A DNA stretch of 64,000 nt. Origin: Lepidurus packardi. Taxonomy: Eukaryota > Arthropoda > Branchiopoda > Notostraca > Triopsidae. Location of the stretch: contig JAKZAN010000006.1 in assembly GCA_023053545.1 (NCBI GenBank), positions 6,577,001-6,641,000 of the forward strand, read 5' to 3'. A program made the position numbers and the translations under genes. A model generated the notes under the pieces. It had not been told where the DNA came from and did not search any database. It saw only the letters and a list, made by a program, of their open reading frames with translations. Below are positions 1 through 64,000 of this stretch, in pieces (positions within the stretch are counted from its first letter, which is position 1; each line of letters starts with the position of its first letter).

Positions 1-23
1 AAAAATAAGTGCCAATTCGGTAA

Positions 24-396
24 TTAACTCTCATCGAATAATCCGAGCAATTCGAAGTTAAACCCAGTAATTTCATTGAAGTTAAAACCCCAAATTTTCA
101 AGCTAGTTGGCATAATCGTTGTCAAATCGTATTTCGTCAACCCAACGACACAAAAAGATAAGCCGCTTTCTTTTGGACGGCCGACAAGCACATGGCGCGG
201 GAGCATAGAAGCTCTCGCAACCACTAAGGATTAAATTCATGTAAATTATGTGATAATTACCTGCTGTGAATGTCACACTTACGCCGTGAGGATCGTAACC
301 CACCTGTACAATAACAGGAGTATCATATTTTTTCGTTGTTATTAAATTATCTGAGACAGTGGAAACCTCCACACCGACAAAGGCGTCACCCGCCAT
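24..396 (-). CDS. Small unrecognised two-exon protein, 111 aa
   Basis: I do not recognise this protein. The coding exons are 261-396 and 24-223 on the minus strand, joined by a 37-nt GT-AG intron in phase 1. The ATG at 396 gives a product starting MAGDAFVGVEV and ending LLGLFDES before a TAA. There is no signal peptide or membrane segment, and the chain alternates hydrophobic strands as a small beta-rich domain would. It sits head-to-head with TOE1, with 160 bp between the two start codons, so the two probably share a promoter. The 37-nt intron is short even for this window, so the join is the weak point of the model. Confidence 0.5.
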
Positions 397-556
397 TTTA
401 GTTCTAATCGACTTAACAGATATCGACAGACAAAGCCTTGCTTAATTTCGATTTTGAAGTAATCGATACCTTCGGTTTTGATATTTTTGTTGAAAGCCAA
501 AAATACACGTGCTTTTGTTGATAACCGACTTTCCCGGTTTCCTGAACGGTTTAGGG
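397..556. promoter_or_regulatory. Candidate bidirectional promoter
   Basis: This 160-bp gap separates the start codons of the minus-strand small gene and plus-strand TOE1. No TATA box is obvious on either side. A shared promoter is inferred from the divergent arrangement alone. Confidence 0.4.
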
Positions 557-2118
557 ATGTCGAACGAAGAGGAATTTATGCGAGTTCCTGTTTTGGATGT
601 TCACTTGGATAATTACGTCAGAGTATTGCCTGTATTAACTTCAGCAATTTCTTCGGCGTCGTTTATAGCACTGGATTGTGTATGTACCTACTACCGTAGT
701 AACAAATTTGACATGATCGTCAAAGTTTAACACTTTTCTTATTTTGTTCCGTAGGAACTAAGTGGGTTGGGAAACCGCAGATTGTTGAACGCTAAAACCT
801 TAGAGGAAAGATATACAGGCTTCGCCGAGGTAGTGCGCTCAAGGTCCATAATATCCCTCGGGATCGCTTGTTTTACCTTGGAAGCAAATCCGGCCGAAAA
901 GTCTGGTTGGACATTTGAAGTAGAGACATTTAATCTGGTCGCTCTTTGTCAAGAAGAATATGTCGTTGAACCCCAGTCCTTGCAGTTCTTGGTTAAGCAT
1001 GGTTTCGACTTCTATAAACAATATTCACTGGGGATTCCTTACTACAGGGGCAACGATAAAGTATACAAAAGAATGCTTCCTTATTGTAATATAAATCCCT
1101 ATAATTTGATAGGACCAGAAACAGAAAACTTGGAATCTAAGAGGACTTTTTAACCAAATCTTGAAAGCCAAGAAACCTGTTGTGCTGCACAACGGGCTCG
1201 TCGATCTCGTTTTTTTGTACCACAATTTATACGCCAATTTGCCAGCTACCGCGGAAATTTTAGCGGCGGATTTAAGCGATATATTCCCAGGCGGAATTTT
1301 TGACACCAAGTACATTACCGAATTCTCCTTTCGCTGGCCTGCTTCTTATTTGGAATACGTTTTCAGAAAATCGTAAGCGTATAAAAATTCATCAAATGAC
1401 TTGAAATGAAGTGTAATAATGCGTTTTTCTGTAGGCAACTTTTAAATATCAAACGGAAGAAGTCTAGCTTTTTGCATATTGTTTTGCGTTACCCAGAGTG
1501 TGCTGTAATGTCAACGCTCGCAGATTTCTGGTCTTGTGGAGTTCCGGGTTACAGCGAACAAACTCCGGCAATTTGCGACAAATACGCAGTAAGTTTTGAT
1601 GGTAGTTTTTACACAGAATTCTTTTCAAATTTGCGGTTTAGAATCATGGATTTTGCTCTGCTGACGGGTGCAAACACTCCCACGATATAAATTTCATACT
1701 TCAGCGGGAAAGCACTACCTTGACTCATCAACAAAAGCGGCGAAGAAAAAAACTCAAGGCAGACCCGGATTTAGAGTCTCTAGATTTTGGCAGCAATGGG
1801 CTATCTAAGTCGGAAACTACAACTGCCCAGACGGAGAACGAAAGCATAACGTTCAAGCAAGGGAATAATATATCAACTCATCGAGCCGGACAAGATGCTT
1901 TTATGACAGGCTATACCTTTGCCTTTTTGGTCGCCCATCACCTAAAAGCTAAAGAAAGCCATACAGAAAGCACATGGAGGCAAGCGGCTGAAGAATGGCG
2001 GAATAAAGTGACCTTAACAGGGAAAGATTATCCTTTTCTAATACAAAAGAGTCAATTTGCCAAGCAATCGGCGCAGCATACGGAAAAGTGGGCCAAAATG
2101 AACCCCACAAGACTGTAG
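557..2118 (+). CDS. TOE1: TOE1-like DEDD poly(A) 3'-exonuclease
   Basis: TOE1 is a CAF1-family deadenylase that trims 3' tails of small nuclear RNAs in the nucleus and Cajal bodies. Exons are 557-679, 755-1060, 1113-1372, 1435-1588 and 1642-2118, giving 439 aa (human about 510). The first intron splits D40 from E42 of the catalytic D-x-E (LDCELSGLGNRR). Further family motifs are EERYTGF, VLHNGLVDLVFLY (second Asp about residue 174), FPGGIFDTKY and ASYLEYVFRK. A C3H1 zinc finger (C-x8-C-x4-C-x3-H, ICDKYANHGFCSADGCKHSH) spans the exon 4/5 junction and is followed by a basic KRRRKKLK nuclear localisation signal. The tail carries the conserved AGQDAFMTGY and LIQKSQFAKQS blocks. I start at ATG 557 because it is the first Met before the conserved VPVLDV strand. 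All catalytic positions appear intact. Confidence 0.93.
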
Positions 2119-2293
2119 TGCGTTGAAGATACACTTAATTATTGCCCCGATAATTGCCATGTTGTCGTTTTTCCTAATAAATTGTTGGTTGATAACAAGC
2201 TCTGCACGTTTCCGTCCTTGGGAAACTCCAGCTTTTGCTGCCTCCCCAGATCCCAGTTGATGCTCGTTCATTCAGTTGACAAATTCTCACAAA

Positions 2294-3618
2294 ATGTACG
2301 TGCTACTGTTACTCATAACTTTTTGCAAAGCAAACGACCTTTTTTATTTACAAGAAGCAGTGGAAAGTCACACAGACAAATTATCGTCCCTCGTGCCTTA
2401 CCAAGCGAGAACGGATAGAGTGTACCGCTGGTTCGAAGACAATCGGCAAGCAATACATGACGTGATAAACTGGTACGACACTCATTCCCAAAATAAGGAT
2501 ATAACTGAGAGATTACAAACTTTGGAAACTCGCATGTCAAAAACTGAAGAACGACTATATTATACTAATCAAGTCGAGGATAGCGAAGAACTCCGAGCTC
2601 TTGAGAGGAATGAAGAAATCGAAGAACGATTAAATACCATTGGCCAAGTGCAGAACGAACTTAAAATCTTCGACAAAAAGCTGGGAAGACTCGAAAACGC
2701 GTATAACAGCTTGGCTCACCAAGAGAAAATTACAGCACTAGAGAAAAAACTTACTGGGTTAGAAAATCTGCTAGAAAAGCATGACGAGTTCCTAGAAGGA
2801 TCCGGGTCTGGTTTCTTGCCAACGAACCTGAAAGAGCGCACCGATTCGCAGATTGAAGATCGCCTCGAAGCCCGTTTAAAGAAGTTTACTGACACTTACC
2901 AACTCGACAACGATATGCTAATCAAAGATATGCAAAACAAGCTAGCAGAGGCAATTGAAGCCCAACACGCTGAGCTCAAATCGTATGTTGACAATCAAAC
3001 GATTAAACTACGGGAACAATTCGACCAAATGCTTCAGAAATCCTTAAAAATAGCGAATGACTTTCGGCAAGAAATACTGCAGACAACAGCAAATCACAGC
3101 ACAGTCATCAAGAACATTAAACAAGATACAACTAGGCAAATCAACGTTCTCCAAGCTAAACAGGATCAACTTAGCATGCTCATTACAAACCACTCCGCTG
3201 AGCTAAGGTAATTCTTACGTTTCATTCTAATAGATGAGAATCTACGATATGGATTTTAGAAAATTACGGACTGATGTTCCATTGCTGAAAGAAAACTTGA
3301 AAGGTTTTCAGAATCGAACGGAAAGTATTTATCGTAACTTGACCAGCGATATCAAGTACTATAAAAGATTTATTTTATACACACGGATTAAAATTTATTT
3401 TTCACTGACAGTAAACATGCATTATTAGCGGTATCAAACACGGATTGGAAGCCTGTAATTCCGCCTGCGATTCCCTATCCGCCACAACCGCTGCGACTTC
3501 TATTAGAAAAGACAACTCCCAGTACAACTTTCTGGAAAATAACCAAGCCGACACCGTTTGCGTTTCTCGGAACAAAACCAACTCCATCGATAAGAGACGT
3601 AATGCGTCCGTATTTTAA
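2294..3618 (+). CDS. Secreted coiled-coil protein, unrecognised
   Basis: The product starts with a signal peptide (MYVLLLLITFCKAND) and continues as long, charged heptad-rich coiled coil with several N-x-S/T sites, so it is probably a secreted, glycosylated rod. Exons read as 2294-3207, 3239-3355 and 3429-3618, about 406 aa. The last exon carries a short Cys-containing tail (LEACNSACDSL, then DTVCVSRNK). The first intron would be only 31 nt. Without it the protein stops at a TAA directly after the putative donor, yet the next exon continues the same coiled-coil style (KLRTDVPLLKENLKGFQ). No named family is recognisable. A matching coiled-coil composition alone could also arise in a cuticle or salivary protein. 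Confidence 0.6.
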
Positions 3619-4104
3619 TAAACCACAGATTCCTTAATAATCGTAGCTATAGTGCCATCGCAGTTCTCTCTTTTTAAGTTTCAGTTCAAGTTTGTAGAAT
3701 TACCCGGTTAGAAGGAAAATAAATATGCACGTATTTCTTTGATTGAAAACAACTTATTTTCACCAGCTGGGGATTTCTATAGTATAATAAAGCGTGTTCT
3801 TTAGGTAGTAGGTTTAATTCTGTATACCAACCACATGGCATATCTACGTCCGGGAGAAAGTGGATCTTGTCTTCCCGATTCTCGATGCCCATGACGGGCA
3901 TCCTACTTTCCTTTCCTGCTTCATGTGCAGGAAGATCCGTCTCTAACTTCACCGCTGCATAATAACAGCGGCGTGATGGACCTGTATGAGATACAGGGCA
4001 CCTGCACGTCAGTGAGCTGCTCTTTATTTAGCATAGCAAATACTTTAATGCTCTAACACAGGTGGATAAGGTAGCGAACTCTCGCTAAAGGGGTCCTTAA
4101 AACT
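3619..4104. other. Intergenic, no supported gene
   Basis: An AATAAA-like stretch lies at the stop codon of the upstream gene, and a short perfect hairpin (GATGCCC/GGGCATC) lies near 3884-3902. Open frames here are short and show no family resemblance. Confidence 0.4.
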
Positions 4105-5471
4105 ATGTCTCGTGTTTCTTTTTCGCACATCCGGCTCTCGCATGGTGGCGAGCTTCGGTGTCTGTGACTGTGCAAGGACGAGAAATCTCGGTCACTAGGA
4201 TCAAGGACGCCTTGCCTAGATTGGACCTTTTTGCAAAAACACCTGGAAACCACATGGCACACCCTAAGAAAGCCAACTGGTGGGTAAGAGAAGTTAATAT
4301 TCAAACTCAGCTCGGCGGAATCGTGCTGACCTATACCAATATGTGTCATTTCTAATGGCATCCCGGACACTCCAATCGTTTTAAACGTTTTATAGCCATT
4401 GATTCATTAAAGCATTCTTGCGGGCCATCGACCTGCATAACTTCTCTTTTTTCTTTTCTCCTTATCTTGCTTTTCTTTCCTACTATAATGTTTAGGTCTG
4501 CTGGAGCTCTCCAGGCACGCTGTCGGTCAATTCACTTTGCATTCTTGGGAGACCATCAAGAAGGTGAAAATAAAGAAGACTGCCTTGAAGAAGGCCGCGT
4601 GCCCATGTCCGGTCTCTGGGCTTGGTGACGTCAATACTGAACTACATCTTGTGCAAAGCGAGTTTGAGGTAAGTAAGGCGCCCGGATCTAGCATAGGATT
4701 GGTTTAGGAGTGCCACGAGGTGCATAACACAAAGCAGAAAGCTGGTCATAACGTCTTTTCCCGTGGTAAATGAGAGCGGGAAGAAAACGGGATGAATGGC
4801 GCGCAACTTGGATAAGACGAAGAGAAGGTGGGAATAAGACACGACTGTTTAGAAAACAAGGAAGGGGGAAAAAATGCCCGTAGACTTAGGTAAAAGCCAC
4901 GGACCCCATCGCGAAGGTGTGTAATTGCCTGAAAGAGTTCCGTGTGTGAAGACGTATGCTATTGTGCTCCTTCTCTGGACTAAAACCGCAAAACCAGCAT
5001 GTGACATGGGACAATGTTGGACCACATGGTGAAACCTTAGACGAAGAAAACTTGACCTGACACCTTCGGCATAACTGCTGCGACAATTCACAATGACTGC
5101 AGAAACTGGACATTTGACGACCAACGCCTCCGGACGAAAGTCTTTTTACCAGACCTTATTTTATATCGTTACACATGATAACTTGGTCGGTGGGATTTTC
5201 GTCCGTTTGCGTAGTCTGACCCAAAACGACTGTACGAGCACCATTTATTGCCAAGGAGGACAGGAGGGACTGCCTTTCTTGACCTGCAGACTGAAAATTC
5301 GATACGAGGTAAAGTTGTTTGACCTTCTCAATTTGATTCGCTTCCCTAGGGAGCAAACAGCATACGACTAGTCTGGTCAAAGCACTTGCTCTTGACGACG
5401 CTGAGGGTAAAACTCGGCCTATGACAAGTTCTGAGAAATCTGTTCGTCAGAAACCTTCAAACCAACGTTGA
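4105..5471 (+). CDS. Unresolved multi-exon gene, product unrecognised
   Basis: Several well-formed splice sites and open segments suggest one plus-strand gene, but I could not assemble a complete frame. A plausible start is ATG 4105 (exon 4105-4157), spliced to an exon from 4199 containing DALPRLDLFAKTPGNH. A strong polypyrimidine-AG precedes 4495, and that segment is open in one frame to a GAG/GTAAGT donor near 4668. At the 3' end, exons 5215-5308 (DPKRLYEHHLLP, GGTAFLDLQTE) and 5350-5471 join in frame to a TGA. The middle (about 4700-5200) has candidate pieces such as NWTFDDQRLRTK near 5100-5150, but no certain exon order. It may be a divergent gene or partly decayed. I assign no function. 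Confidence 0.35.
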
Positions 5472-5538
5472 AGCAGTCGCAAAGTGGAGCTTGTTGAAGC
5501 AGATAAAATACGTCAGCTTTCAAAACTTATTGTAGCCA

Positions 5539-7892
5539 ATGTATAATACGCGTAAGCGTAGTCGGTCAGAGAGTAGTGAGACTCATCTGCACAAATTAGG
5601 AGATCAGGTATCAGTCCTGGTTCACAGCAAGCGCGACGAGAGTTTTTTAGCGCTGGAAGGGGACACGGGGTTGTGGTTACCATCGGGAGAAGTTTTGTTC
5701 AGACAAACTTGGCAGAACGCAGCTGCCAAGTGCGTTCAACCGGTAAGTGAAAAACGAAACAATCTTAAAAATTGAGCTTATTAGGACTACTCAAAATTTG
5801 TATATTATAATCACACAGTATTTCGCTCGACCAATTCAAGTGAATCGCTTCATTCGCCTTAATCGTGTCTGGAGCTCCAATTTGAAACATTTCATTTCGC
5901 ATGCCATTTTCATCGTGGATGTGGTTCGCGAAGTGAAAGAAGCCGTTAAGGTATATTCTTGACGCCATTTTCAGCCTTCTATAATTCTCTTGTGGTGCCT
6001 CCAGCTGATAAATGGTGCCAAGTGGGTGTCTTTGGAAGCCTTGATTGGGGAGAATACGAATAACCCCAGCTTGCGAACATCTAAACTATTAGAGATTGTG
6101 CGGCATTACGAAGACCTAAAGGAAGAAACTTTCAGTTCCGGGAAGTTTCCTTACTTTGGTACCATTTTGCATGAAATAGGTCCCTTGGATGAAGAGGACG
6201 GTTCTGTTTCTGCTAAAGAACTGCTTCAAGCGCAATTGCTAAGGCAATCTGGTAGCAAGGAGAAATCTACCCAATCAGAACAAGGTATCATTCTTCTCTC
6301 TCGAATAAAAATTCCAACAGCTTTTGTATGTAGGAGAAGGGTCAGAAATGGCAGCGTACGAACTGGCCACGCACTCCGTACGTGTAAAAAGTTCGGGGAC
6401 GATTACCAATGTGTCTACTTTGTTTGATTTAGAAGGTAACTCGGAACGCGCCGTCAGCGTTTATTAATGAGCATCTTTAATATCAGGTAAAGGCGCAGTT
6501 ACGCAGTCTGCTTTGAAAGCAGCAGAAGAAACCGGAGAAGCGGGCTTAGAAAAAACAATTCCTCGAGGAAGCTTCGATCCGTCTGCTCAGGGTAACCAAA
6601 TGTTGACAGCTTTACGTTACTTCAGACAAGCAACGGAAGATAAACCGATATACAGCTGGGGGAAAGTAAGTACGTAACTTCATCAAATGAGGTGTTGTTT
6701 TCCTAATGGCTTTTCAGGTCATCGAACAATTTTGTAATCTATTTTTTATTGTAAATTAGGCAGATATGACCAACTTGGGAAAGTATGTGGTTAGCCTTTG
6801 TCGGAATGTGACAGAAATCCTTGTTAAGGAGCCTCGACTTGTTCGCTTGTCCGCCCCCACATACATTTTCGGTAGGGTAGTACCTCGAGCTCAGCTCATT
6901 CTGGAATGAAAAGAATTGCCAAATCAAGAAATAATTGTAGGAGATTTCCATGGGAATTACAAAGACCTCGCGTACTTTGAAAAGGCTTTGTGGAGACTGG
7001 GGCCTATTCTGACTCCAGCATCCTTCCTGTTCCTGGGCGATTATGTAGACAGGGGTCCTCATGGCGTAGAAGTGGTAGCTGACTTGTTTTCTCAAAAGCT
7101 ACTTTGCCCTGAGAAAGTTATTTTGCTTCGCGGTAATCACGAAACGAGACGGACCCAGCTACGCTATGGTTTCAGGGCGTAAGTGTTCCATCATTCCGAG
7201 AAAGTTTAGGTTAATTCAAAATTGATTTAAGGGAGTGCTTGAGCAAGTTTGGAAACTTTGGAGATGTTGTTTGGGAGGCAATTAATAACGCGTTTGACTG
7301 CCTCCCTCTTGCAGCGGTTGTTGATGAGAAAGTATTCTTTGTTAAGTTATTCCGTATATGCACTGTGGAGCTAAAAATTTGGTGATTAGATATTTTGTGC
7401 GCACGGTGGAATTGCTCCGCCGGATGTTGGAGGACTAAGTTTGGGAGAATATGAGAAGATACCTGTTCCTTTACCTGAACCTGAACAGGAAAGCAAGCTA
7501 GCGTGGGAGGTCATGTGGTGCGATCCGGCAGAGTAAGCGCGTCAAACTCAATCTCGAGAATTTTATCGGTAATTGTGTGTTTCATGAATAGTGAAGGCGA
7601 TGTTGAGGAGAAGAAGAAAGAACTGAAAGAAAACGAAGGCTTTGCCGTTAATGAAAAACGCAATACGGCACACTTGTTTAGTCCGGAAGCTCTGGAGCAG
7701 TTTTTGGCTACGAATAAACTGTCGTATGTGGTCCGAGCCCACGAAGAGAAGCAGGCCGGGTTTCAGGTTGAGCTGAACGCAAAATTGCTTACAGTCTTTT
7801 CGTCGTCGAATTATGGTGGTCGGAATAACGAAGCTGCCTGTATTTTGGCGGATCATGGAAAGCTGCGAGTTATTCGACTTGACTCTCGTTAG
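5539..7892 (+). CDS. Nudix-like domain fused to PPP-family Ser/Thr phosphatase
   Basis: Ten exons (5539-5742, 5819-5950, 6005-6284, 6334-6435, 6487-6665, 6760-6871, 6941-7178, 7232-7331, 7390-7532, 7592-7892) join in frame to 596 aa. The N-terminal part (about residues 15-130) has the layout of a Nudix fold: [16 protein letters not shown], then LWLPSGEV, then [10 protein letters not shown]. The Nudix box lacks the REUxEE glutamates, so it is probably inactive. From about residue 285 it is a PPP metallophosphatase: [63 protein letters not shown] and [13 protein letters not shown]. Metal-binding D, H, N and H positions are all present. RAHE and SSSNYGG differ from the usual RAHQ and SAPNYC, so it is not PP1, PP2A or calcineurin. 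PPEF/RdgC is the nearest in feel, but I see no EF hands. Confidence 0.8.
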
Positions 7893-10800
7893 TTTATCGT
7901 TGTCTTTTGTCAAAAATAAACTCTTCCCTATGAAGCCCTTGGGTCACTAGAACGGTCCTTTGACCTTTAAACCACTAACTGCCCCTAACTCTAGTACCGA
8001 AAGCTATTTATGGCCCGTTTTTTACTATTGTAGGTGAGGATGGCAAGGCTCTGTGCGTTGAAAAATTTACGATTGCGTGGTAACGGAAATTCAGACAGTT
8101 GGTACACGTCTGTCTAGCGTTAGGCATTCAGTAATTTATACGTGCTTCGTCCATGCATACGAAACTTCGTATTTCGAACAAGGAGCTTTACCTTCGCGAT
8201 GTGCGATAAACACAGACGTAATTCATGGGTTTTTTCGTAATATGAAGAACCTGTACTTTATGAGACTCGTTAAAACTAATCGTGAAGCAGATTTTTTTTT
8301 CGTATAACATTAAGTACAAGAACAAATTCTTTGCAGACTATTAAATAAACTACTGCCAAAACTAACTATTGCATAATTAAATGCTAGAAGATTTACTGGT
8401 ACTGAGTTAATGTATAAAATCGAGGATGCCATTTACGGTGATGGCATATGCCATCTACAGGTCCTGTAAATGATTAAAGTTACGCTTGTCATTTGCGTGT
8501 AGTTTTCTATATACGAGTTTATCTTCAGTTCAATTAGTGTTCTCAGCCTATGCAATTTCGTCATTTTGAGGAACAGGTGGGTCATATCTCTTCGCTGTTA
8601 ACGTAACACGCATTTTTAAAATACAAATTTGAAGTTTCTAAAATTGCACGCGTTCTAGACAGGATTATGCTTGTCGCACATGCACATGCGCCGCCGAAAC
8701 GCGAAAGCTTTGTAGAGAAACCAAAGCCACAGCCAAATAAATGTTTACATTCACTTAAAAACTTGGAAGTTATATGACAGGACGGTTTATTCTGCGAGAC
8801 AAAGCGGAAACTTTTGAGTGTTGCAAGTACTTTCAGGGGCTTGCTTGGAAATTTAGAATGAAGTACCAGCTGCTATACGAATCTGTTTAAACTTAGGTAA
8901 ACATTAACCCAGGGTGACTTTACGGCATATTAATGTATACATAGTTGTATGCTCTTGTCTTACTTCTGCGTCGTAATGTTTTTTTCAGTAGGCAATTTAT
9001 TTACAAACTGTCCAACTTGGGTCGTAACTATGTGGACAAAGTTTGACAAGAAAATAATCCAGGTCAACAAAAAGTACCCGACGAAATGAACAAGCTAACC
9101 TGGTCAATTAATTAAACTCCTTCCTTGCTTAAATGACTGTCAAAGAAATAATATGATCCGGCTTTGCTGCAGTACATCGACACTGTTTTTGCTTTCTATC
9201 GTACTAAATCCTGTAATTCTTCCTTGAGCTCTTCCAATCGGGTTGTTCTCGTCATGTTCGATGGAACAGCATGTTTTTTATTCGACACGCATTAAATATA
9301 CGGTTTTTTCTATTCGACATGCATTAAATATACGTTAACTAAATTCTCAGATTTGAGCGAGATTCGGCTACCATGATAGGCAATGAGCAGTAATTGGTAA
9401 AGCCTTAAAAAGTCTTTTTAGTAGTTTATTGATCTCGCCGTACGATAGTATTGCTAGTTTGCTGCATAAGAAACGTGACGGTTTCAAGGGTAACATACGG
9501 GAAGCCAGGTCTATAGACAATGAGCTGTCTCCATCAAAATTATTAGTTGGTAACATGTATACCTCTCTTTTTTATTCATTTTGACGTAATTCACTTTTGC
9601 CTCCCGAAACATCCTTACAAATAAAGTGAAAAAGCATCAAGGGCGGGAACATTTCCAGCTGTTCTAGACAGTGTTACCGTTGCCATTAGAGGCGTGTAGA
9701 GCGAACAACAATAAGGGAAAAGAGGCAGAAAACTGAAACGAGCACCCACAATCCTTTTGTTTTTGGGAGCGCGGGTTCTTTCTGTTCTTCCTCCGAACAT
9801 AAAGCCGTAAATTTAACGCAAACTTTTCAGGTTTACCCCCTCGACAGCACCATGGAAAGCTGTAGCTAGGATCGGACACTGTCCCGATTTTCATTTCAGT
9901 TCAGGAATTTAAAACTCGCAGTTACACCCTTCACTGGCTGTAGTAATGGCCTGCTCCGTGTAAGGCCAATCGTCCTGTTTGAAGAATTGAGAACCAAGAG
10001 TGATATCCTGCATGCGTACAAAAAAGGGAGCACGATTTTACTTTGTTTGGGGCTGCTTTTGAATACGAATGCTAATTATGCGCTAGGAAGAGCTTCACTT
10101 CGCTGGAAAAGTTGCTGGAATATATCCCCCAGCATCAAGTATTCGGAACTTGAAACCCATTTATCTGGCCGATGGTCCTGCACCAAACGTGCAGGCTCTC
10201 TTCTTTTTTCTCCTCACTTGGTGAAGCAAATAAGGCTTTTTTCATATATCTACACACTTGTGATTTGATTTATTTGAAGACTCGGAACTGCGCAACTCTC
10301 TTCGTGTAACTCGTTAAGGTCTCATGTGACTGGTTTGGTTAAAAGGGTTGGCTTTTGATAGCCTAGTCAAAAGATGCTTCGGTAGCATACAATACATCAC
10401 TAACTCTCCACCAAACCCATCGTCATTATTAGGGCCTCATCGTCACGTAAGATTGGGATGGTTTTGAACAAGAAAATGATGTTGTGAAGCGGTTGGTTTG
10501 CTATGCACTTGACCACCCTGACTACAAATCATCGTGTGGGCTTCTTCGACCCCCGTCAATTGTTGCCTCAACAAACATCATCCAAGATCGCAAAGCAGAG
10601 CTATTCGGATACATATTATGTAGACTCCCGCTTCCCTCCTTGACGACTATGACTGCATGTGTACAGTACCATTGCTTCACTCGTACTTTGCACCTTCATG
10701 AAAATGTTTTGTAGGTAAAAATGTATTACAAACCTTCTACACGTATGAAAAGAAGGACTTGCTTCGAAACTGTGTCACAGTTGAAGACATACACTTGCGA

Positions 10801-13711
10801 AATCAGTTGAATGTTTAGAATACCAGATATAACTTGTCGTGCATGTTATTGCTATACGTAAAACATGGTCAACCGACATATATATTTTTTTACATTTCTT
10901 TCTCCCGTTATTGACAATGTTGCAGGCTCAAGTAATTCGACAGAACCTTCTGGACAATACTTCGTTAAGGTAACAAGGGGTTAGCGTCAAATGCAGCTTA
11001 TTTCTCCATCATGTCGTACTCACCAGAACACGAACAAGAACTTTCGGATGTGGCATCATTTTCTGCATGTTAGATCTTCCGTCGTAGAACAGAGAGAAAG
11101 TAAGTCACCCAAGGCAAGAAGAAATGGTGGCGCGAGATAAGTTAAAAGGCGGAAAGAGATTCCATTTCTTTGGTTTCTTTGCTAGCTATATCTTTGGCCT
11201 GGCTCCCCCTTTTAGGAAGTGTCTCCTGTAGTATGCTTCATTAATCGAGTTATCACCTCCTGATATCCCCGTTTGTATGTGTGGTTGTTCAGCCGCCGGG
11301 ATTGCTTCGCCTCACATTGCTTTACGGTGACGAAATACGGTACAGCCATTTTGACGAGATATACCAGATTCATAAACGGAGCTAAGATGTATAAGATAGA
11401 GCTAGCTCGGAGATAAAATCTGGAAGGAAAAGGCAAACTGTTCGCAACTTGTCCCTAGATTTTATTTGTCCCATGCTTTCTTGTTGTAGTAGCCGCGCTC
11501 AAATATCGGTAAATCTTAAAGATCTACCCCATTCTGTCGGCCGGAAAAGACGCTGTCACGTGTTAGTAACGGATGACATACTGAAGTTCATAGGATACAA
11601 GATTTAACCTCATGGCAGGCCGAGTAATAATGAAATAAAGGAAGATTAATATGCTGGTTGCTGATATTGTATTGCATTTCACGCCTATACGCCTTGGGCA
11701 TATAGGCCTATCCATATCCAGACACAGGACCCCGGTCTGGAAAAAAGGGTTTTAGGAAATGAAAAACATTGACTCACCCAAAAAGAGATTTGTAATGGTT
11801 GCGTGGAACTGACGTCGATGTCATTTAATTAGCAAAACTCTTGTGTGTTTCGGATCATTATGTGGGGCAATCTTTGTCGAGAATATATGAAAGTGTTGAT
11901 ATACCTCTGGCCTTTTTCGTATTCTACACGTGTGGAACTTCTCCAAAGCAGTATAAAATGAAATAGTTTCGGTTTCTTTGGTCATGCCAAGTTTGCGTTT
12001 ACTTCCCTAAATTGGTAGCACTCTGCCGAGTTTTTTAAATTTTTCAGAGTGTTTTCCTTCGTTCGGGACTGCGAAAAACGAGAGTTCAATTGCAGCCACT
12101 TGGGTTTTACGCCTGCCCTCGCTTTCAACCAAAAATGTCAATGCAAGCGAGTGGCAAGCGAGGATTGCGCTTCTAAGTAATACCATAGGCTAACTATTGC
12201 CATTGCGAAAACTTTAAGAGTTATTGTGAAACGGGAAAACAAATAACTATGCTAGAAATTCGTCATATTGACATCACTTCGGCAAACCGTAACGACAATT
12301 TAGTATCACTAAGCAGGCTATAACTTCAGACTTTACCATACTCCTGATATTTCTGAACCTTATACGACTGCGAGTTGCTAAAACCAACTTTCGTGCTGAA
12401 AGGTGTTTTAAAACGAACTTCGCAATCTAGCACCAAGGCTTGAAATTTACTAATATGTAGGAATGCTACAAGTAGATTAATTAGCCACTTTTTTTCGGGG
12501 GTGGGGGGGATGGCCTGATGCAATCATATTGCAGGGTACATTGAAAATTCCTTGGAACATTTTTTGGGTTAAAAATCTGGTTGATGAGAAAGCGTGAGAG
12601 ACAGAGAAGGAGAGAAACAGATTTTCTGTAAATTAATTTTAAGCAAATAAACGTCATTTGCTCTCAGACTTGTGTGCCCCAAGATTTGCGGTCGATAAGG
12701 ATGTGTGTGAGTAACCTTTCAGGTATATTATACGTTACGACGCAAATGAATTTCTTGCCCAAAGGAAAAATTAAAAAAATATGGTGCAGGAGGGCACGTA
12801 GGCCGCTTGTAAAAGCTTTGAACGCAATGTTAAGCCGACATGATTACCTTTACCTGTTGTCTTGTTTGTGTCATTTGTTTCCACAAACCTTCGATGCTTA
12901 GGATGCTGTGTGATGAGAAGCAATCCGGACGGATTTGGGTTTAATGAAAAGCAGATCAGCAAACAAAGACCCTGTGCGCGTGCTGATCCATGAAACCCTG
13001 GCATTACTTGATGTGGACAAACACAGCGAGTACCGCTTTATTTTGTGTATGTCTATATTTTTTATTATTATTTTTACGCTGGCAACCGGTTGCAGGCTTC
13101 ACTTTGTGAAACCGTTGAAGCCGTGGCCCCTTAAAGGGTTCATACACAATTAAGCATAAGGGTAGCCAGATCTTTCTTTGATTCAGCCTTTTTCGATTCG
13201 TTAGCTTAGCCATTCAGGTTTCCTAGATTGGGGGAACAAAAATACTATATTTTTCACTTGGTTAGGATGGAAAAGGTGTTTACGCTATACCGCTCTTTTA
13301 TGCTACCACTGAATAGGAAAAAATTGATGATAAGATAAGTAAAATAAATACTCGCTTGGCGCAGAGTTGGATTCATTTATTGGCAAAACAAGCAACAACG
13401 TGTAGGGTTCACATGACAGAAAGCTCGGGGGATAATTGTCTTCGCGATCCCCGGATGGCAAAAAAAGCTGGAATCTTACATACTGTAAATATTACCAATT
13501 TTTATTTAATGTTGTCTTTTGTATATAATTCTCGGATTTTTCAAAAGCCTGTACAGAACGTAGCACATATTGTACGGGAAGGGTTTTTTTCCTTTTTGTT
13601 TTCTGGATTTGTCAGGCTTATAAGTACAGAACCTTACTGTGTAGTATGTAGGAAAAAGAGCAAGATGGAGGAAGTTATTTTGATATAGCGTAAAATGGTT
13701 TCAGTTAACCG
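7893..13711. other. Long intergenic region without a supported gene
   Basis: I looked in all frames across 5.8 kb and found only short open frames with no recognisable motif, signal peptide or splice-supported continuation. Visible small structures are a perfect 16-bp palindrome at 8440-8455 (GATGGCATATGCCATC) and an imperfect direct repeat, tattcgacacgcattaaata, at about 9279-9335. Part of this may hold 3' sequence or enhancers for the MIP gene. Confidence 0.4.
8440..8455. repeat. Perfect 16-bp palindrome
   Basis: GATGGCATATGCCATC reads the same on both strands. It lies in non-coding sequence and contains an NdeI-like CATATG core. It could be a homodimer binding site or chance. Confidence 0.5.
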
Positions 13712-14445
13712 TTAACCCCACAGTCCTTTCAAGTTGTTCCACCCCGTTTCACGCTTCCGAGTCCAGTCGTGACCTGTAGAGAGCAAGGGGGAGTATAACT
13801 TGAGAGGTCTGGGAATCTTCTTAATTTTTATGAAACCACCTTTGGCCATGTTGGCCAATTCGCGTTTTCCCCACACGCCCCTCAGGTTGGACCATTCTCT
13901 CTTCATATCTTCTTTGTTGTCTGCTGCTCCAGCAGGAATGGAATGGACCATCCAATCGTCCGTGGCTGTCATCGGCAGCGTTCTTTTGCCCCAAACACCT
14001 TGTAATTTGTTCCAGTTGCGTTTACCCCACATGTTTTGCAAACTATGCCATTCGCGTTTGGGAAAAACTGGCATAGTCATGTCATCGGTCAAGCCGTCGT
14101 CGCTGTTTTCTTCAACCAAATTCTCCTCCCCTAAGCTTCGCTTGCCCCACATATTTTGCAATTTGTTCCAATCGCCTCGCTTGCCCCACGCTGGTCCCAA
14201 ATCATTCCAACCGCGCTTGAAAGCCATATTCTGTGAATGTCTCGGTTAAAAACGTAGGCACTAATAATTAAGAAGCGATGCTCCCCAGCGCTTACGTCGT
14301 TATCGTTCACGTAGAGTTCCATAGGTAATTTAGTGTCGGGTTCAACGTTTTCATCCAACGTGTCTTGGGTTTGACCGTGTGAAGTTGCGAGGAAGACCAA
14401 AGTCACACAGAGGTGGACAAGGACCAGACGGATCAAACTCATCAT
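13712..14445 (-). CDS. Mip: Myoinhibitory peptide (allatostatin-B) precursor
   Basis: This precursor encodes W(X6)W-amide neuropeptides, which in arthropods act through the sex-peptide/MIP receptor to inhibit muscle and modulate hormone release. Coding exons are 14296-14445 and 13712-14230 (222 aa). The first carries a signal peptide (MMSLIRLVLVHLCVTLVFLA, cleaved near SHGQ). The second holds six repeats bounded by KR or RKR: GWNDLGPAW-G, GDWNKLQNMW-G, EWHSLQNMW-G, NWNKLQGVW-G, EWSNLRGVW-G and ETGWNNLKGLW-G. Each has two Trp six residues apart and a Gly for C-terminal amidation. The final copy ends Gly-stop, so it needs no downstream cleavage. Acidic spacers separate the groups. An in-frame upstream ATG exists at 14529, but the MM at 14445 starts a cleaner signal peptide. 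Confidence 0.95.
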
Positions 14446-14926
14446 GTTATTCTTTCCAGACCATAAACAACAAAAAAAGGAGAAAAACACGGTAATTTTA
14501 TCTAGCTTGACTTCACTCGACTTTTCCATTTAGCGCTTACGGAGGCAGAAAGGAAAACGTAGTAATGTCGGCATGGCCACGGCCTTTGCATCTATATAAC
14601 CTTTAGTTGTTATTTATAATATTCGATAATGTAAGCACAATTGCATGTCCTAGGTGACGAGGGGGAAAAATACGTAATAGTATGTCAGATTCTTTTGACC
14701 GAATTCCCGCAGCGTTTCTGATGGAGCCGTCCACTTCCCTACATGACATCTCATCAAAGCAATTTTCTCCGAGACATTCTGACTATATAACCGGAGGAAA
14801 ACTTACGGTGGCCAAAACTGAAAGCACTTGATTTCTGGGGCACAGTTTTCAACGTGACATCAATGTGCATGAAAAGAATGGACCTGACACGAGAGTAATT
14901 GCAGTGAAATACGAGTTTTTCTTACC

Positions 14927-15027
14927 TTTGTTTTGCCAAAAGTTGAAATTAAGTGCCTCAAGTTTACTGCTGTAAATCACGAGCGACACACCGACCCAGT
15001 CTAAAGACGGAAGCACAGACTCTGCTT
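14927..15027 (-). other. Probable 5' UTR exon of the MIP gene
   Basis: On the minus strand, sequence downstream of the TATA box runs to a strong donor (AAAG/GTAAG, exon end at about 14927). It would splice to sequence just before the ATG at 14445. The 5' limit is estimated from the TATA position and is approximate. Confidence 0.5.
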
Positions 15028-15050
15028 CGCTCGGTCCATGACAAGTGACC

Positions 15051-15079
15051 TTATATACTTGATCAGGCTGGTGACGTCA
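15051..15079 (-). promoter_or_regulatory. CRE plus TATA core promoter of the MIP gene
   Basis: Read on the minus strand, a full palindromic cAMP-response element TGACGTCA (15072-15079) stands 11 bp upstream of a TATA box GTATATAAGG (15051-15060). About 25-30 bp further on the probable leader exon begins. CRE sites next to TATA boxes are typical of regulated neuropeptide genes, so CREB-type control is inferred. Confidence 0.6.
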
Positions 15080-16625
15080 CGAAAAGCAGGTCACTCGGAA
15101 GAAGAAGCGCAGGTTTGCTGCCATTTCCCGTGATCTCTCCCATTGCTGCGTTTTTCATAATGGAACAAGCGTGGGTGCATTGTAGACACGTAACCTAAGG
15201 GAGTGAAGCAACTCTTATTTAACAGAATGGAGAAATGCAAAAGAGGTACAGAAAGGAAACAAAATCTACTAACGGCTTCTGGCTCAGGAGCGCTGGAGGA
15301 TGTGACACTGGAAAGTTTCAGCTAAAACTATACGCTTTTCTCCCCTTCGTGGTTATAAGTATTCCAGACAGGTACTTGCATAAGAACAGTGCAAGAGAGA
15401 AAAAAATGAGTTTAATTTGTCGCATCGTTTTCTAAAACAAAAGACAAGAAAAAATTCACGCAAACAACAACAAAATTCTTCATTCTTATCTACCTGAAAT
15501 CGATTACTATTCTTGGAACAGAAAAACTTCGAAGAATTAAAAATGAAGTGCGTCAAGGTTCTCTACATAACTTGCATAACGTTTACATACTTTCTTATCA
15601 ATTAGGAAAGTTTTTCGGAAAAGTAGAGGTGGGCTTGTCCCTCCGTCAAATGGGATTAATTAGGAGTTAAGGACGTTCCCTTAATTGAGGCGCTGATCTG
15701 TCTGGCACCAAAGAGCTTGGTCATAAAACCGTACGATAAGTGCATGACATCTAAGTTTATGGCAGTTTTTATGACAATAAGTTTGAAGAGAACAGTGTTA
15801 TGGATAGTGGGTACCTGGCAACCACACGAATTTAGCTCTAATTAAAATGGCTCAAAAGAGTCGAGAATTGTGCAGTACAAGTGTTATGCAATACTATACC
15901 TGTACAAGTTTTCTTACTCACTTCCGTCGAGAGGAAATTGAACCGAGATTTCGGTATACCCATAAAGCGAAGAAAATATTGGACTTTATTTGGTGCGAAT
16001 ACAAGATATTCGGCTGGCAGCATTTCTTGTTTACAAGCTTTCCCTACTCCAAGTTCCCTATGCTATTAAGGTTTTAACTGAAGATCCAAACAGACCAAGG
16101 GTTCTTGCCATGCTATTCGCTTTTCTGGGATTATAAGTTCAAGGCGTAACCAAACTTGTGATTTGGTTAGTCGTGCAGACTAGTAAACTAAGTCGCTGCC
16201 TTTGATTTCCGTCGGCGCCTAAACTTCAGCTCTTCTTCGCTCTTATTAAGACAGGGAAAGCCCATATCTCATTTTACCGTCATTTACGTGCCAAATACAT
16301 TGACGGACTGTACATAGGAAGACGTGAAAACATCACGCTCCGTCGGAAACCGCATTTTAAAGTAAAAGTACAGCTTTTTAATCCTAAATCTCATGTATTT
16401 TCAGTATTCTATCAAAAAGTGTTGTTGCGATCGAAAAATTGTAGCAGGGTTTAAACATGACAATAAAAAACAATCAATATTTAAACCGGACGGACCAATA
16501 CAAGGCTCAAGAGTTAGTCATGTTTTGCACATAGGAATGTTAACCGCCATCGAAAAAAAAATATAAGTATAAAAATGCCGTAGGTTGTCCAACTCTGATT
16601 TAAAAAGGAAACTGTCATGGGTAAC
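15080..16625. other. Intergenic, no supported gene
   Basis: This lies between the MIP promoter and the 3' end of M6. Open frames are short and unrecognisable. It probably holds upstream regulatory sequence for MIP and the M6 3' UTR. Confidence 0.4.
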
Positions 16626-17665
16626 TTAAAATCTATCCAATCTATCTTTGCCCAAAGCGGACATATCCGAATCTTGCAAATACTGCATTTCCTGCAAATC
16701 CGAAATTTTTTCTTGGTCCCGGATATAAGCGTAGTTGGAAGCCAAACACATCAAGTAATGGACAAGGCTGAGTGACACGAGAAAAGCAGCTAATGTTGAA
16801 AGTATGTACATCACTTCAGCATTCTCCACATAGTCCTTGCAGAAGAGCTTGATTTCTTCAGGTCCACAAACCTGCATGTCTTCCACTTTCGTTCCGTTAG
16901 GAAAAAGCCAGTCTAAAATAACACAGAATAGTATTATATACTTTATGCGTAAGACGAACTTCAGAATCCTTGTATCTGTTTTAAAGGAATAAAACTACTA
17001 CTTACCAAATTGAACAAAGTCAATACAGGGTCGGTCTGGTCGTTGCTGTTTGTTGGCGCATAGCCCCCAGAAGAAACTGAAAACTATGGTAATGCATACT
17101 AAAAGGGCAAGAATCGTTGTCCATACATAGTAAAGGATATAGCATAGCCCCAAGAACTACAGAAATAGCCCTCGTTAAACATCAGTTTGGACCTGAATAA
17201 TATGTATGATATTTACAATTGCACACGAAAGTCTCCCACCCGCACGCGCTTTCCAAGCTCTGTAAACTGAATGTCGCGTCGAGCCAGTTGCGAGACATCC
17301 TACAATTAGGATAATGAAGGCCAAAAGAGCCAATATGCCACCAAAAATCAAGGCTAGCATCTGTAGTAAAGTAACCCTATGAAAGTTATTTGAACAGTTA
17401 TTTGTTAGCTGTTACGGTTTTCTGAAAGCCTACCATTTAACTTGAATGTGGAAAACGTCATCTAAAATCAGCGATGTCAAAGAGGCTGCTCTGTAAAAAG
17501 TACCACAAAAGACTCCCACTCCGACCAAACACAATACGGTGGCAATAAAAGTGGCATAGGGTATTTTTCCAAGGCAATCTCTAAACGAGTCTATGATGTA
17601 GAAACACATATTTCTTTTTAAAAATCTGTTTTAACACTGGATTTAATAAACAAGGATTTACTCAT
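16626..17665 (-). CDS. M6: Neuronal membrane glycoprotein M6 / proteolipid family
   Basis: M6/PLP proteins are tetraspan membrane proteins of neurons and glia that act in membrane shape and trafficking. Coding exons on the minus strand are 17662-17665 (ATG plus one base), 17434-17590, 17217-17376, 17006-17156 and 16626-16912, giving 252 aa. Features are SFRDCLGKIPYATF near the N-terminus, TM1 (IATVLCLVGVGVFCGTFY), TM2 ending in the signature VGCLATGSTRH, then YRAWKARAGGRLSCA, TM3 ending FFWGLCANKQ, an extracellular loop with Cys pairs (RPCIDF, VCGPEE, LFCKDY), TM4 and a tail (NYAYIRDQEKISDLQEMQY). The order and motifs match the family throughout. Only four coding bases lie in the first coding exon, so alternative first exons giving other N-termini are possible. 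Confidence 0.93.
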
Positions 17666-18360
17666 GGTGATCGGAAGACGGAACGTCCCAAGTTTCTGGG
17701 CGTGGTGGTAATGAGACCTAAAAACACAAGAAGAATTAGTACAATTCTTTTAATACATTTTTAGTTGATTTTTTAAGAAATGTACTAGGAATTGACGATT
17801 AATCTACCCAAAAACAGCGTCATGCGAAACTCACTCTAAATCCAAAACAAAGTCTTTGATTTCAGGCTTCGGGCGACTGGTGGCCGTGGCAACAAAAGGG
17901 TCAATCACATTTACGCTTTACGGTCCAGGATACAGGACCTTAACTATCGCAAAGCCAACATAATGTTAATCGATAAAACCGGGTTTAAACAAAACTGCGG
18001 TAAAACAGAGTAGCTCTCGTATCCGGGAGAAAGTGAGACTTTGATCGTGGCGCAATTTTTTTTTATTGAAATAAAAAGTTCTATAGGTTAATTGGAAGGT
18101 AATATACAGTAAAAACGACAACTTGCGTGCTTACAATATACAGTCAAAGACATACATGGATCAACTTGGTGGTATAATAAACTTCGGAAAGCAAACATTG
18201 TTCGAAACGAAACGATTGTTGAATCGAAACAAACGCGAATGGATAGATAATGGAGCTGCAAAACGGGTGATTAGCTCAATTTTTAACCAAGCTGCCATTA
18301 AACTAGCCGCCACCTGGAAAACGCATCCAGGAAAGACGGTCTTGTGTGTTTTCTGACAAA
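17666..18360. other. M6 5' region and gap to the next gene
   Basis: The sequence just right of 17665 continues as M6 leader (an acceptor AG lies near 17719). The rest shows no supported gene. An open frame at 18123-18356 on the plus strand has no family features and lies over the 3' flank of the minus-strand neighbour. Confidence 0.35.
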
Positions 18361-19301
18361 CTAGCGTTGGCTGCTAAGCTGCTGCAGCATCAAGGCTTCG
18401 CGCTCCAATTTAAGTACTGATACCTCCCTCCGTGATTCAGCTAGCTGATGCCTCAAACTCTCAATTTCCAACAATGCCTTCGATAAAGCTACCGTTAGGC
18501 TGTCATTGCTCTGATCCGGGACTGTCGATGTCACTTTATCTGAAACAGTCGAAGTAACCAGTTCCAAAGATGCCATTTCACGGTCCAACTTGCTAACGGA
18601 GTCGCAGTCCTGCGTGTCTTCATCGTCAGCTTCCAGATCTGATGGGCTACTAAATATGCGTTACAATTTTTCACAAATTTTAACATTCGAACAAACCTCT
18701 CGGTTCGCCTACTCTGAAAAGGCCTTCCTTCTGGCTTGCCATTCTATATAAACGATGCACATTAGATTTGAAAGACATAAGTCATAAGGACATAAGACAT
18801 AAAGACTCACGTCTGGAAAAGGTGACTCATTGGCTACAGTATTGCGACGCGTTTCTTCTCGTCCGGGAGAAAAATCTCCTTCATCTTCAGCAGTACTGCC
18901 ACCCGTTGACTATATTGACAAAATTTTACACGCGTGCCATTAATAATTGTGGAAAAATCGTACTAATACCTCCGTGGATTGCAAATGTACAACACCCGTA
19001 CTTCGACGCTTTTCTCGCAACTTGCGGCGATCTCTGGGTGCTGCCTTGCCTTTGCTTCTGTCAAGTCTGCCGATTCTCCCACGATCTTTATTGTCTCTGT
19101 CATCTACTGTGTGTTCTTCATATCCAGTTACTACAGCAAAAGTTGTTAAAATTCAAAGTTAGCATTCGTAGTGATAAAGGTACCTAATCGAGCAGCGTGT
19201 TGGGGCGGATTCCGTGCCCTGGCTATCCGAATTCTTGACCTTCGACACGACAACATAAAATCAGTCTCCACATCCTCCTGACTCACAGAGCTAGATGCCA
19301 T
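18361..19301 (-). CDS. Short protein resembling only the MYPT/PPP1R12 C-terminal region
   Basis: Five exons (19184-19301, 18970-19130, 18811-18909, 18697-18743, 18361-18649) join in frame to 237 aa starting MASSSVSQEDVE. The centre contains RKLREKRRSTGVVHL, which matches the inhibitory phosphorylation site of myosin phosphatase target subunits (REKRRSTGV, the Thr696 region of MYPT1 phosphorylated by ROCK). It is followed by Ser/Thr- and acid-rich linker and a C-terminal coiled coil (ALLEIESLRHQLAESRREV) as in MYPT. The ankyrin repeats and RVxF PP1-docking motif are absent, and AIFM3 starts on the other strand at 19704. An upstream in-frame TAA supports the ATG at 19301, although an acceptor-like AG lies between them. 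It could be a PP1 inhibitor-like protein, an isoform of a longer gene, or a remnant. Confidence 0.65.
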
Positions 19302-19703
19302 GGCGAAAAAGATTGTGAAGGTTTCTTAGCTAAATACACCGAAACAGAGCTTTACATTGTATCCGTCCCGATACCAATTTTGAACTATGACCAAAAGCTG
19401 CGTCTAGAAGCTTAGAAATTCTCGAAGTTCCGGAATGGTAAAAAGGATACGTCCGGATGAAACGACAACAAAACACGATTACGCGGAAAGTATCACGATA
19501 CCTAAGGTTTTACTAGTTCCGATCATCGATTCTTGATGCTGGTCTCTTGGATTCCGATTCGGCTGGAGCAGCGACTGGGGGTTCCATGAGTTGCGAGCAT
19601 ATTGTAATACGGACCCGCAAAAGTAGGGTAGGGAAGTTTCCATCTCCCTTCTCCAATTAATTAGCACTGTGTTTTGGAAGAAGTTTAACCTGATTTATCT
19701 CAA
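19302..19703. promoter_or_regulatory. Divergent upstream region of the MYPT-tail gene and AIFM3
   Basis: This 402-bp gap separates divergent start codons. No clear TATA box or coding exon was seen. Confidence 0.3.
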
Positions 19704-21905
<2,202 letters not shown>

Positions 21906-22279
21906 CTGGATTTCATTTTGCTGTAGTATCATATTCTTATGACCGGTGCACTACTTCTTAAAATTTGCCAAAGCAAAAAGACTTGTTAGCGTCTGATTGT
22001 CTTTCACGGGCCGCTATTTACTGCTTCCCAGTTATATTTCTCTTAGTGATCTGGGTAAACACAAGTGAAGTATTATTCTTAAAGCATTCCTATAACTACC
22101 GCACTCAGGTTTCTACTTCAGTGTTTGTGTAGGAAAGATAACCCACAAGTGCTGTTGTGTGTTTGTGTCGTGCTCCAACCATTATGCTTCATATCTTAGA
22201 TATTCAGGCTATCATGTAATGTGAAAAGAGACATTTATTACTGGAGCTAGATTTACAAATGATTTCTACAATAGACGCA

Positions 22280-22756
22280 TCAATCCCAGGCATTAGTACA
22301 GTTTAAGCCAGCTAGTCTGTCTTCCAATCTCACGTGGGGCTTCGTAATCTTCTTCAACTTTTCCAATTTTAGCCTGTCCATCCTCTCAACTTTTTTCCCC
22401 ATTGCTTGACTGAAGCCGAATGTTTCATCCTGAGAATACACAAATAAGAGTAAACATGCATATCCTAACCAAGTACAATAATTGATTTACCCTCGTCAAA
22501 TAAGGATATCTCAGGTAAAATATATTCCGCTCCTCGGTCTGAACTCGTTTGGACAGCCTTTGGGTGGTTTCTGCTTTAGGATTTGGGATCATACGATGTT
22601 TTCTAAAGAATTATTAAATCATAATATAAAATAATTGTAATATATATATTATTAAATCATGTATATTACTAAATTCCTTCTAACATCTTACCCCGTCCAA
22701 ATGTATCCATTAGGTAAGGATTTCGACCAGCCAAGAATCACTTGTGCAAGTTTCAT
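22280..22756 (-). CDS. MRPL57: Mitochondrial ribosomal protein mL63 (MRPL57)
   Basis: This is a small protein of the mitochondrial large ribosomal subunit. Exons on the minus strand are 22692-22756, 22491-22602 and 22280-22429, giving 108 aa (human about 102). It starts MKLAQVILGW. The GYIWTGKHRMIP block matches the family's WIGKHRRPR region, NIFYLRYPYLTR matches the HYWLSMPYMTR block, and the C-terminus KPHVRLEDRLAGLN with a final W near the end matches FPPHRFIADQLDHLN. The basic, helical composition fits a ribosomal protein. The first intron contains an AT-rich run near 22620-22680. Confidence 0.8.
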
Positions 22757-23280
22757 TTTCCTAGTAAAGTAAATTAGCACAAGTTACTAACACGTTGTGC
22801 ATCAATAACACGCCCAACACACATGGGCACGCCTTGTTCACAGTTGTTCGTAAGCTAGCTAGGATTACCAGATTCGGGTAGAACGTCAAATGTTCGAAAG
22901 AGGAATCACGCGGACAAAACGTGCAAGTCATTAGTCAAATTTGCATGATATGAAAGACTAAATAACGCGTTTCTGGCCGGGAAAGTGCAGTTTGCTCAGA
23001 CGTGGGCAACCCCTCTTTCTTGCCGGGAGAACGCGATATAGATTTCACATATGTTTTTTGCTAGGAGAGTGGAATAAAGAATGACAAAATATAAATGTTA
23101 AAAATGCTTGTATTTCTACAATATTCTTTTACAATATTTTACAATACAATATTTGATTTACATAAAGGTATACTAATATTTAACTGTAAAACCATTCCAT
23201 CTTGCCTGCAGTTGCCTACCTTCCAGGGAATGCACCCTGCGGGCAAATAAGGCATCGTAGGTTCTTGTATGATATTATTA

Positions 23281-23307
23281 GCTGTGCCAGTCTATGACTG
23301 GGACAGC
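23281..23307. repeat. Stem-loop, partly repeated 270 bp downstream
   Basis: GCTGT-G-CCAGTC-TAT-GACTGG-G-ACAGC folds into an 11-bp stem with one G/G mismatch and a three-base loop. The left arm and loop recur near 23549-23569 with one change, but the right arm is lost there. It may belong to the Helitron 5' terminal region. Confidence 0.6.
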
Positions 23308-23576
23308 TTATAGTATCGTACCGACTTTAGTCCGTGCTTGGGAGGGTGGGATGGTGAGCCTAGCTCTGTTCTCGCCATAAGGGGCTATAGAATTTTGGGG
23401 TGGTACCTGGGGGAGGGAGATAAGCGAATTTTACCGCCGGGCAAGAGAAGTAGCTCGGCGAAATCTGTCAGAAGAAAACTGGCCCACAACACTCGCTAGT
23501 TTATCTCGTCTACGTGGTGATCAAGATTCGTTGGGTATACGTTGTTAGCTGTGGCAGTCTATGACTGGTTTTTTAA

Positions 23577-24160
23577 ATTGTTACATTTACGGTATTTCAT
23601 GTGCGAATTGCAATAATTGGAATTGTAGGAAGGAAGCGACTATTATAATATTGCATACATACATCGTTGGATTGTAAGTACGTGTTTCTTGATATTTTGT
23701 GTAGAGCATTCATAACGTAGTTTACTTAATGTTGCTGTTTGTATTTTCAGTTTCGTCGTTTTCTTTTCAGAGCCTACGTCTAGTTGCACGTTTTGAAGGT
23801 ATAGTTATTTGTATTTCTTGTTAAATTTTGCTATTAGTTGCACGAAACGATATAATTTCATTGTTACGTTTACGGTACTATTTCATGTCCGAATTGCAAT
23901 ACTTGGAATTGTAGGAAGGAAGCGACTATTATTATAATATTGCATACATACATCGTTGGATTGCAAGTACGTGTTTTTTGATATTTTGTGTAGAGCATTC
24001 ATAACGTAGTTTACTTAGGTTTTTCTAGCTGTTGCTGTTTGTATTTTCAGTTTCGTCGTTTTCTTTTCAGAGCCTACGTCTAGTTGCACGTTTGGAAGGT
24101 ATAGTTATTTGTATTTCTGGTTACATTTTGCTATTAGTTGCACGTTTCATTGGTAACTCT
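23577..24160 (+). repeat. Two tandem copies of a roughly 290-bp promoter-proximal unit
   Basis: The block containing ggaattgtaggaaggaagcg, tgcatacatacatcgttgga, tattttgtgtagagcattca and agcctacgtctagttgcacg occurs at about 23577-23865 and again at about 23866-24160 with few differences. The second copy ends about 10 bp before the Helitron ORF start at 24172. Reiterated promoter units upstream of a transposase gene suggest leader or promoter duplication. Confidence 0.75.
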
Positions 24161-24171
24161 AACATTTAAAT

Positions 24172-27100
24172 ATGAGGCTCGTCTGCAAGGCTCGATATTC
24201 ACAAGATTCGGTTGGTACGAGTGAAAGTCGTGGTGTACAATGCACACCCATGGCTTTTGTTTCTATTGCATGGAGTTATTTTGTTTTCCCTGCCAATTGG
24301 ATTGAGCATGACATGCACCAGATAATGTCAATTGGAGACGAGATTTATCGTACGTATAAGCACGCTCATGCATTCTTTAGCTTTTCAGAATTGCCTCGAT
24401 TTGTTGGTTGTGGAGATTTAGGTGTATTAAAGACCTTTGTGCATGGTGAAGATGCTTTTGGGTTTATATGGCCATGTACAACACGTTATTGGCATTGGTC
24501 TTTGGAAGATGCAGTGAAGCTTGCGGAACACTGTGTAGGAGTGCTTTTTATTAGTTGCTCATTTTGTACTAGTATCATGGAGCGTAGTGGAAGATATTTT
24601 GTTTTTGACTCGCATGCGCGTGATGAGTTTGGTCAGCGTTGCACAAGCGGTACTGCCGTCCTGTTAGAGTTTACTTTTGATGAACTGCTTGAGTATTTAC
24701 GGAGGATGTATGGTTTCAGTGGTAATCCACAGTATGATATTGTTCCTATTTGTTGTCATGAAATTCGGGGTGCACGACCGGATGATACGTTGACAACTGT
24801 AGATAAGTGCAGTCGGGTTGCATGTAATCATGTACGTGTCTCATCGGGTAATTGGACTGATCTGAATGCTATTAATATTAACCCACAATTAGTAGATGTT
24901 TCGACATCGAAATTTGATACCAAGAATAATTTGAATATTCTGAGAAAACGGAAATACGAAGTTGATGAGAGTTTAACAATAAAACATGCTAAAAAAAATA
25001 ACTCTGAAGTTTCATTAAAGTATCTTGAAGTAATGGAAGATTGTTCGAAAGATAGAAACGGTGTTTCTCCCTGCATTAATTTGGCCAAGGATCTCACAGA
25101 AACGTTACCACAGCCGTTTGCTCTGATCGTTGACGATTCAAAAGGTGATTCAAACATATCTGCATTTGATCATTCATTTTCAGGAGAAAAAGGACATGTA
25201 GAATTTGGACGCCACAAACCTGTCATTGAGAAAAAAGGTGAACATGACCAGTTTGTTTGCGAAACGTGCCAACGAACTTTTCTTTCGCGCCGTGGTTTGA
25301 GCAGACATTTAGCATTATGTAAAGCTGGTAATTCTAGTAAAAGGACTGACTGTGTTTCATGTCATCAGCATTTTTCTTCTGTTTACAACTTTAACAGACA
25401 TTTGCAAAGACGTAATTGCAATAAAGGAATAGTTGACAGCAAAATGCCTGTGATCAGTAATGTGCAAGAGTTTACATGTGAACACTGCAGCCAGGCGTTA
25501 TTTTCTTCATTTAATTTACGCAGACATTTGTGTGTGTGTCCCGTTCTTTTCTCTAGTCCGTCTGTACAAGAGGTGATCAAAAGTTCGAATAACCGAACTA
25601 CCAAGAATAATACTAAAGGCGAGCAGACAAGACAGGAGGGTTATCTAGAATTTAGTGTTGGTCAATCTAAGCTCCCGAGAACTACGAATTTAATGGTAAA
25701 CAATATTGAAAGTACTTGTAATTCTTCCTCTGGTAGCCAGACTAAAAATTTATTGTGCCAAGGTTGCGGTGTAGTCTTTGTTCGAGAACGAGTATTTCGA
25801 AAACATGTACGTAATTGTCGGTTTTTATCTTTCGGTGTCACACATTTAAAGTGCAACGATTGTAACGTACAGTTTGAAAGCGGAGACAATTTTACCAGAC
25901 ATTTGGTTTTATGCAAAGGTGTTGATTACGCGGAGAACTTCTATTCTCCTAGAAAATGTGACCAGTCTGTGCCCCTCAGCATTGTTTTCCTGCTCTTGCG
26001 TTACGCAACAGCTAGAGGCTTACATAACAATGAACTTGCGGATATAGACATGATTGGAAATATCCGAAAAGTAGGCATAATTGTATACAACTTATTTGCT
26101 AATAACAATGTTCGGATATCTGTTGACAACTTTCCTAGTAAATTTTGCATTCCTAACATCGGATTGTCTTACACGTATTTCTCAAAGGTATTGTGCACAA
26201 CTGTTTCGCCTTCACAATTTAGTACCTATTTCAGTCTTTCGTTGCGCGAGGGTACTTATTTCGTTATACAATATAGGAGTTATTGCATTGCCGTCTGCAG
26301 AACAGAAGATAACGTTTTAAGCATATTTTGTAGTCACAATAGCACGCGTAGTTGTGGATCTTATTGCACGTCGTACGATAGGTGTGCCGTAATTAGGAAC
26401 AGTACAGTAGCTGAATTTCCGAGTATAATACATGAATGTTTCATAGGATGGAACGATTCGAATGAATTTACGATATATTCACTAGTTTTAGCTGTGACTC
26501 CCTGCAGAATCGAAAACTGTTGTTTCCTAGCACTGGATTGTATTGTTGACGCTAAAAGGGGATGCCTCAGTTGCTTTTCTAATGAAATCATATGTAGTTG
26601 TTCGCATGAAGGGCACCCTGAGGTCTTTTGTCATAGAAATCAAAGAACCATTGACCGTACTCGGAAGGATCTTGACTACCACAATACACTAAAATGTTTC
26701 GATACGGTTTCAATAGACAGTCGCGCGACAGAAACTTGCACGACAACAGAGACTAAAACTGAATCCGTAGATAAAGTCATGCGAAAACTGAAAAATTTAC
26801 TTGCTGAGGGAGCCGATTTTGTTTGTGGTTGTTGCTGTCAGCTATTTTTTAGACGCACTTTATGTACAGTAGAAATGTTGCGGAAAAACGTAGAACCGTT
26901 AACTGGCAAGGAAGGTCATCGTGCAAGAAATTTATTTGAAAAATGTTTCACTTCGGTATATAAACAATATGTTTGCAGAACTTGTTATAAGTATATAAAA
27001 AAAGGCGAAGTACCTCCAGTATCTGTATTAAACCAAGTTTCTTTCCCGGAAAGACCGGACGAGCTTACAGTTTTAAATGATATGGAAAGAAGGCTAGTGT

Positions 27101-30100
27101 CTCCCCGTCTCATGTTCTTAAAATTGCAGCCACAACGCCAGGGTGGGCAATCGAAACTGAAGGGAAATGTAATTAATATACCTCATGACATAGACGAAAC
27201 TATAACCGAATTACCTCGCACGTTTCGTGACTTCGAGACAATAAAAGTTGCTCTAAAAAGAAAACTAGAATATACTCGCCCTGAATTTGTGGAAACTGTA
27301 CGTCCAAATCTAGTTCGTTACGCAGCAGAGTTGTTGGTAAGACGCCCATTATTTATTGAACATGGTATTTCTTTGGCAGAAAACTGGCAGTTTGTAGCGG
27401 AAGAAGAATTGCCGCACATAAGTGCGGAAGAATGCGTAATTGACGGTAGATCAGTGCAACATGAAGATGATAAGAACACTACGTTATCACAAAACGAATT
27501 GTGTGACGGTAGTAGTGACCAAGAGGATTCTGAAGACATTGCTAGAGTAAACATGGATACTGTATTACTAAATGAAAACTTTCTTCACGGTGAGGGTGAC
27601 GATGTAATTCATTCCATAGCACCCGGAGAAAACAAAAGACCATTCGGTGTGCTTACTGATAAATACTGTGAAGAGCTGGGGTTTCCGCATATTTTCTGCG
27701 GATATGCCAGGCCCGTGTATGTTAAGAAAGACTCTAGACTAGCATCGTTGGATAATATTGATTGCAATATTGCATTACAAGGGCGCCGTTATCGTTGTCG
27801 ACCGGTCTCCTATAGTTCTCTTTGCAAGGCCGAGTTACAGAATGTTGACCGTCGTGTTGCTCAAGACGAGGTTAATATTTTCTTCAAACTCAAGAAGATA
27901 CAGATTAAAAAGATAGTGGACACTATGCGTTTCGCAACACGTATTGTCAAAGGAAAGGATAGAAAACCGGGTACCACATTTAATGCTAAAATGTTTAAAA
28001 ATCCAGAAATTTTGCACTCACTACAATTCGATGGAGGTTTTAATTTCTTAAGATGCGTCCGTGGATCACCTCCCTATTACCAGCGTATGTGTCATGATTT
28101 ATTTGCCATGATACGTCAAGTTGGCCCACCGGCTTTTTTTCTCAGCTTTTCAGCCGCTGAAACTAGATGGTTAGAACTCTTACGCATATTAGGAAGAACA
28201 GTTGATGGTCGTTCTTATACGAAGGAAGAGCTTCTCTCGTTAACTTGGTTGGATAAGTGTCGTTTATTGAAAGACAGTGTTACCTGTGCTAGGTATTTTA
28301 ACTACCGTGTAGATATACTATTACAATTTTTACGAAACTCTACGGAACCAGTCGGTAAACTTAAAGATTATGCAATTCGCGTGGAATTTCAACAGCGCGG
28401 GTCTCCTCACATACATATGTTCGTGTGGTGTCATAATCAGCCGTGCCCCACTGATTTTCAAGACGAATTGTCGTACGAGGAAAGCTTAATCCGTTTTGTT
28501 GATTGCTACGTCACGTGCGAATTATCTGGCGCTTCAGCATCTATAGCAAAAGAAGTACAGAAACACAAGCATTCCTTTACATGTAAAGGAAAAGGTAAAA
28601 ATAACAAATGTCGCTTTGGATTTCCGAAACCTCCACTGCCATATACAATGATTTTAAAGCCATTGGATTCTGCAGAGCCGAAAGTTAAGTTACAGCAATA
28701 CAGAGTTGCATGGAAAAAAGTAGAAGAAATCATGAAACTACCCAGTGAAAACTTAACCACTTTCTCCGAATTTTTAAGCAAATGCGGATTTAATTTAGAA
28801 ACCTATGTTGGTGCTTTACGATCACGTATTCCAAAGAAAACACTATTTCTGAAGCGTGCCCCCCATGAATGTATGATAAATGCTTTTAATCCATTACTTC
28901 TCCTGTTTTGGAATGCGAATATGGATATACAGTACGTTGACGATGCTTACGCTGCTGCCTCCTATATTGCGAGCTACATGACCAAGTCTCAGAGAGGAAT
29001 GAGTGAGACTCTTCGTAACGTAGTGCAAGAGGTACGCGACGGCAATTTTAGTATCAGAGAAAAATTCAGGATGTTGGGCAATAAATTTCTGAACTCATCA
29101 GAAGTAGGTGTACAAGAAGCTGTTTTCTTAATTCTACAATTACCGCTGCGAAAGTTTAGCAGATCTGTCATCTTTGTAAATACGTGCGAACCTGAGGAAA
29201 GAGTCGTACTCACAAAACCTTTCGCAGTTATAGAGAAGATGAACGATGATAATGAAAACGTAATTAGTGAAAACTTCTTCGACAGATATTCTAGGAGACC
29301 TGAACACCTCAGTGATATTAGCTTGGCAGAATATTTAACTAAATACACACATGCATATGTAAAAAATTATTCGCCTGTGATCGGTAATGACGGTTATTGT
29401 CTAGAACAGGCTGAATTTTCAGATGATATGACAAGTGATAATGAATTCGAAGACTATTCAAAAAATTGCGAGAAATCTGACAAAAACTCGCAATACACAG
29501 TTAGAACGAAACAACGCATCCTACGCTTTATGAATTATCGTCGTGAGGGTAACCCCGAGAAATATTACCACACGAAACTGATGTTATATTGGCCATGGCG
29601 AGACCACAAAGAACTGAAAGACCAAAAAACCTACGAAGCGAAGTATTTTCAGAATAACGTGTTCCGTCGTGTACTAAAAGAGCGCGACATCTATGAACCT
29701 TACAGTTCTACTGTTGACGATATTTTAGAGAAACCTCTCCACGAGTTTTTTGATCGTAACTATTTCAGCCATATAGACTCGGAAGACGAAGAAGTAACGC
29801 AAGAGCAAGAAAATGCCCCTAATCAAATGTACGATCCCGAGTATAACTGTATGCCAATTCCAGATATAGGAAGAGACTTACCGACTTGCAGCGTTGATGA
29901 TGCGGGACTAGGGAAGGCAGTAAGGGTAATAGAACATTACGGATTACAAGACGAAGAGTATTACAGTTTAATGCGTAGTCTTAATGTAGAACAACGATTA
30001 TTTGTTTTAGATCTGTTATTTATGCATAAAACAAAAACTGGAAGCTATTGCAGATACCTAAGCGGTGGAGCGGGGACTGGAAAAAGTGTGGTTGTTCGAG

Positions 30101-32139
30101 CTATTAACGCGTGCTTAACACGGTACTATAATAAGGCTCCTAACTCGAATCCTGATACAAAGAAAGTTGTAATAGTAGCTTACACAGGCAAAGCAGCATT
30201 CAGTGTAGGCGGATCAACAATACACAGCACGTTTCATATTCCAGCTGGCAAAATGTTTGATGCTAACAATTCTTTTTTGTCCCTAAATTCACAAGTTCGC
30301 TCCCAATTAGCCATATTATTCCGTGACGTACAGCTTTTTATAATAGACGAAGTTTCCATGGTTGGAATAAATATGCTTTATTATATTGATTTCCGTTTGA
30401 AAGAAATATTTGGCTGTTCCCGAATATTTGGAGGCAAATCAATATTATGTGTCGGTGATCTCTTTCAGCTACCACCTACAAAGGCCCAGCCTATTTTCAA
30501 ATATTCAAATACAGGGGCACGTTGCTTAGCCCAACATCTGTGGATAGACAACTTTAAAATTTATGAACTACAACAAATTATGCGACAAAAAGAAGACTTA
30601 AAGTTCGCCGAGCTACTGAACCGTCTACGTGAAGGAAAACATACAAAGGAAGATACTTCCTTATTGCGTAGCCGAATTTCTCCGAAGCCCCCTCCACATA
30701 TACAACGGATTAGTTACCGAAATAACGACGTTGACTGCTACAACCAAAAAGAATGGGAAAATGCGCAAAATGATAAAATTTTAATAGTTAGTAATGATAT
30801 GCCCATAAAAGGCTGTAAGGGTATCGATACAAATTCTTTATTAAAGAAGTTACCTAATAAAACTACTAGTAGTAACAGTATTCGTTATTTATTCATAGCA
30901 ATTGATTTGCCTTTTGAGTATAATATTAACTCTGACGTTAGTGATGGTATGGCGAATGGATCCGAATGTACAATTAGAAGATTACCACAAAATTTACCAC
31001 CTCTAGGTAAAGACAATGTTGACGCGAATTTTAAGCACACGTGTCCTATATTACATTGTTCGAAACAGGCTCCCATTTGGGTAGAATTTAAAGACAGTTC
31101 TGTGGGTAAGCATTGCCGTGACAAATATCTACAATTATACCAACAAGACTGCACAGTTTCAAAACAATGGACACCTGTATTCCCTGTAACTTGTAGATAC
31201 ACGTTCCTTAGAACAGAATTCGAGCGACTCCAGTACCCGTTAAGACCTAATAGCTCAAAAACAATTCATCGTGCTCAAGGACAAACGATGGAGCAGGTGG
31301 TTGTTAACTTGGCTCACGCAACATGCAACATGCATTACGTAGCGATCAGCAGAGCCAAACGACTTGATGGCCTTTACATTGAAGATCTTAATGAATCCGG
31401 TATTAAAGTGTCTTCCGACATAAAAAATGAAGTGGATCGTCTCCGAAGCAATCCTCAAAAACTCACACTGGAGGACGTAAGATCTGTTGTTCTATCTGAA
31501 ACAAAAATCGTGGCGTTCCTAAACGTCGTCTCATTACGAAAACACATTCCCGACATTCTATGTGATCCTTTCATCGCAATGACCGCTATATTTGCCATGT
31601 GTGAAACTCGTTTATGCACAACTGATAGAGACAACGACTATAACTTACCAGACTTCCAGTTACACCGTATGGATTTCGCTACAACTCACCAGGGTAATTC
31701 ACCTTATGGAATCGTTATTTATTCCAAACTTACTGGAATTTTTACTCGTCTGTGTTCCAACAAATACCTTGAAGTAGCTACCTATCATGTTAAGGAATTA
31801 CGATTAGCAGTATACGTATTATATAGACATCATGGGCACAATATAGAAAAGTTGTACGACGCACTGGAGCAACTCGTACGAGACGTTGACAGCTCCTTTG
31901 AAAGAATTATACTTATGGGCGATTTTAATGTCAATATGCATACTCACACTACATACGCTGCCAAAATTGCCGACATACTCAAACCCCTGACTCTAAGACA
32001 GCATATTACTTCCTATACAACCGACTATTCATCAACGTTGGATCATATTTACTCTAACTTACACAATCCTAAAACTGGTGTGTATGAAACATACTATTCA
32101 GATCACAAAATTATTCACATTCAATTACCTGATACTTAA
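24172..32139 (+). CDS. Helitron polyprotein: protease-like modules, Zn fingers, HUH Rep, Pif1 helicase, EEP endonuclease
   Basis: This 2,655-aa intronless ORF encodes the rolling-circle transposase. Residues about 15-215 form a cysteine-protease-like module (SRGVQC24TPMA, FVFD146SH148ARD; OTU/C76-like deubiquitinase pattern). Residues 363-581 carry five C-x2-C...H-x3-4-C fingers. Residues about 595-780 form a second, degenerate copy of the protease module with Ser599 replacing the Cys and His721 kept. Residues about 880-1030 match the Cys-rich DUF6570-type region (CRTCYKYIKKGEVPP, RLVSPRLMF). The Rep domain has the HUH motif H1413-I-H1415 and two tyrosines Y1598 and Y1602 (SYIASYMTK). The Pif1-type helicase has Walker A GGAGTGKS (1965-1972), Walker B IIDEVSMV (D2059, E2060), CVGDLFQLPP and YVAISRAK. 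The C-terminal EEP nuclease has MCETRL, MGDFNVN (D2584), TLDHIYSN and YYSDHK. All catalytic motifs appear intact. Confidence 0.93.
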   Translation: MRLVCKARYSQDSVGTSESRGVQCTPMAFVSIAWSYFVFPANWIEHDMHQIMSIGDEIYRTYKHAHAFFSFSELPRFVGCGDLGVLKTFVHGEDAFGFIWPCTTRYWHWSLEDAVKLAEHCVGVLFISCSFCTSIMERSGRYFVFDSHARDEFGQRCTSGTAVLLEFTFDELLEYLRRMYGFSGNPQYDIVPICCHEIRGARPDDTLTTVDKCSRVACNHVRVSSGNWTDLNAININPQLVDVSTSKFDTKNNLNILRKRKYEVDESLTIKHAKKNNSEVSLKYLEVMEDCSKDRNGVSPCINLAKDLTETLPQPFALIVDDSKGDSNISAFDHSFSGEKGHVEFGRHKPVIEKKGEHDQFVCETCQRTFLSRRGLSRHLALCKAGNSSKRTDCVSCHQHFSSVYNFNRHLQRRNCNKGIVDSKMPVISNVQEFTCEHCSQALFSSFNLRRHLCVCPVLFSSPSVQEVIKSSNNRTTKNNTKGEQTRQEGYLEFSVGQSKLPRTTNLMVNNIESTCNSSSGSQTKNLLCQGCGVVFVRERVFRKHVRNCRFLSFGVTHLKCNDCNVQFESGDNFTRHLVLCKGVDYAENFYSPRKCDQSVPLSIVFLLLRYATARGLHNNELADIDMIGNIRKVGIIVYNLFANNNVRISVDNFPSKFCIPNIGLSYTYFSKVLCTTVSPSQFSTYFSLSLREGTYFVIQYRSYCIAVCRTEDNVLSIFCSHNSTRSCGSYCTSYDRCAVIRNSTVAEFPSIIHECFIGWNDSNEFTIYSLVLAVTPCRIENCCFLALDCIVDAKRGCLSCFSNEIICSCSHEGHPEVFCHRNQRTIDRTRKDLDYHNTLKCFDTVSIDSRATETCTTTETKTESVDKVMRKLKNLLAEGADFVCGCCCQLFFRRTLCTVEMLRKNVEPLTGKEGHRARNLFEKCFTSVYKQYVCRTCYKYIKKGEVPPVSVLNQVSFPERPDELTVLNDMERRLVSPRLMFLKLQPQRQGGQSKLKGNVINIPHDIDETITELPRTFRDFETIKVALKRKLEYTRPEFVETVRPNLVRYAAELLVRRPLFIEHGISLAENWQFVAEEELPHISAEECVIDGRSVQHEDDKNTTLSQNELCDGSSDQEDSEDIARVNMDTVLLNENFLHGEGDDVIHSIAPGENKRPFGVLTDKYCEELGFPHIFCGYARPVYVKKDSRLASLDNIDCNIALQGRRYRCRPVSYSSLCKAELQNVDRRVAQDEVNIFFKLKKIQIKKIVDTMRFATRIVKGKDRKPGTTFNAKMFKNPEILHSLQFDGGFNFLRCVRGSPPYYQRMCHDLFAMIRQVGPPAFFLSFSAAETRWLELLRILGRTVDGRSYTKEELLSLTWLDKCRLLKDSVTCARYFNYRVDILLQFLRNSTEPVGKLKDYAIRVEFQQRGSPHIHMFVWCHNQPCPTDFQDELSYEESLIRFVDCYVTCELSGASASIAKEVQKHKHSFTCKGKGKNNKCRFGFPKPPLPYTMILKPLDSAEPKVKLQQYRVAWKKVEEIMKLPSENLTTFSEFLSKCGFNLETYVGALRSRIPKKTLFLKRAPHECMINAFNPLLLLFWNANMDIQYVDDAYAAASYIASYMTKSQRGMSETLRNVVQEVRDGNFSIREKFRMLGNKFLNSSEVGVQEAVFLILQLPLRKFSRSVIFVNTCEPEERVVLTKPFAVIEKMNDDNENVISENFFDRYSRRPEHLSDISLAEYLTKYTHAYVKNYSPVIGNDGYCLEQAEFSDDMTSDNEFEDYSKNCEKSDKNSQYTVRTKQRILRFMNYRREGNPEKYYHTKLMLYWPWRDHKELKDQKTYEAKYFQNNVFRRVLKERDIYEPYSSTVDDILEKPLHEFFDRNYFSHIDSEDEEVTQEQENAPNQMYDPEYNCMPIPDIGRDLPTCSVDDAGLGKAVRVIEHYGLQDEEYYSLMRSLNVEQRLFVLDLLFMHKTKTGSYCRYLSGGAGTGKSVVVRAINACLTRYYNKAPNSNPDTKKVVIVAYTGKAAFSVGGSTIHSTFHIPAGKMFDANNSFLSLNSQVRSQLAILFRDVQLFIIDEVSMVGINMLYYIDFRLKEIFGCSRIFGGKSILCVGDLFQLPPTKAQPIFKYSNTGARCLAQHLWIDNFKIYELQQIMRQKEDLKFAELLNRLREGKHTKEDTSLLRSRISPKPPPHIQRISYRNNDVDCYNQKEWENAQNDKILIVSNDMPIKGCKGIDTNSLLKKLPNKTTSSNSIRYLFIAIDLPFEYNINSDVSDGMANGSECTIRRLPQNLPPLGKDNVDANFKHTCPILHCSKQAPIWVEFKDSSVGKHCRDKYLQLYQQDCTVSKQWTPVFPVTCRYTFLRTEFERLQYPLRPNSSKTIHRAQGQTMEQVVVNLAHATCNMHYVAISRAKRLDGLYIEDLNESGIKVSSDIKNEVDRLRSNPQKLTLEDVRSVVLSETKIVAFLNVVSLRKHIPDILCDPFIAMTAIFAMCETRLCTTDRDNDYNLPDFQLHRMDFATTHQGNSPYGIVIYSKLTGIFTRLCSNKYLEVATYHVKELRLAVYVLYRHHGHNIEKLYDALEQLVRDVDSSFERIILMGDFNVNMHTHTTYAAKIADILKPLTLRQHITSYTTDYSSTLDHIYSNLHNPKTGVYETYYSDHKIIHIQLPDT

Positions 32140-35137
32140 CCTCAAACTGCCAAGGACTTACACATGCATTATCAATCATATAAGAAGATGAAACATGGAC
32201 GTACAAATTTAATTTATAAAATAATAAGTTTAAATATAAATATATTTTATGTAAACGAATGTTATGCAAGCACACGAAAACGTTTTAGAACAAAATAAAC
32301 GATCAGCTGTATTTCATTCCCACAAATAAACAGTTGCTTAATCACTCCTCTATATAACTCGGCGCTATAACTATACTGCCGCTTAACTTCTTTCTCCAGC
32401 ACATTGACAACTCAACTCAGCTCCAACTCAACCGACTATCGCTTTCCACCTTCTCTTATTAACTCTTTCTGACTGACCCTCTCTTTTTCCAACTAACCAC
32501 CACCAGAAAACAGTACAAAAAGGACCAATCCCCCCCCCCCCAACTCGAAACTCCTCCATCGCCGTCCCCACACAAAAATATGTGACGTATCTGTACGTAC
32601 ACATAACACGAAATAAGAACACACGACAAGAGAACATCTCTCAAAATATCTAAATTCATAATAATATTTCTATCCAGTACAGTATTACACTTATTGACAT
32701 TTAATCTGTCAAGTGAAATGCTTTTCATCGTAGTTTGCCCAAATACCATTCAATAAATGCTCCCTGTATATACCATACATAACACTTCCTGACATAGTAT
32801 ACAATACAAATTCGAAACACAGGAATCAATAACCCCGCAATTACATTCAGTACATTTCGCGCCTTCCCAACAATTATAGGCTACTTATACGCTCGTACCC
32901 ATTTTCCAACAATGGCATTTCGCTAAAAATTTCAAGACTTTTTAACCGGACCCTACTGCAGTTGGAAAACTGCAATAAATACAAGTAAGTATATATGACT
33001 TCTTATTCTTTCTAATTCTATTTTCTGAAGAAATTTACAAATTGACTCATTTTCAGGAGACTATTCCTTTTCATTATCTTTCTTTCACAACAGAATGCAA
33101 CAGTGCAGAGAGAACACAAACAATTTAGGACAACTGGAATATTTCTAGTTTATCAACATTCACCACTCCAAGTCCGCTTCTTTCTCATACGCGATGCTTA
33201 TATTTCTGTCAAATATGAAAACCGTAGATAACTTGCTGAACTGAGAAAAAAAATCACTTTCCTTCGTAATGTAAAAAGTGTGAAGAAAAGCTCCCAGCCC
33301 AGCATTGATAAACTACGGGAGAAGACTATCGACAAAAACTATGGTAAAATCATTAAGAACTTTTCTATTGAAAAATTTTTACGAGCTCCCTGAAAATCTT
33401 AATTCTAATTAGAATCAACGTTTACTTTCTCTCTAGGACTAATTACGCACTTTCCCATTACGCAAGTTCTACAAGCATGCATCGCTAACACAAACCGTTA
33501 CAACACCCAAACGTGCTATTTTATATCAACTTAACAAGATCAACAAACGTCCAACATTATCAACATCCTCACTTGGAGCAGCTACAACTGAGACCGTCAT
33601 TCTCTCTTACAAAAGAATGACTACTATATCCTGTCAATTATCACCGATAAGTAATTTCTCTCCATAAATCCTGTTCGAACTAAAATGCATGCTAACTTTG
33701 ACTCCCTTAGCGCTACATCGTAAAATCTTAACATAACTTCTTTCCAATCAAATCGCTTTCCTAAGTTTTTGTTAAGAGTATCATGCCACACTCTCCGTTA
33801 ACGAACTCCAATTTTTGCATGCTCTCTCCGGCTTTTTATCCTATCAAAATCCTATCTTCTCCAAGAAAACAATTATTTAAACATAATCTTATCCATAGAA
33901 AAAAAAGGCGCAACATCTACCTACACTTTCTGTGTCGTAAAGTACTCACGCAATTCCACAAAGAAGATACAAACCATCTACTACCGCTCATCCTCTACGG
34001 AAAGCGAACGTATCTGCGAACGTATATGTATAACGGATATCCAAACTTCCACGTTGTCGTTTCAATGCGATCGAGCGACACCTGCTCTTTTACATTTGAA
34101 TCCACGCTTTTCTTGGTTGTTTTTTCTGTTATTTCCGCCATTTTTATATAACCACACTAGGGGACCTTGATTATAGCATAGGATATTCGTTAAGAGATGC
34201 CATATTTTTTTTTTCTGTTCCAGTTGATTGGGAGTTTTGAACGGCAGCTTCTCGTTTCCTTTTACTTCTTTTTTTTACTTTTTACGTCTTTTCTCGTCAT
34301 TGGATTGTGTTATTTTCACGCAGGGTTTTTTACAGGTGGGAAAGTTTCTATATTCGTTTTATTGGGGAAAAATACCATCATCCGCAGAAAGTGCAAATGG
34401 ATCCAAGTAAAACCAAGCATATATCTTACTCACTTACAAAGCAAGATTATGTTTTTTCGGTGAAAATGGAAAACTCCAAGCATCGATTAAGGAAAATTGT
34501 ATCCAAAATTTTTGCAAACAAAGCAACGATCGTCGACATTTAACCCAAGTGCCATTTCTTAACTACGTCATCCCCCAACATGACGCCCTTAAAAAACAAA
34601 ACGAAAGAAACAACTCTAAAAGAACACTTTTAGGCCGCTAATAGTGGAAAGTGCAAGACATGGTACGCAAAAGAACGTGACCATCCTACCAAACTAATGA
34701 AATTTCAGAGCGTGCTTTGACACTCGAACTAAGGATGAAAATTTTACATGACTCTCATTAACTGGTTGTACCCTTTGGAACTTTTTTCTTTGCAAATTCA
34801 CCCTTTTCGTTAACAAAGGGAGGAGAGAACGACCTGATTATTGACTGAATCTTTTTCCCTAATGACTGACCTGAACTTTTGACCGGACCTGACTTTAGGA
34901 TGAATCTATTCTTCCAGACCTCAACTCTACGATCCAATCCGAGTATAAAAGACCTGACAAGGAACAACCAAGAACAGTCCAGTCACAATTCGCATACAGT
35001 ACCTTCGAAACAGCACCCTACTACTATAAGGCACACTGAAAAAAGTAAGTAACCATTCACTCTAAAAAAAGTACTTTAAAAAAAAACATTTACTTTTCTT
35101 AAAAAATAATGTATCGAACTTTTATAGAGATCAATCC
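32140..35137. other. Helitron internal non-coding stretch
   Basis: This 3-kb AT-rich region between the polyprotein and RPA genes has only short, low-complexity open frames. Visible marks are a poly-C run near 32530, and at the right end a TATA box and a leader intron for the RPA gene. Confidence 0.5.
34944..34950 (+). promoter_or_regulatory. TATA box of the Helitron RPA gene
   Basis: TATAAAA stands 188 bp upstream of the RPA start codon. A donor AAAAAA/GTAAGT at 35047 and an acceptor TTTATAG at 35121-35127 define an 81-nt leader intron, so the RPA gene probably has its own promoter. Confidence 0.55.
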
Positions 35138-36181
35138 ATGGCTTCCAACGCAAACACGGGGTTTATCCATGACATTTCTGTGCTCCGTGACAATCAGAGT
35201 CCTTCAAAATTTGGCACCAAGTCCCAGAACTTCAGATTTTTTCTGCAAACGTCCCCAACGCAATACGAGGAATGCATTTCCTTTGTCCCAGGCTCATATA
35301 ACCGAATGAAGCGTTTTTTCGCCGAAAAAATACCCATCACCATCCGCCCATCACTGACCAGCCAAAGCGAACACCAGACACCTAAAAAGAAGACAAAATA
35401 CGACGTCATCAAAATTAATCAGGCATCGCAAGTGACCGAAGCAATCCCGCGTCCACCCTTTCAGTACGCTTCTCGCCCACAACAGCGAGCAACGCTTCAA
35501 ACCTGCACGCAATATCCCAACGAACGTTACCTGATCACCGTCCAGATTCAGCAAATCACGGAGGACCACAAGACCGCAACCGGCCAAATGTACAGAGAGG
35601 TCATCATTGCTGACGAAACTTCAGAAGCCAAATTAATCTGCTGGAAAAATCAAAACATAGACTTAGTCCTGAACCAAGTGTATGACATTACGGATGTTGT
35701 CTACAATCAGGATTATAACAACATAAGTCTAACGCAGCAGTCTCGCATCCAAGAATCGGCGACAAATCTTTCTGTACCCACACCACCAGCAACAATGGAA
35801 CCACCCAGACAACTAACCTTCAGCGGAGTCGCTCACTGCAACGTGCAGATTAACCGAACTTGCCTGGCCTGTAAGAAAAAAACAGAATGGGAGGACAACA
35901 ACGAAATTCTATTCCACTGCGGAAGTTGCAAACGGATGCAGCTCAACGCCACCACACCCCCGAACATTGAAGCCACGCTTGGGTTTCAACACGAATGCGA
36001 CATCCTGGAGGCTTCAATAAACAGCGAACTCCTGCAAAATATCTTCAGAAAAGCCGAAAACCAGGAGTTGACGCCACACAACACGACCGACTTGGTTATT
36101 AAGATTCTTACAGCAACGGACATCATATACACTGTGGATGAACAAAAAAAAGAAGTAGTTAACATTACCCAAAACCCTTAA
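35138..36181 (+). CDS. Helitron-encoded RPA-like single-strand DNA-binding protein
   Basis: The 347-aa product resembles the large subunit of replication protein A, which Helitrons often carry to protect single-stranded transposition intermediates. Residues about 125-205 form an OB fold (RYLITVQIQQI, REVIIADETSEAKLICW, VYDITDVVYNQDYNNISL). A C4 zinc ribbon follows (CLACKKKTEW...HCGSCKRMQ, about residues 248-268), and then a C-terminal OB-like region. The N-terminal 100 residues are low in recognisable motifs. The frame is intact from ATG 35138 to TAA, and the gene shares strand and neighbourhood with the Rep/helicase ORF. Confidence 0.85.
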   Translation: MASNANTGFIHDISVLRDNQSPSKFGTKSQNFRFFLQTSPTQYEECISFVPGSYNRMKRFFAEKIPITIRPSLTSQSEHQTPKKKTKYDVIKINQASQVTEAIPRPPFQYASRPQQRATLQTCTQYPNERYLITVQIQQITEDHKTATGQMYREVIIADETSEAKLICWKNQNIDLVLNQVYDITDVVYNQDYNNISLTQQSRIQESATNLSVPTPPATMEPPRQLTFSGVAHCNVQINRTCLACKKKTEWEDNNEILFHCGSCKRMQLNATTPPNIEATLGFQHECDILEASINSELLQNIFRKAENQELTPHNTTDLVIKILTATDIIYTVDEQKKEVVNITQNP

Positions 36182-36817
36182 AGAACCCATACTAATCCCC
36201 TCCACTATTTTGTGACATTTCTGTAATCATGTACCTGTATCCAAGACGATTTCAATATAAATGTTCCAATTAAACTGTCGTTTATTAATTATAACACTGC
36301 AATTCTTACAGGTAAAACCGCAACAGCTCCACAAGCCGCAAAACAAAGACTATATACCAAACGTGTCTACAATAAAAAAAAGGTTATTAATGTACCAATT
36401 CTTATCTTACAACAAGACGCGTTCCAAAACGAAATGCCAAAAAAATTGTCACACAAAAAAACTAAGCAATTAAAAAACTAAAGCAATAAAAACGAATACT
36501 CAAAATAATGCAATGAAACTACATTAAACAGACAAGTGGCAAAAACGACAACAGATACACCACCTAAGGCCAACGACGTCGTACTCAAATTTGCAAATAA
36601 ATACACAAATATCGCTTAACTCTCAGCTCTCTAAACACAACACTCCTTAGTAAAGCATAACGAAACTCATGACACACTAACATTCATACCCACAAAAACA
36701 AATTACCAAAACTACGCAGAAACAAATAAAACTTACCAAACAAAACAACACAGAATAATTACCAAACAGCTAATTATAACATGAAGCTATTGGTACCACT
36801 TACCGCTTGGCGGCGCT

Positions 36818-36936
36818 GATTATTTTACTCCAAAAGTGAAACAAATAAACGCTGCACGATATTACAGCTAAAAATGGCTTTCGAGCCGGAATGGATTATT
36901 TTACTCCAAAAGTGAAAAAAATGGCTCTCGAGCCGG
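36818..36936 (+). repeat. Duplicated subterminal motif of the Helitron 3' end
   Basis: A 24-bp motif starting gattattttactccaaaag is present identically at 36818-36841 and 36894-36917. Each copy is followed by atggctytcgagccgg (36874-36889 and 36921-36936). The pair stands just inside the terminal hairpin and may be a recognition repeat. Confidence 0.7.
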
Positions 36937-36969
36937 CATGGCCAAGCCCCCTTGGCAGCTGTTTAAGCC

Positions 36970-37010
36970 GCTATGACGTCATATGAAAAGTAACCGGGAG
37001 ACGTCATAGC
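36970..37010. repeat. Terminal hairpin, candidate Helitron 3' end
   Basis: GCTATGACGTC (36970-36980) and GACGTCATAGC (37000-37010) form a perfect 11-bp inverted repeat with a 19-base loop. Helitrons end close downstream of such a hairpin. No CTRR follows directly, which is acceptable for Helentrons. Confidence 0.65.
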
Positions 37011-37640
37011 AGAATAAACCTGTCCATGACGTAATATGAAAATAATTGATTGTTTTGCATCTGTTTAACGTATTTGTTTGTCAATGAGTTGAATTGATTT
37101 ATCGATGATATACATCTATATTCATGGGTGTTATATTGTCTTATTTTTGTATTTTTTCGTAATAAAGTTATTTGATCGTTTGCTCATCAGCCAATAGAAT
37201 TTATGTGCGTAGTTTTCACACTAGCGAAATAAAGAAGTATAACTAAATGAACTTTTGCATGACTTATACAGAAAAACTAGTGGTAGTTGTCGTTGCTGAA
37301 AAGTATGGGAAATGACGAGTCAAGGAAGTCAAAACGTTGTTGCTCCCAGAGATACGAACACCGGCATAGAACGCAAAGGGTCTTCTACCAAGTTTGCTCC
37401 TCGCCTGTCATAAGCGCTTCAGATTTATGAGCTTTGAGGAACAACTCGGACGCTCGGCGAGGACCTCAGTGTTACCGTGAGATGAGTAAAAGTTGTCGAA
37501 ACTCACCCTATGTAGAAGTTTGCTGGAGACGGAGGGAAATAAAAACGTTACATATTGGTCGACTACAAGACTAGGCTCCGCTTAAAGCCTTATGTACTCC
37601 TTTTTGCGAGCTCATAACGTTCCCAACCCTTATAGTGAAA

Positions 37641-38028
37641 TGGCGGACCAGCAAACAGAAGGTATAAGCTCTGACTACTCGTCGTTTAAGTGTGTTTTTG
37701 GCACTAATTAATTTGTTTACCTTAATTGCAGAAGACCAACGTAATGAAGTTGCCGCAGTGGCCGATGGAGCCTACCAATTGGCTTTTTTTAAGGGGTTGA
37801 TGGGGGCTGCAGTGGGTGCTGCAGTCACTGCAGCCCTCCAACATGGAGTGAACCCCGAGGCGGTGGAGGCGATTGCCCGCGGGGCAGCGGACGGAGTAGG
37901 CCCAAGGCTGGGAAGTATCCGCCGCCCGAGAGCGTAAGTTTTTGATTATCCTCTAATTATGCAGAAAACTTATGCTTTATTTTAGTTTCAGAGGGTATTG
38001 CAACAAATGCAAGGGGCGGGGCCATTAG
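37641..38028 (+). CDS. Small protein with C-terminal CxxC/zinc-knuckle-like tail
   Basis: I do not recognise this protein. Exons are about 37641-37662 (MADQQTE), 37733-37934 and 37986-38028, joined by GT-AG introns of 70 and 51 nt, giving 88 aa. The middle is Ala/Gly-rich and amphipathic (GLMGAAVGAAVTAALQHG, EAIARGAADGVGPRLG), then basic (SIRRPRAFRG), and the end is CNKCKGRGH, a CxxC pair with a terminal His as in half a zinc knuckle. The exons are GC-rich against AT-rich surroundings. It runs convergent to the MULE transposase, so it might be an accessory gene of that element, or an unrelated host gene. Confidence 0.5.
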
Positions 38029-38661
38029 AGAAGAATTGCCGCCGTCCAGAAAAGGCCGCCCAATAATTTTTTTTTTTTAATTATTCCAGTGAATGTATAC
38101 CTTTCACAATAAAAACAAAAACTTCAACTTACGAAGCGTTTACTTAATGATATTCATTTAATCTTTCGTGATATTGCAATATTTCTATTATGATCGTCGA
38201 TGTTGTTTTTAGTCACACAAATAGCAGTAAAGTCATCAAGTGCATGGACTAGTAATCTTAACCGAAATGCTGGGAAATATTCCTTGCATATATAAGAAAG
38301 TGTTCTTACAGATCTTGTGGTTCGGATTGGGAAAAGGTAAGACTGGTTATCTGGACAAGAAGTAAAGTTCCGGTCCGAAATGACTTAGAAATTGACACAA
38401 TGAAATATAAATAAATGCGGAAGTCCCGAATCTGTAGTTAGTATCAATGTAATTCAGACAACACCTCTAGGAGCAAAATACTAAATGCAATAGTTTTATT
38501 CTACAATGCAGTTCAGCTTTTGCCTCTAAAAATGGGTCCCCCTGGAACCCGATGTCTCTTGGAACAAAACGTTTCGTTTGGCCGTAGCTACGAATTTGTT
38601 AAGTTCACTTTGACATCTTTACTTCTTCACATCATCTCTTCGTACATCCAATATGAACAGG
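38029..38661. other. Gap between convergent genes
   Basis: AT-rich non-coding sequence separates the small plus-strand gene from the 3' end of the transposase. A poly-T run lies near 38068 and an AATAAA at about 38109-38114. No gene is seen. Confidence 0.4.
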
Positions 38662-40746
38662 TCAAATAATAATAACGCGAAAAACATAAGAAGAGAACAA
38701 AAAGTGAAACGTGCTTATATCTTTTTTAGGTTGACACAGGTATAGTAAATCTTCTAGATCATCAGGCAACAAATCTAAAAGCTTTAAATGAGGCTGCACC
38801 TTATTGGCACAGTAAGCATGATGCCACGTCCCGCATTCACTACAAGCAACCCAATTGTCTACACCAAACTCACTAGTAGGAGCATTTCTTTGCAAGCATA
38901 AATAACAGAATTGAGCAACCGTACTTCTCAGGACAGAGCCAGAATCTGCAAACCCATACTTTTCATAAACATCAGCTCCTTTGCTATTGTACGGTTTCCG
39001 AGTTGAATAAAATTCTCTTTGGGGTATGAGCCTGGAATTAGGACCAACTTTTATAACAGACTGGAATGTCTTTTGAATGATGGCTTCATCAGACCTTTTG
39101 CCTATCATAGCTACACTGTGCAGAGCAGAATCCATTTCTAAAAGCTGCTGATAAGTAAGACCTCGTTGAAGCGACCTTGCAACACAGGCCATGTTGTCCG
39201 TGATTCGTTTTTCTAATGCCGAACGGGTTTCTCTTCCCTTGGCTAGTCTCTTGTTTGGACTATTATAACTTTCCTTACAATCTACAATAGCTGCATTTTT
39301 AACGTGGGAGTGCCGCAAATGGTCAGGCAAATCGGGTACAACTTTGTGGATATGTTTGCACACATACCAGTTTTCATAAAAATCGTAGCAATCGCAATTA
39401 AAAACATGTCTGCAAGCTCCGCAATAACCGCATTTATTAATACAAGCGCAAAGTGTGTCAGAAAACCTAGTGACGGTGTAGTACCTATCCTCCGACTGAC
39501 TAGAATTCACTGTCCAGCATTTGTTTTCCTCTAAAACTGTTACATCTTCGTCCTTAATTTCCCTCGATTCCTTATGTCTCCTGTTAGTTTCGATGATGGT
39601 ATTGGTACTTAGGCCTCTTTCGGTCAACATGGATTCTTTATGTTCCCTAATTTCTACATGATCATGCATAATCTCAAGTAAACGGTCAAGTCTTCTGTTG
39701 AACTTTCCATCCAAAAATACGTACTTCAAATCCCGGTGAAAAGACTCTACTACCATATTAGTTCTCACTGGCAAATTGTGACAGTTGAAACCCGCCCACT
39801 CATTGACTCGGGGCGCATAGTAGTCAAGAAAATACTTCGCAAAAAGAGGAAGATGTTCTTCCGCGTAGGTTATAAAACACGTAAGCTTATTCGCAAATTT
39901 ACTTTCGTCTCTCTCGCGACTCACCACCCTAAGTAAGCTAAAAATTTGACAGGTTATAACCTGAGAATCTTCTTCATGACTAGTGACGGAACCGCGAAGC
40001 TGTTCCAGTCTTTTCTTCCAAGCTCTTTCCACATGCCAAATGCAAATTCTCCTCGTAGTAGATGAAGTGTCAAAGACATCTTTCCAAGCTAGCCAAAACT
40101 GATCAGCCATATCGCTCATAAACTCCGTTGTTCTAATTTCACCGACTTTTTCTTTAAGTTTCATAAAAAAGAGACGATATACTTCCCTATGTTCCCTGTC
40201 ACTTATTAGAAAAGCAACAGGATATCCAGCCCGAGCTTTATTCAAAACCATAACCGTTGTCAAGACAAACTGGTACTGGTTAACCTGATACGTGCTGTCT
40301 ATGCAAATACACTGGCTGCCGTACTCAAGTAATGCTTTCATTTGCGGTTCATACATGATGCCAAGCGCAAAGTTGGCCACCTGCAATTGACTTTCTTCGT
40401 CTATAATGCCCTGGTTCTTATAAAAGAATACTGGATTATCTAGCCTCACTGCCATCTCTTCAACCCACAAATCAACGCTTTCGTGATCTACAGAGTGTTT
40501 CCGGAAGGGATTTGGAATTTTGTTTTCGGCATTATGAAGATCCTTCATAGTAATAGCATTATCACGACAAGGAGGCTCATCTAAGTTCTCTCTCAAAATG
40601 CTTTGTATGATTTTACGTTTTGAGATACCGACAGTAAGTTTCTGTGCTATTAACTCTTGGGTTTCTTTGTGCAGACGGCATCTACCAGCAAGACGATCAT
40701 GAGGCACATGTGACCGACAGAACGTTACGTCACAATTACCTGACAA
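38662..40746 (-). CDS. MULE (Mutator-like) transposase with SWIM and PHD fingers, N-terminus incomplete
   Basis: A 694-aa uninterrupted frame encodes a Mutator-family DDE transposase. The core has CID150STYQ, FMSD212MADQFW, the family's C235-x2-H238 (ICIWHVERAWKK) and MVVE334SF as the third acidic residue. A SWIM zinc finger follows (C451-D-C453...C463-K-H465), then a PHD-like finger at about 614-671 (CYLC, CSECGTWHHAYC, LYLC). The frame begins inside the region VTFCRSHVPHD that in relatives follows an N-terminal zinc-binding domain. There is no good ATG at 40746 (the first codon is TTG), so the 5' end is truncated or spliced from an exon I could not find. A tRNA-derived repeat begins about 170 bp upstream. 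No terminal inverted repeats were found by eye. Confidence 0.85.
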   Translation of the reverse strand: MSGNCDVTFCRSHVPHDRLAGRCRLHKETQELIAQKLTVGISKRKIIQSILRENLDEPPCRDNAITMKDLHNAENKIPNPFRKHSVDHESVDLWVEEMAVRLDNPVFFYKNQGIIDEESQLQVANFALGIMYEPQMKALLEYGSQCICIDSTYQVNQYQFVLTTVMVLNKARAGYPVAFLISDREHREVYRLFFMKLKEKVGEIRTTEFMSDMADQFWLAWKDVFDTSSTTRRICIWHVERAWKKRLEQLRGSVTSHEEDSQVITCQIFSLLRVVSRERDESKFANKLTCFITYAEEHLPLFAKYFLDYYAPRVNEWAGFNCHNLPVRTNMVVESFHRDLKYVFLDGKFNRRLDRLLEIMHDHVEIREHKESMLTERGLSTNTIIETNRRHKESREIKDEDVTVLEENKCWTVNSSQSEDRYYTVTRFSDTLCACINKCGYCGACRHVFNCDCYDFYENWYVCKHIHKVVPDLPDHLRHSHVKNAAIVDCKESYNSPNKRLAKGRETRSALEKRITDNMACVARSLQRGLTYQQLLEMDSALHSVAMIGKRSDEAIIQKTFQSVIKVGPNSRLIPQREFYSTRKPYNSKGADVYEKYGFADSGSVLRSTVAQFCYLCLQRNAPTSEFGVDNWVACSECGTWHHAYCANKVQPHLKLLDLLPDDLEDLLYLCQPKKDISTFHFLFSSYVFRVIII

Positions 40747-40914
40747 ATGACTGATGCGACAAGTGATAAAACCAATACAAGAAACTCCTGTACGACAAGA
40801 GCCTAGACGTTTGAGACGTTTGAGTCATGGATACCGGGATGACACTCAAGTTGGGACCAGCACCACCGCGCCGCAGGGAGTTTGGAGAGAAAGACAAACA
40901 TGAAAATCCCATGG

Positions 40915-41115
40915 TAGAAGAAAAAATTTGCCCACGGAGAGTTTGACCCCTCTCCTCCATGGTGGAACCATGTGCGTTTGCGCAATACACCACTTCTTCA
41001 GATATACGTTGTAGGCGCGCGTTACATTAAAAACAATAATCCTTTCATAGTTGGAGTCAACCAGCAGGACTGCTGCACCTACGGTGGTACCACTTACACA
41101 TTTCGAGTAACTCTT
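40915..41115 (-). repeat. tRNA-derived repeat, copy 1 (divergent)
   Basis: Read on the minus strand this unit has the same order as the three copies to its right: a proximal block ending in GGTACCACC, an A-box-like stretch, a degenerate B box and a T-run (attttttctt). It is the most diverged copy and lies next to the transposase 5' end. Confidence 0.55.
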
Positions 41116-41247
41116 CTTAAAACATAACAAGTAAAACACAGAATAACTGAGGTGCAGAATAATGTAAAATAATTAAAATTAAAAAAAATTAAAGATACAG
41201 AATAATTTAAAACGAAATAGCTAAGAAAAAATGTCTCGTACCATAGT

Positions 41248-41440
41248 ACAAGAAAAAAATAATTGCCCACTGAGAGAATCGAACCCTCTCCACCATCGTA
41301 TCATTAGTTAAATGGTAAAGTATTAGTATGCAAGACTAATAGTATTATAATTGCATACTAATAGACATGCGCCCGCCCGTACATTATAAGCAAAAATCCT
41401 TGCACTAATTGAGTAAACTCATAACGATACCGCACCTACA
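41248..41440 (-). repeat. tRNA-derived repeat, copy 2
   Basis: The minus strand carries GAGGGTTCGATTCTC, which has a B box, followed by a T-run (tattttttt). The A-box half is altered by an AT-rich change around 41310-41350. Confidence 0.6.
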
Positions 41441-41487
41441 GAACAAGAAAAACACATAATAATTTAAATGCAGGATAATTTAAAATA

Positions 41488-41720
41488 ATACAAGAAAAAA
41501 ACTGCCATGCAGGGAATCGAACCCTCTCCACCGTTGTATCAGTAGTTGCCTCTGCCCACTACACCAATTCTTCCATACTACTATACATGCGTCCGTACAT
41601 TATACGCAAAAATCCTTACACTTTCGGAGTAAACTCATAACGCTACGGCACCTCCGGTGGTACCACTTACACATTAACTCAGACGGCACCTCCGGTGGTA
41701 CCACTTACACATTAACTCAG
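41488..41720 (-). repeat. tRNA-derived repeat, copy 3
   Basis: The minus strand has a consensus A box TGGTGTAGTGG, a consensus B box GGTTCGATTCC and then GTTTTTTTC, a Pol III terminator. The proximal block cggcacctccggtggtacca is itself duplicated (about 41645-41720). The acceptor stem does not pair, so this is not a canonical tRNA gene. Confidence 0.7.
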
Positions 41721-41985
41721 TAAAGCACAGAAGAGTAATTTATAGAGAATACACAGAATACAGAATAATTTTTCACATAATAAGTGAAAAGGAATTACGT
41801 GTACCATAGTACAAGGAGAAAACATTGCACATAATTAAACATAACATAATTTAAAACAGAAAAAGTAAAACACATAATAATTTAAATGCAGGATAATTTG
41901 AAATAATTAGAAACACAGAATAATTGAAGATACAGAATAAAAAGTAAAACACATAATAATTTAAATGCAGGATAATTTAAAATAA

Positions 41986-42162
41986 TACAAGAAAAAAACT
42001 GCCCATGAAGGGAATCGAACCCTCTCCACCGTTGTATCAGTAGTTGCCTCTGCCCACTACACCAATTCTTCCATACTTCTATACATGCGTCCGTACATTA
42101 TAGGCAAAAATCCTTACACTTTCGGAGTAAACTCATAACGCCACCGCGGCTCCGGTGGTACC
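41986..42162 (-). repeat. tRNA-derived repeat, copy 4
   Basis: This copy is nearly identical to copy 3, with the same A and B boxes, a paired T-arm and a terminal T-run. The AT-rich spacer with repeated cagaataattt and acacataataatttaaatg motifs separates it from copy 3. Orientation is the same in all four. Confidence 0.7.
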
Positions 42163-42716
42163 AATAGCAACACTGCTAATTATACACTTTTACAACAGAT
42201 CAAAACCAGTGTCGATTTTCTTAACATATAATAACACACATCAACACACGCTTGACCACCGTCATTCAACTACACAGCCATCTACCAGAACCACAGAACA
42301 CCACGTCATCCACAACTCACACGGACTCCCTGGCACAGCTTATTCGACAGTTCATCCTGTCGTCTTGTTCTGTACTGTAATTTTCTGCGCATTTAGAAAG
42401 TTTCAGATTCAGTCGAGAGCACGAGGTGTGAGTGTGGACCCTAATCGCAAGTTCAAGATTCGTTAGAAAGGTAAGTTTATATTTCCCCCTTGTCTGGCAT
42501 TGCTGATGATTGAGATACGGTAGTTCCTTAAAGCGGGTATTTTTTATTGTTGTTATTCAGCTTATGTTATATAGTCAGCCTGGTTATCTTATATTGTGAT
42601 GTAAGCATTAACCATTCTAGCTTAAGTTGAGCCTGTAAAGCTTCAAAAATGCGTTTTGTTTCTTTACAGGTTCATACATTCATAGGAGTAACGTAAGAGT
42701 CCCCTTTATTGATAAA
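42163..42716. other. CIAO1 upstream region
   Basis: No separate gene is supported. A donor-like AAAG/GTAAGT near 42470 and an acceptor-like tttacag near 42669 suggest a leader intron for CIAO1, with the leader exon within about 42300-42470. Confidence 0.4.
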
Positions 42717-43823
42717 ATGGTTCCAGAATTGGGACTCAGTCAGACTTTAAGTGGTCACACTGGTCAAGTATGGGATGTTGCTTGGAATCCGCAAGGAAAT
42801 ATTCTTGCCTCTTGTGGGGAAGACAAGACTATTAGAATTTGGAGCAAAGAAGCAGAAAAATGGGCGTGTAGGGCTATCTTGGCTGATGGCCATCAACGTA
42901 CCATTCGCTCTGTGGGTACATATAACTTTCTTCTTACTAAATACAAAAATCAGCTAACCAGGGTTTATCGCGTTTGCTTTAGCTTGGTCTCCTTGTGGTT
43001 CCATGCTGGCATCAGCCAGCTTCGATGCAACTTGTTGCATCTGGGATAAAAAGTCAGGCGAATGGGAATGCACTGCTACGTTAGAGGGCCACGAAAACGA
43101 GGTCAAAAGTGTAGCTTGGTCTCCATCAGGCCAGTTTCTGGCTACTTGCTCACGAGACAAAAGTGTATGGGTTTGGGAAGTCGACGAAGATGGCGAGTTT
43201 GAATGCGCAGCCGTTTTAAATGCTCACACACAGGTGTTGTTAATTAAATCATACCTATAAGCAAATCGCTACCCCAAACCTGTTTCCTACAGGACGTTAA
43301 AAGAGTTATCTGGCACCCGACTTTGGATATAATAGCCTCCGCTAGCTATGACAATACTATTAAGCTATTCAAACAAGACGACGACGATTGGATTTGCTTT
43401 GACACTATATCAGGCCACGAGTCCACCGTATGGAGTCTGGCATTCAAAGCTGACGGCACTGAATTAGCATCTTGCTCCGATGATCGTTCTCTAAAAATTT
43501 GGAAAGAAACTAGTGGTTCCAAAAATGCCAAACAAGATCTAACGTATAGGTGCATTGCATCTTTGACGGGTTTTCACACAAGAGCTATCTATGATGTCGA
43601 TTGGAGTCCTTTGACGGATTTCATCGCCACATCCTCCGGCGATGATGCCATTCGAATTTTCAGTAGGTCTGTTGAGAACCCTGAGAACTTTGATTTGGTT
43701 TTACATGTTCCTCGAGCGCATGACCAGGACGTCAATGCCGTTGCGTGGAATCCGACATTGGAAAGCATTTTAGCCTCTACGTCTGATGATGGCACCGTGA
43801 AAATATGGCATTTCAAACCCTAA
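42717..43823 (+). CDS. CIAO1: CIAO1, WD40 subunit of the cytosolic Fe-S targeting complex
   Basis: CIAO1 is a seven-bladed WD40 propeller that, with CIAO2 and MMS19, delivers [4Fe-4S] clusters to cytosolic and nuclear proteins. Exons are 42717-42915, 42983-43233 and 43293-43823, about 326 aa (human 339). Repeats are easily read: [17 protein letters not shown]...[20 protein letters not shown]...[24 protein letters not shown]...[21 protein letters not shown]...[22 protein letters not shown]...[20 protein letters not shown]...DAIRIF and [13 protein letters not shown]...GTVKIW. The ENEVKSVAW and [12 protein letters not shown] blocks are diagnostic of CIAO1 among WD proteins. The gene appears intact and ends tail-to-tail with the next gene, about 110 bp away. 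Confidence 0.94.
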
Positions 43824-43936
43824 AAATCAGTATATTTGTGTGACTAGTGGGATAGAATATCTTAACGAGGGAAATACAATCTTTTGGTTAACTTAGTAGA
43901 TAACAATGAGATGTCAGGGTTTAGAAACTACGACAC

Positions 43937-44969
43937 TTAAATTAACGGAGTTGGTTGGTAGGCGTCAGCGAAAGACTGGAGAAATACGGCTGCGGCTGCC
44001 AAAGCGGTTTCCGCTTCGAAGGTGACCTCATCGGCACGATACTATTTTGTAATTCACTTTAGCATATGGAATCAGGTAATCTTAGTAATGTTTCTCAGCT
44101 TGTTAGAAAAACTGTACCTCGTCGTCAGTCTCTTCGGATTCATCCGCCTTCTGGCCGAGTACGGCTCTTGTTTGCTTAACGAGGTACCGGGCAACATCAA
44201 CAGCAGAATCCTACATAGAGACATACTTCGTTACAATTTTGAAACAAGTCGTTTGCGCTCTTGCCTCCACAGCTTGTTCGAAAAACGGAGCTTCGAAAGA
44301 AGCAATGCCTATTGCGTTGAGAACATCCATGGTGAGGTCTTTAGCCATTTTGGCACGAGATGCCTAATAGTACAATGTTGTATGCATGAGATTGAACACA
44401 CTGGTTATCATATAATACTTCGTCGGATGTAAAGTAAGACTTGGCGATGCTTTGACCCGCCGTGAAAATCTCGGAGAGTACTTCTTTGTTCTAAAATTTA
44501 GTAAAGTTAGCTTTTTTCCAGTGTTAAAAATATGACTGACTTGGTTAAAGAATCCATCCTCTCGTGAAAATTCGTCGTGTAAAGTCATCGCTCCATCGAT
44601 AGCAGCCCTTCCTACATCACTTCCGAGAAGCGACATCTGATGCATGACGTATATCAGACTTTAAGATTATGAGTAGTTTAAAACTAAATCCCCTTGGGAA
44701 ACTTACCATGTCTAAGCCAAGACTTTTGGTATTTGGTTTTCCCTGGTTTAGGAGACTAGCAAGGATAGTACTGATGATTTGGCCAAACGGCTTGGGATAT
44801 CCATGTAAATAAGAATTGAGTTATTGCAACCCAATATTCGACAAAGGTTATGTGTTCATGAAGGTAAACTTACGTCGGGGTTACTTGGTGTAGCGGGTGT
44901 AACCAGGTCGCCAGGCGCTGCTTGCGTCCATCCTACAAGCACACATAATAGTACGACAGAGAACTTCAT
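43937..44969 (-). CDS. Secreted all-helical protein, unrecognised family
   Basis: Seven exons on the minus strand (44874-44969, 44707-44790, 44541-44636, 44419-44490, 44271-44363, 44118-44210, 43937-44026) join, all in phase 0, to 207 aa. A signal peptide is clear (MKFSVVLLCVLVGWTQA, cut before APGDL). The rest is a chain of amphipathic Ala/Leu-rich helices without cysteine, for example IISTILASLLNQG, DVGRAAIDGAMTL, EVLSEIFTAGQSIAK and LAAAAVFLQSFADAY. Every internal exon is a whole number of codons. A TAT-rich box (GAATATAAAG, 45021-45030) stands 52 bp upstream of the ATG. The family is unknown to me; such helical bundles occur in salivary, seminal and lipid-binding proteins. The border of exon 5 (44271) is the least sure. 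Confidence 0.7.
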
Positions 44970-45020
44970 CTTTTTTGGATTGCACGAAGTTACACTGCGG
45001 TTATGGGCAACGGAGTCTCG

Positions 45021-45030
45021 CTTTATATTC
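45021..45030 (-). promoter_or_regulatory. TATA-like box of the secreted helical protein gene
   Basis: GAATATAAAG on the minus strand lies 52 bp upstream of the start codon at 44969. Confidence 0.5.
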
Positions 45031-45666
45031 AAGTTTCTCGTGCACCGATTGTATTTAATAAATTCTATGTTGTATAAAAAGGTTATGACACGAGGAAATT
45101 GTAAGGTACAGAGACTATTGCCGACGTCATTGCCCTTGGAATATTTCTATTGCAGCACTAAAGTTGTAAAAGTACTTCTATTGTTTCAACCACCTGTAGC
45201 TCTCGAGTTTCGTGTCTTAGCGAGTATGTGTTGGTTGATTCGTATGAACGTCGTTCCTGTAACGTCCCTTTCATTTTTAAAAAGAGGTCGGCAATCTAGT
45301 CTTATAATAAGTTATTGTTAACAGCCAGGTGTTTCTTATTGTTTAGTAAGAGACGGTTTCCTTTGGATTCCTTAGAGCTAGTTTGTTTCCTGGTATGTAT
45401 GAATAAGAAATGTTCGAAGGCATCGCAACACGAATTACTTCTGTACGAAGAAAATCTTAACTTACGACGTTATAAGGTATTTTGTATGTATTCTACATTC
45501 ATCTGCTTTAAATGGATGTAGAATTGATTCATAATGTTTAAATAACGGGTTGCGTGTACGCGGTTGATGATGAAGAAGAAACTATTTTTATTTCAATTTT
45601 TTTTTGGTTGCCAATCAACACTTTGTATGTATTCACTCAGTATGGTATCCAGAGCGGTATTTTAGC

Positions 45667-45970
45667 TTAGCTTTTAGTTTGGTTCAAAGCAAGGTTCAAA
45701 GCGTTTGCTAATTCCACAAGAAGCTTATCTACTTCAGCTGGAAACCTTCCACCCGAGGTTGGTTGTACCTTCTAGAATAAGACAAAGTAATCATAGTTAG
45801 CAAAATTACAGTAATGTAGTTTTATAATAAGTTATTGTGTTATTATATGATGCACGAGAAATTATTACCTACAAAATTATAAAATGCATAGAAATTACCT
45901 CCGTAACGGTAGCCGCAGTACACATCCAGGCCACCATGGCCAAAAGCCCGTAGAATAGTACTAGTTTCAT
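45667..45970 (-). CDS. Small secreted peptide precursor, 58 aa
   Basis: Two exons (45899-45970 and 45667-45771) encode 58 aa. The first holds a signal peptide (MKLVLFYGLLAMVAWMCTAA). The second gives a short mature chain, KVQPTSGGRFPAEVDKLLVE followed by LANALNLALNQTKS, with no cysteine and an amphipathic helix. A TATATAAA box (46037-46044) lies about 70 bp upstream. The gene is too short to appear as a long open frame. It sits next to, and on the same strand as, the secreted helical protein gene and shares its design of signal peptide plus Leu/Ala-rich helix, so the two may be related, but similarity is weak. Confidence 0.65.
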
Positions 45971-46580
45971 GGAAGAAAGCTTGTACGAGAATGCCTTGTA
46001 TCGAAGTTCTCACTTAGGTCGTCTCTTAACTGATCTTTATATAAAAAAGGTTCACTAAGCCAGCTTTGTTTCAATCATTTATGCAACTAAATAATAGGCG
46101 ATGACTCATAGAATGTTCTGTGTAGCCTATACCCCTTTATTTCACGCTTGATAAATTACGCAGTAAAATGTAGGTGACAGGCAACCTGCAACTGCGGACT
46201 AAGACTTCTAGACATTAACTGTTTTGCGGGTTATTAATGTGTTACGCATATTGATACTAATTGGTTTAAATCCGTATAAATCTAGTTTTACTTCTCGTTT
46301 ATATGTCAATTGTATCAAATTGTACCAATTATCAACTTCAGTTCCTTGATGTGTTCTTCAATTCATTGTTTGTGTTTTCAAATTTGTGAGTGAACCGTGT
46401 GAAATCGCAGAGATAATTTTCTATACTTTTCTATATTTTTAGGATTAGTACGTTAGAAGATAGCCGAATGCGACTCATCTTGTCCTGCCTTCGAAAAAGT
46501 ACCCAGCATTCCTTCATCCATCACTACGTATGAAACACCCGGGATTGACAAATTATAATCGTTTGTTATTGTAGACAACC
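45971..46580. other. Divergent upstream region of the small secreted peptide and NIF3L1
   Basis: This contains the TATATAAA box of the minus-strand peptide gene at 46037-46044. No coding exon was seen. A leader exon for NIF3L1 may lie near 46500, with a tgtag acceptor at about 46570. Confidence 0.4.
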
Positions 46581-47939
46581 ATGTCTGGACTGGAATTGAA
46601 AGAAATAGTTAATAAGCTCAACGCATTTGCTCCGTTGTCGCTTGCAGAAGCTTGGGATAATGTAGGTTTATTAATTGAACCCTCTACTCCGAAATGCATT
46701 AAAAAAGTTTTGCTAACAAACGATCTGACGGAATCTGTGATGAGCGAAACCTTGGAAGCACAGGCTGATATGATCATATCATATCACCCACCCATATTTG
46801 CTCCTTTGAAAAGGTTAACACCTGCGTCCTGGAAGGTAATAAGATGTAATTAAAAGACAAAGTGATTCCATAACCATATCTTAGGAACGTATGGTTCTAA
46901 AATGCATAGAAAATGGCATTGCATTGTATTCCCCGCATACAGCTTGGGATGCAGTCCAAGGGGGCGTGAACGATTGGATGGCTAAAGCTTTCGGTAACGT
47001 ACACTATTTTTTATTTAAGTCTCGGCCCTCTATGCGTGTATTCTCAAATGTAGGTGATAACATAGCAAGCGTAAGTCCTTTAACGCCAAGTTTCAGCACG
47101 TCGCCAGCTAAAGGATGCACACATCTGGTAGAGCTTCCGTTGGTTTTCGGGTTTCAAGGCAAGCAAACCGTACGGGATGTCTTGGATTTGATGAAAGGAA
47201 TACCCGCAGCTCGCGTTGAAGAACAGTGCGTTACTATATGCCTTGTATAGTTCTCATGGAATAACTTTGTAGCATTTCCACTGCGGATGGTTACGAGAAT
47301 TTGACCATATTATGTCCCGAGTCTGCCTTGTCGTCAATTGTTGAGTTGTTCAACGCTAGTCCTTTCTCGCATGGCTCTCGGTCTGTTCGTATTATTCGCT
47401 TGGATAAAGTATGTCAACTCAATTTGCTTTTTGTGTGAAATAATCACTTAATTAATTAAACCTGCAATAGCCGCCTATTCCAAACACGGGTATGGGAAGA
47501 CTCGTAACCCTAAAACAAAAGTTAGCCTTGAAAGACGCAATTCAATGTGTAAAAACGCATCTGGGCATCGAATACGTACGACTGGCTTGGTCTCAAACAC
47601 CCAAGACAGGTGCGCATTCTATTTTACCTGTGATATTAAATCCAGCATAATTATTTGTTTGCAGATGACTCAGCTGATATTCAGACAATTGCCATGTGCG
47701 CAGGATCAGGGGCTTCCGTCCTGAAAGGCGTTCGTGCGGACTTGTATTGGACGGGCGAAATGTCTCACCATGACGTCTTAGACGCTAATCACAATGGAGC
47801 GCATGTTGTCGTTTGTGAGCACACGAATACGGAGAGGGGATTTATAAAAGCATTCGCAAAGGAATTTGGGAATGTGTTAGACAACCAAGTAGAGCTGATT
47901 ATGTCAGCTAAAGACAAGGAACCCCTTCAAGTCGTCTGA
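46581..47939 (+). CDS. NIF3L1: NIF3-like protein 1 (GTP cyclohydrolase I type 2/NIF3 family)
   Basis: NIF3 proteins are dinuclear-metal-site proteins of uncertain biochemical role found in all domains of life; in animals they occur in cytosol and mitochondria. Exons are 46581-46835, 46885-47225, 47273-47408, 47471-47609 and 47665-47939, giving 381 aa (human about 377). N-terminal motifs are SLAEAWDNVGLLIE, VLLTNDLTESV and IISYHPPIF (metal-binding His). The middle has ALYSPHTAWDAVQGGVNDW and NTGMGRL. The C-terminal half has MCAGSGASVLKGVRADLYWT, GEMSHHDVLDA and VVVCEHTNTERGF with the conserved His and Glu ligands. Exon 2 contains a 26-nt GT...AG look-alike that reads through and need not be removed. 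Confidence 0.93.
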
Positions 47940-48017
47940 AATGAATGCTTTCTGCTTAAAAACTGAGGTCTTTTTGCTTGGGATCTGGATCTATAAATTT
48001 TTATTTGGGTTTACACA

Positions 48018-49051
48018 TCAGTTACGCTTACTAACTTTCATACGACTCTTCTGACTCCAGTTATATTGCAGTCTTGCCCAGAGTCCAAGACACATGTTAA
48101 TTAGTCGTTTGTCTTCTAAAGCGGAAGTTTTCCCAAATTGGTGTACCCTCTTAATCACAGCTGCGGCCTTGCGAAGTCTAAGTTTTTGGATGAAACTCAA
48201 AGCTAAGAAGAGGTAGCACCGAGCTACAAGATGCGGATCGCCAAGTCTTAATCCGATTTTCATTTGCTGTAAAGAAATTTTTCCGGCCAGTTCCGCCTAG
48301 AATAAACATTGCACTATTTCACTGATTTTAATCCTATTACTGTAAGTCTGAATAATTACGCATGGAGCATAGTTGTCCCCCAAAGACGAATACGCCCCTC
48401 CGAGGGTTGAGAGCCACGAAAATAAATGCTCTAGTTCGAGACGTTCATATAACAGGCGTTGTAATTTAGCACACCTGTAAAGTACCAAAAGTATTTTATT
48501 ATTTATTTTCTACAGCATATTTTCTACATTATTTTCGGTCTTTACCATCTATAGTCGAGGTATTCTTTCATCGGGGGGGTTAATTTTATTTCCAAAGTCG
48601 GGAGGAAAACTCCTAATTTGGCATGCCAGGCAGCCCACGCTAAAGAGCGATATACTGGCGAATTTTTCAATTCCGCAACAAAACACGAAGCTAAATGAGC
48701 ATTTAGGAAAAGAGTACTATGCAAGCCATTTGAGATATGTGGGTAAATAGCAGGATTTGTCCACTCTACTGTAGAAAACCCACGTTCAGTATAACCACTT
48801 GTTTCGTCACTTTTTAGCGATAACAAGGTCGACAAACAACATCGAGGAGAGGCGCATGTAAAAAATTCTATACTCTTTAAGTTTACACCAATGAGATTTA
48901 CCATCGTAAGTATTGTGTGGCAACAACAGCCATTGCTTACAGAACAAAATCGAAAATCATCTTGAACGATCTGGTTCTGGCGGATAATTATTCTGAGGAG
49001 CTTTAAAACAGATTGAGATTTCTCTGTAACGACACTTTGATCTCTTTTCAT
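48018..49051 (-). CDS. Conserved-looking protein with helical C-terminal region, function unknown
   Basis: Three exons (48546-49051, 48360-48474, 48018-48296) join in frame to 299 aa. The first half is beta-rich with many Cys (FCSVSNGCCCHTIL, FFTCASPRCCLSTLL). The second half is helical and strongly patterned: LFSWLSTLGGAYSSLGDNYA, AELAGKISLQQMKIGLRLGD and PHLVARCYLFLALSFIQ. The repeated LGGAYSSLGD and ARCYLFLALS helices look like a TPR-like or helical-repeat segment, and their regularity suggests a conserved eukaryotic family that I cannot name with confidence. The ATG at 49051 begins a long open exon. It is tail-to-tail with NIF3L1 with only about 80 bp between stops. Confidence 0.7.
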
Positions 49052-49556
49052 TTCGATTAAAGAAATTATTTACTTTTCCAGGGATATGCGTTTAACAAAA
49101 ATAAAACCACAACAAACCGCTACCTCATGGTTTACTTTGCCTAACACCCCACACCTTCGTCTCACATTTCAGTTAATGTAGGTTATTTTCCCGAAGAATG
49201 AACAGGCAACCCAACTGCCTACTTTCCGTATACCGCTTTTTCAAAAAAACAAGCCATTGCGAAATCCAAAAATGGTCATTTGCAAACCATCTGCGTAAGG
49301 CTGCGTCACCATAAATTAAGCGATCCAGCAGGCACCTTGTAGCTTTTCTCGTAAATCATCTACATTCTCTCCTAAATCTCCTTTCTCGTCAGGTTTTATG
49401 TGACTGCTTCACACTTTTGTCATACAAATCGTTCATGTAAACCGTATAATAAATTTTCTTTAAGGAATACAGAAGCAATCGTCTGTGTATGCAAGTTTAT
49501 TGTATGGAAACAAAAGGGCAGCCACTCTACGCGATACATGTAATTGAGTTGTGAAA
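49052..49556. other. Gap between two minus-strand genes
   Basis: No gene is supported. This is likely the upstream region of the gene ending at 49051 and the 3' UTR of the Myb/SANT-like gene. Confidence 0.4.
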
Positions 49557-51933
49557 TTACGCAACTTGGAAAGTTTCAACCTGACCATCATTAATGGTAA
49601 CAAATTCCTCGGCTTTATTGTCACTTTCAACGGCGTTCTGTTCTTCAGCTAGGTACTGATCCTCGGCTTCTACCATAGCCTCCAAGAGCAAGTTATTGAC
49701 TTCAGGCTTTGCTGAAGCCACTTTTAAGGCTGTCGATAGGCTATCGAGCACGGTGGCCAGTTTCTGAATAGCTTGTGTATTCTCATGAAGAGCTTTTTTG
49801 ACAGTCGCCATCTCAGCTTTCCGTGCTTCACGTTCGTCTTCCATAACCTGGGCAAGAACTTCATCCCAGCGTCCACACAGTCGACAAGTATCCCCGTTAT
49901 CGGATACTTGTTTTCCTGATGAACTTGATTCCAGGACGAATCCTCGGGTTGAAGTCTTTTTGTCGGCTGGTTCTTTTGTCTTGGTAATCGTTATGACAGC
50001 AGCAGGTGAAGTCGACCTGCGTACACTGACAGATTTTTTGCTCACATTGGAAAAAACCTTGGGCGTTTCTGGCGGAGTCCATTCTGGGTCGCTTCCGTGA
50101 TCAAAATCTGCCTCGTCAATGTCATTCGAGTCTCTACGGGGTCGTTTAGCAGACTTGGCTACGGTTTTTGAAGTGTTGGCGGAATTCAAAGGTCTGGACT
50201 CGGAAGGGACCGAGAATGTAACAGGCATGTGCTCTAGCTCTTCAATAACCTCGTCTTTCCCATTAAGCTTCGTCTCGTAAAAGTCGCACAAGCGAGCGAA
50301 GTTTGTTTTCGTCGCTTTGGCATGGTACTTCCGAGCTAAATTCTTCCATCGCCCCAAGGCTTGGTGGCCGTTCATTGGATAGCCTCTCTCACTCATCAAG
50401 GCAGCCACTTTGCGGAAAAGCAAGACAGCCGTACCCCGCTTAAGGATGTACATGTGAGCCCTAGCCAGGCGTACCAACATAAGGGTAGATTTACGATCCC
50501 ATTTTACCAGCTTATCTTCCTCAATTCGCTTTACTTTGCCCAGGGATGTCTTGACTACTAATTGCAAGGGGTTCTTTAACAAATAGTCGGCATTCTCGGT
50601 GAACAATTTGGAAAAGAATTGCTCCATGCTTTCAACAAATTCGGGGCGCTTTTTATCCAAATTTACCCCCGTTTCATGAGTGCGAAAATACTCTTCAAGT
50701 TTCAGGAACTGATCCCGAAGCAGTGGAAAGTTGACTCTGATCTGGAACTCGTTTACTAAGGTTTCCGAGATATTACGAAAGATTTCGTCGCTATCTCCAT
50801 CTCTTCCATTAGTCAATTCCTGAGCATAGGAACGAATCAAAGCCAGAAGCAAACGCTGGGTCCACTCATTTATGGTAGTATCTACGGTTTCATTTTCGCT
50901 ACACTCAGAATCAGACAACTCTTCGGTATTGGCCAGGGTGAGGGTAATATCTGCGTCATCTCTCTTGAGAAACTGCGTGAGTTCTTCGAAGAAATTGGGG
51001 TCCTTTTCCATCCAGTGCTGTCCGCTAGCTTCCCTGAAATCAGAACGCAATTTTTTCCACTTATTGCGAACAATTGGACCGGAAATTTTCTCTCCCACGT
51101 CCAAAGATAGGACTTCAGCAATGTGCTTAAAGAACTGACTTTCATCGCAGCTTCCAATGTCGATCAACGTCTTTTCGCTCTTATAGATGTTAACCATACG
51201 TTCTAAGCTCTCTTTATCCCAGACAAAGTTGTAGCGATACATGGTAGCTGGATGAACGCGTTTTGTCTTGCTGACAAAGCGCTTAGGCGAAAATAAGCCG
51301 GGCTTCTTGGTTTCCAAAATTGGAGCGAGCTCCTCTCCGTACATGAATTTATAGAGGCGATTCTTCTCTTTCGCTTCTCTGTAAGTAAAAGCTAAACGAC
51401 GCCATCGTCTCTGACACTGTAAATGAGTAAACTCAGTGCCATCGCCCAGGTTTTCATTCACGCGGTTGGCCACCAGATTCCAAAAAAAAGTGCTCTTCGG
51501 ATCTTCTGTTTGGGAAAAGGAATGGACGGCTTCTATGAGTACCCTAGTCTTTAGTGGGCCCCACACAATTGTTTGTACGCCTCCAACTTCCCCGGGTCGT
51601 CTTAGCGGTACTAAAGAATACAAGAAAAACATAATTGAGGTATAAAGTGCACATAAACCCAGGCTTACTCTCATCCTGATCAAGTGCATCCTGTGCCGCT
51701 TGCAAGGCAATATCATCCAGACCGTCTCCATCTTGCTCTATAGCTACTAGGCCTTCTCCAACAGCAGTCACGTCTCCATTCTCGTCTCCATCTGCTGTAG
51801 CTCCTTCTGTATCTGAACCAACTTTTCCCGTACAACGGTGGTTCTCTACTGCTTCCAAATCTTCACACAGAAACTGGCAGGCTGAGCATAAGTAAACAAC
51901 AGACTGCCCTGCCTCATCCTTAATGGATGCCAT
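49557..51933 (-). CDS. Nuclear protein with one zinc finger and four Myb/SANT-like (trihelix/MADF-type) repeats
   Basis: Two exons (51669-51933 and 49557-51610) encode 772 aa. Residues about 13-33 form a C2HC zinc finger (YLCSACQFLCEDLEAVENHRC region). Four tandem Myb/SANT-like DNA-binding repeats follow at about 103-175, 217-290, 336-410 and 457-530, each with helix 1 (LIEAVHSF, MVNIYKSE, LIRSYAQE, LVRLARAH) and a closing CQRRWRRL, VRNKWKKL, LRDQFLKL or LGRWKNLA. Repeat 3 has Phe in place of the usual Trp. A basic, Ser/Thr-rich linker includes likely NLSs (KSAKRPRRDS). The C-terminus has a CRLCGRW motif and a coiled coil (ALHENTQAIQKLATVL), followed by an acidic tail. It is probably a chromatin or transcription factor. 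An in-frame ATG at 52044 exists, but a splice-like ctag lies just before ATG 51933. Confidence 0.75.
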
Positions 51934-52044
51934 ACTAGAAGTAGAAAAAAAAATACAATAGTAACCAAGAAGTTTTAAGTTATTTAACTTTTCAAAGAAG
52001 CCGCCTATAAAGTGCCAACAATTCGCATTTCCGAAGGACGCCAT

Positions 52045-52741
52045 TACAAAAGCAGTTCACGGTTTTGTGTGTTATCAAGATGTAAAAACAAGCTAAACAC
52101 GGCATTCAAGGGAAACGTATTACTGCTTCAGAATATGTAAAATACCTTTTACAAGTTCCAGTTGTTGAAAATTAAATGAGAAAAAAACTAGACAATGTAA
52201 CAGTAGCCCAAACAACACACTTTCCACATAAACGATTACAGCGACGCTACTTGGCTGACTTCGGAGTTGACTAGGAAGCCGGCTTTGGCAATCGATTCTG
52301 TATTGGCTTGACAATGGCAGGGCGGGAACTTCAAATTGGCATCCATAAATACGGGCATCTTTTGGAGGTTGACTTACTGCCTTCACCCCAAATTACTACT
52401 GCTTACAATGTTCCGCTTAGCTCATTAAAGTGCTCTCGTGAAAGATGCCGCCTTCAAACACTCGCTCGTATTGCGCTATCTGTCTCGCTGTCACACATAA
52501 ACATAACCTATTTTCGGCTGACCCCAATTACTTTTGCCTTGTATTTTTCGTAAAAAGTTCATAACTCTGGCGTAATTTAGGTCAGTGTAATTTTACATGA
52601 TGAGATTTCCAGGCAGAGGATGGATTCAAGGATCAGCATGCTCGAACATAAGGACCCGTAACTCAGCTTGGAGACCGTCAATCGTTTCCGAACTCCGCAA
52701 CTTATCGGAATACCTTTTGTGCCAAGTGCCAGTCCCCGAAA
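52045..52741. other. Divergent upstream region of the SANT-like gene and the Cys-rich peptide gene
   Basis: No gene is supported in 52045-52741. Plus-strand open frames at 52308-52553 and 52597-52788 lack coding signs, and the latter overlaps the true signal-peptide exon in another frame. Confidence 0.4.
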
Positions 52742-53131
52742 ATGAAACTCAGTTTTACGGTCTGCCTTTGCGTTGTAAGTTACATTAGATATATTAACGT
52801 GCAATATTGACTACTAAAGATGATCCTCTTCTAGTTGATGCTTCTCACTGAAGTGTTGAGCCAACAAGAAAAGTCTCCGTTCTTGCGCCGCAGGCGTCTT
52901 GAAACGCACTCGGGTGATAGACGCATGGCTAAGCGCCGGCCATCGGAAGATTTTGTCGTGTCTAACAAAGGCAAAGAATACGCCGAAAGCTGCAGGGAAG
53001 AGCCAGGTTGCGAATGGGAATGTTCCAAAATGGACGCCTTGTTGAATAGCGGCCTAGAATCTGTATTCTGCGTTTGCAAATGTCACCTAGCCAACCGGAT
53101 TGTCGCTCACCGCTTCGGTCGAGCGCAGTAA
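52742..53131 (+). CDS. Secreted cysteine-rich propeptide, 109 aa
   Basis: Exon 52742-52774 encodes MKLSFTVCLCV, and after a 60-nt intron exon 52835-53131 continues LMLLTEVLSQQ, together making a good signal peptide. The propeptide has multibasic sites (FLRRRRLE, MAKRRPS) typical of prohormone convertase cleavage. The C-terminal part carries six cysteines in the order C-x5-C-x3-C-x13-C-x-C-x-C (CREEPGCEWEC ... FCVCKCH). The C-x3-C with C-x-C spacing is reminiscent of CS-alpha-beta folds, but the C4-C5 gap of one residue is unusual, so a different disulfide-rich hormone, growth factor or defence peptide is equally possible. I know no named family with this pattern. The frame only emerges when the 11-codon first exon is included. 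Confidence 0.7.
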
Positions 53132-53340
53132 GAAAGGTGTGTTTGGATAGCTCCTTGCTGCAAAACTTCTTCCCTAACACGTCTAAATTAAGTTTGCTTT
53201 CTGAGGTTATATACGACAATAATATGAATGTATGCATAATATATAAACCCATTTAATTTAAAATACAACTATGAGGCACTGTAATGCTCTGTCCTAGATA
53301 CAAAACTTGTATCCCCTTAATGCGACGCTAATACTCTGAA

Positions 53341-56300
53341 TTAATTCGAATATGGGGAACATGTGGTGTTCACAAAAGCGTTAGTTGTAATAGGTGACAT
53401 TGTCGTACTAGATGCCCAGTCGGGGTAAACCTTGGCGTCGAATATCGGACCACCTAATACTTCCATAAGAATGCAGATGACTACGACGCACACAATGTTC
53501 ATCACGATGCCGGCTTTCATCTGCAAGATGAAAGTATTGTTAAACAAACACTCGGGACCGCAAACTTTGTACGCCTAACGTTACCATGTCTGAAGATTTC
53601 ATCTTGCCAGCAACAAATACGATCGCATTGGGAGGCGTAGCTGCGGGTAACATGAAGGCGTACGAACAGGTGACAGTGGCTGGCACCATTAAGTATATCG
53701 GATTGACTTGAATGGCCTCTGACTATAAATCAAGTTAAGTTCTTAATTTGTTCTAAAATAGTTAATTACCATTTTCGCTAAGACTGGAAGCAGGATATTA
53801 GCAGTAGCAGTGTTAGACGCTACTTCGGTGACGGCCGCAGTCATAACACATACTATAAATATGATAGCGAAGGGAGGCAGGACATCTAGGGCAACGAGCT
53901 GGTTTCCTAGCCAGGTTGATAAGCCCGACTTATTACAAGCGTCAGCCATGGCAAAGCCACCACCTTAGAACGCGTTCTTTCAATATACATTGCTAAATGG
54001 TTACAAATTACCGAGAAGAAGTATAATTCCCCAAGGCATACGTTCTTGAACAAAAGCCCACGTCAACAACGCAGGGCCACTTTTGTGAGGACTAGGATCT
54101 AAAAACGTAAGCGCATTAATGCCTGCGCACATTTTGTAAGGCAAAGTTAACGAACCATCTTTTGAACGGAACCACCAAAAATCCAGTTTAGCTGGAAGCA
54201 TAAACATGATTACCACTATAAACATAGCAGCAGTGGCATCGTCAATCTCACTTCAAAAGAAAAGGGCAAATACAGTTTACAGTACTTTTCACTATAATTT
54301 TGGAACGGCTTACACTGCAGGGAAAAGATCGGCCCAACCCGGGATAAATTGCGGTTCGCGAAAAAACCACAATGCAACCAAGATAAGAAATAAAGTCAGC
54401 GTGGCCCCTTCATGAAAGTGAATAGGACCCAATTCCGCGTATTTTTGGCGGATCATAGTTTTTACTTCTGCTCCACGATCATGTTTTTCCCTATCGTATA
54501 AAATACATTATAAAATCAAAATGTATTTGGATTCTTACTCTTTGAAACCGAGGAACAACACCTGTAGCCAGATCCAGGCTAGAAACGTGCAGATAAGCAT
54601 ACCGGGTACATTAAATGCCATCCATGTGGCAAAATTGAAGTTTGTATTACTTCCGTATGACCTACTCATTATATTTTAGAATTGGTTTAAAGAACTATCG
54701 CATTAGGAAGAAATGTTAATTGTACGGAGAGAAAGCTCACTCTTCAAAGATGCCTTGCAAGGCGAGTTGGGGCCCCGAACCTACTAGTGTGCCGGTACCA
54801 CCTAGGTTAGAAGCGTATGCGACAGACAGGAACATAGTTTTGCGAATAGTGAAAGTATCAGGCTCTTTTCCACTGCACATCATCATGCCCCTTCCATGCA
54901 TGATTCTATGATAAACCGCGCAAGCTGTAATTAGATTTCGGCATTTTTGCAGTTAATAACAAATTATTAGTTAAGCATCTTTCATGGCAATTATAATATT
55001 AAGCTTCAGCAGGCAATTTTTCAGTTAGAGTGGTTATTATAGCCCAGCATTCGAATGTTAGAATGTGACCAGCTTCGACACCTAAAATGCTAACCTGAAT
55101 ATTCCTTTAAACGCCAAATTGGGACCAGTTCCTGTAACACTTCCGGTGCCCCCTAAATTCGCAGAATAGGCCAGAGCCAGCAACATACATTTACGGATGT
55201 TTCTGGGGTCGTTACTTGAATGGTTTAAAATTGGGTTACGGAACACAAAACTAATCGTTTCAGTTACTTACGATTTTTTTTCAACGACATCAGGTTCCGT
55301 AAGTATGGTTTTCATCGTAGTTGGGTTTACGGCATTGTTTTCGTTTTCTTTCTCTTTGAGGTCATCGAGTATCATGACAGAAGTTCGTTCTCTACTGCCC
55401 TTCCTGGTAGAATTTTTAACGTCAAATTCCACGTCAACTAGTGAATTCTCACTTCCACTTTCTGCGTCCTACACTTGATGAAAGGGTGAATAAATAATGT
55501 GCAAATTGTTTTCCTTTTTGTGTCACCTTGTAGAGCTCGTTAACAACTCCATCAACGATGGGTACCATCATAGCAGTGGCTATACAGAAGAATTAGATAC
55601 TAATGTTTGCGAAAATAGAACTTAACACTTACCCGCAGTGTTATTAATCCACATGGATAGAAACATAGTGTTTATCATGAAACCGAGCATGAGCCTGCAA
55701 TTCATACGATGGTTAAGATAATGTTTTATAAGACTTCAGTGGTTTATACCATCTTGGAGTGGCTCCGACTAACATGAGGACGCGCAAAGAAATACGCCTA
55801 TGCAGATTGCAGTTTTCAATCGCTAATGCTACCATTAGACTTCCCATGAACATCATGACGGTCTCTTTGAGGTATGACATACAAACTGCATTTGTACCCA
55901 AGACTCCCAGTAAAGGAAAAAGAACTACGGGCAAAAGGCTTGTTATGGCTAAAGGCAATGCTTCCGTCATCCAATACAGGGCCATTAGCAAGACGACGAA
56001 CCCACATCGAGACTCCTAGAGATGAAACGGCGCAGTAAAGTAAAGTAAACCATTAGAATCAGCATACAATGAACTGAATCAGCATACAACATTCGGTACG
56101 GACACTCCTATAACGACGCTCAGGTCAGGTTCAACATCGTTTGCTACTCTTCTTCGAATAAACTTAAAATTAATTTATGTGCACTATGAGAAAAGCACGG
56201 AAGCCCTGCTGAGGCATATGTACCAAAAATGCACGTAATAGGATGTATGTACCCATGATTTAGGTTCGGGGGGTGGGTCAGGGCCACACCCAGAAATTTG

Positions 56301-57305
56301 GTTCTGGGTGTCGGGAAAAGTATTGTAAAAAACATTGCTTATATGTTTAACCTGACTATATCGTATGATATCGATTTCTGCTGCCTTTTTTCTTTTACAC
56401 TGACGTAGAGTTTCTGACATCGAAAAGAGCCCCTCCACGCGTATTGAGGAAGTATCCTTTAAGTATCCTTTCAGCTGTGTCCTTTGAGTTGTTAAACAAT
56501 CAGCAACTCTCCTTTAACCTTGGACAAGTATGGTCTATTACTGTCAGGACTTATTAACTCTCTCTCTCTCTCACACACACGGGAGTAGTATGTGTGGATA
56601 TCGCTACGGAGAAAAAAAATTTCGGGAGGGGGGGGGGGCACCCCCTGGGTACGGGCCTGTGTATGATGCACCTTCTCTGTCAGAATTCTAGTACATACGT
56701 GTCAAATAAGATTAGATTCGGTTTTGAGCATTCCTAGGCCTGGAATCGTCTTGAGCATACATTTTCACGAGAACCTTAAAGATGAATACATGCTGGCCTA
56801 CTTTGGTCTTTGAAAATTATCAAAGAAACAGCAACCGAAAAACATATACGTCCCTAAAGACATACGCAAATATAAACCTGTTTTGTCGGTTTCTCCCATT
56901 GGGAAATTTGGGATTGGGAAATCCAAATACCAGAGTACAGCTTACATAACCTGTGCTGTCCAGACGAGAATCACACAGAGCGTAAAGTATCGCGTTACAT
57001 GTTAACCTATTCCCTTGACCTCCGATAGGTTACTGGTAAAACCCTGCACTTATGATTACGGAACGATAAGCCACCGTTTTGTCTAAAGGGAAAAAACCTG
57101 TTCTGTTTACACCGTTCCGTCTAAGGGGAAAAGGCCAGACATACAAAATACATCAAAATTAAAAACAGCCCAAATAAACAGCCGAGTGACTTACCACTGT
57201 TCCTGCTACGATCGGAATTGGGGCCAAGGCAAGCGGAATCACAATTACAATAATGCCCCGCCAGTACGGCAAAACGTTAACTTTGATATCCTTAATTAAA
57301 CCCAT
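53341..57305 (-). CDS. SLC13 family Na+/di- or tricarboxylate transporter (INDY-like)
   Basis: SLC13 proteins import citrate and dicarboxylates with Na+ across the plasma membrane. Constitutive minus-strand exons are 57195-57305, 55750-56015, 55633-55694, 55527-55579, 55272-55468, 54539-54664, 54314-54490, 54012-54250, 53770-53963, 53585-53722 and 53341-53520. Between 55272 and 54664 the mRNA takes one of two alternative exons (55095-55202 or 54741-54872), giving 616 or 624 aa. Family signatures include MALYWMTEALPLAITSLLPV, MFMGSLMVALAIE, FMINTMFLSMWINNTA, the first Na+/substrate hairpin in the alternative exon, and TEVASNTATANILLP, the second SNT motif. An acidic cytosolic loop lies at 55272-55468. 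A C-terminal N-glycosylation site (NTTC) follows the last helix. The first intron is 1.18 kb, unusually long here. Confidence 0.93.
54741..54872 (-). other. SLC13 alternative exon B (44 codons)
   Basis: This phase-2 to phase-2 exon encodes GKEPDTFTIRKTMFLSVAYA and then SNLGGTGTLVGSGPQLALQG. It is a paralogue of exon 55095-55202 with nine extra N-terminal residues. It has its own acceptor (gtgcag) and donor (GTGAGC). Confidence 0.85.
55095..55202 (-). other. SLC13 alternative exon A (36 codons)
   Basis: This phase-2 to phase-2 exon encodes NIRKCMLLALAYSANLGGTG and then SVTGTGPNLAFKGIFR, the first substrate and Na+ binding hairpin. Acceptor cccag and donor GTTAGC are present. Inclusion of both A and B would duplicate the hairpin, so they are expected to be mutually exclusive. 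Confidence 0.85.
56016..57194 (-). other. First intron of the SLC13 gene with low-complexity and repeat-like sequence
   Basis: No exon was found inside. It contains a (CT)n(CA)n microsatellite (about 56558-56581), poly-G tracts near 56265 and 56630, and a short tandem repeat around 57075-57140 (ccgtttygtctaargggaaaa). Confidence 0.5.
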
Positions 57306-58523
57306 GATGTTTTAACAAGTTAACGATAACGTAAATTAACTGAGGAAAAGTAATGGCACACGAGAGCGAAAAGACACTGGGACTGGTTGGCTCGGAGTAC
57401 GAATTGAAAACCGTGAAAAATAAATTAAATACTGGCGATGAACTCAAGTTGTAACATTTCAGTATTTCCTGTAGTCCAGCCACCCTAAACACATACTAAG
57501 GCTAAAAAAACTTCTCAGCAGCGGGGAACACAATCGTAGAGCTCACTACAGACTTCCACTCTCACTGTTCTTGAAGCTGAGGGCTCCGATGTGCAACTTC
57601 TTTGTCCAGACTAATTCTGAGGACTAAGAAGCTGGCTAACTATTTCCCGCAGTCCAACCCCTCCAGCACACTAAGCCTAAAAGAACTTCTCAGGAGCTGG
57701 GAAAACTTCGGGGAGTTGCACTATAGGCTTACACTTTTACTCTTCTTGAAGACACCAAAAGGTTGTACCAAAGTAACGGTAGAACTTGTAACCCCGTTAG
57801 CCAACCCTGTTCGTAAAATCTTATTAACGGGGATATCTACTTCAGAAAGAGTACACCATGGCCTTCTTGCGGGAATCTCGGCGTCCTCGAAGACAGTTTG
57901 AGGTGAAGTAAGCACAAGTATGCTTAAAAGATGGATAGAAATCCAAGGCCAAGGTATGGTTTATCTTCACGGGACCATTCTCTTTGAGATGTTCACGTGA
58001 TTAATATTCCAAGTCATTGCTACTGTGCTTCCTTAGTCACATGCAAATCACAGTCTATCTCAATTGCTTTGTTTAAGATTACTTGTTGTTCATGTCAACA
58101 AGGAACAATGTAGCCTCCCAGATTGTGACCCGGAATTCGAAGAAAAGGAAAAAGAGATATATAGCCTTGATCCAATTGAACAATCCACATGATATAATCA
58201 AATTCTGATCATAGTCCAAGTTCGATCCGCTAGACAACAACAACTTAGCAACCACATAATATAAGTACGGGAAATGGCACCCGTTTGTTATGAAATTTAA
58301 TTTGATATTAACGAAATTGATAACTATTCGGATTTGCACGTTTAATAAAACTCAGTCTTCCTTAATCTTCGGAAACTTCCACAGTATAGATAACAATAGG
58401 GTGAGACGATGGCTGATTCGACATGTTCAAAGCCTTTGCCTATAAACGCGCCATAACACCTAAGAAATTTACAATCTACTTTTTTGTGCAATTCGCACAA
58501 AAATGATTTATCGATTAAAAGAT
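57306..58523. other. Intergenic with a duplicated block
   Basis: This lies upstream of SLC13 and downstream of rabphilin. A block of about 100 bp at 57474-57576 is repeated imperfectly at 57650-57750 (shared aacttctcag and tcttgaag motifs). A plus-strand open frame at 57602-57901 covers the second copy, but nothing supports it as a gene. Confidence 0.45.
57474..57750. repeat. Imperfect direct duplication, unit about 100 bp
   Basis: The segments at 57474-57576 and 57650-57750 share the order gtccarcc...ctaarcctaaaa...aacttctcag...tcttgaag with scattered changes. They lie in the 5' flank of SLC13 and could be duplicated leader or regulatory sequence. Confidence 0.6.
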
Positions 58524-61500
58524 CTATGGTTGAGATATGACAGTATGGCATAAAATGTGCCAATGTTCATGCGTTTTGTCTGGAAATTTCATGGCATCGA
58601 GCCACTGCTTCAAACGTTCGCCCTTTGACTTTGAACCGAGTTGCACGCAACCTGCAAATGTAATACATTTACATTTCAAATTAAGTTGAATGATTGCAAG
58701 TTAAACCAACCAATATAATCGTTGCTGCGACCAAAGTCTTTGTCCCATACTGTCAATTCCAGCCATTGTTTAGGTAAGTCCGCGCGTCTAACGTCAAACA
58801 CGAATTGTTCGTTAAATTCCGGAGCCAAAGTTTTCCATTTCACGCAAGTTTTCTGACGACGACGATTGTGCGAATCCGGTTTGAGCTGGCTAAAAGTCAA
58901 TGTAGTCAAACTTGTTAATAAATGCGTTTTTCAATATAAGTACTTCAGAAATAAACGCTTTAAACTCACACTTTGACATACGGGTCCGAGAAACCGTTGG
59001 AATCCATGGGCGGCAAGTCTTTACACCGAATTACTCCAACAATTAACACATTCTTGGACGTCGAATAACTCAAAGTGACTAGGATTTCACCTCGGAAAAA
59101 TCCCATGTCAACAATATCACGACTGACCTTTAATTGCAAAAAAAAAAAAAACAAGTTAGAAAATTAAACCAAAAATTCCATCCATAAATTTTACTAGTAA
59201 AGGTTTCTCCAAAAACATTTGAAAATGCTTCGTCTGATTAGGTCGCAGTTTGTTCAAGGTAACACGAGTTTCTCCCATAGGCTCTGACCCAAAACGGTCT
59301 TCATCTTCACGGTTCCAAATAAAGAATCCAAATTCATTAAGAAAAGGCTTCGAAAGTTAATGGTACTTTTACATACCGGCTATAACTAATCTCAAACTTT
59401 TCCGGGCCACGTCATTATCACTAACTCCGTAGTAAGTAATGGTTTCGTTGAACTCGGGGCTCAGGGTCTTGTGCACAGTTGTTGTCCGCAACCGAGTCTC
59501 CTGTTGAAACGTTACGAGTTTTTAACAACAAAGCCTTAGGAAAGGAAATTAAGTGACAGGCTTTACCTTGTTGCCAGCAACACCCAACTCCAAAATACAG
59601 TAGGGGTCCGATAATCCATCAATATCCATTCCTCTCAACCTCTGCGCATAGAAAAAGCCTCATGTTTTATATCAGTACCCCCAATCTAATCTGCCTTTTA
59701 CCCTCGCCCTCAAGATGGTGCAGTTCAACGCTTGCACGGCGGCATCGTAGAGCAAGGAAAATTCGATCATACCCAGGGAAGCTATGAAACATGAAAAATG
59801 GATCATTCTGTAGCAATAGATGCTCATAAAGCGTCTTTCATACCATCTTGTTGCGGTGTTCCATGGTCTTCTTCACTACTTTGTCGCGAAGAAGCCGGCG
59901 ACACTTCCATAGATCGTATTGACGGTGAAGGGCTTTTATCGCCACCTGGGCCTGGTGAGGGAGATAAGCTGGGCGTAGATTCACGCTTCCTGCTATGAGA
60001 AATGGATGAGAAAGAAAAAGGATATTACAAAAGATATGGCGTGATATGTCACGCTCAACATGTAAAGAGCTAAATCATGCGTTTGAACGCCTTTTGCCCA
60101 AGCCAAACTCGAAATCTTGCTCTCCAGACCACACAATTGGTTTTCGCATTCAACCTAATTCTGCTTTGTATGCTTGAAGCTGGATTGCCTTTTTCATTTC
60201 AGAAGGAAGGGACAGAAAAATGCAAAAAAAAATCTCTTGCTGATACTTTACTCTTATGCTAAACAAAGCTTGGGAGAAACTTACGAATGTTGAGAGACGC
60301 TGCCTTGTTAAGAACAATGGTGAAAGAAAAAGAACATAAAATAGAACGAAAAAAAGTTCTTGGCAAGTAACCACTGGAAATTTCTTACCCCCAATTAGCA
60401 ATCCGCAAAGTCCGCATCCCTTCCGTTGCTTTGGAGTCTTCAGTTGCTGAATCAGTGGCTATGCTCGACTCTCGGCGTGTCAAAAAGCCACGGTAACGCG
60501 AAACATGGTTGTTAGGGCTCGTGTTGTTGTTGCTCGTTGTGGTATTAGCCGTAGTTTCAATCGGAGACCGGAAATCCTAACCGTTACATAAAAGATGTAA
60601 TTAAAAGGAATTGTCCAGGTCCCAGAAACAAGGACGAAAGAGCTCCACGAGTTCTGCAATCTAAACTTACGGCGAAAGCTTTAGAGGACCATGTGCTTCT
60701 TCGTGAAGGAGCTTCTAAAGTATCGCTTGAAGGCGGTCGGCTTTTAGTCACAGCAGCAGGCTTTTCGGAATCCGAAGGATCTTCGCCAAAAACGCTTTCA
60801 TTCGTCGACTGTGACTCTAAACGACGGGGTGATGATGCGGCTGCTGATTTTGCATCTGCGTCGGACAAACTGCTCTGCGGACTTGGAGATAAACTCCCCA
60901 GTCTGGGCCTGTATAACAATAGACCACGGAAGGGCAGAGATGATTAACCATGCCGGCGAATTATTAATCACCAGCATAAAAAAACACTTCTCCTTGTTTT
61001 TCTCTGTTTTCCAGATTTACTTTGCTATGATATACAAAACTTACTTGGGACATAATCCCTGCTCTTCTTTGTACGCCGGAGCAGACCAGATTCGTACGCG
61101 ACCGAAACTTCGTTTGTCTTCATCCGAACTTGAGTCCTCTTGCTCAGACGGCGGACCTTAATGAAGCAATGGATAAGTTTCACGTTCACGCTCTTGTAAA
61201 TTGCAGCCTTTGCCTCCCCATACCCGACAACAACAACAAAAAGTCAAAGACCCGTTTCCCCCTTAAAAGTAAATATTTGTAGAAATATATATGCATCTAC
61301 CTGACGCAGCACTTTTAGCCCAACCAGCGCTCACTGTAGAAGATGGAAGCAAACGTCGATTCGGGTACTTGCAAGACCCTTGAGGTTTTTTCTCCGGCAA
61401 AACATATCTTGGTAAGCTCTGCAGGCCACCGTAGAAACAAAGAGGAGGGGAAAAAAATAAAAATGGAAACATCATATAAGCCTCAATCTCTCAGGACTGA

Positions 61501-62474
61501 AGACAAAGATCAAAAACTAATAGAAATAAAAAAAACTAGAGCGTCACTCCAGCATCCACTCAAAGTGCGAGGTGAATCAACCGTGCTATGCGGCAAAGGA
61601 TTAGAAGCGAACCGGAAGAGGGGCCCAAATACACATCTCACGTGGGGTGTTCTCTTTCTCTTTTGAATGCTAATGCTGTCTCTTGCCCAATACATGCATT
61701 GCTGCTTTTATAGCCGTCTACTCTTACCTTGAAAAACCAAGCTCCCGACTTTTTCCACATTTCACGACGCTCGGCACATAATTTGCATAGCCAAAGTGGT
61801 TCTTGACGTGAAGTGACCGTATCAACGCCACATTTCTGACAAACCGCCTGCAGCAGAAACACAAGACGCATTAAACTGAGTTGAGTAGGAAATTCGGACA
61901 ATTACTACTCAACGTACTTTTTGGCAATCCCGACAAATCACATTAGAAGAACTCAGCAAGCCGAAAGGGTCTCCGCACAGAATGCAATGGGTATAACCGT
62001 CTCCTAGTGCATTTTTCGTCATATTTTCCAAGCGTTCAACCAGCCGTCTACCAGTTATAAATATTTACTTTCTTAGCAATTTCTTTTTCTCCTCGAAGAG
62101 ACATAGGTAAGCAGTAATGAAAATACCCGACTCGTTGCTGCTCGCAAGATTCGAGCTGTTCGGCCCGTTGTATGACTTTAATGATGGTCTCCTGCTCCTG
62201 CTCGGACAAGGTGTCCTGTTTGGCAAACGAACTCGTGCGTTGCGTCTTGACTGACCATCCTGACCGCAATCTATCAAGTTTTGCAGAAAGGTACAACATG
62301 AAAAATTCGGCTTTCTCTTCCTCTTGTGTCAAGCTTTCTCTGGTTTTGCATGTAAATTTGTTTCTACGCACCGAAAGTGTCTCTAAACCCAACTTACTTG
62401 GCTCTAAGCGCTAGTTGCCGATCATTGGGACAGACCCAGGAATCTTTCTTATCCCCTGCTCCACTAGCCGCCAT
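58524..62474 (-). CDS. Rph: Rabphilin: Rab-binding FYVE-type zinc finger plus C2A and C2B
   Basis: Rabphilin is a Rab3/Rab27 effector on synaptic and dense-core vesicles that binds Ca2+, phospholipid and SNAREs. N-terminal exons are 62398-62474 ([13 protein letters not shown]), 62127-62270 (LRSGWSVKT...[12 protein letters not shown]), 61918-62047 ([10 protein letters not shown]...[10 protein letters not shown]...ICRDCQK) and 61728-61847 ([30 protein letters not shown]). They form the Rab-binding helix and the two-zinc finger ending in the SGAW motif. A Ser/Pro-rich linker is spread over exons around 61305-61420, 61045-61160, 60675-60910, 60390-60580 and 59830-59990. C2A lies at about 59230-59790 ([37 protein letters not shown]) and C2B at about 58590-59130 ([45 protein letters not shown]). 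The last exon carries [12 protein letters not shown] and HEHWHIL and ends at 58524. Linker exon borders are approximate. Confidence 0.92.
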
Positions 62475-64000
62475 ACTTTGTCCGAATTTCGCAGATTTTT
62501 TAGGGGGATGCCAAGGCAACGCGGAATCCACGTTCGAGATTAATGCACCGGCAATTCGACTACCTCACTCGCCAGCATTTGTTGCTGTCTTGATGGTTGA
62601 AACCAGATGCCACAGCTGCGCTTTTTTCCAACGGCACCACTACGTTTCTTGTTCCGTTTTTGAGGCCGTTTCGTTCCACGCTTACAGAGATGGATTGGCG
62701 AAGCCAATCCAAAGAATACTTCTTTGTTCTAACACGAACGGAGCTACAGGAAAACGAGAACTTCATTAGAAATTCGCCGCCCAGGAGACACATAACAAAA
62801 ACTTGGACACCCTGAACCGGTCATAACGACGCGCTACGTTCACACCCATGAGAAAGTCCCAAGAGCCACTCCATATTGATTAGGACCTTTGGCCATCAGG
62901 ATTATCGGTTACATCAGTTAACGCGCACATTCTTGGATAGGATTATCTGATAGGATAAACATTTCTCCTACGGGAGGTATTGTCCCAAGGCAGAGTAAGC
63001 GATTTTCAGACCTAACGTAACGTACAATGAACCCTTCAACACGGTATATACGGAAACCGGGCCATTTATCAGTGATGCAAGATTGCACCGTCAAGGATCC
63101 GTAACACTAAATTCAACGAAAGGCCGCGTCTCGAGACTGAAAACAAACAAAAAAACGACTCCAGCTACGAAGATCAATCCAACACAGAAGACTGGTACCC
63201 TATCGACATGGGTACATTGAGTGACTTCTTTACTTTCCAAATAGGTACTATTTTGGCCAAAATAAAGTCTTAACGATTGCTGAACCGTAGTGAAGAGGAG
63301 CTGTGGAAAAATTAATGAGCATAATTAAGAGAGCCCTGCTGGGCAACGATTGGCGTGTTACATAAAATCCGTTCTGAAAGTACCATGCCAAAGTTTTACG
63401 CTGAGAAAAATATGCTTAAATCTTTAGAAAAAATGCTTAAAAAGAAAAGGCGAAGTTTTTACAAAATTAGGGCAAAGAGACCTTATTAGAGCCTTGAAGT
63501 TTCTCCCACACTTGAGTCTGATATTCAGCACTCGGAACTTAAGAAACAAAAAAAAATTGGTAATCAGTAGCAAACTTTTGTGGTAAAATCGATAGCGACC
63601 TTACATTGAGCATTAGGCTTTCTTCGAGGTAAAAGACCGCAGCACAAACTGGACAAACACACACGAAGTTTAGAGAATGGCTTTTTATAAATAGGGGGAA
63701 ATGAAAGCCAAAGAAGCGAGAGAGACAGGAGGAAAAAAAAGAAAGAAGTCGTTCCAAAGGGAAAGAATGGCGAGATAACTAGCAAAAAGATAAGCAACGA
63801 GGACAAGAAAAAGCGACGTTGTTTGCTCCTGACATGAAAAGACACTCTGGGGTGGGGAAGATGCAATGTGAGCGGCAGCCACAGGTGCTTTTTAATAAAA
63901 CATGACCATTTTCTTCTGCGTCATTAGATAATTACAAAACTGGGAGCGATAATTTCGGCACGTATAAACGATCTCCTGATTTTAAAACTTAAAACGCAAT
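62475..64000. other. Upstream flank of rabphilin, no supported gene
   Basis: Open frames on both strands are short, and those with hydrophobic runs (63539-63882, minus) are low-complexity Phe/Leu/Ser. I see no splice-supported exon. Promoter or leader sequence of rabphilin is expected here. Confidence 0.4.

What the first reader, a model, noticed from the sequence alone, without database searches (positions are those of the whole stretch)
54741..55202. SLC13 transporter with mutually exclusive exons swapping the substrate and Na+ binding hairpin
Two adjacent exons, both phase 2 to phase 2 and both multiples of three, encode homologous but distinct versions of the first binding hairpin: SANLGGTGSVTGTGPN and ASNLGGTGTLVGSGPQ. 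Asn at the last position becomes Gln and Thr becomes Val or Ser. One gene could thus make two transporters with different substrate or cation preference. I know of no description of this for INDY-type transporters.
Basis: partly seen in the sequence, partly recalled or inferred. Interest (0 to 1): 0.8.

Follow-up and report, generated by a model that had tools for sequence, protein, structure and literature searches.

The report
Swappable substrate-binding exon in crustacean transporter
A crustacean gene for a citrate-type membrane transporter carries two alternative versions of the exon that builds its substrate-binding loop, and relatives from water fleas to shrimps carry the same kind of swap, so one gene probably makes transporters with differently tuned binding sites.

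Summary
A complete SLC13 (DASS) gene lies on the minus strand (57305-53341). Between constant exons ending at 55272 and starting at 54661 sit two homologous exons, A (55214 or 55202 to 55095) and B (54872-54741), same phase, GT-AG borders; either alone keeps the frame (619 or 623 aa). They encode helix 5a, loop 5 and helix 5b, not a hairpin. A and B share 20 of 34 residues but only 3 of 12 fourfold third bases, so the duplication is old. In 16 crustacean and springtail species annotated proteins differ at this slot or hold tandem copies. Exon B has the motif of a branchiopod class that replaces a near-invariant Asn by Gln (22 of 124 arthropod rows, 0 of 80 prokaryotic). In VcINDY this Asn holds a buried water, not Na+ (PMC13394699), so I favour tuning of substrate handling, turnover or stability over a cation switch. 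Not shown: exclusive use in mRNA, any transport difference, and that the window's pair is orthologous to Daphnia's and Artemia's. Ten open-access searches gave no description.

The parts
57195..57305 (-). constant exon 1, start codon, TM1
   Evidence: matches D. magna N-terminus (E 9.6e-9)
55750..56015 (-). constant exon 2
   Evidence: PF00939 match
55633..55694 (-). constant exon 3, HPin motif (INNT where most relatives have ISNT)
55527..55579 (-). constant exon 4
55272..55468 (-). constant exon 5, cytoplasmic linker; phase-2 donor shared by both alternatives
55095..55214 (-). alternative exon A (Asn type, TGTGPN), TM5a-L5ab-TM5b; may start at 55202
54741..54872 (-). alternative exon B (Gln type, VGSGPQ), TM5a-L5ab-TM5b
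54539..54661 (-). constant exon after the slot; NAGNAG acceptor (54661 or 54664)
   Evidence: letters
54314..54490 (-). constant exon
54012..54250 (-). constant exon
53770..53963 (-). constant exon, HPout motif (ASNT)
53585..53722 (-). constant exon, L10ab motif (ATPPN)
53341..53520 (-). last constant exon and stop codon

Best explanation
One SLC13/DASS transporter gene of a branchiopod-like crustacean holds two tandem, homologous, in-phase exons for TM5a-L5ab-TM5b. Splicing most likely includes one of them per mRNA, so the gene makes two transporters identical except in this element. Shown: gene structure, homology, intact frames and splice signals, and alternative or tandem use of the same slot in annotated relatives. 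Inferred: exclusive inclusion here, and the effect. Both forms keep the Gly whose carbonyl binds Na1. Form B changes the substrate-contacting Thr to Ser, and the Asn that pins a buried water between the two halves of the moving domain to Gln. The most likely effect is a change of substrate affinity or range, turnover, or domain stability, with the Na1 site itself unchanged.
For: Gene and exon structure. A and B are old copies: 20 of 34 residues and 62 of 102 bases equal over the core, 3 of 12 fourfold third bases equal. Of 17 same-species protein sets compared, 14 contain a pair that differs at this slot alone or together with the first exon, a truncated end or a few residues; two further species have single models with tandem copies, three in Cyprideis and two in Folsomia. 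D. pulex has models with both, Asn only, Gln only and neither, and in the double model the Asn type comes first as in the window. Contigs of at most 2,401 nt carry full frames with one Gln exon (P0008, 12 contigs), which looks like spliced mRNA (inference). AlphaFold models of both D. magna forms are alike in confidence. Gln at the N203 position occurs in 22 of 124 arthropod rows and 0 of 80 prokaryotic rows.
Against: No transcripts of this organism were available. Most relatives' isoforms are automatic gene models, and some include both exons or neither (D. pulex X2 and X7, M. rosenbergii X9 and X10, Homarus X2). Double inclusion stays in frame, so nothing removes it by frame loss. Intron pairing that could enforce exclusion is at chance level (86, 195 and 185 of 200 shuffles as good). 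The class link between window and relatives rests on the motif: over 37 residues identities hardly differ (A to D. magna Asn 21, B to it 19; B to D. magna Gln 22, A to it 20), the Artemia Gln block is closer to A (21) than to B (18), and tblastn scores the D. magna Asn segment higher on B (45.1 bits) than on A (34.3 bits).
Confidence: 0.68

Rival explanations
1. The two exons switch the coupling ion or the substrate class: for example Na+-coupled carboxylate transport in one form, and H+-coupled or sulfate transport in the other.
For: The block forms one wall of the substrate and Na1 sites (PMC10980263 section 7). Drosophila INDY uses H+ although Na+ residues are conserved, which its authors ascribe to shifted loops including TM5a-b (PMC11782487 section 12). 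NaS1 differs from the carboxylate transporters at the next loop-5 residue (Ser260), and 16 of 22 Gln rows have Ser there (IGSSPQ).
Against: Both exons keep the Na1 Gly; N203 changes left Na+ coupling intact in VcINDY (PMC13394699 section 7); the window's exon B has Gly, not Ser, at the NaS1-like position.
Confidence: 0.15
2. Both exons are used but not exclusively: an important product contains both copies, or the block is skipped, and the pair serves regulation (for example a dominant-negative subunit of the dimer) more than binding-site choice.
For: Double and skipped forms stay in frame; double or skipped models are annotated in D. pulex, M. rosenbergii, Homarus, Artemia (skip), Cyprideis and Folsomia.
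Against: A second TM5a-TM5b would be expected to disturb the known fold (inference); single-exon forms are annotated in 14 of 17 compared sets.
Confidence: 0.1
3. One of the two exons is a dead or rarely used copy and the gene makes in practice one transporter.
For: No transcripts of this organism were available; exon B's acceptor has a purine-rich upstream stretch (letters, by eye).
Against: Both have intact frames and splice sites although third bases are saturated (3 of 12 equal); the same slot is alternative in many relatives.
Confidence: 0.07

Closest known systems
SLC13 / DASS transporters with solved structures (NaCT, NaDC1, NaDC3, NaS1, Drosophila INDY, VcINDY)
   Same: Whole-length sequence match (best E about 1e-134 to 1e-121 for the human and fly proteins), same element order, HPout SNT, L10ab ATPPN and Na1 Gly; family model TIGR00785 passed by form A.
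   Different: Two alternative TM5a-L5ab-TM5b exons in one gene; form B has Gln where 98 of 124 arthropod and 77 of 80 prokaryotic rows have Asn; HPin reads NNT instead of SNT.
SLC13 genes of decapods, an ostracod and a springtail with alternative or tandem blocks at the same slot (Penaeus, Macrobrachium, Palaemon, Homarus, Procambarus, Cherax, Scylla; Cyprideis; Folsomia)
   Same: The same slot is alternative or tandem.
   Different: Some decapod blocks include more of the linker; their copies seen here are all Asn type; P. japonicus shows four different blocks.
Branchiopod SLC13 genes with an Asn and a Gln block (Daphnia magna, carinata, pulex, pulicaria; Artemia franciscana)
   Same: Same slot, one Asn-type and one Gln-type block; Asn type first in the D. 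pulex double model.
   Different: Daphnia Asn blocks read IGSGTN, not TGTGPN; Gln blocks are mostly IGSSPQ, the window's is VGSGPQ; orthology of the blocks is not proved by the exon tree.
Mutually exclusive exons in other transporters (SLC25A3, SLC39A14)
   Same: Homologous neighbouring exons, one per mRNA, named in PMC5740500 (passages).
   Different: Other families; PMC9741552 (passages) says that in human genes ligand-binding residues inside such exons are almost always conserved, whereas here a substrate-contacting residue and a near-invariant Asn differ.

Membership tests
SLC13 / DASS | Match to the curated family models | tested here: met
   PF00939 over cut-off exon by exon (109.5 and 47.6 bits, cut-off 27); TIGR00785 243.4 bits, cut-off 198.6, form A
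SLC13 / DASS | Two SNT motifs (HPin, HPout) | tested here: inconclusive
   HPout SNT present; HPin reads NNT. 117 of 124 arthropod rows have Ser there, 4 have Asn, 1 Cys, 2 gaps
SLC13 / DASS | Loop-5 Gly for Na1 and loop-10 ATPPN | tested here: met
   Gly kept in both exons; ATPPN in constant exon; numbering by alignment to NaDC1
SLC13 / DASS | Asn at the VcINDY N203 position | tested here: inconclusive
   Met by form A, not by form B (Gln). 98 Asn, 22 Gln, 4 gaps of 124 arthropod rows; 77 Asn, 2 Thr, 1 Lys of 80 prokaryotic rows
SLC13 / DASS | Transport of di- or tricarboxylates or sulfate | not testable with these tools
   needs an uptake assay
Mutually exclusive exons | Neighbouring homologous exons, same phase, each alone in frame | tested here: met
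Mutually exclusive exons | Single-exon forms of one gene in relatives | tested here: met
   14 of 17 same-species sets; annotated models, mostly automatic
Mutually exclusive exons | Exactly one exon per mRNA | not testable with these tools
   no RNA reads; double and skipped models exist in relatives
Mutually exclusive exons | A recognised enforcing mechanism (intron pairing, too short an intron, frame loss on double inclusion) | tested here: not met
   Pairing at chance level (86, 195, 185 of 200 shuffles); 222-nt middle intron; double inclusion in frame. A regulator protein was not tested. So 'mutually exclusive' stays an inference

The most novel reading that the evidence does not exclude
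An ancient Asn/Gln exon pair, present before the living branchiopods split, lets one SLC13 gene swap the buried-water linchpin and a substrate contact of its elevator domain. Exon arrays at the same slot in decapods, an ostracod and a springtail make this helix a repeated site of transporter diversification by splicing across Pancrustacea, giving the animals tissue- or salinity-specific anion transporters from one gene.
Probability: 0.35. Interest if true: 0.78.

Novelty: new variant of a known kind. Interest (0 to 1): 0.63.

Why it matters
SLC13 transporters import citrate and related acids and influence metabolism and fly lifespan (abstracts of PMC11782487 and PMC8537002 as listed). A natural exon swap in one wall of the binding site, annotated in model crustaceans such as Daphnia and Artemia, is a ready experiment on what loop 5 decides: substrate range, coupling or stability. 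The recurring Gln at a position called completely invariant (PMC13394699 section 6) tests the buried-water idea directly. It would also place SLC13 among the transporters diversified by tandem exons, with changes at the binding site itself, which PMC9741552 (passages) describes as unusual in human genes.

Tried and rejected
Exon tree. With the Asn/Gln column included (59 rows), the 17 Gln rows form one side of a branch (support 81/76), but that column is the trait itself. Without it (60 rows, 36 columns) they do not: 3 changes in the best tree; holding the 18 Gln rows together gives p-AU 0.074. Window A+B as one clade is not rejected (p-AU 0.09); D. magna Asn+Gln as one clade is (7e-8). So the exon alone cannot date the window's pair. 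I chose the rows: 54 of 130 proteins, some with several copies, plus window A and B.

Constant-part tree: window plus 34 of 130 proteins chosen by me, quick method, linker and alternative block left out. The window gene joins three Artemia genes (SH-aLRT 89) inside a 15-row set (96) of the window, 8 named Daphnia or Artemia rows and 6 unnamed rows. This is the only basis for 'branchiopod-like'; the species was not identified.

A third exon copy or second first exon: none stood out. RNA pairing between introns: chance level (repeats listed). One search counted only segments with Asn or Gln by its own pattern and is not used as a frequency; one search has no such limit but leaves out 6 of 130 proteins (760 aa or longer), and one of its 4 gaps (P0062) is an alignment fault, since that protein has Asn.

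Not counted as swaps: D. sinensis, Oratosquilla and the Cyprideis pair compare different genes; P0001, P0002, P0025, P0028 and P0068 hold copies 335-536 residues apart, probably joined neighbouring genes. The Procambarus pair includes a model marked low quality.

Literature: ten searches, eight aimed at this question, two general. I saw listings, and passages of PMC9741552, PMC5740500, PMC7954323 and PMC8016896; PMC1431701, which holds both terms, was not opened. Supplementary tables and subscription journals were not seen.

Full report
What is there. The minus strand of the window from 57305 to 53341 holds a complete SLC13 (DASS) gene: eleven constant exons plus two homologous exons in one slot (13 exons in the model). 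All introns are GT-AG. The constant exon ending at 55272 stops after two bases of a codon. A alone gives 619 aa, B alone 623, both 663, neither 579, all open to one stop. The introns of the slot measure 57, 222 and 79 nt; the first intron of the gene 1,179 nt; the other eight 47-64 nt.

More than chance. Exon B with its next exon, searched against the 108.6-Mb assembly, matched only this gene, exon A included (E 2.9e-8). A and B share 20 of 34 residues and 62 of 102 bases over the core, but only 3 of 12 third bases at shared fourfold codons, so the copies are old and not a doubling by the assembler. PF00939 matched only this gene in the assembly (4 candidates scored, a lower bound by the tool's own warning).

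Which part is swapped. Alignments to solved structures and AlphaFold models of the two D. magna forms put the block on TM5a, loop L5ab and TM5b. In the Gln form the helices run 234-258 and 267-280, in the Asn form 230-252 and 261-274, with similar confidence. The best structural matches of the Gln model are NaDC3, NaS1, NaCT and Drosophila INDY. In NaDC1, loop 5 gives a carbonyl of Gly239 to Na1 and the side chain of Thr240 to citrate (PMC10980263, section 7). By alignment (the chain is offset by 13 from the paper's numbers), positions 238-243 read T-G-T-G-P-N in exon A and V-G-S-G-P-Q in exon B. The Na1 Gly stays, the substrate-contacting Thr becomes Ser (as VcINDY S200), and the Asn at the start of TM5b becomes Gln.

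That Asn is VcINDY N203. [quoted passage not shown] N203A and N203H transport, N203L and N203K do not, and Na+ coupling is unchanged. In my sample it was Asn in 98, Gln in 22 and a gap in 4 of 124 arthropod rows (6 of 130 proteins left out for length), and Asn in 77, Thr in 2 and Lys in 1 of 80 prokaryotic rows. Of the 22 Gln rows 14 have a named source, 12 Daphnia and 2 Artemia; 8 are unnamed. Their motifs were IGSSPQ 16, IGSGPQ 3, IGSTPQ 2, TGAGPQ 1. The window's VGSGPQ fits this class, and its TGTGPN is the commonest Asn motif (44 of 98).

Relatives show that the slot is alternative. The first protein search listed 120 of 1,070 hits, the second 33, the third 16. I compared proteins of the same species in 17 sets. 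In 14 sets at least one pair differs by this block alone, or by it plus the first exon, a truncated end or a few residues: D. magna, carinata, pulex and pulicaria, Artemia franciscana, Penaeus japonicus (four different blocks) and indicus, Macrobrachium rosenbergii and nipponense, Palaemon carinicauda, Homarus, Procambarus clarkii, Cherax and Scylla. The other three sets (D. sinensis, Oratosquilla, Cyprideis) compare different genes. Single models with tandem copies add Cyprideis (three) and Folsomia (two), and occur also in D. pulex, M. rosenbergii and Homarus. That makes 16 species: five branchiopods, nine decapods, one ostracod, one collembolan. The two D. magna proteins come from different assemblies and differ in exactly one block. 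In the D. pulex double model the Asn type comes first and the Gln type second, as in the window. Most of these are automatic annotations. Contigs of at most 2,401 nt that carry a full open frame with one Gln exon (P0008, 12 contigs) look like spliced transcripts, which is an inference.

Age, with the evidence on both sides. The constant part places the window gene with the Artemia genes, inside a set that also holds the Daphnia genes. Both lines have an Asn/Gln pair, and Gln was not seen in any named protein outside Daphnia and Artemia, so one origin before the branchiopods split is a simple account. Against it: without the Asn/Gln column the Gln rows are not one clade in the best tree (p-AU 0.074 when held together), a private duplication in the window's lineage is not rejected (p-AU 0.09), over 37 residues the Artemia Gln block is nearer to exon A (21) than to exon B (18), and the D. 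magna Asn segment scores higher on exon B (45.1 bits) than on A (34.3 bits). In the second case the Gln in the window would have arisen in parallel, itself remarkable.

How it probably works. One exon is chosen per mRNA; the products are two transporters that differ in one wall of the binding site. The best-supported expectation is tuning of substrate affinity or range, turnover or domain stability. A cation switch is less likely, since the Na1 Gly and the HPin Asn are kept and N203 is not a Na+ ligand in VcINDY. It is not excluded: Drosophila INDY uses H+ although the Na+ residues are conserved, which its authors ascribe to the placement of loops including TM5a-b (PMC11782487, section 12). 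What enforces exclusion is unknown: intron pairing is at chance level (86, 195 and 185 of 200 shuffles as good), the middle intron is 222 nt, and double inclusion stays in frame.

Known or new. Mutually exclusive exons are well known, also in transporters (SLC25A3, SLC39A14; PMC5740500, passages). PMC9741552 (passages) reports that in human genes ligand-binding residues inside such exons are almost always conserved. Ten open-access searches gave no text on SLC13 or INDY with alternative TM5 exons; the passages of PMC8016896 mention the D. magna INDY gene only for its expression. The alternative models themselves are already in public databases. I file it as a new variant of a known kind.

Noticed in passing
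window 55640-55645 (constant exon 3): HPin motif reads Asn-Asn-Thr instead of Ser-Asn-Thr in both isoforms; 117 of 124 arthropod rows have Ser at this place and 4, all unnamed, have Asn. Ser140Ala lowers NaDC1 transport (PMC10980263 section 7).
   Followed up: partly
window 53341-57305, whole assembly: This gene is the only PF00939 match found in the assembly, while Artemia and Daphnia have several genes of the family.
   Followed up: partly
proteins P0029/P0035, P0039/P0044, P0031/P0036, P0066/P0067: Shrimp and lobster isoforms also differ in the first exon (TM1 region), so their SLC13 genes seem to combine alternative starts with alternative TM5 blocks.
   Followed up: no
protein P0119 (Cyprideis torosa) and P0121 (Folsomia candida): Gene models that join three and two tandem TM5 blocks in one protein, probably exon arrays annotated as if all were included.
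   Followed up: partly
proteins P0001, P0002, P0025, P0028, P0068: Myriapod and wasp models of 910-1,088 aa hold two copies 335-536 residues apart, probably neighbouring transporter genes joined by annotation.
   Followed up: no
window 49557-51737 (-): Open frame of 726 aa with three Myb/SANT-like DNA-binding stretches (PF13837), downstream of the transporter.
   Followed up: no
window 58676-59163 (-): Exons of a C2-domain protein upstream of the transporter (PF00168).
   Followed up: no
window 54661-54667 (-): NAGNAG tandem acceptor after the alternative slot, which could add one residue to either isoform.
   Followed up: no
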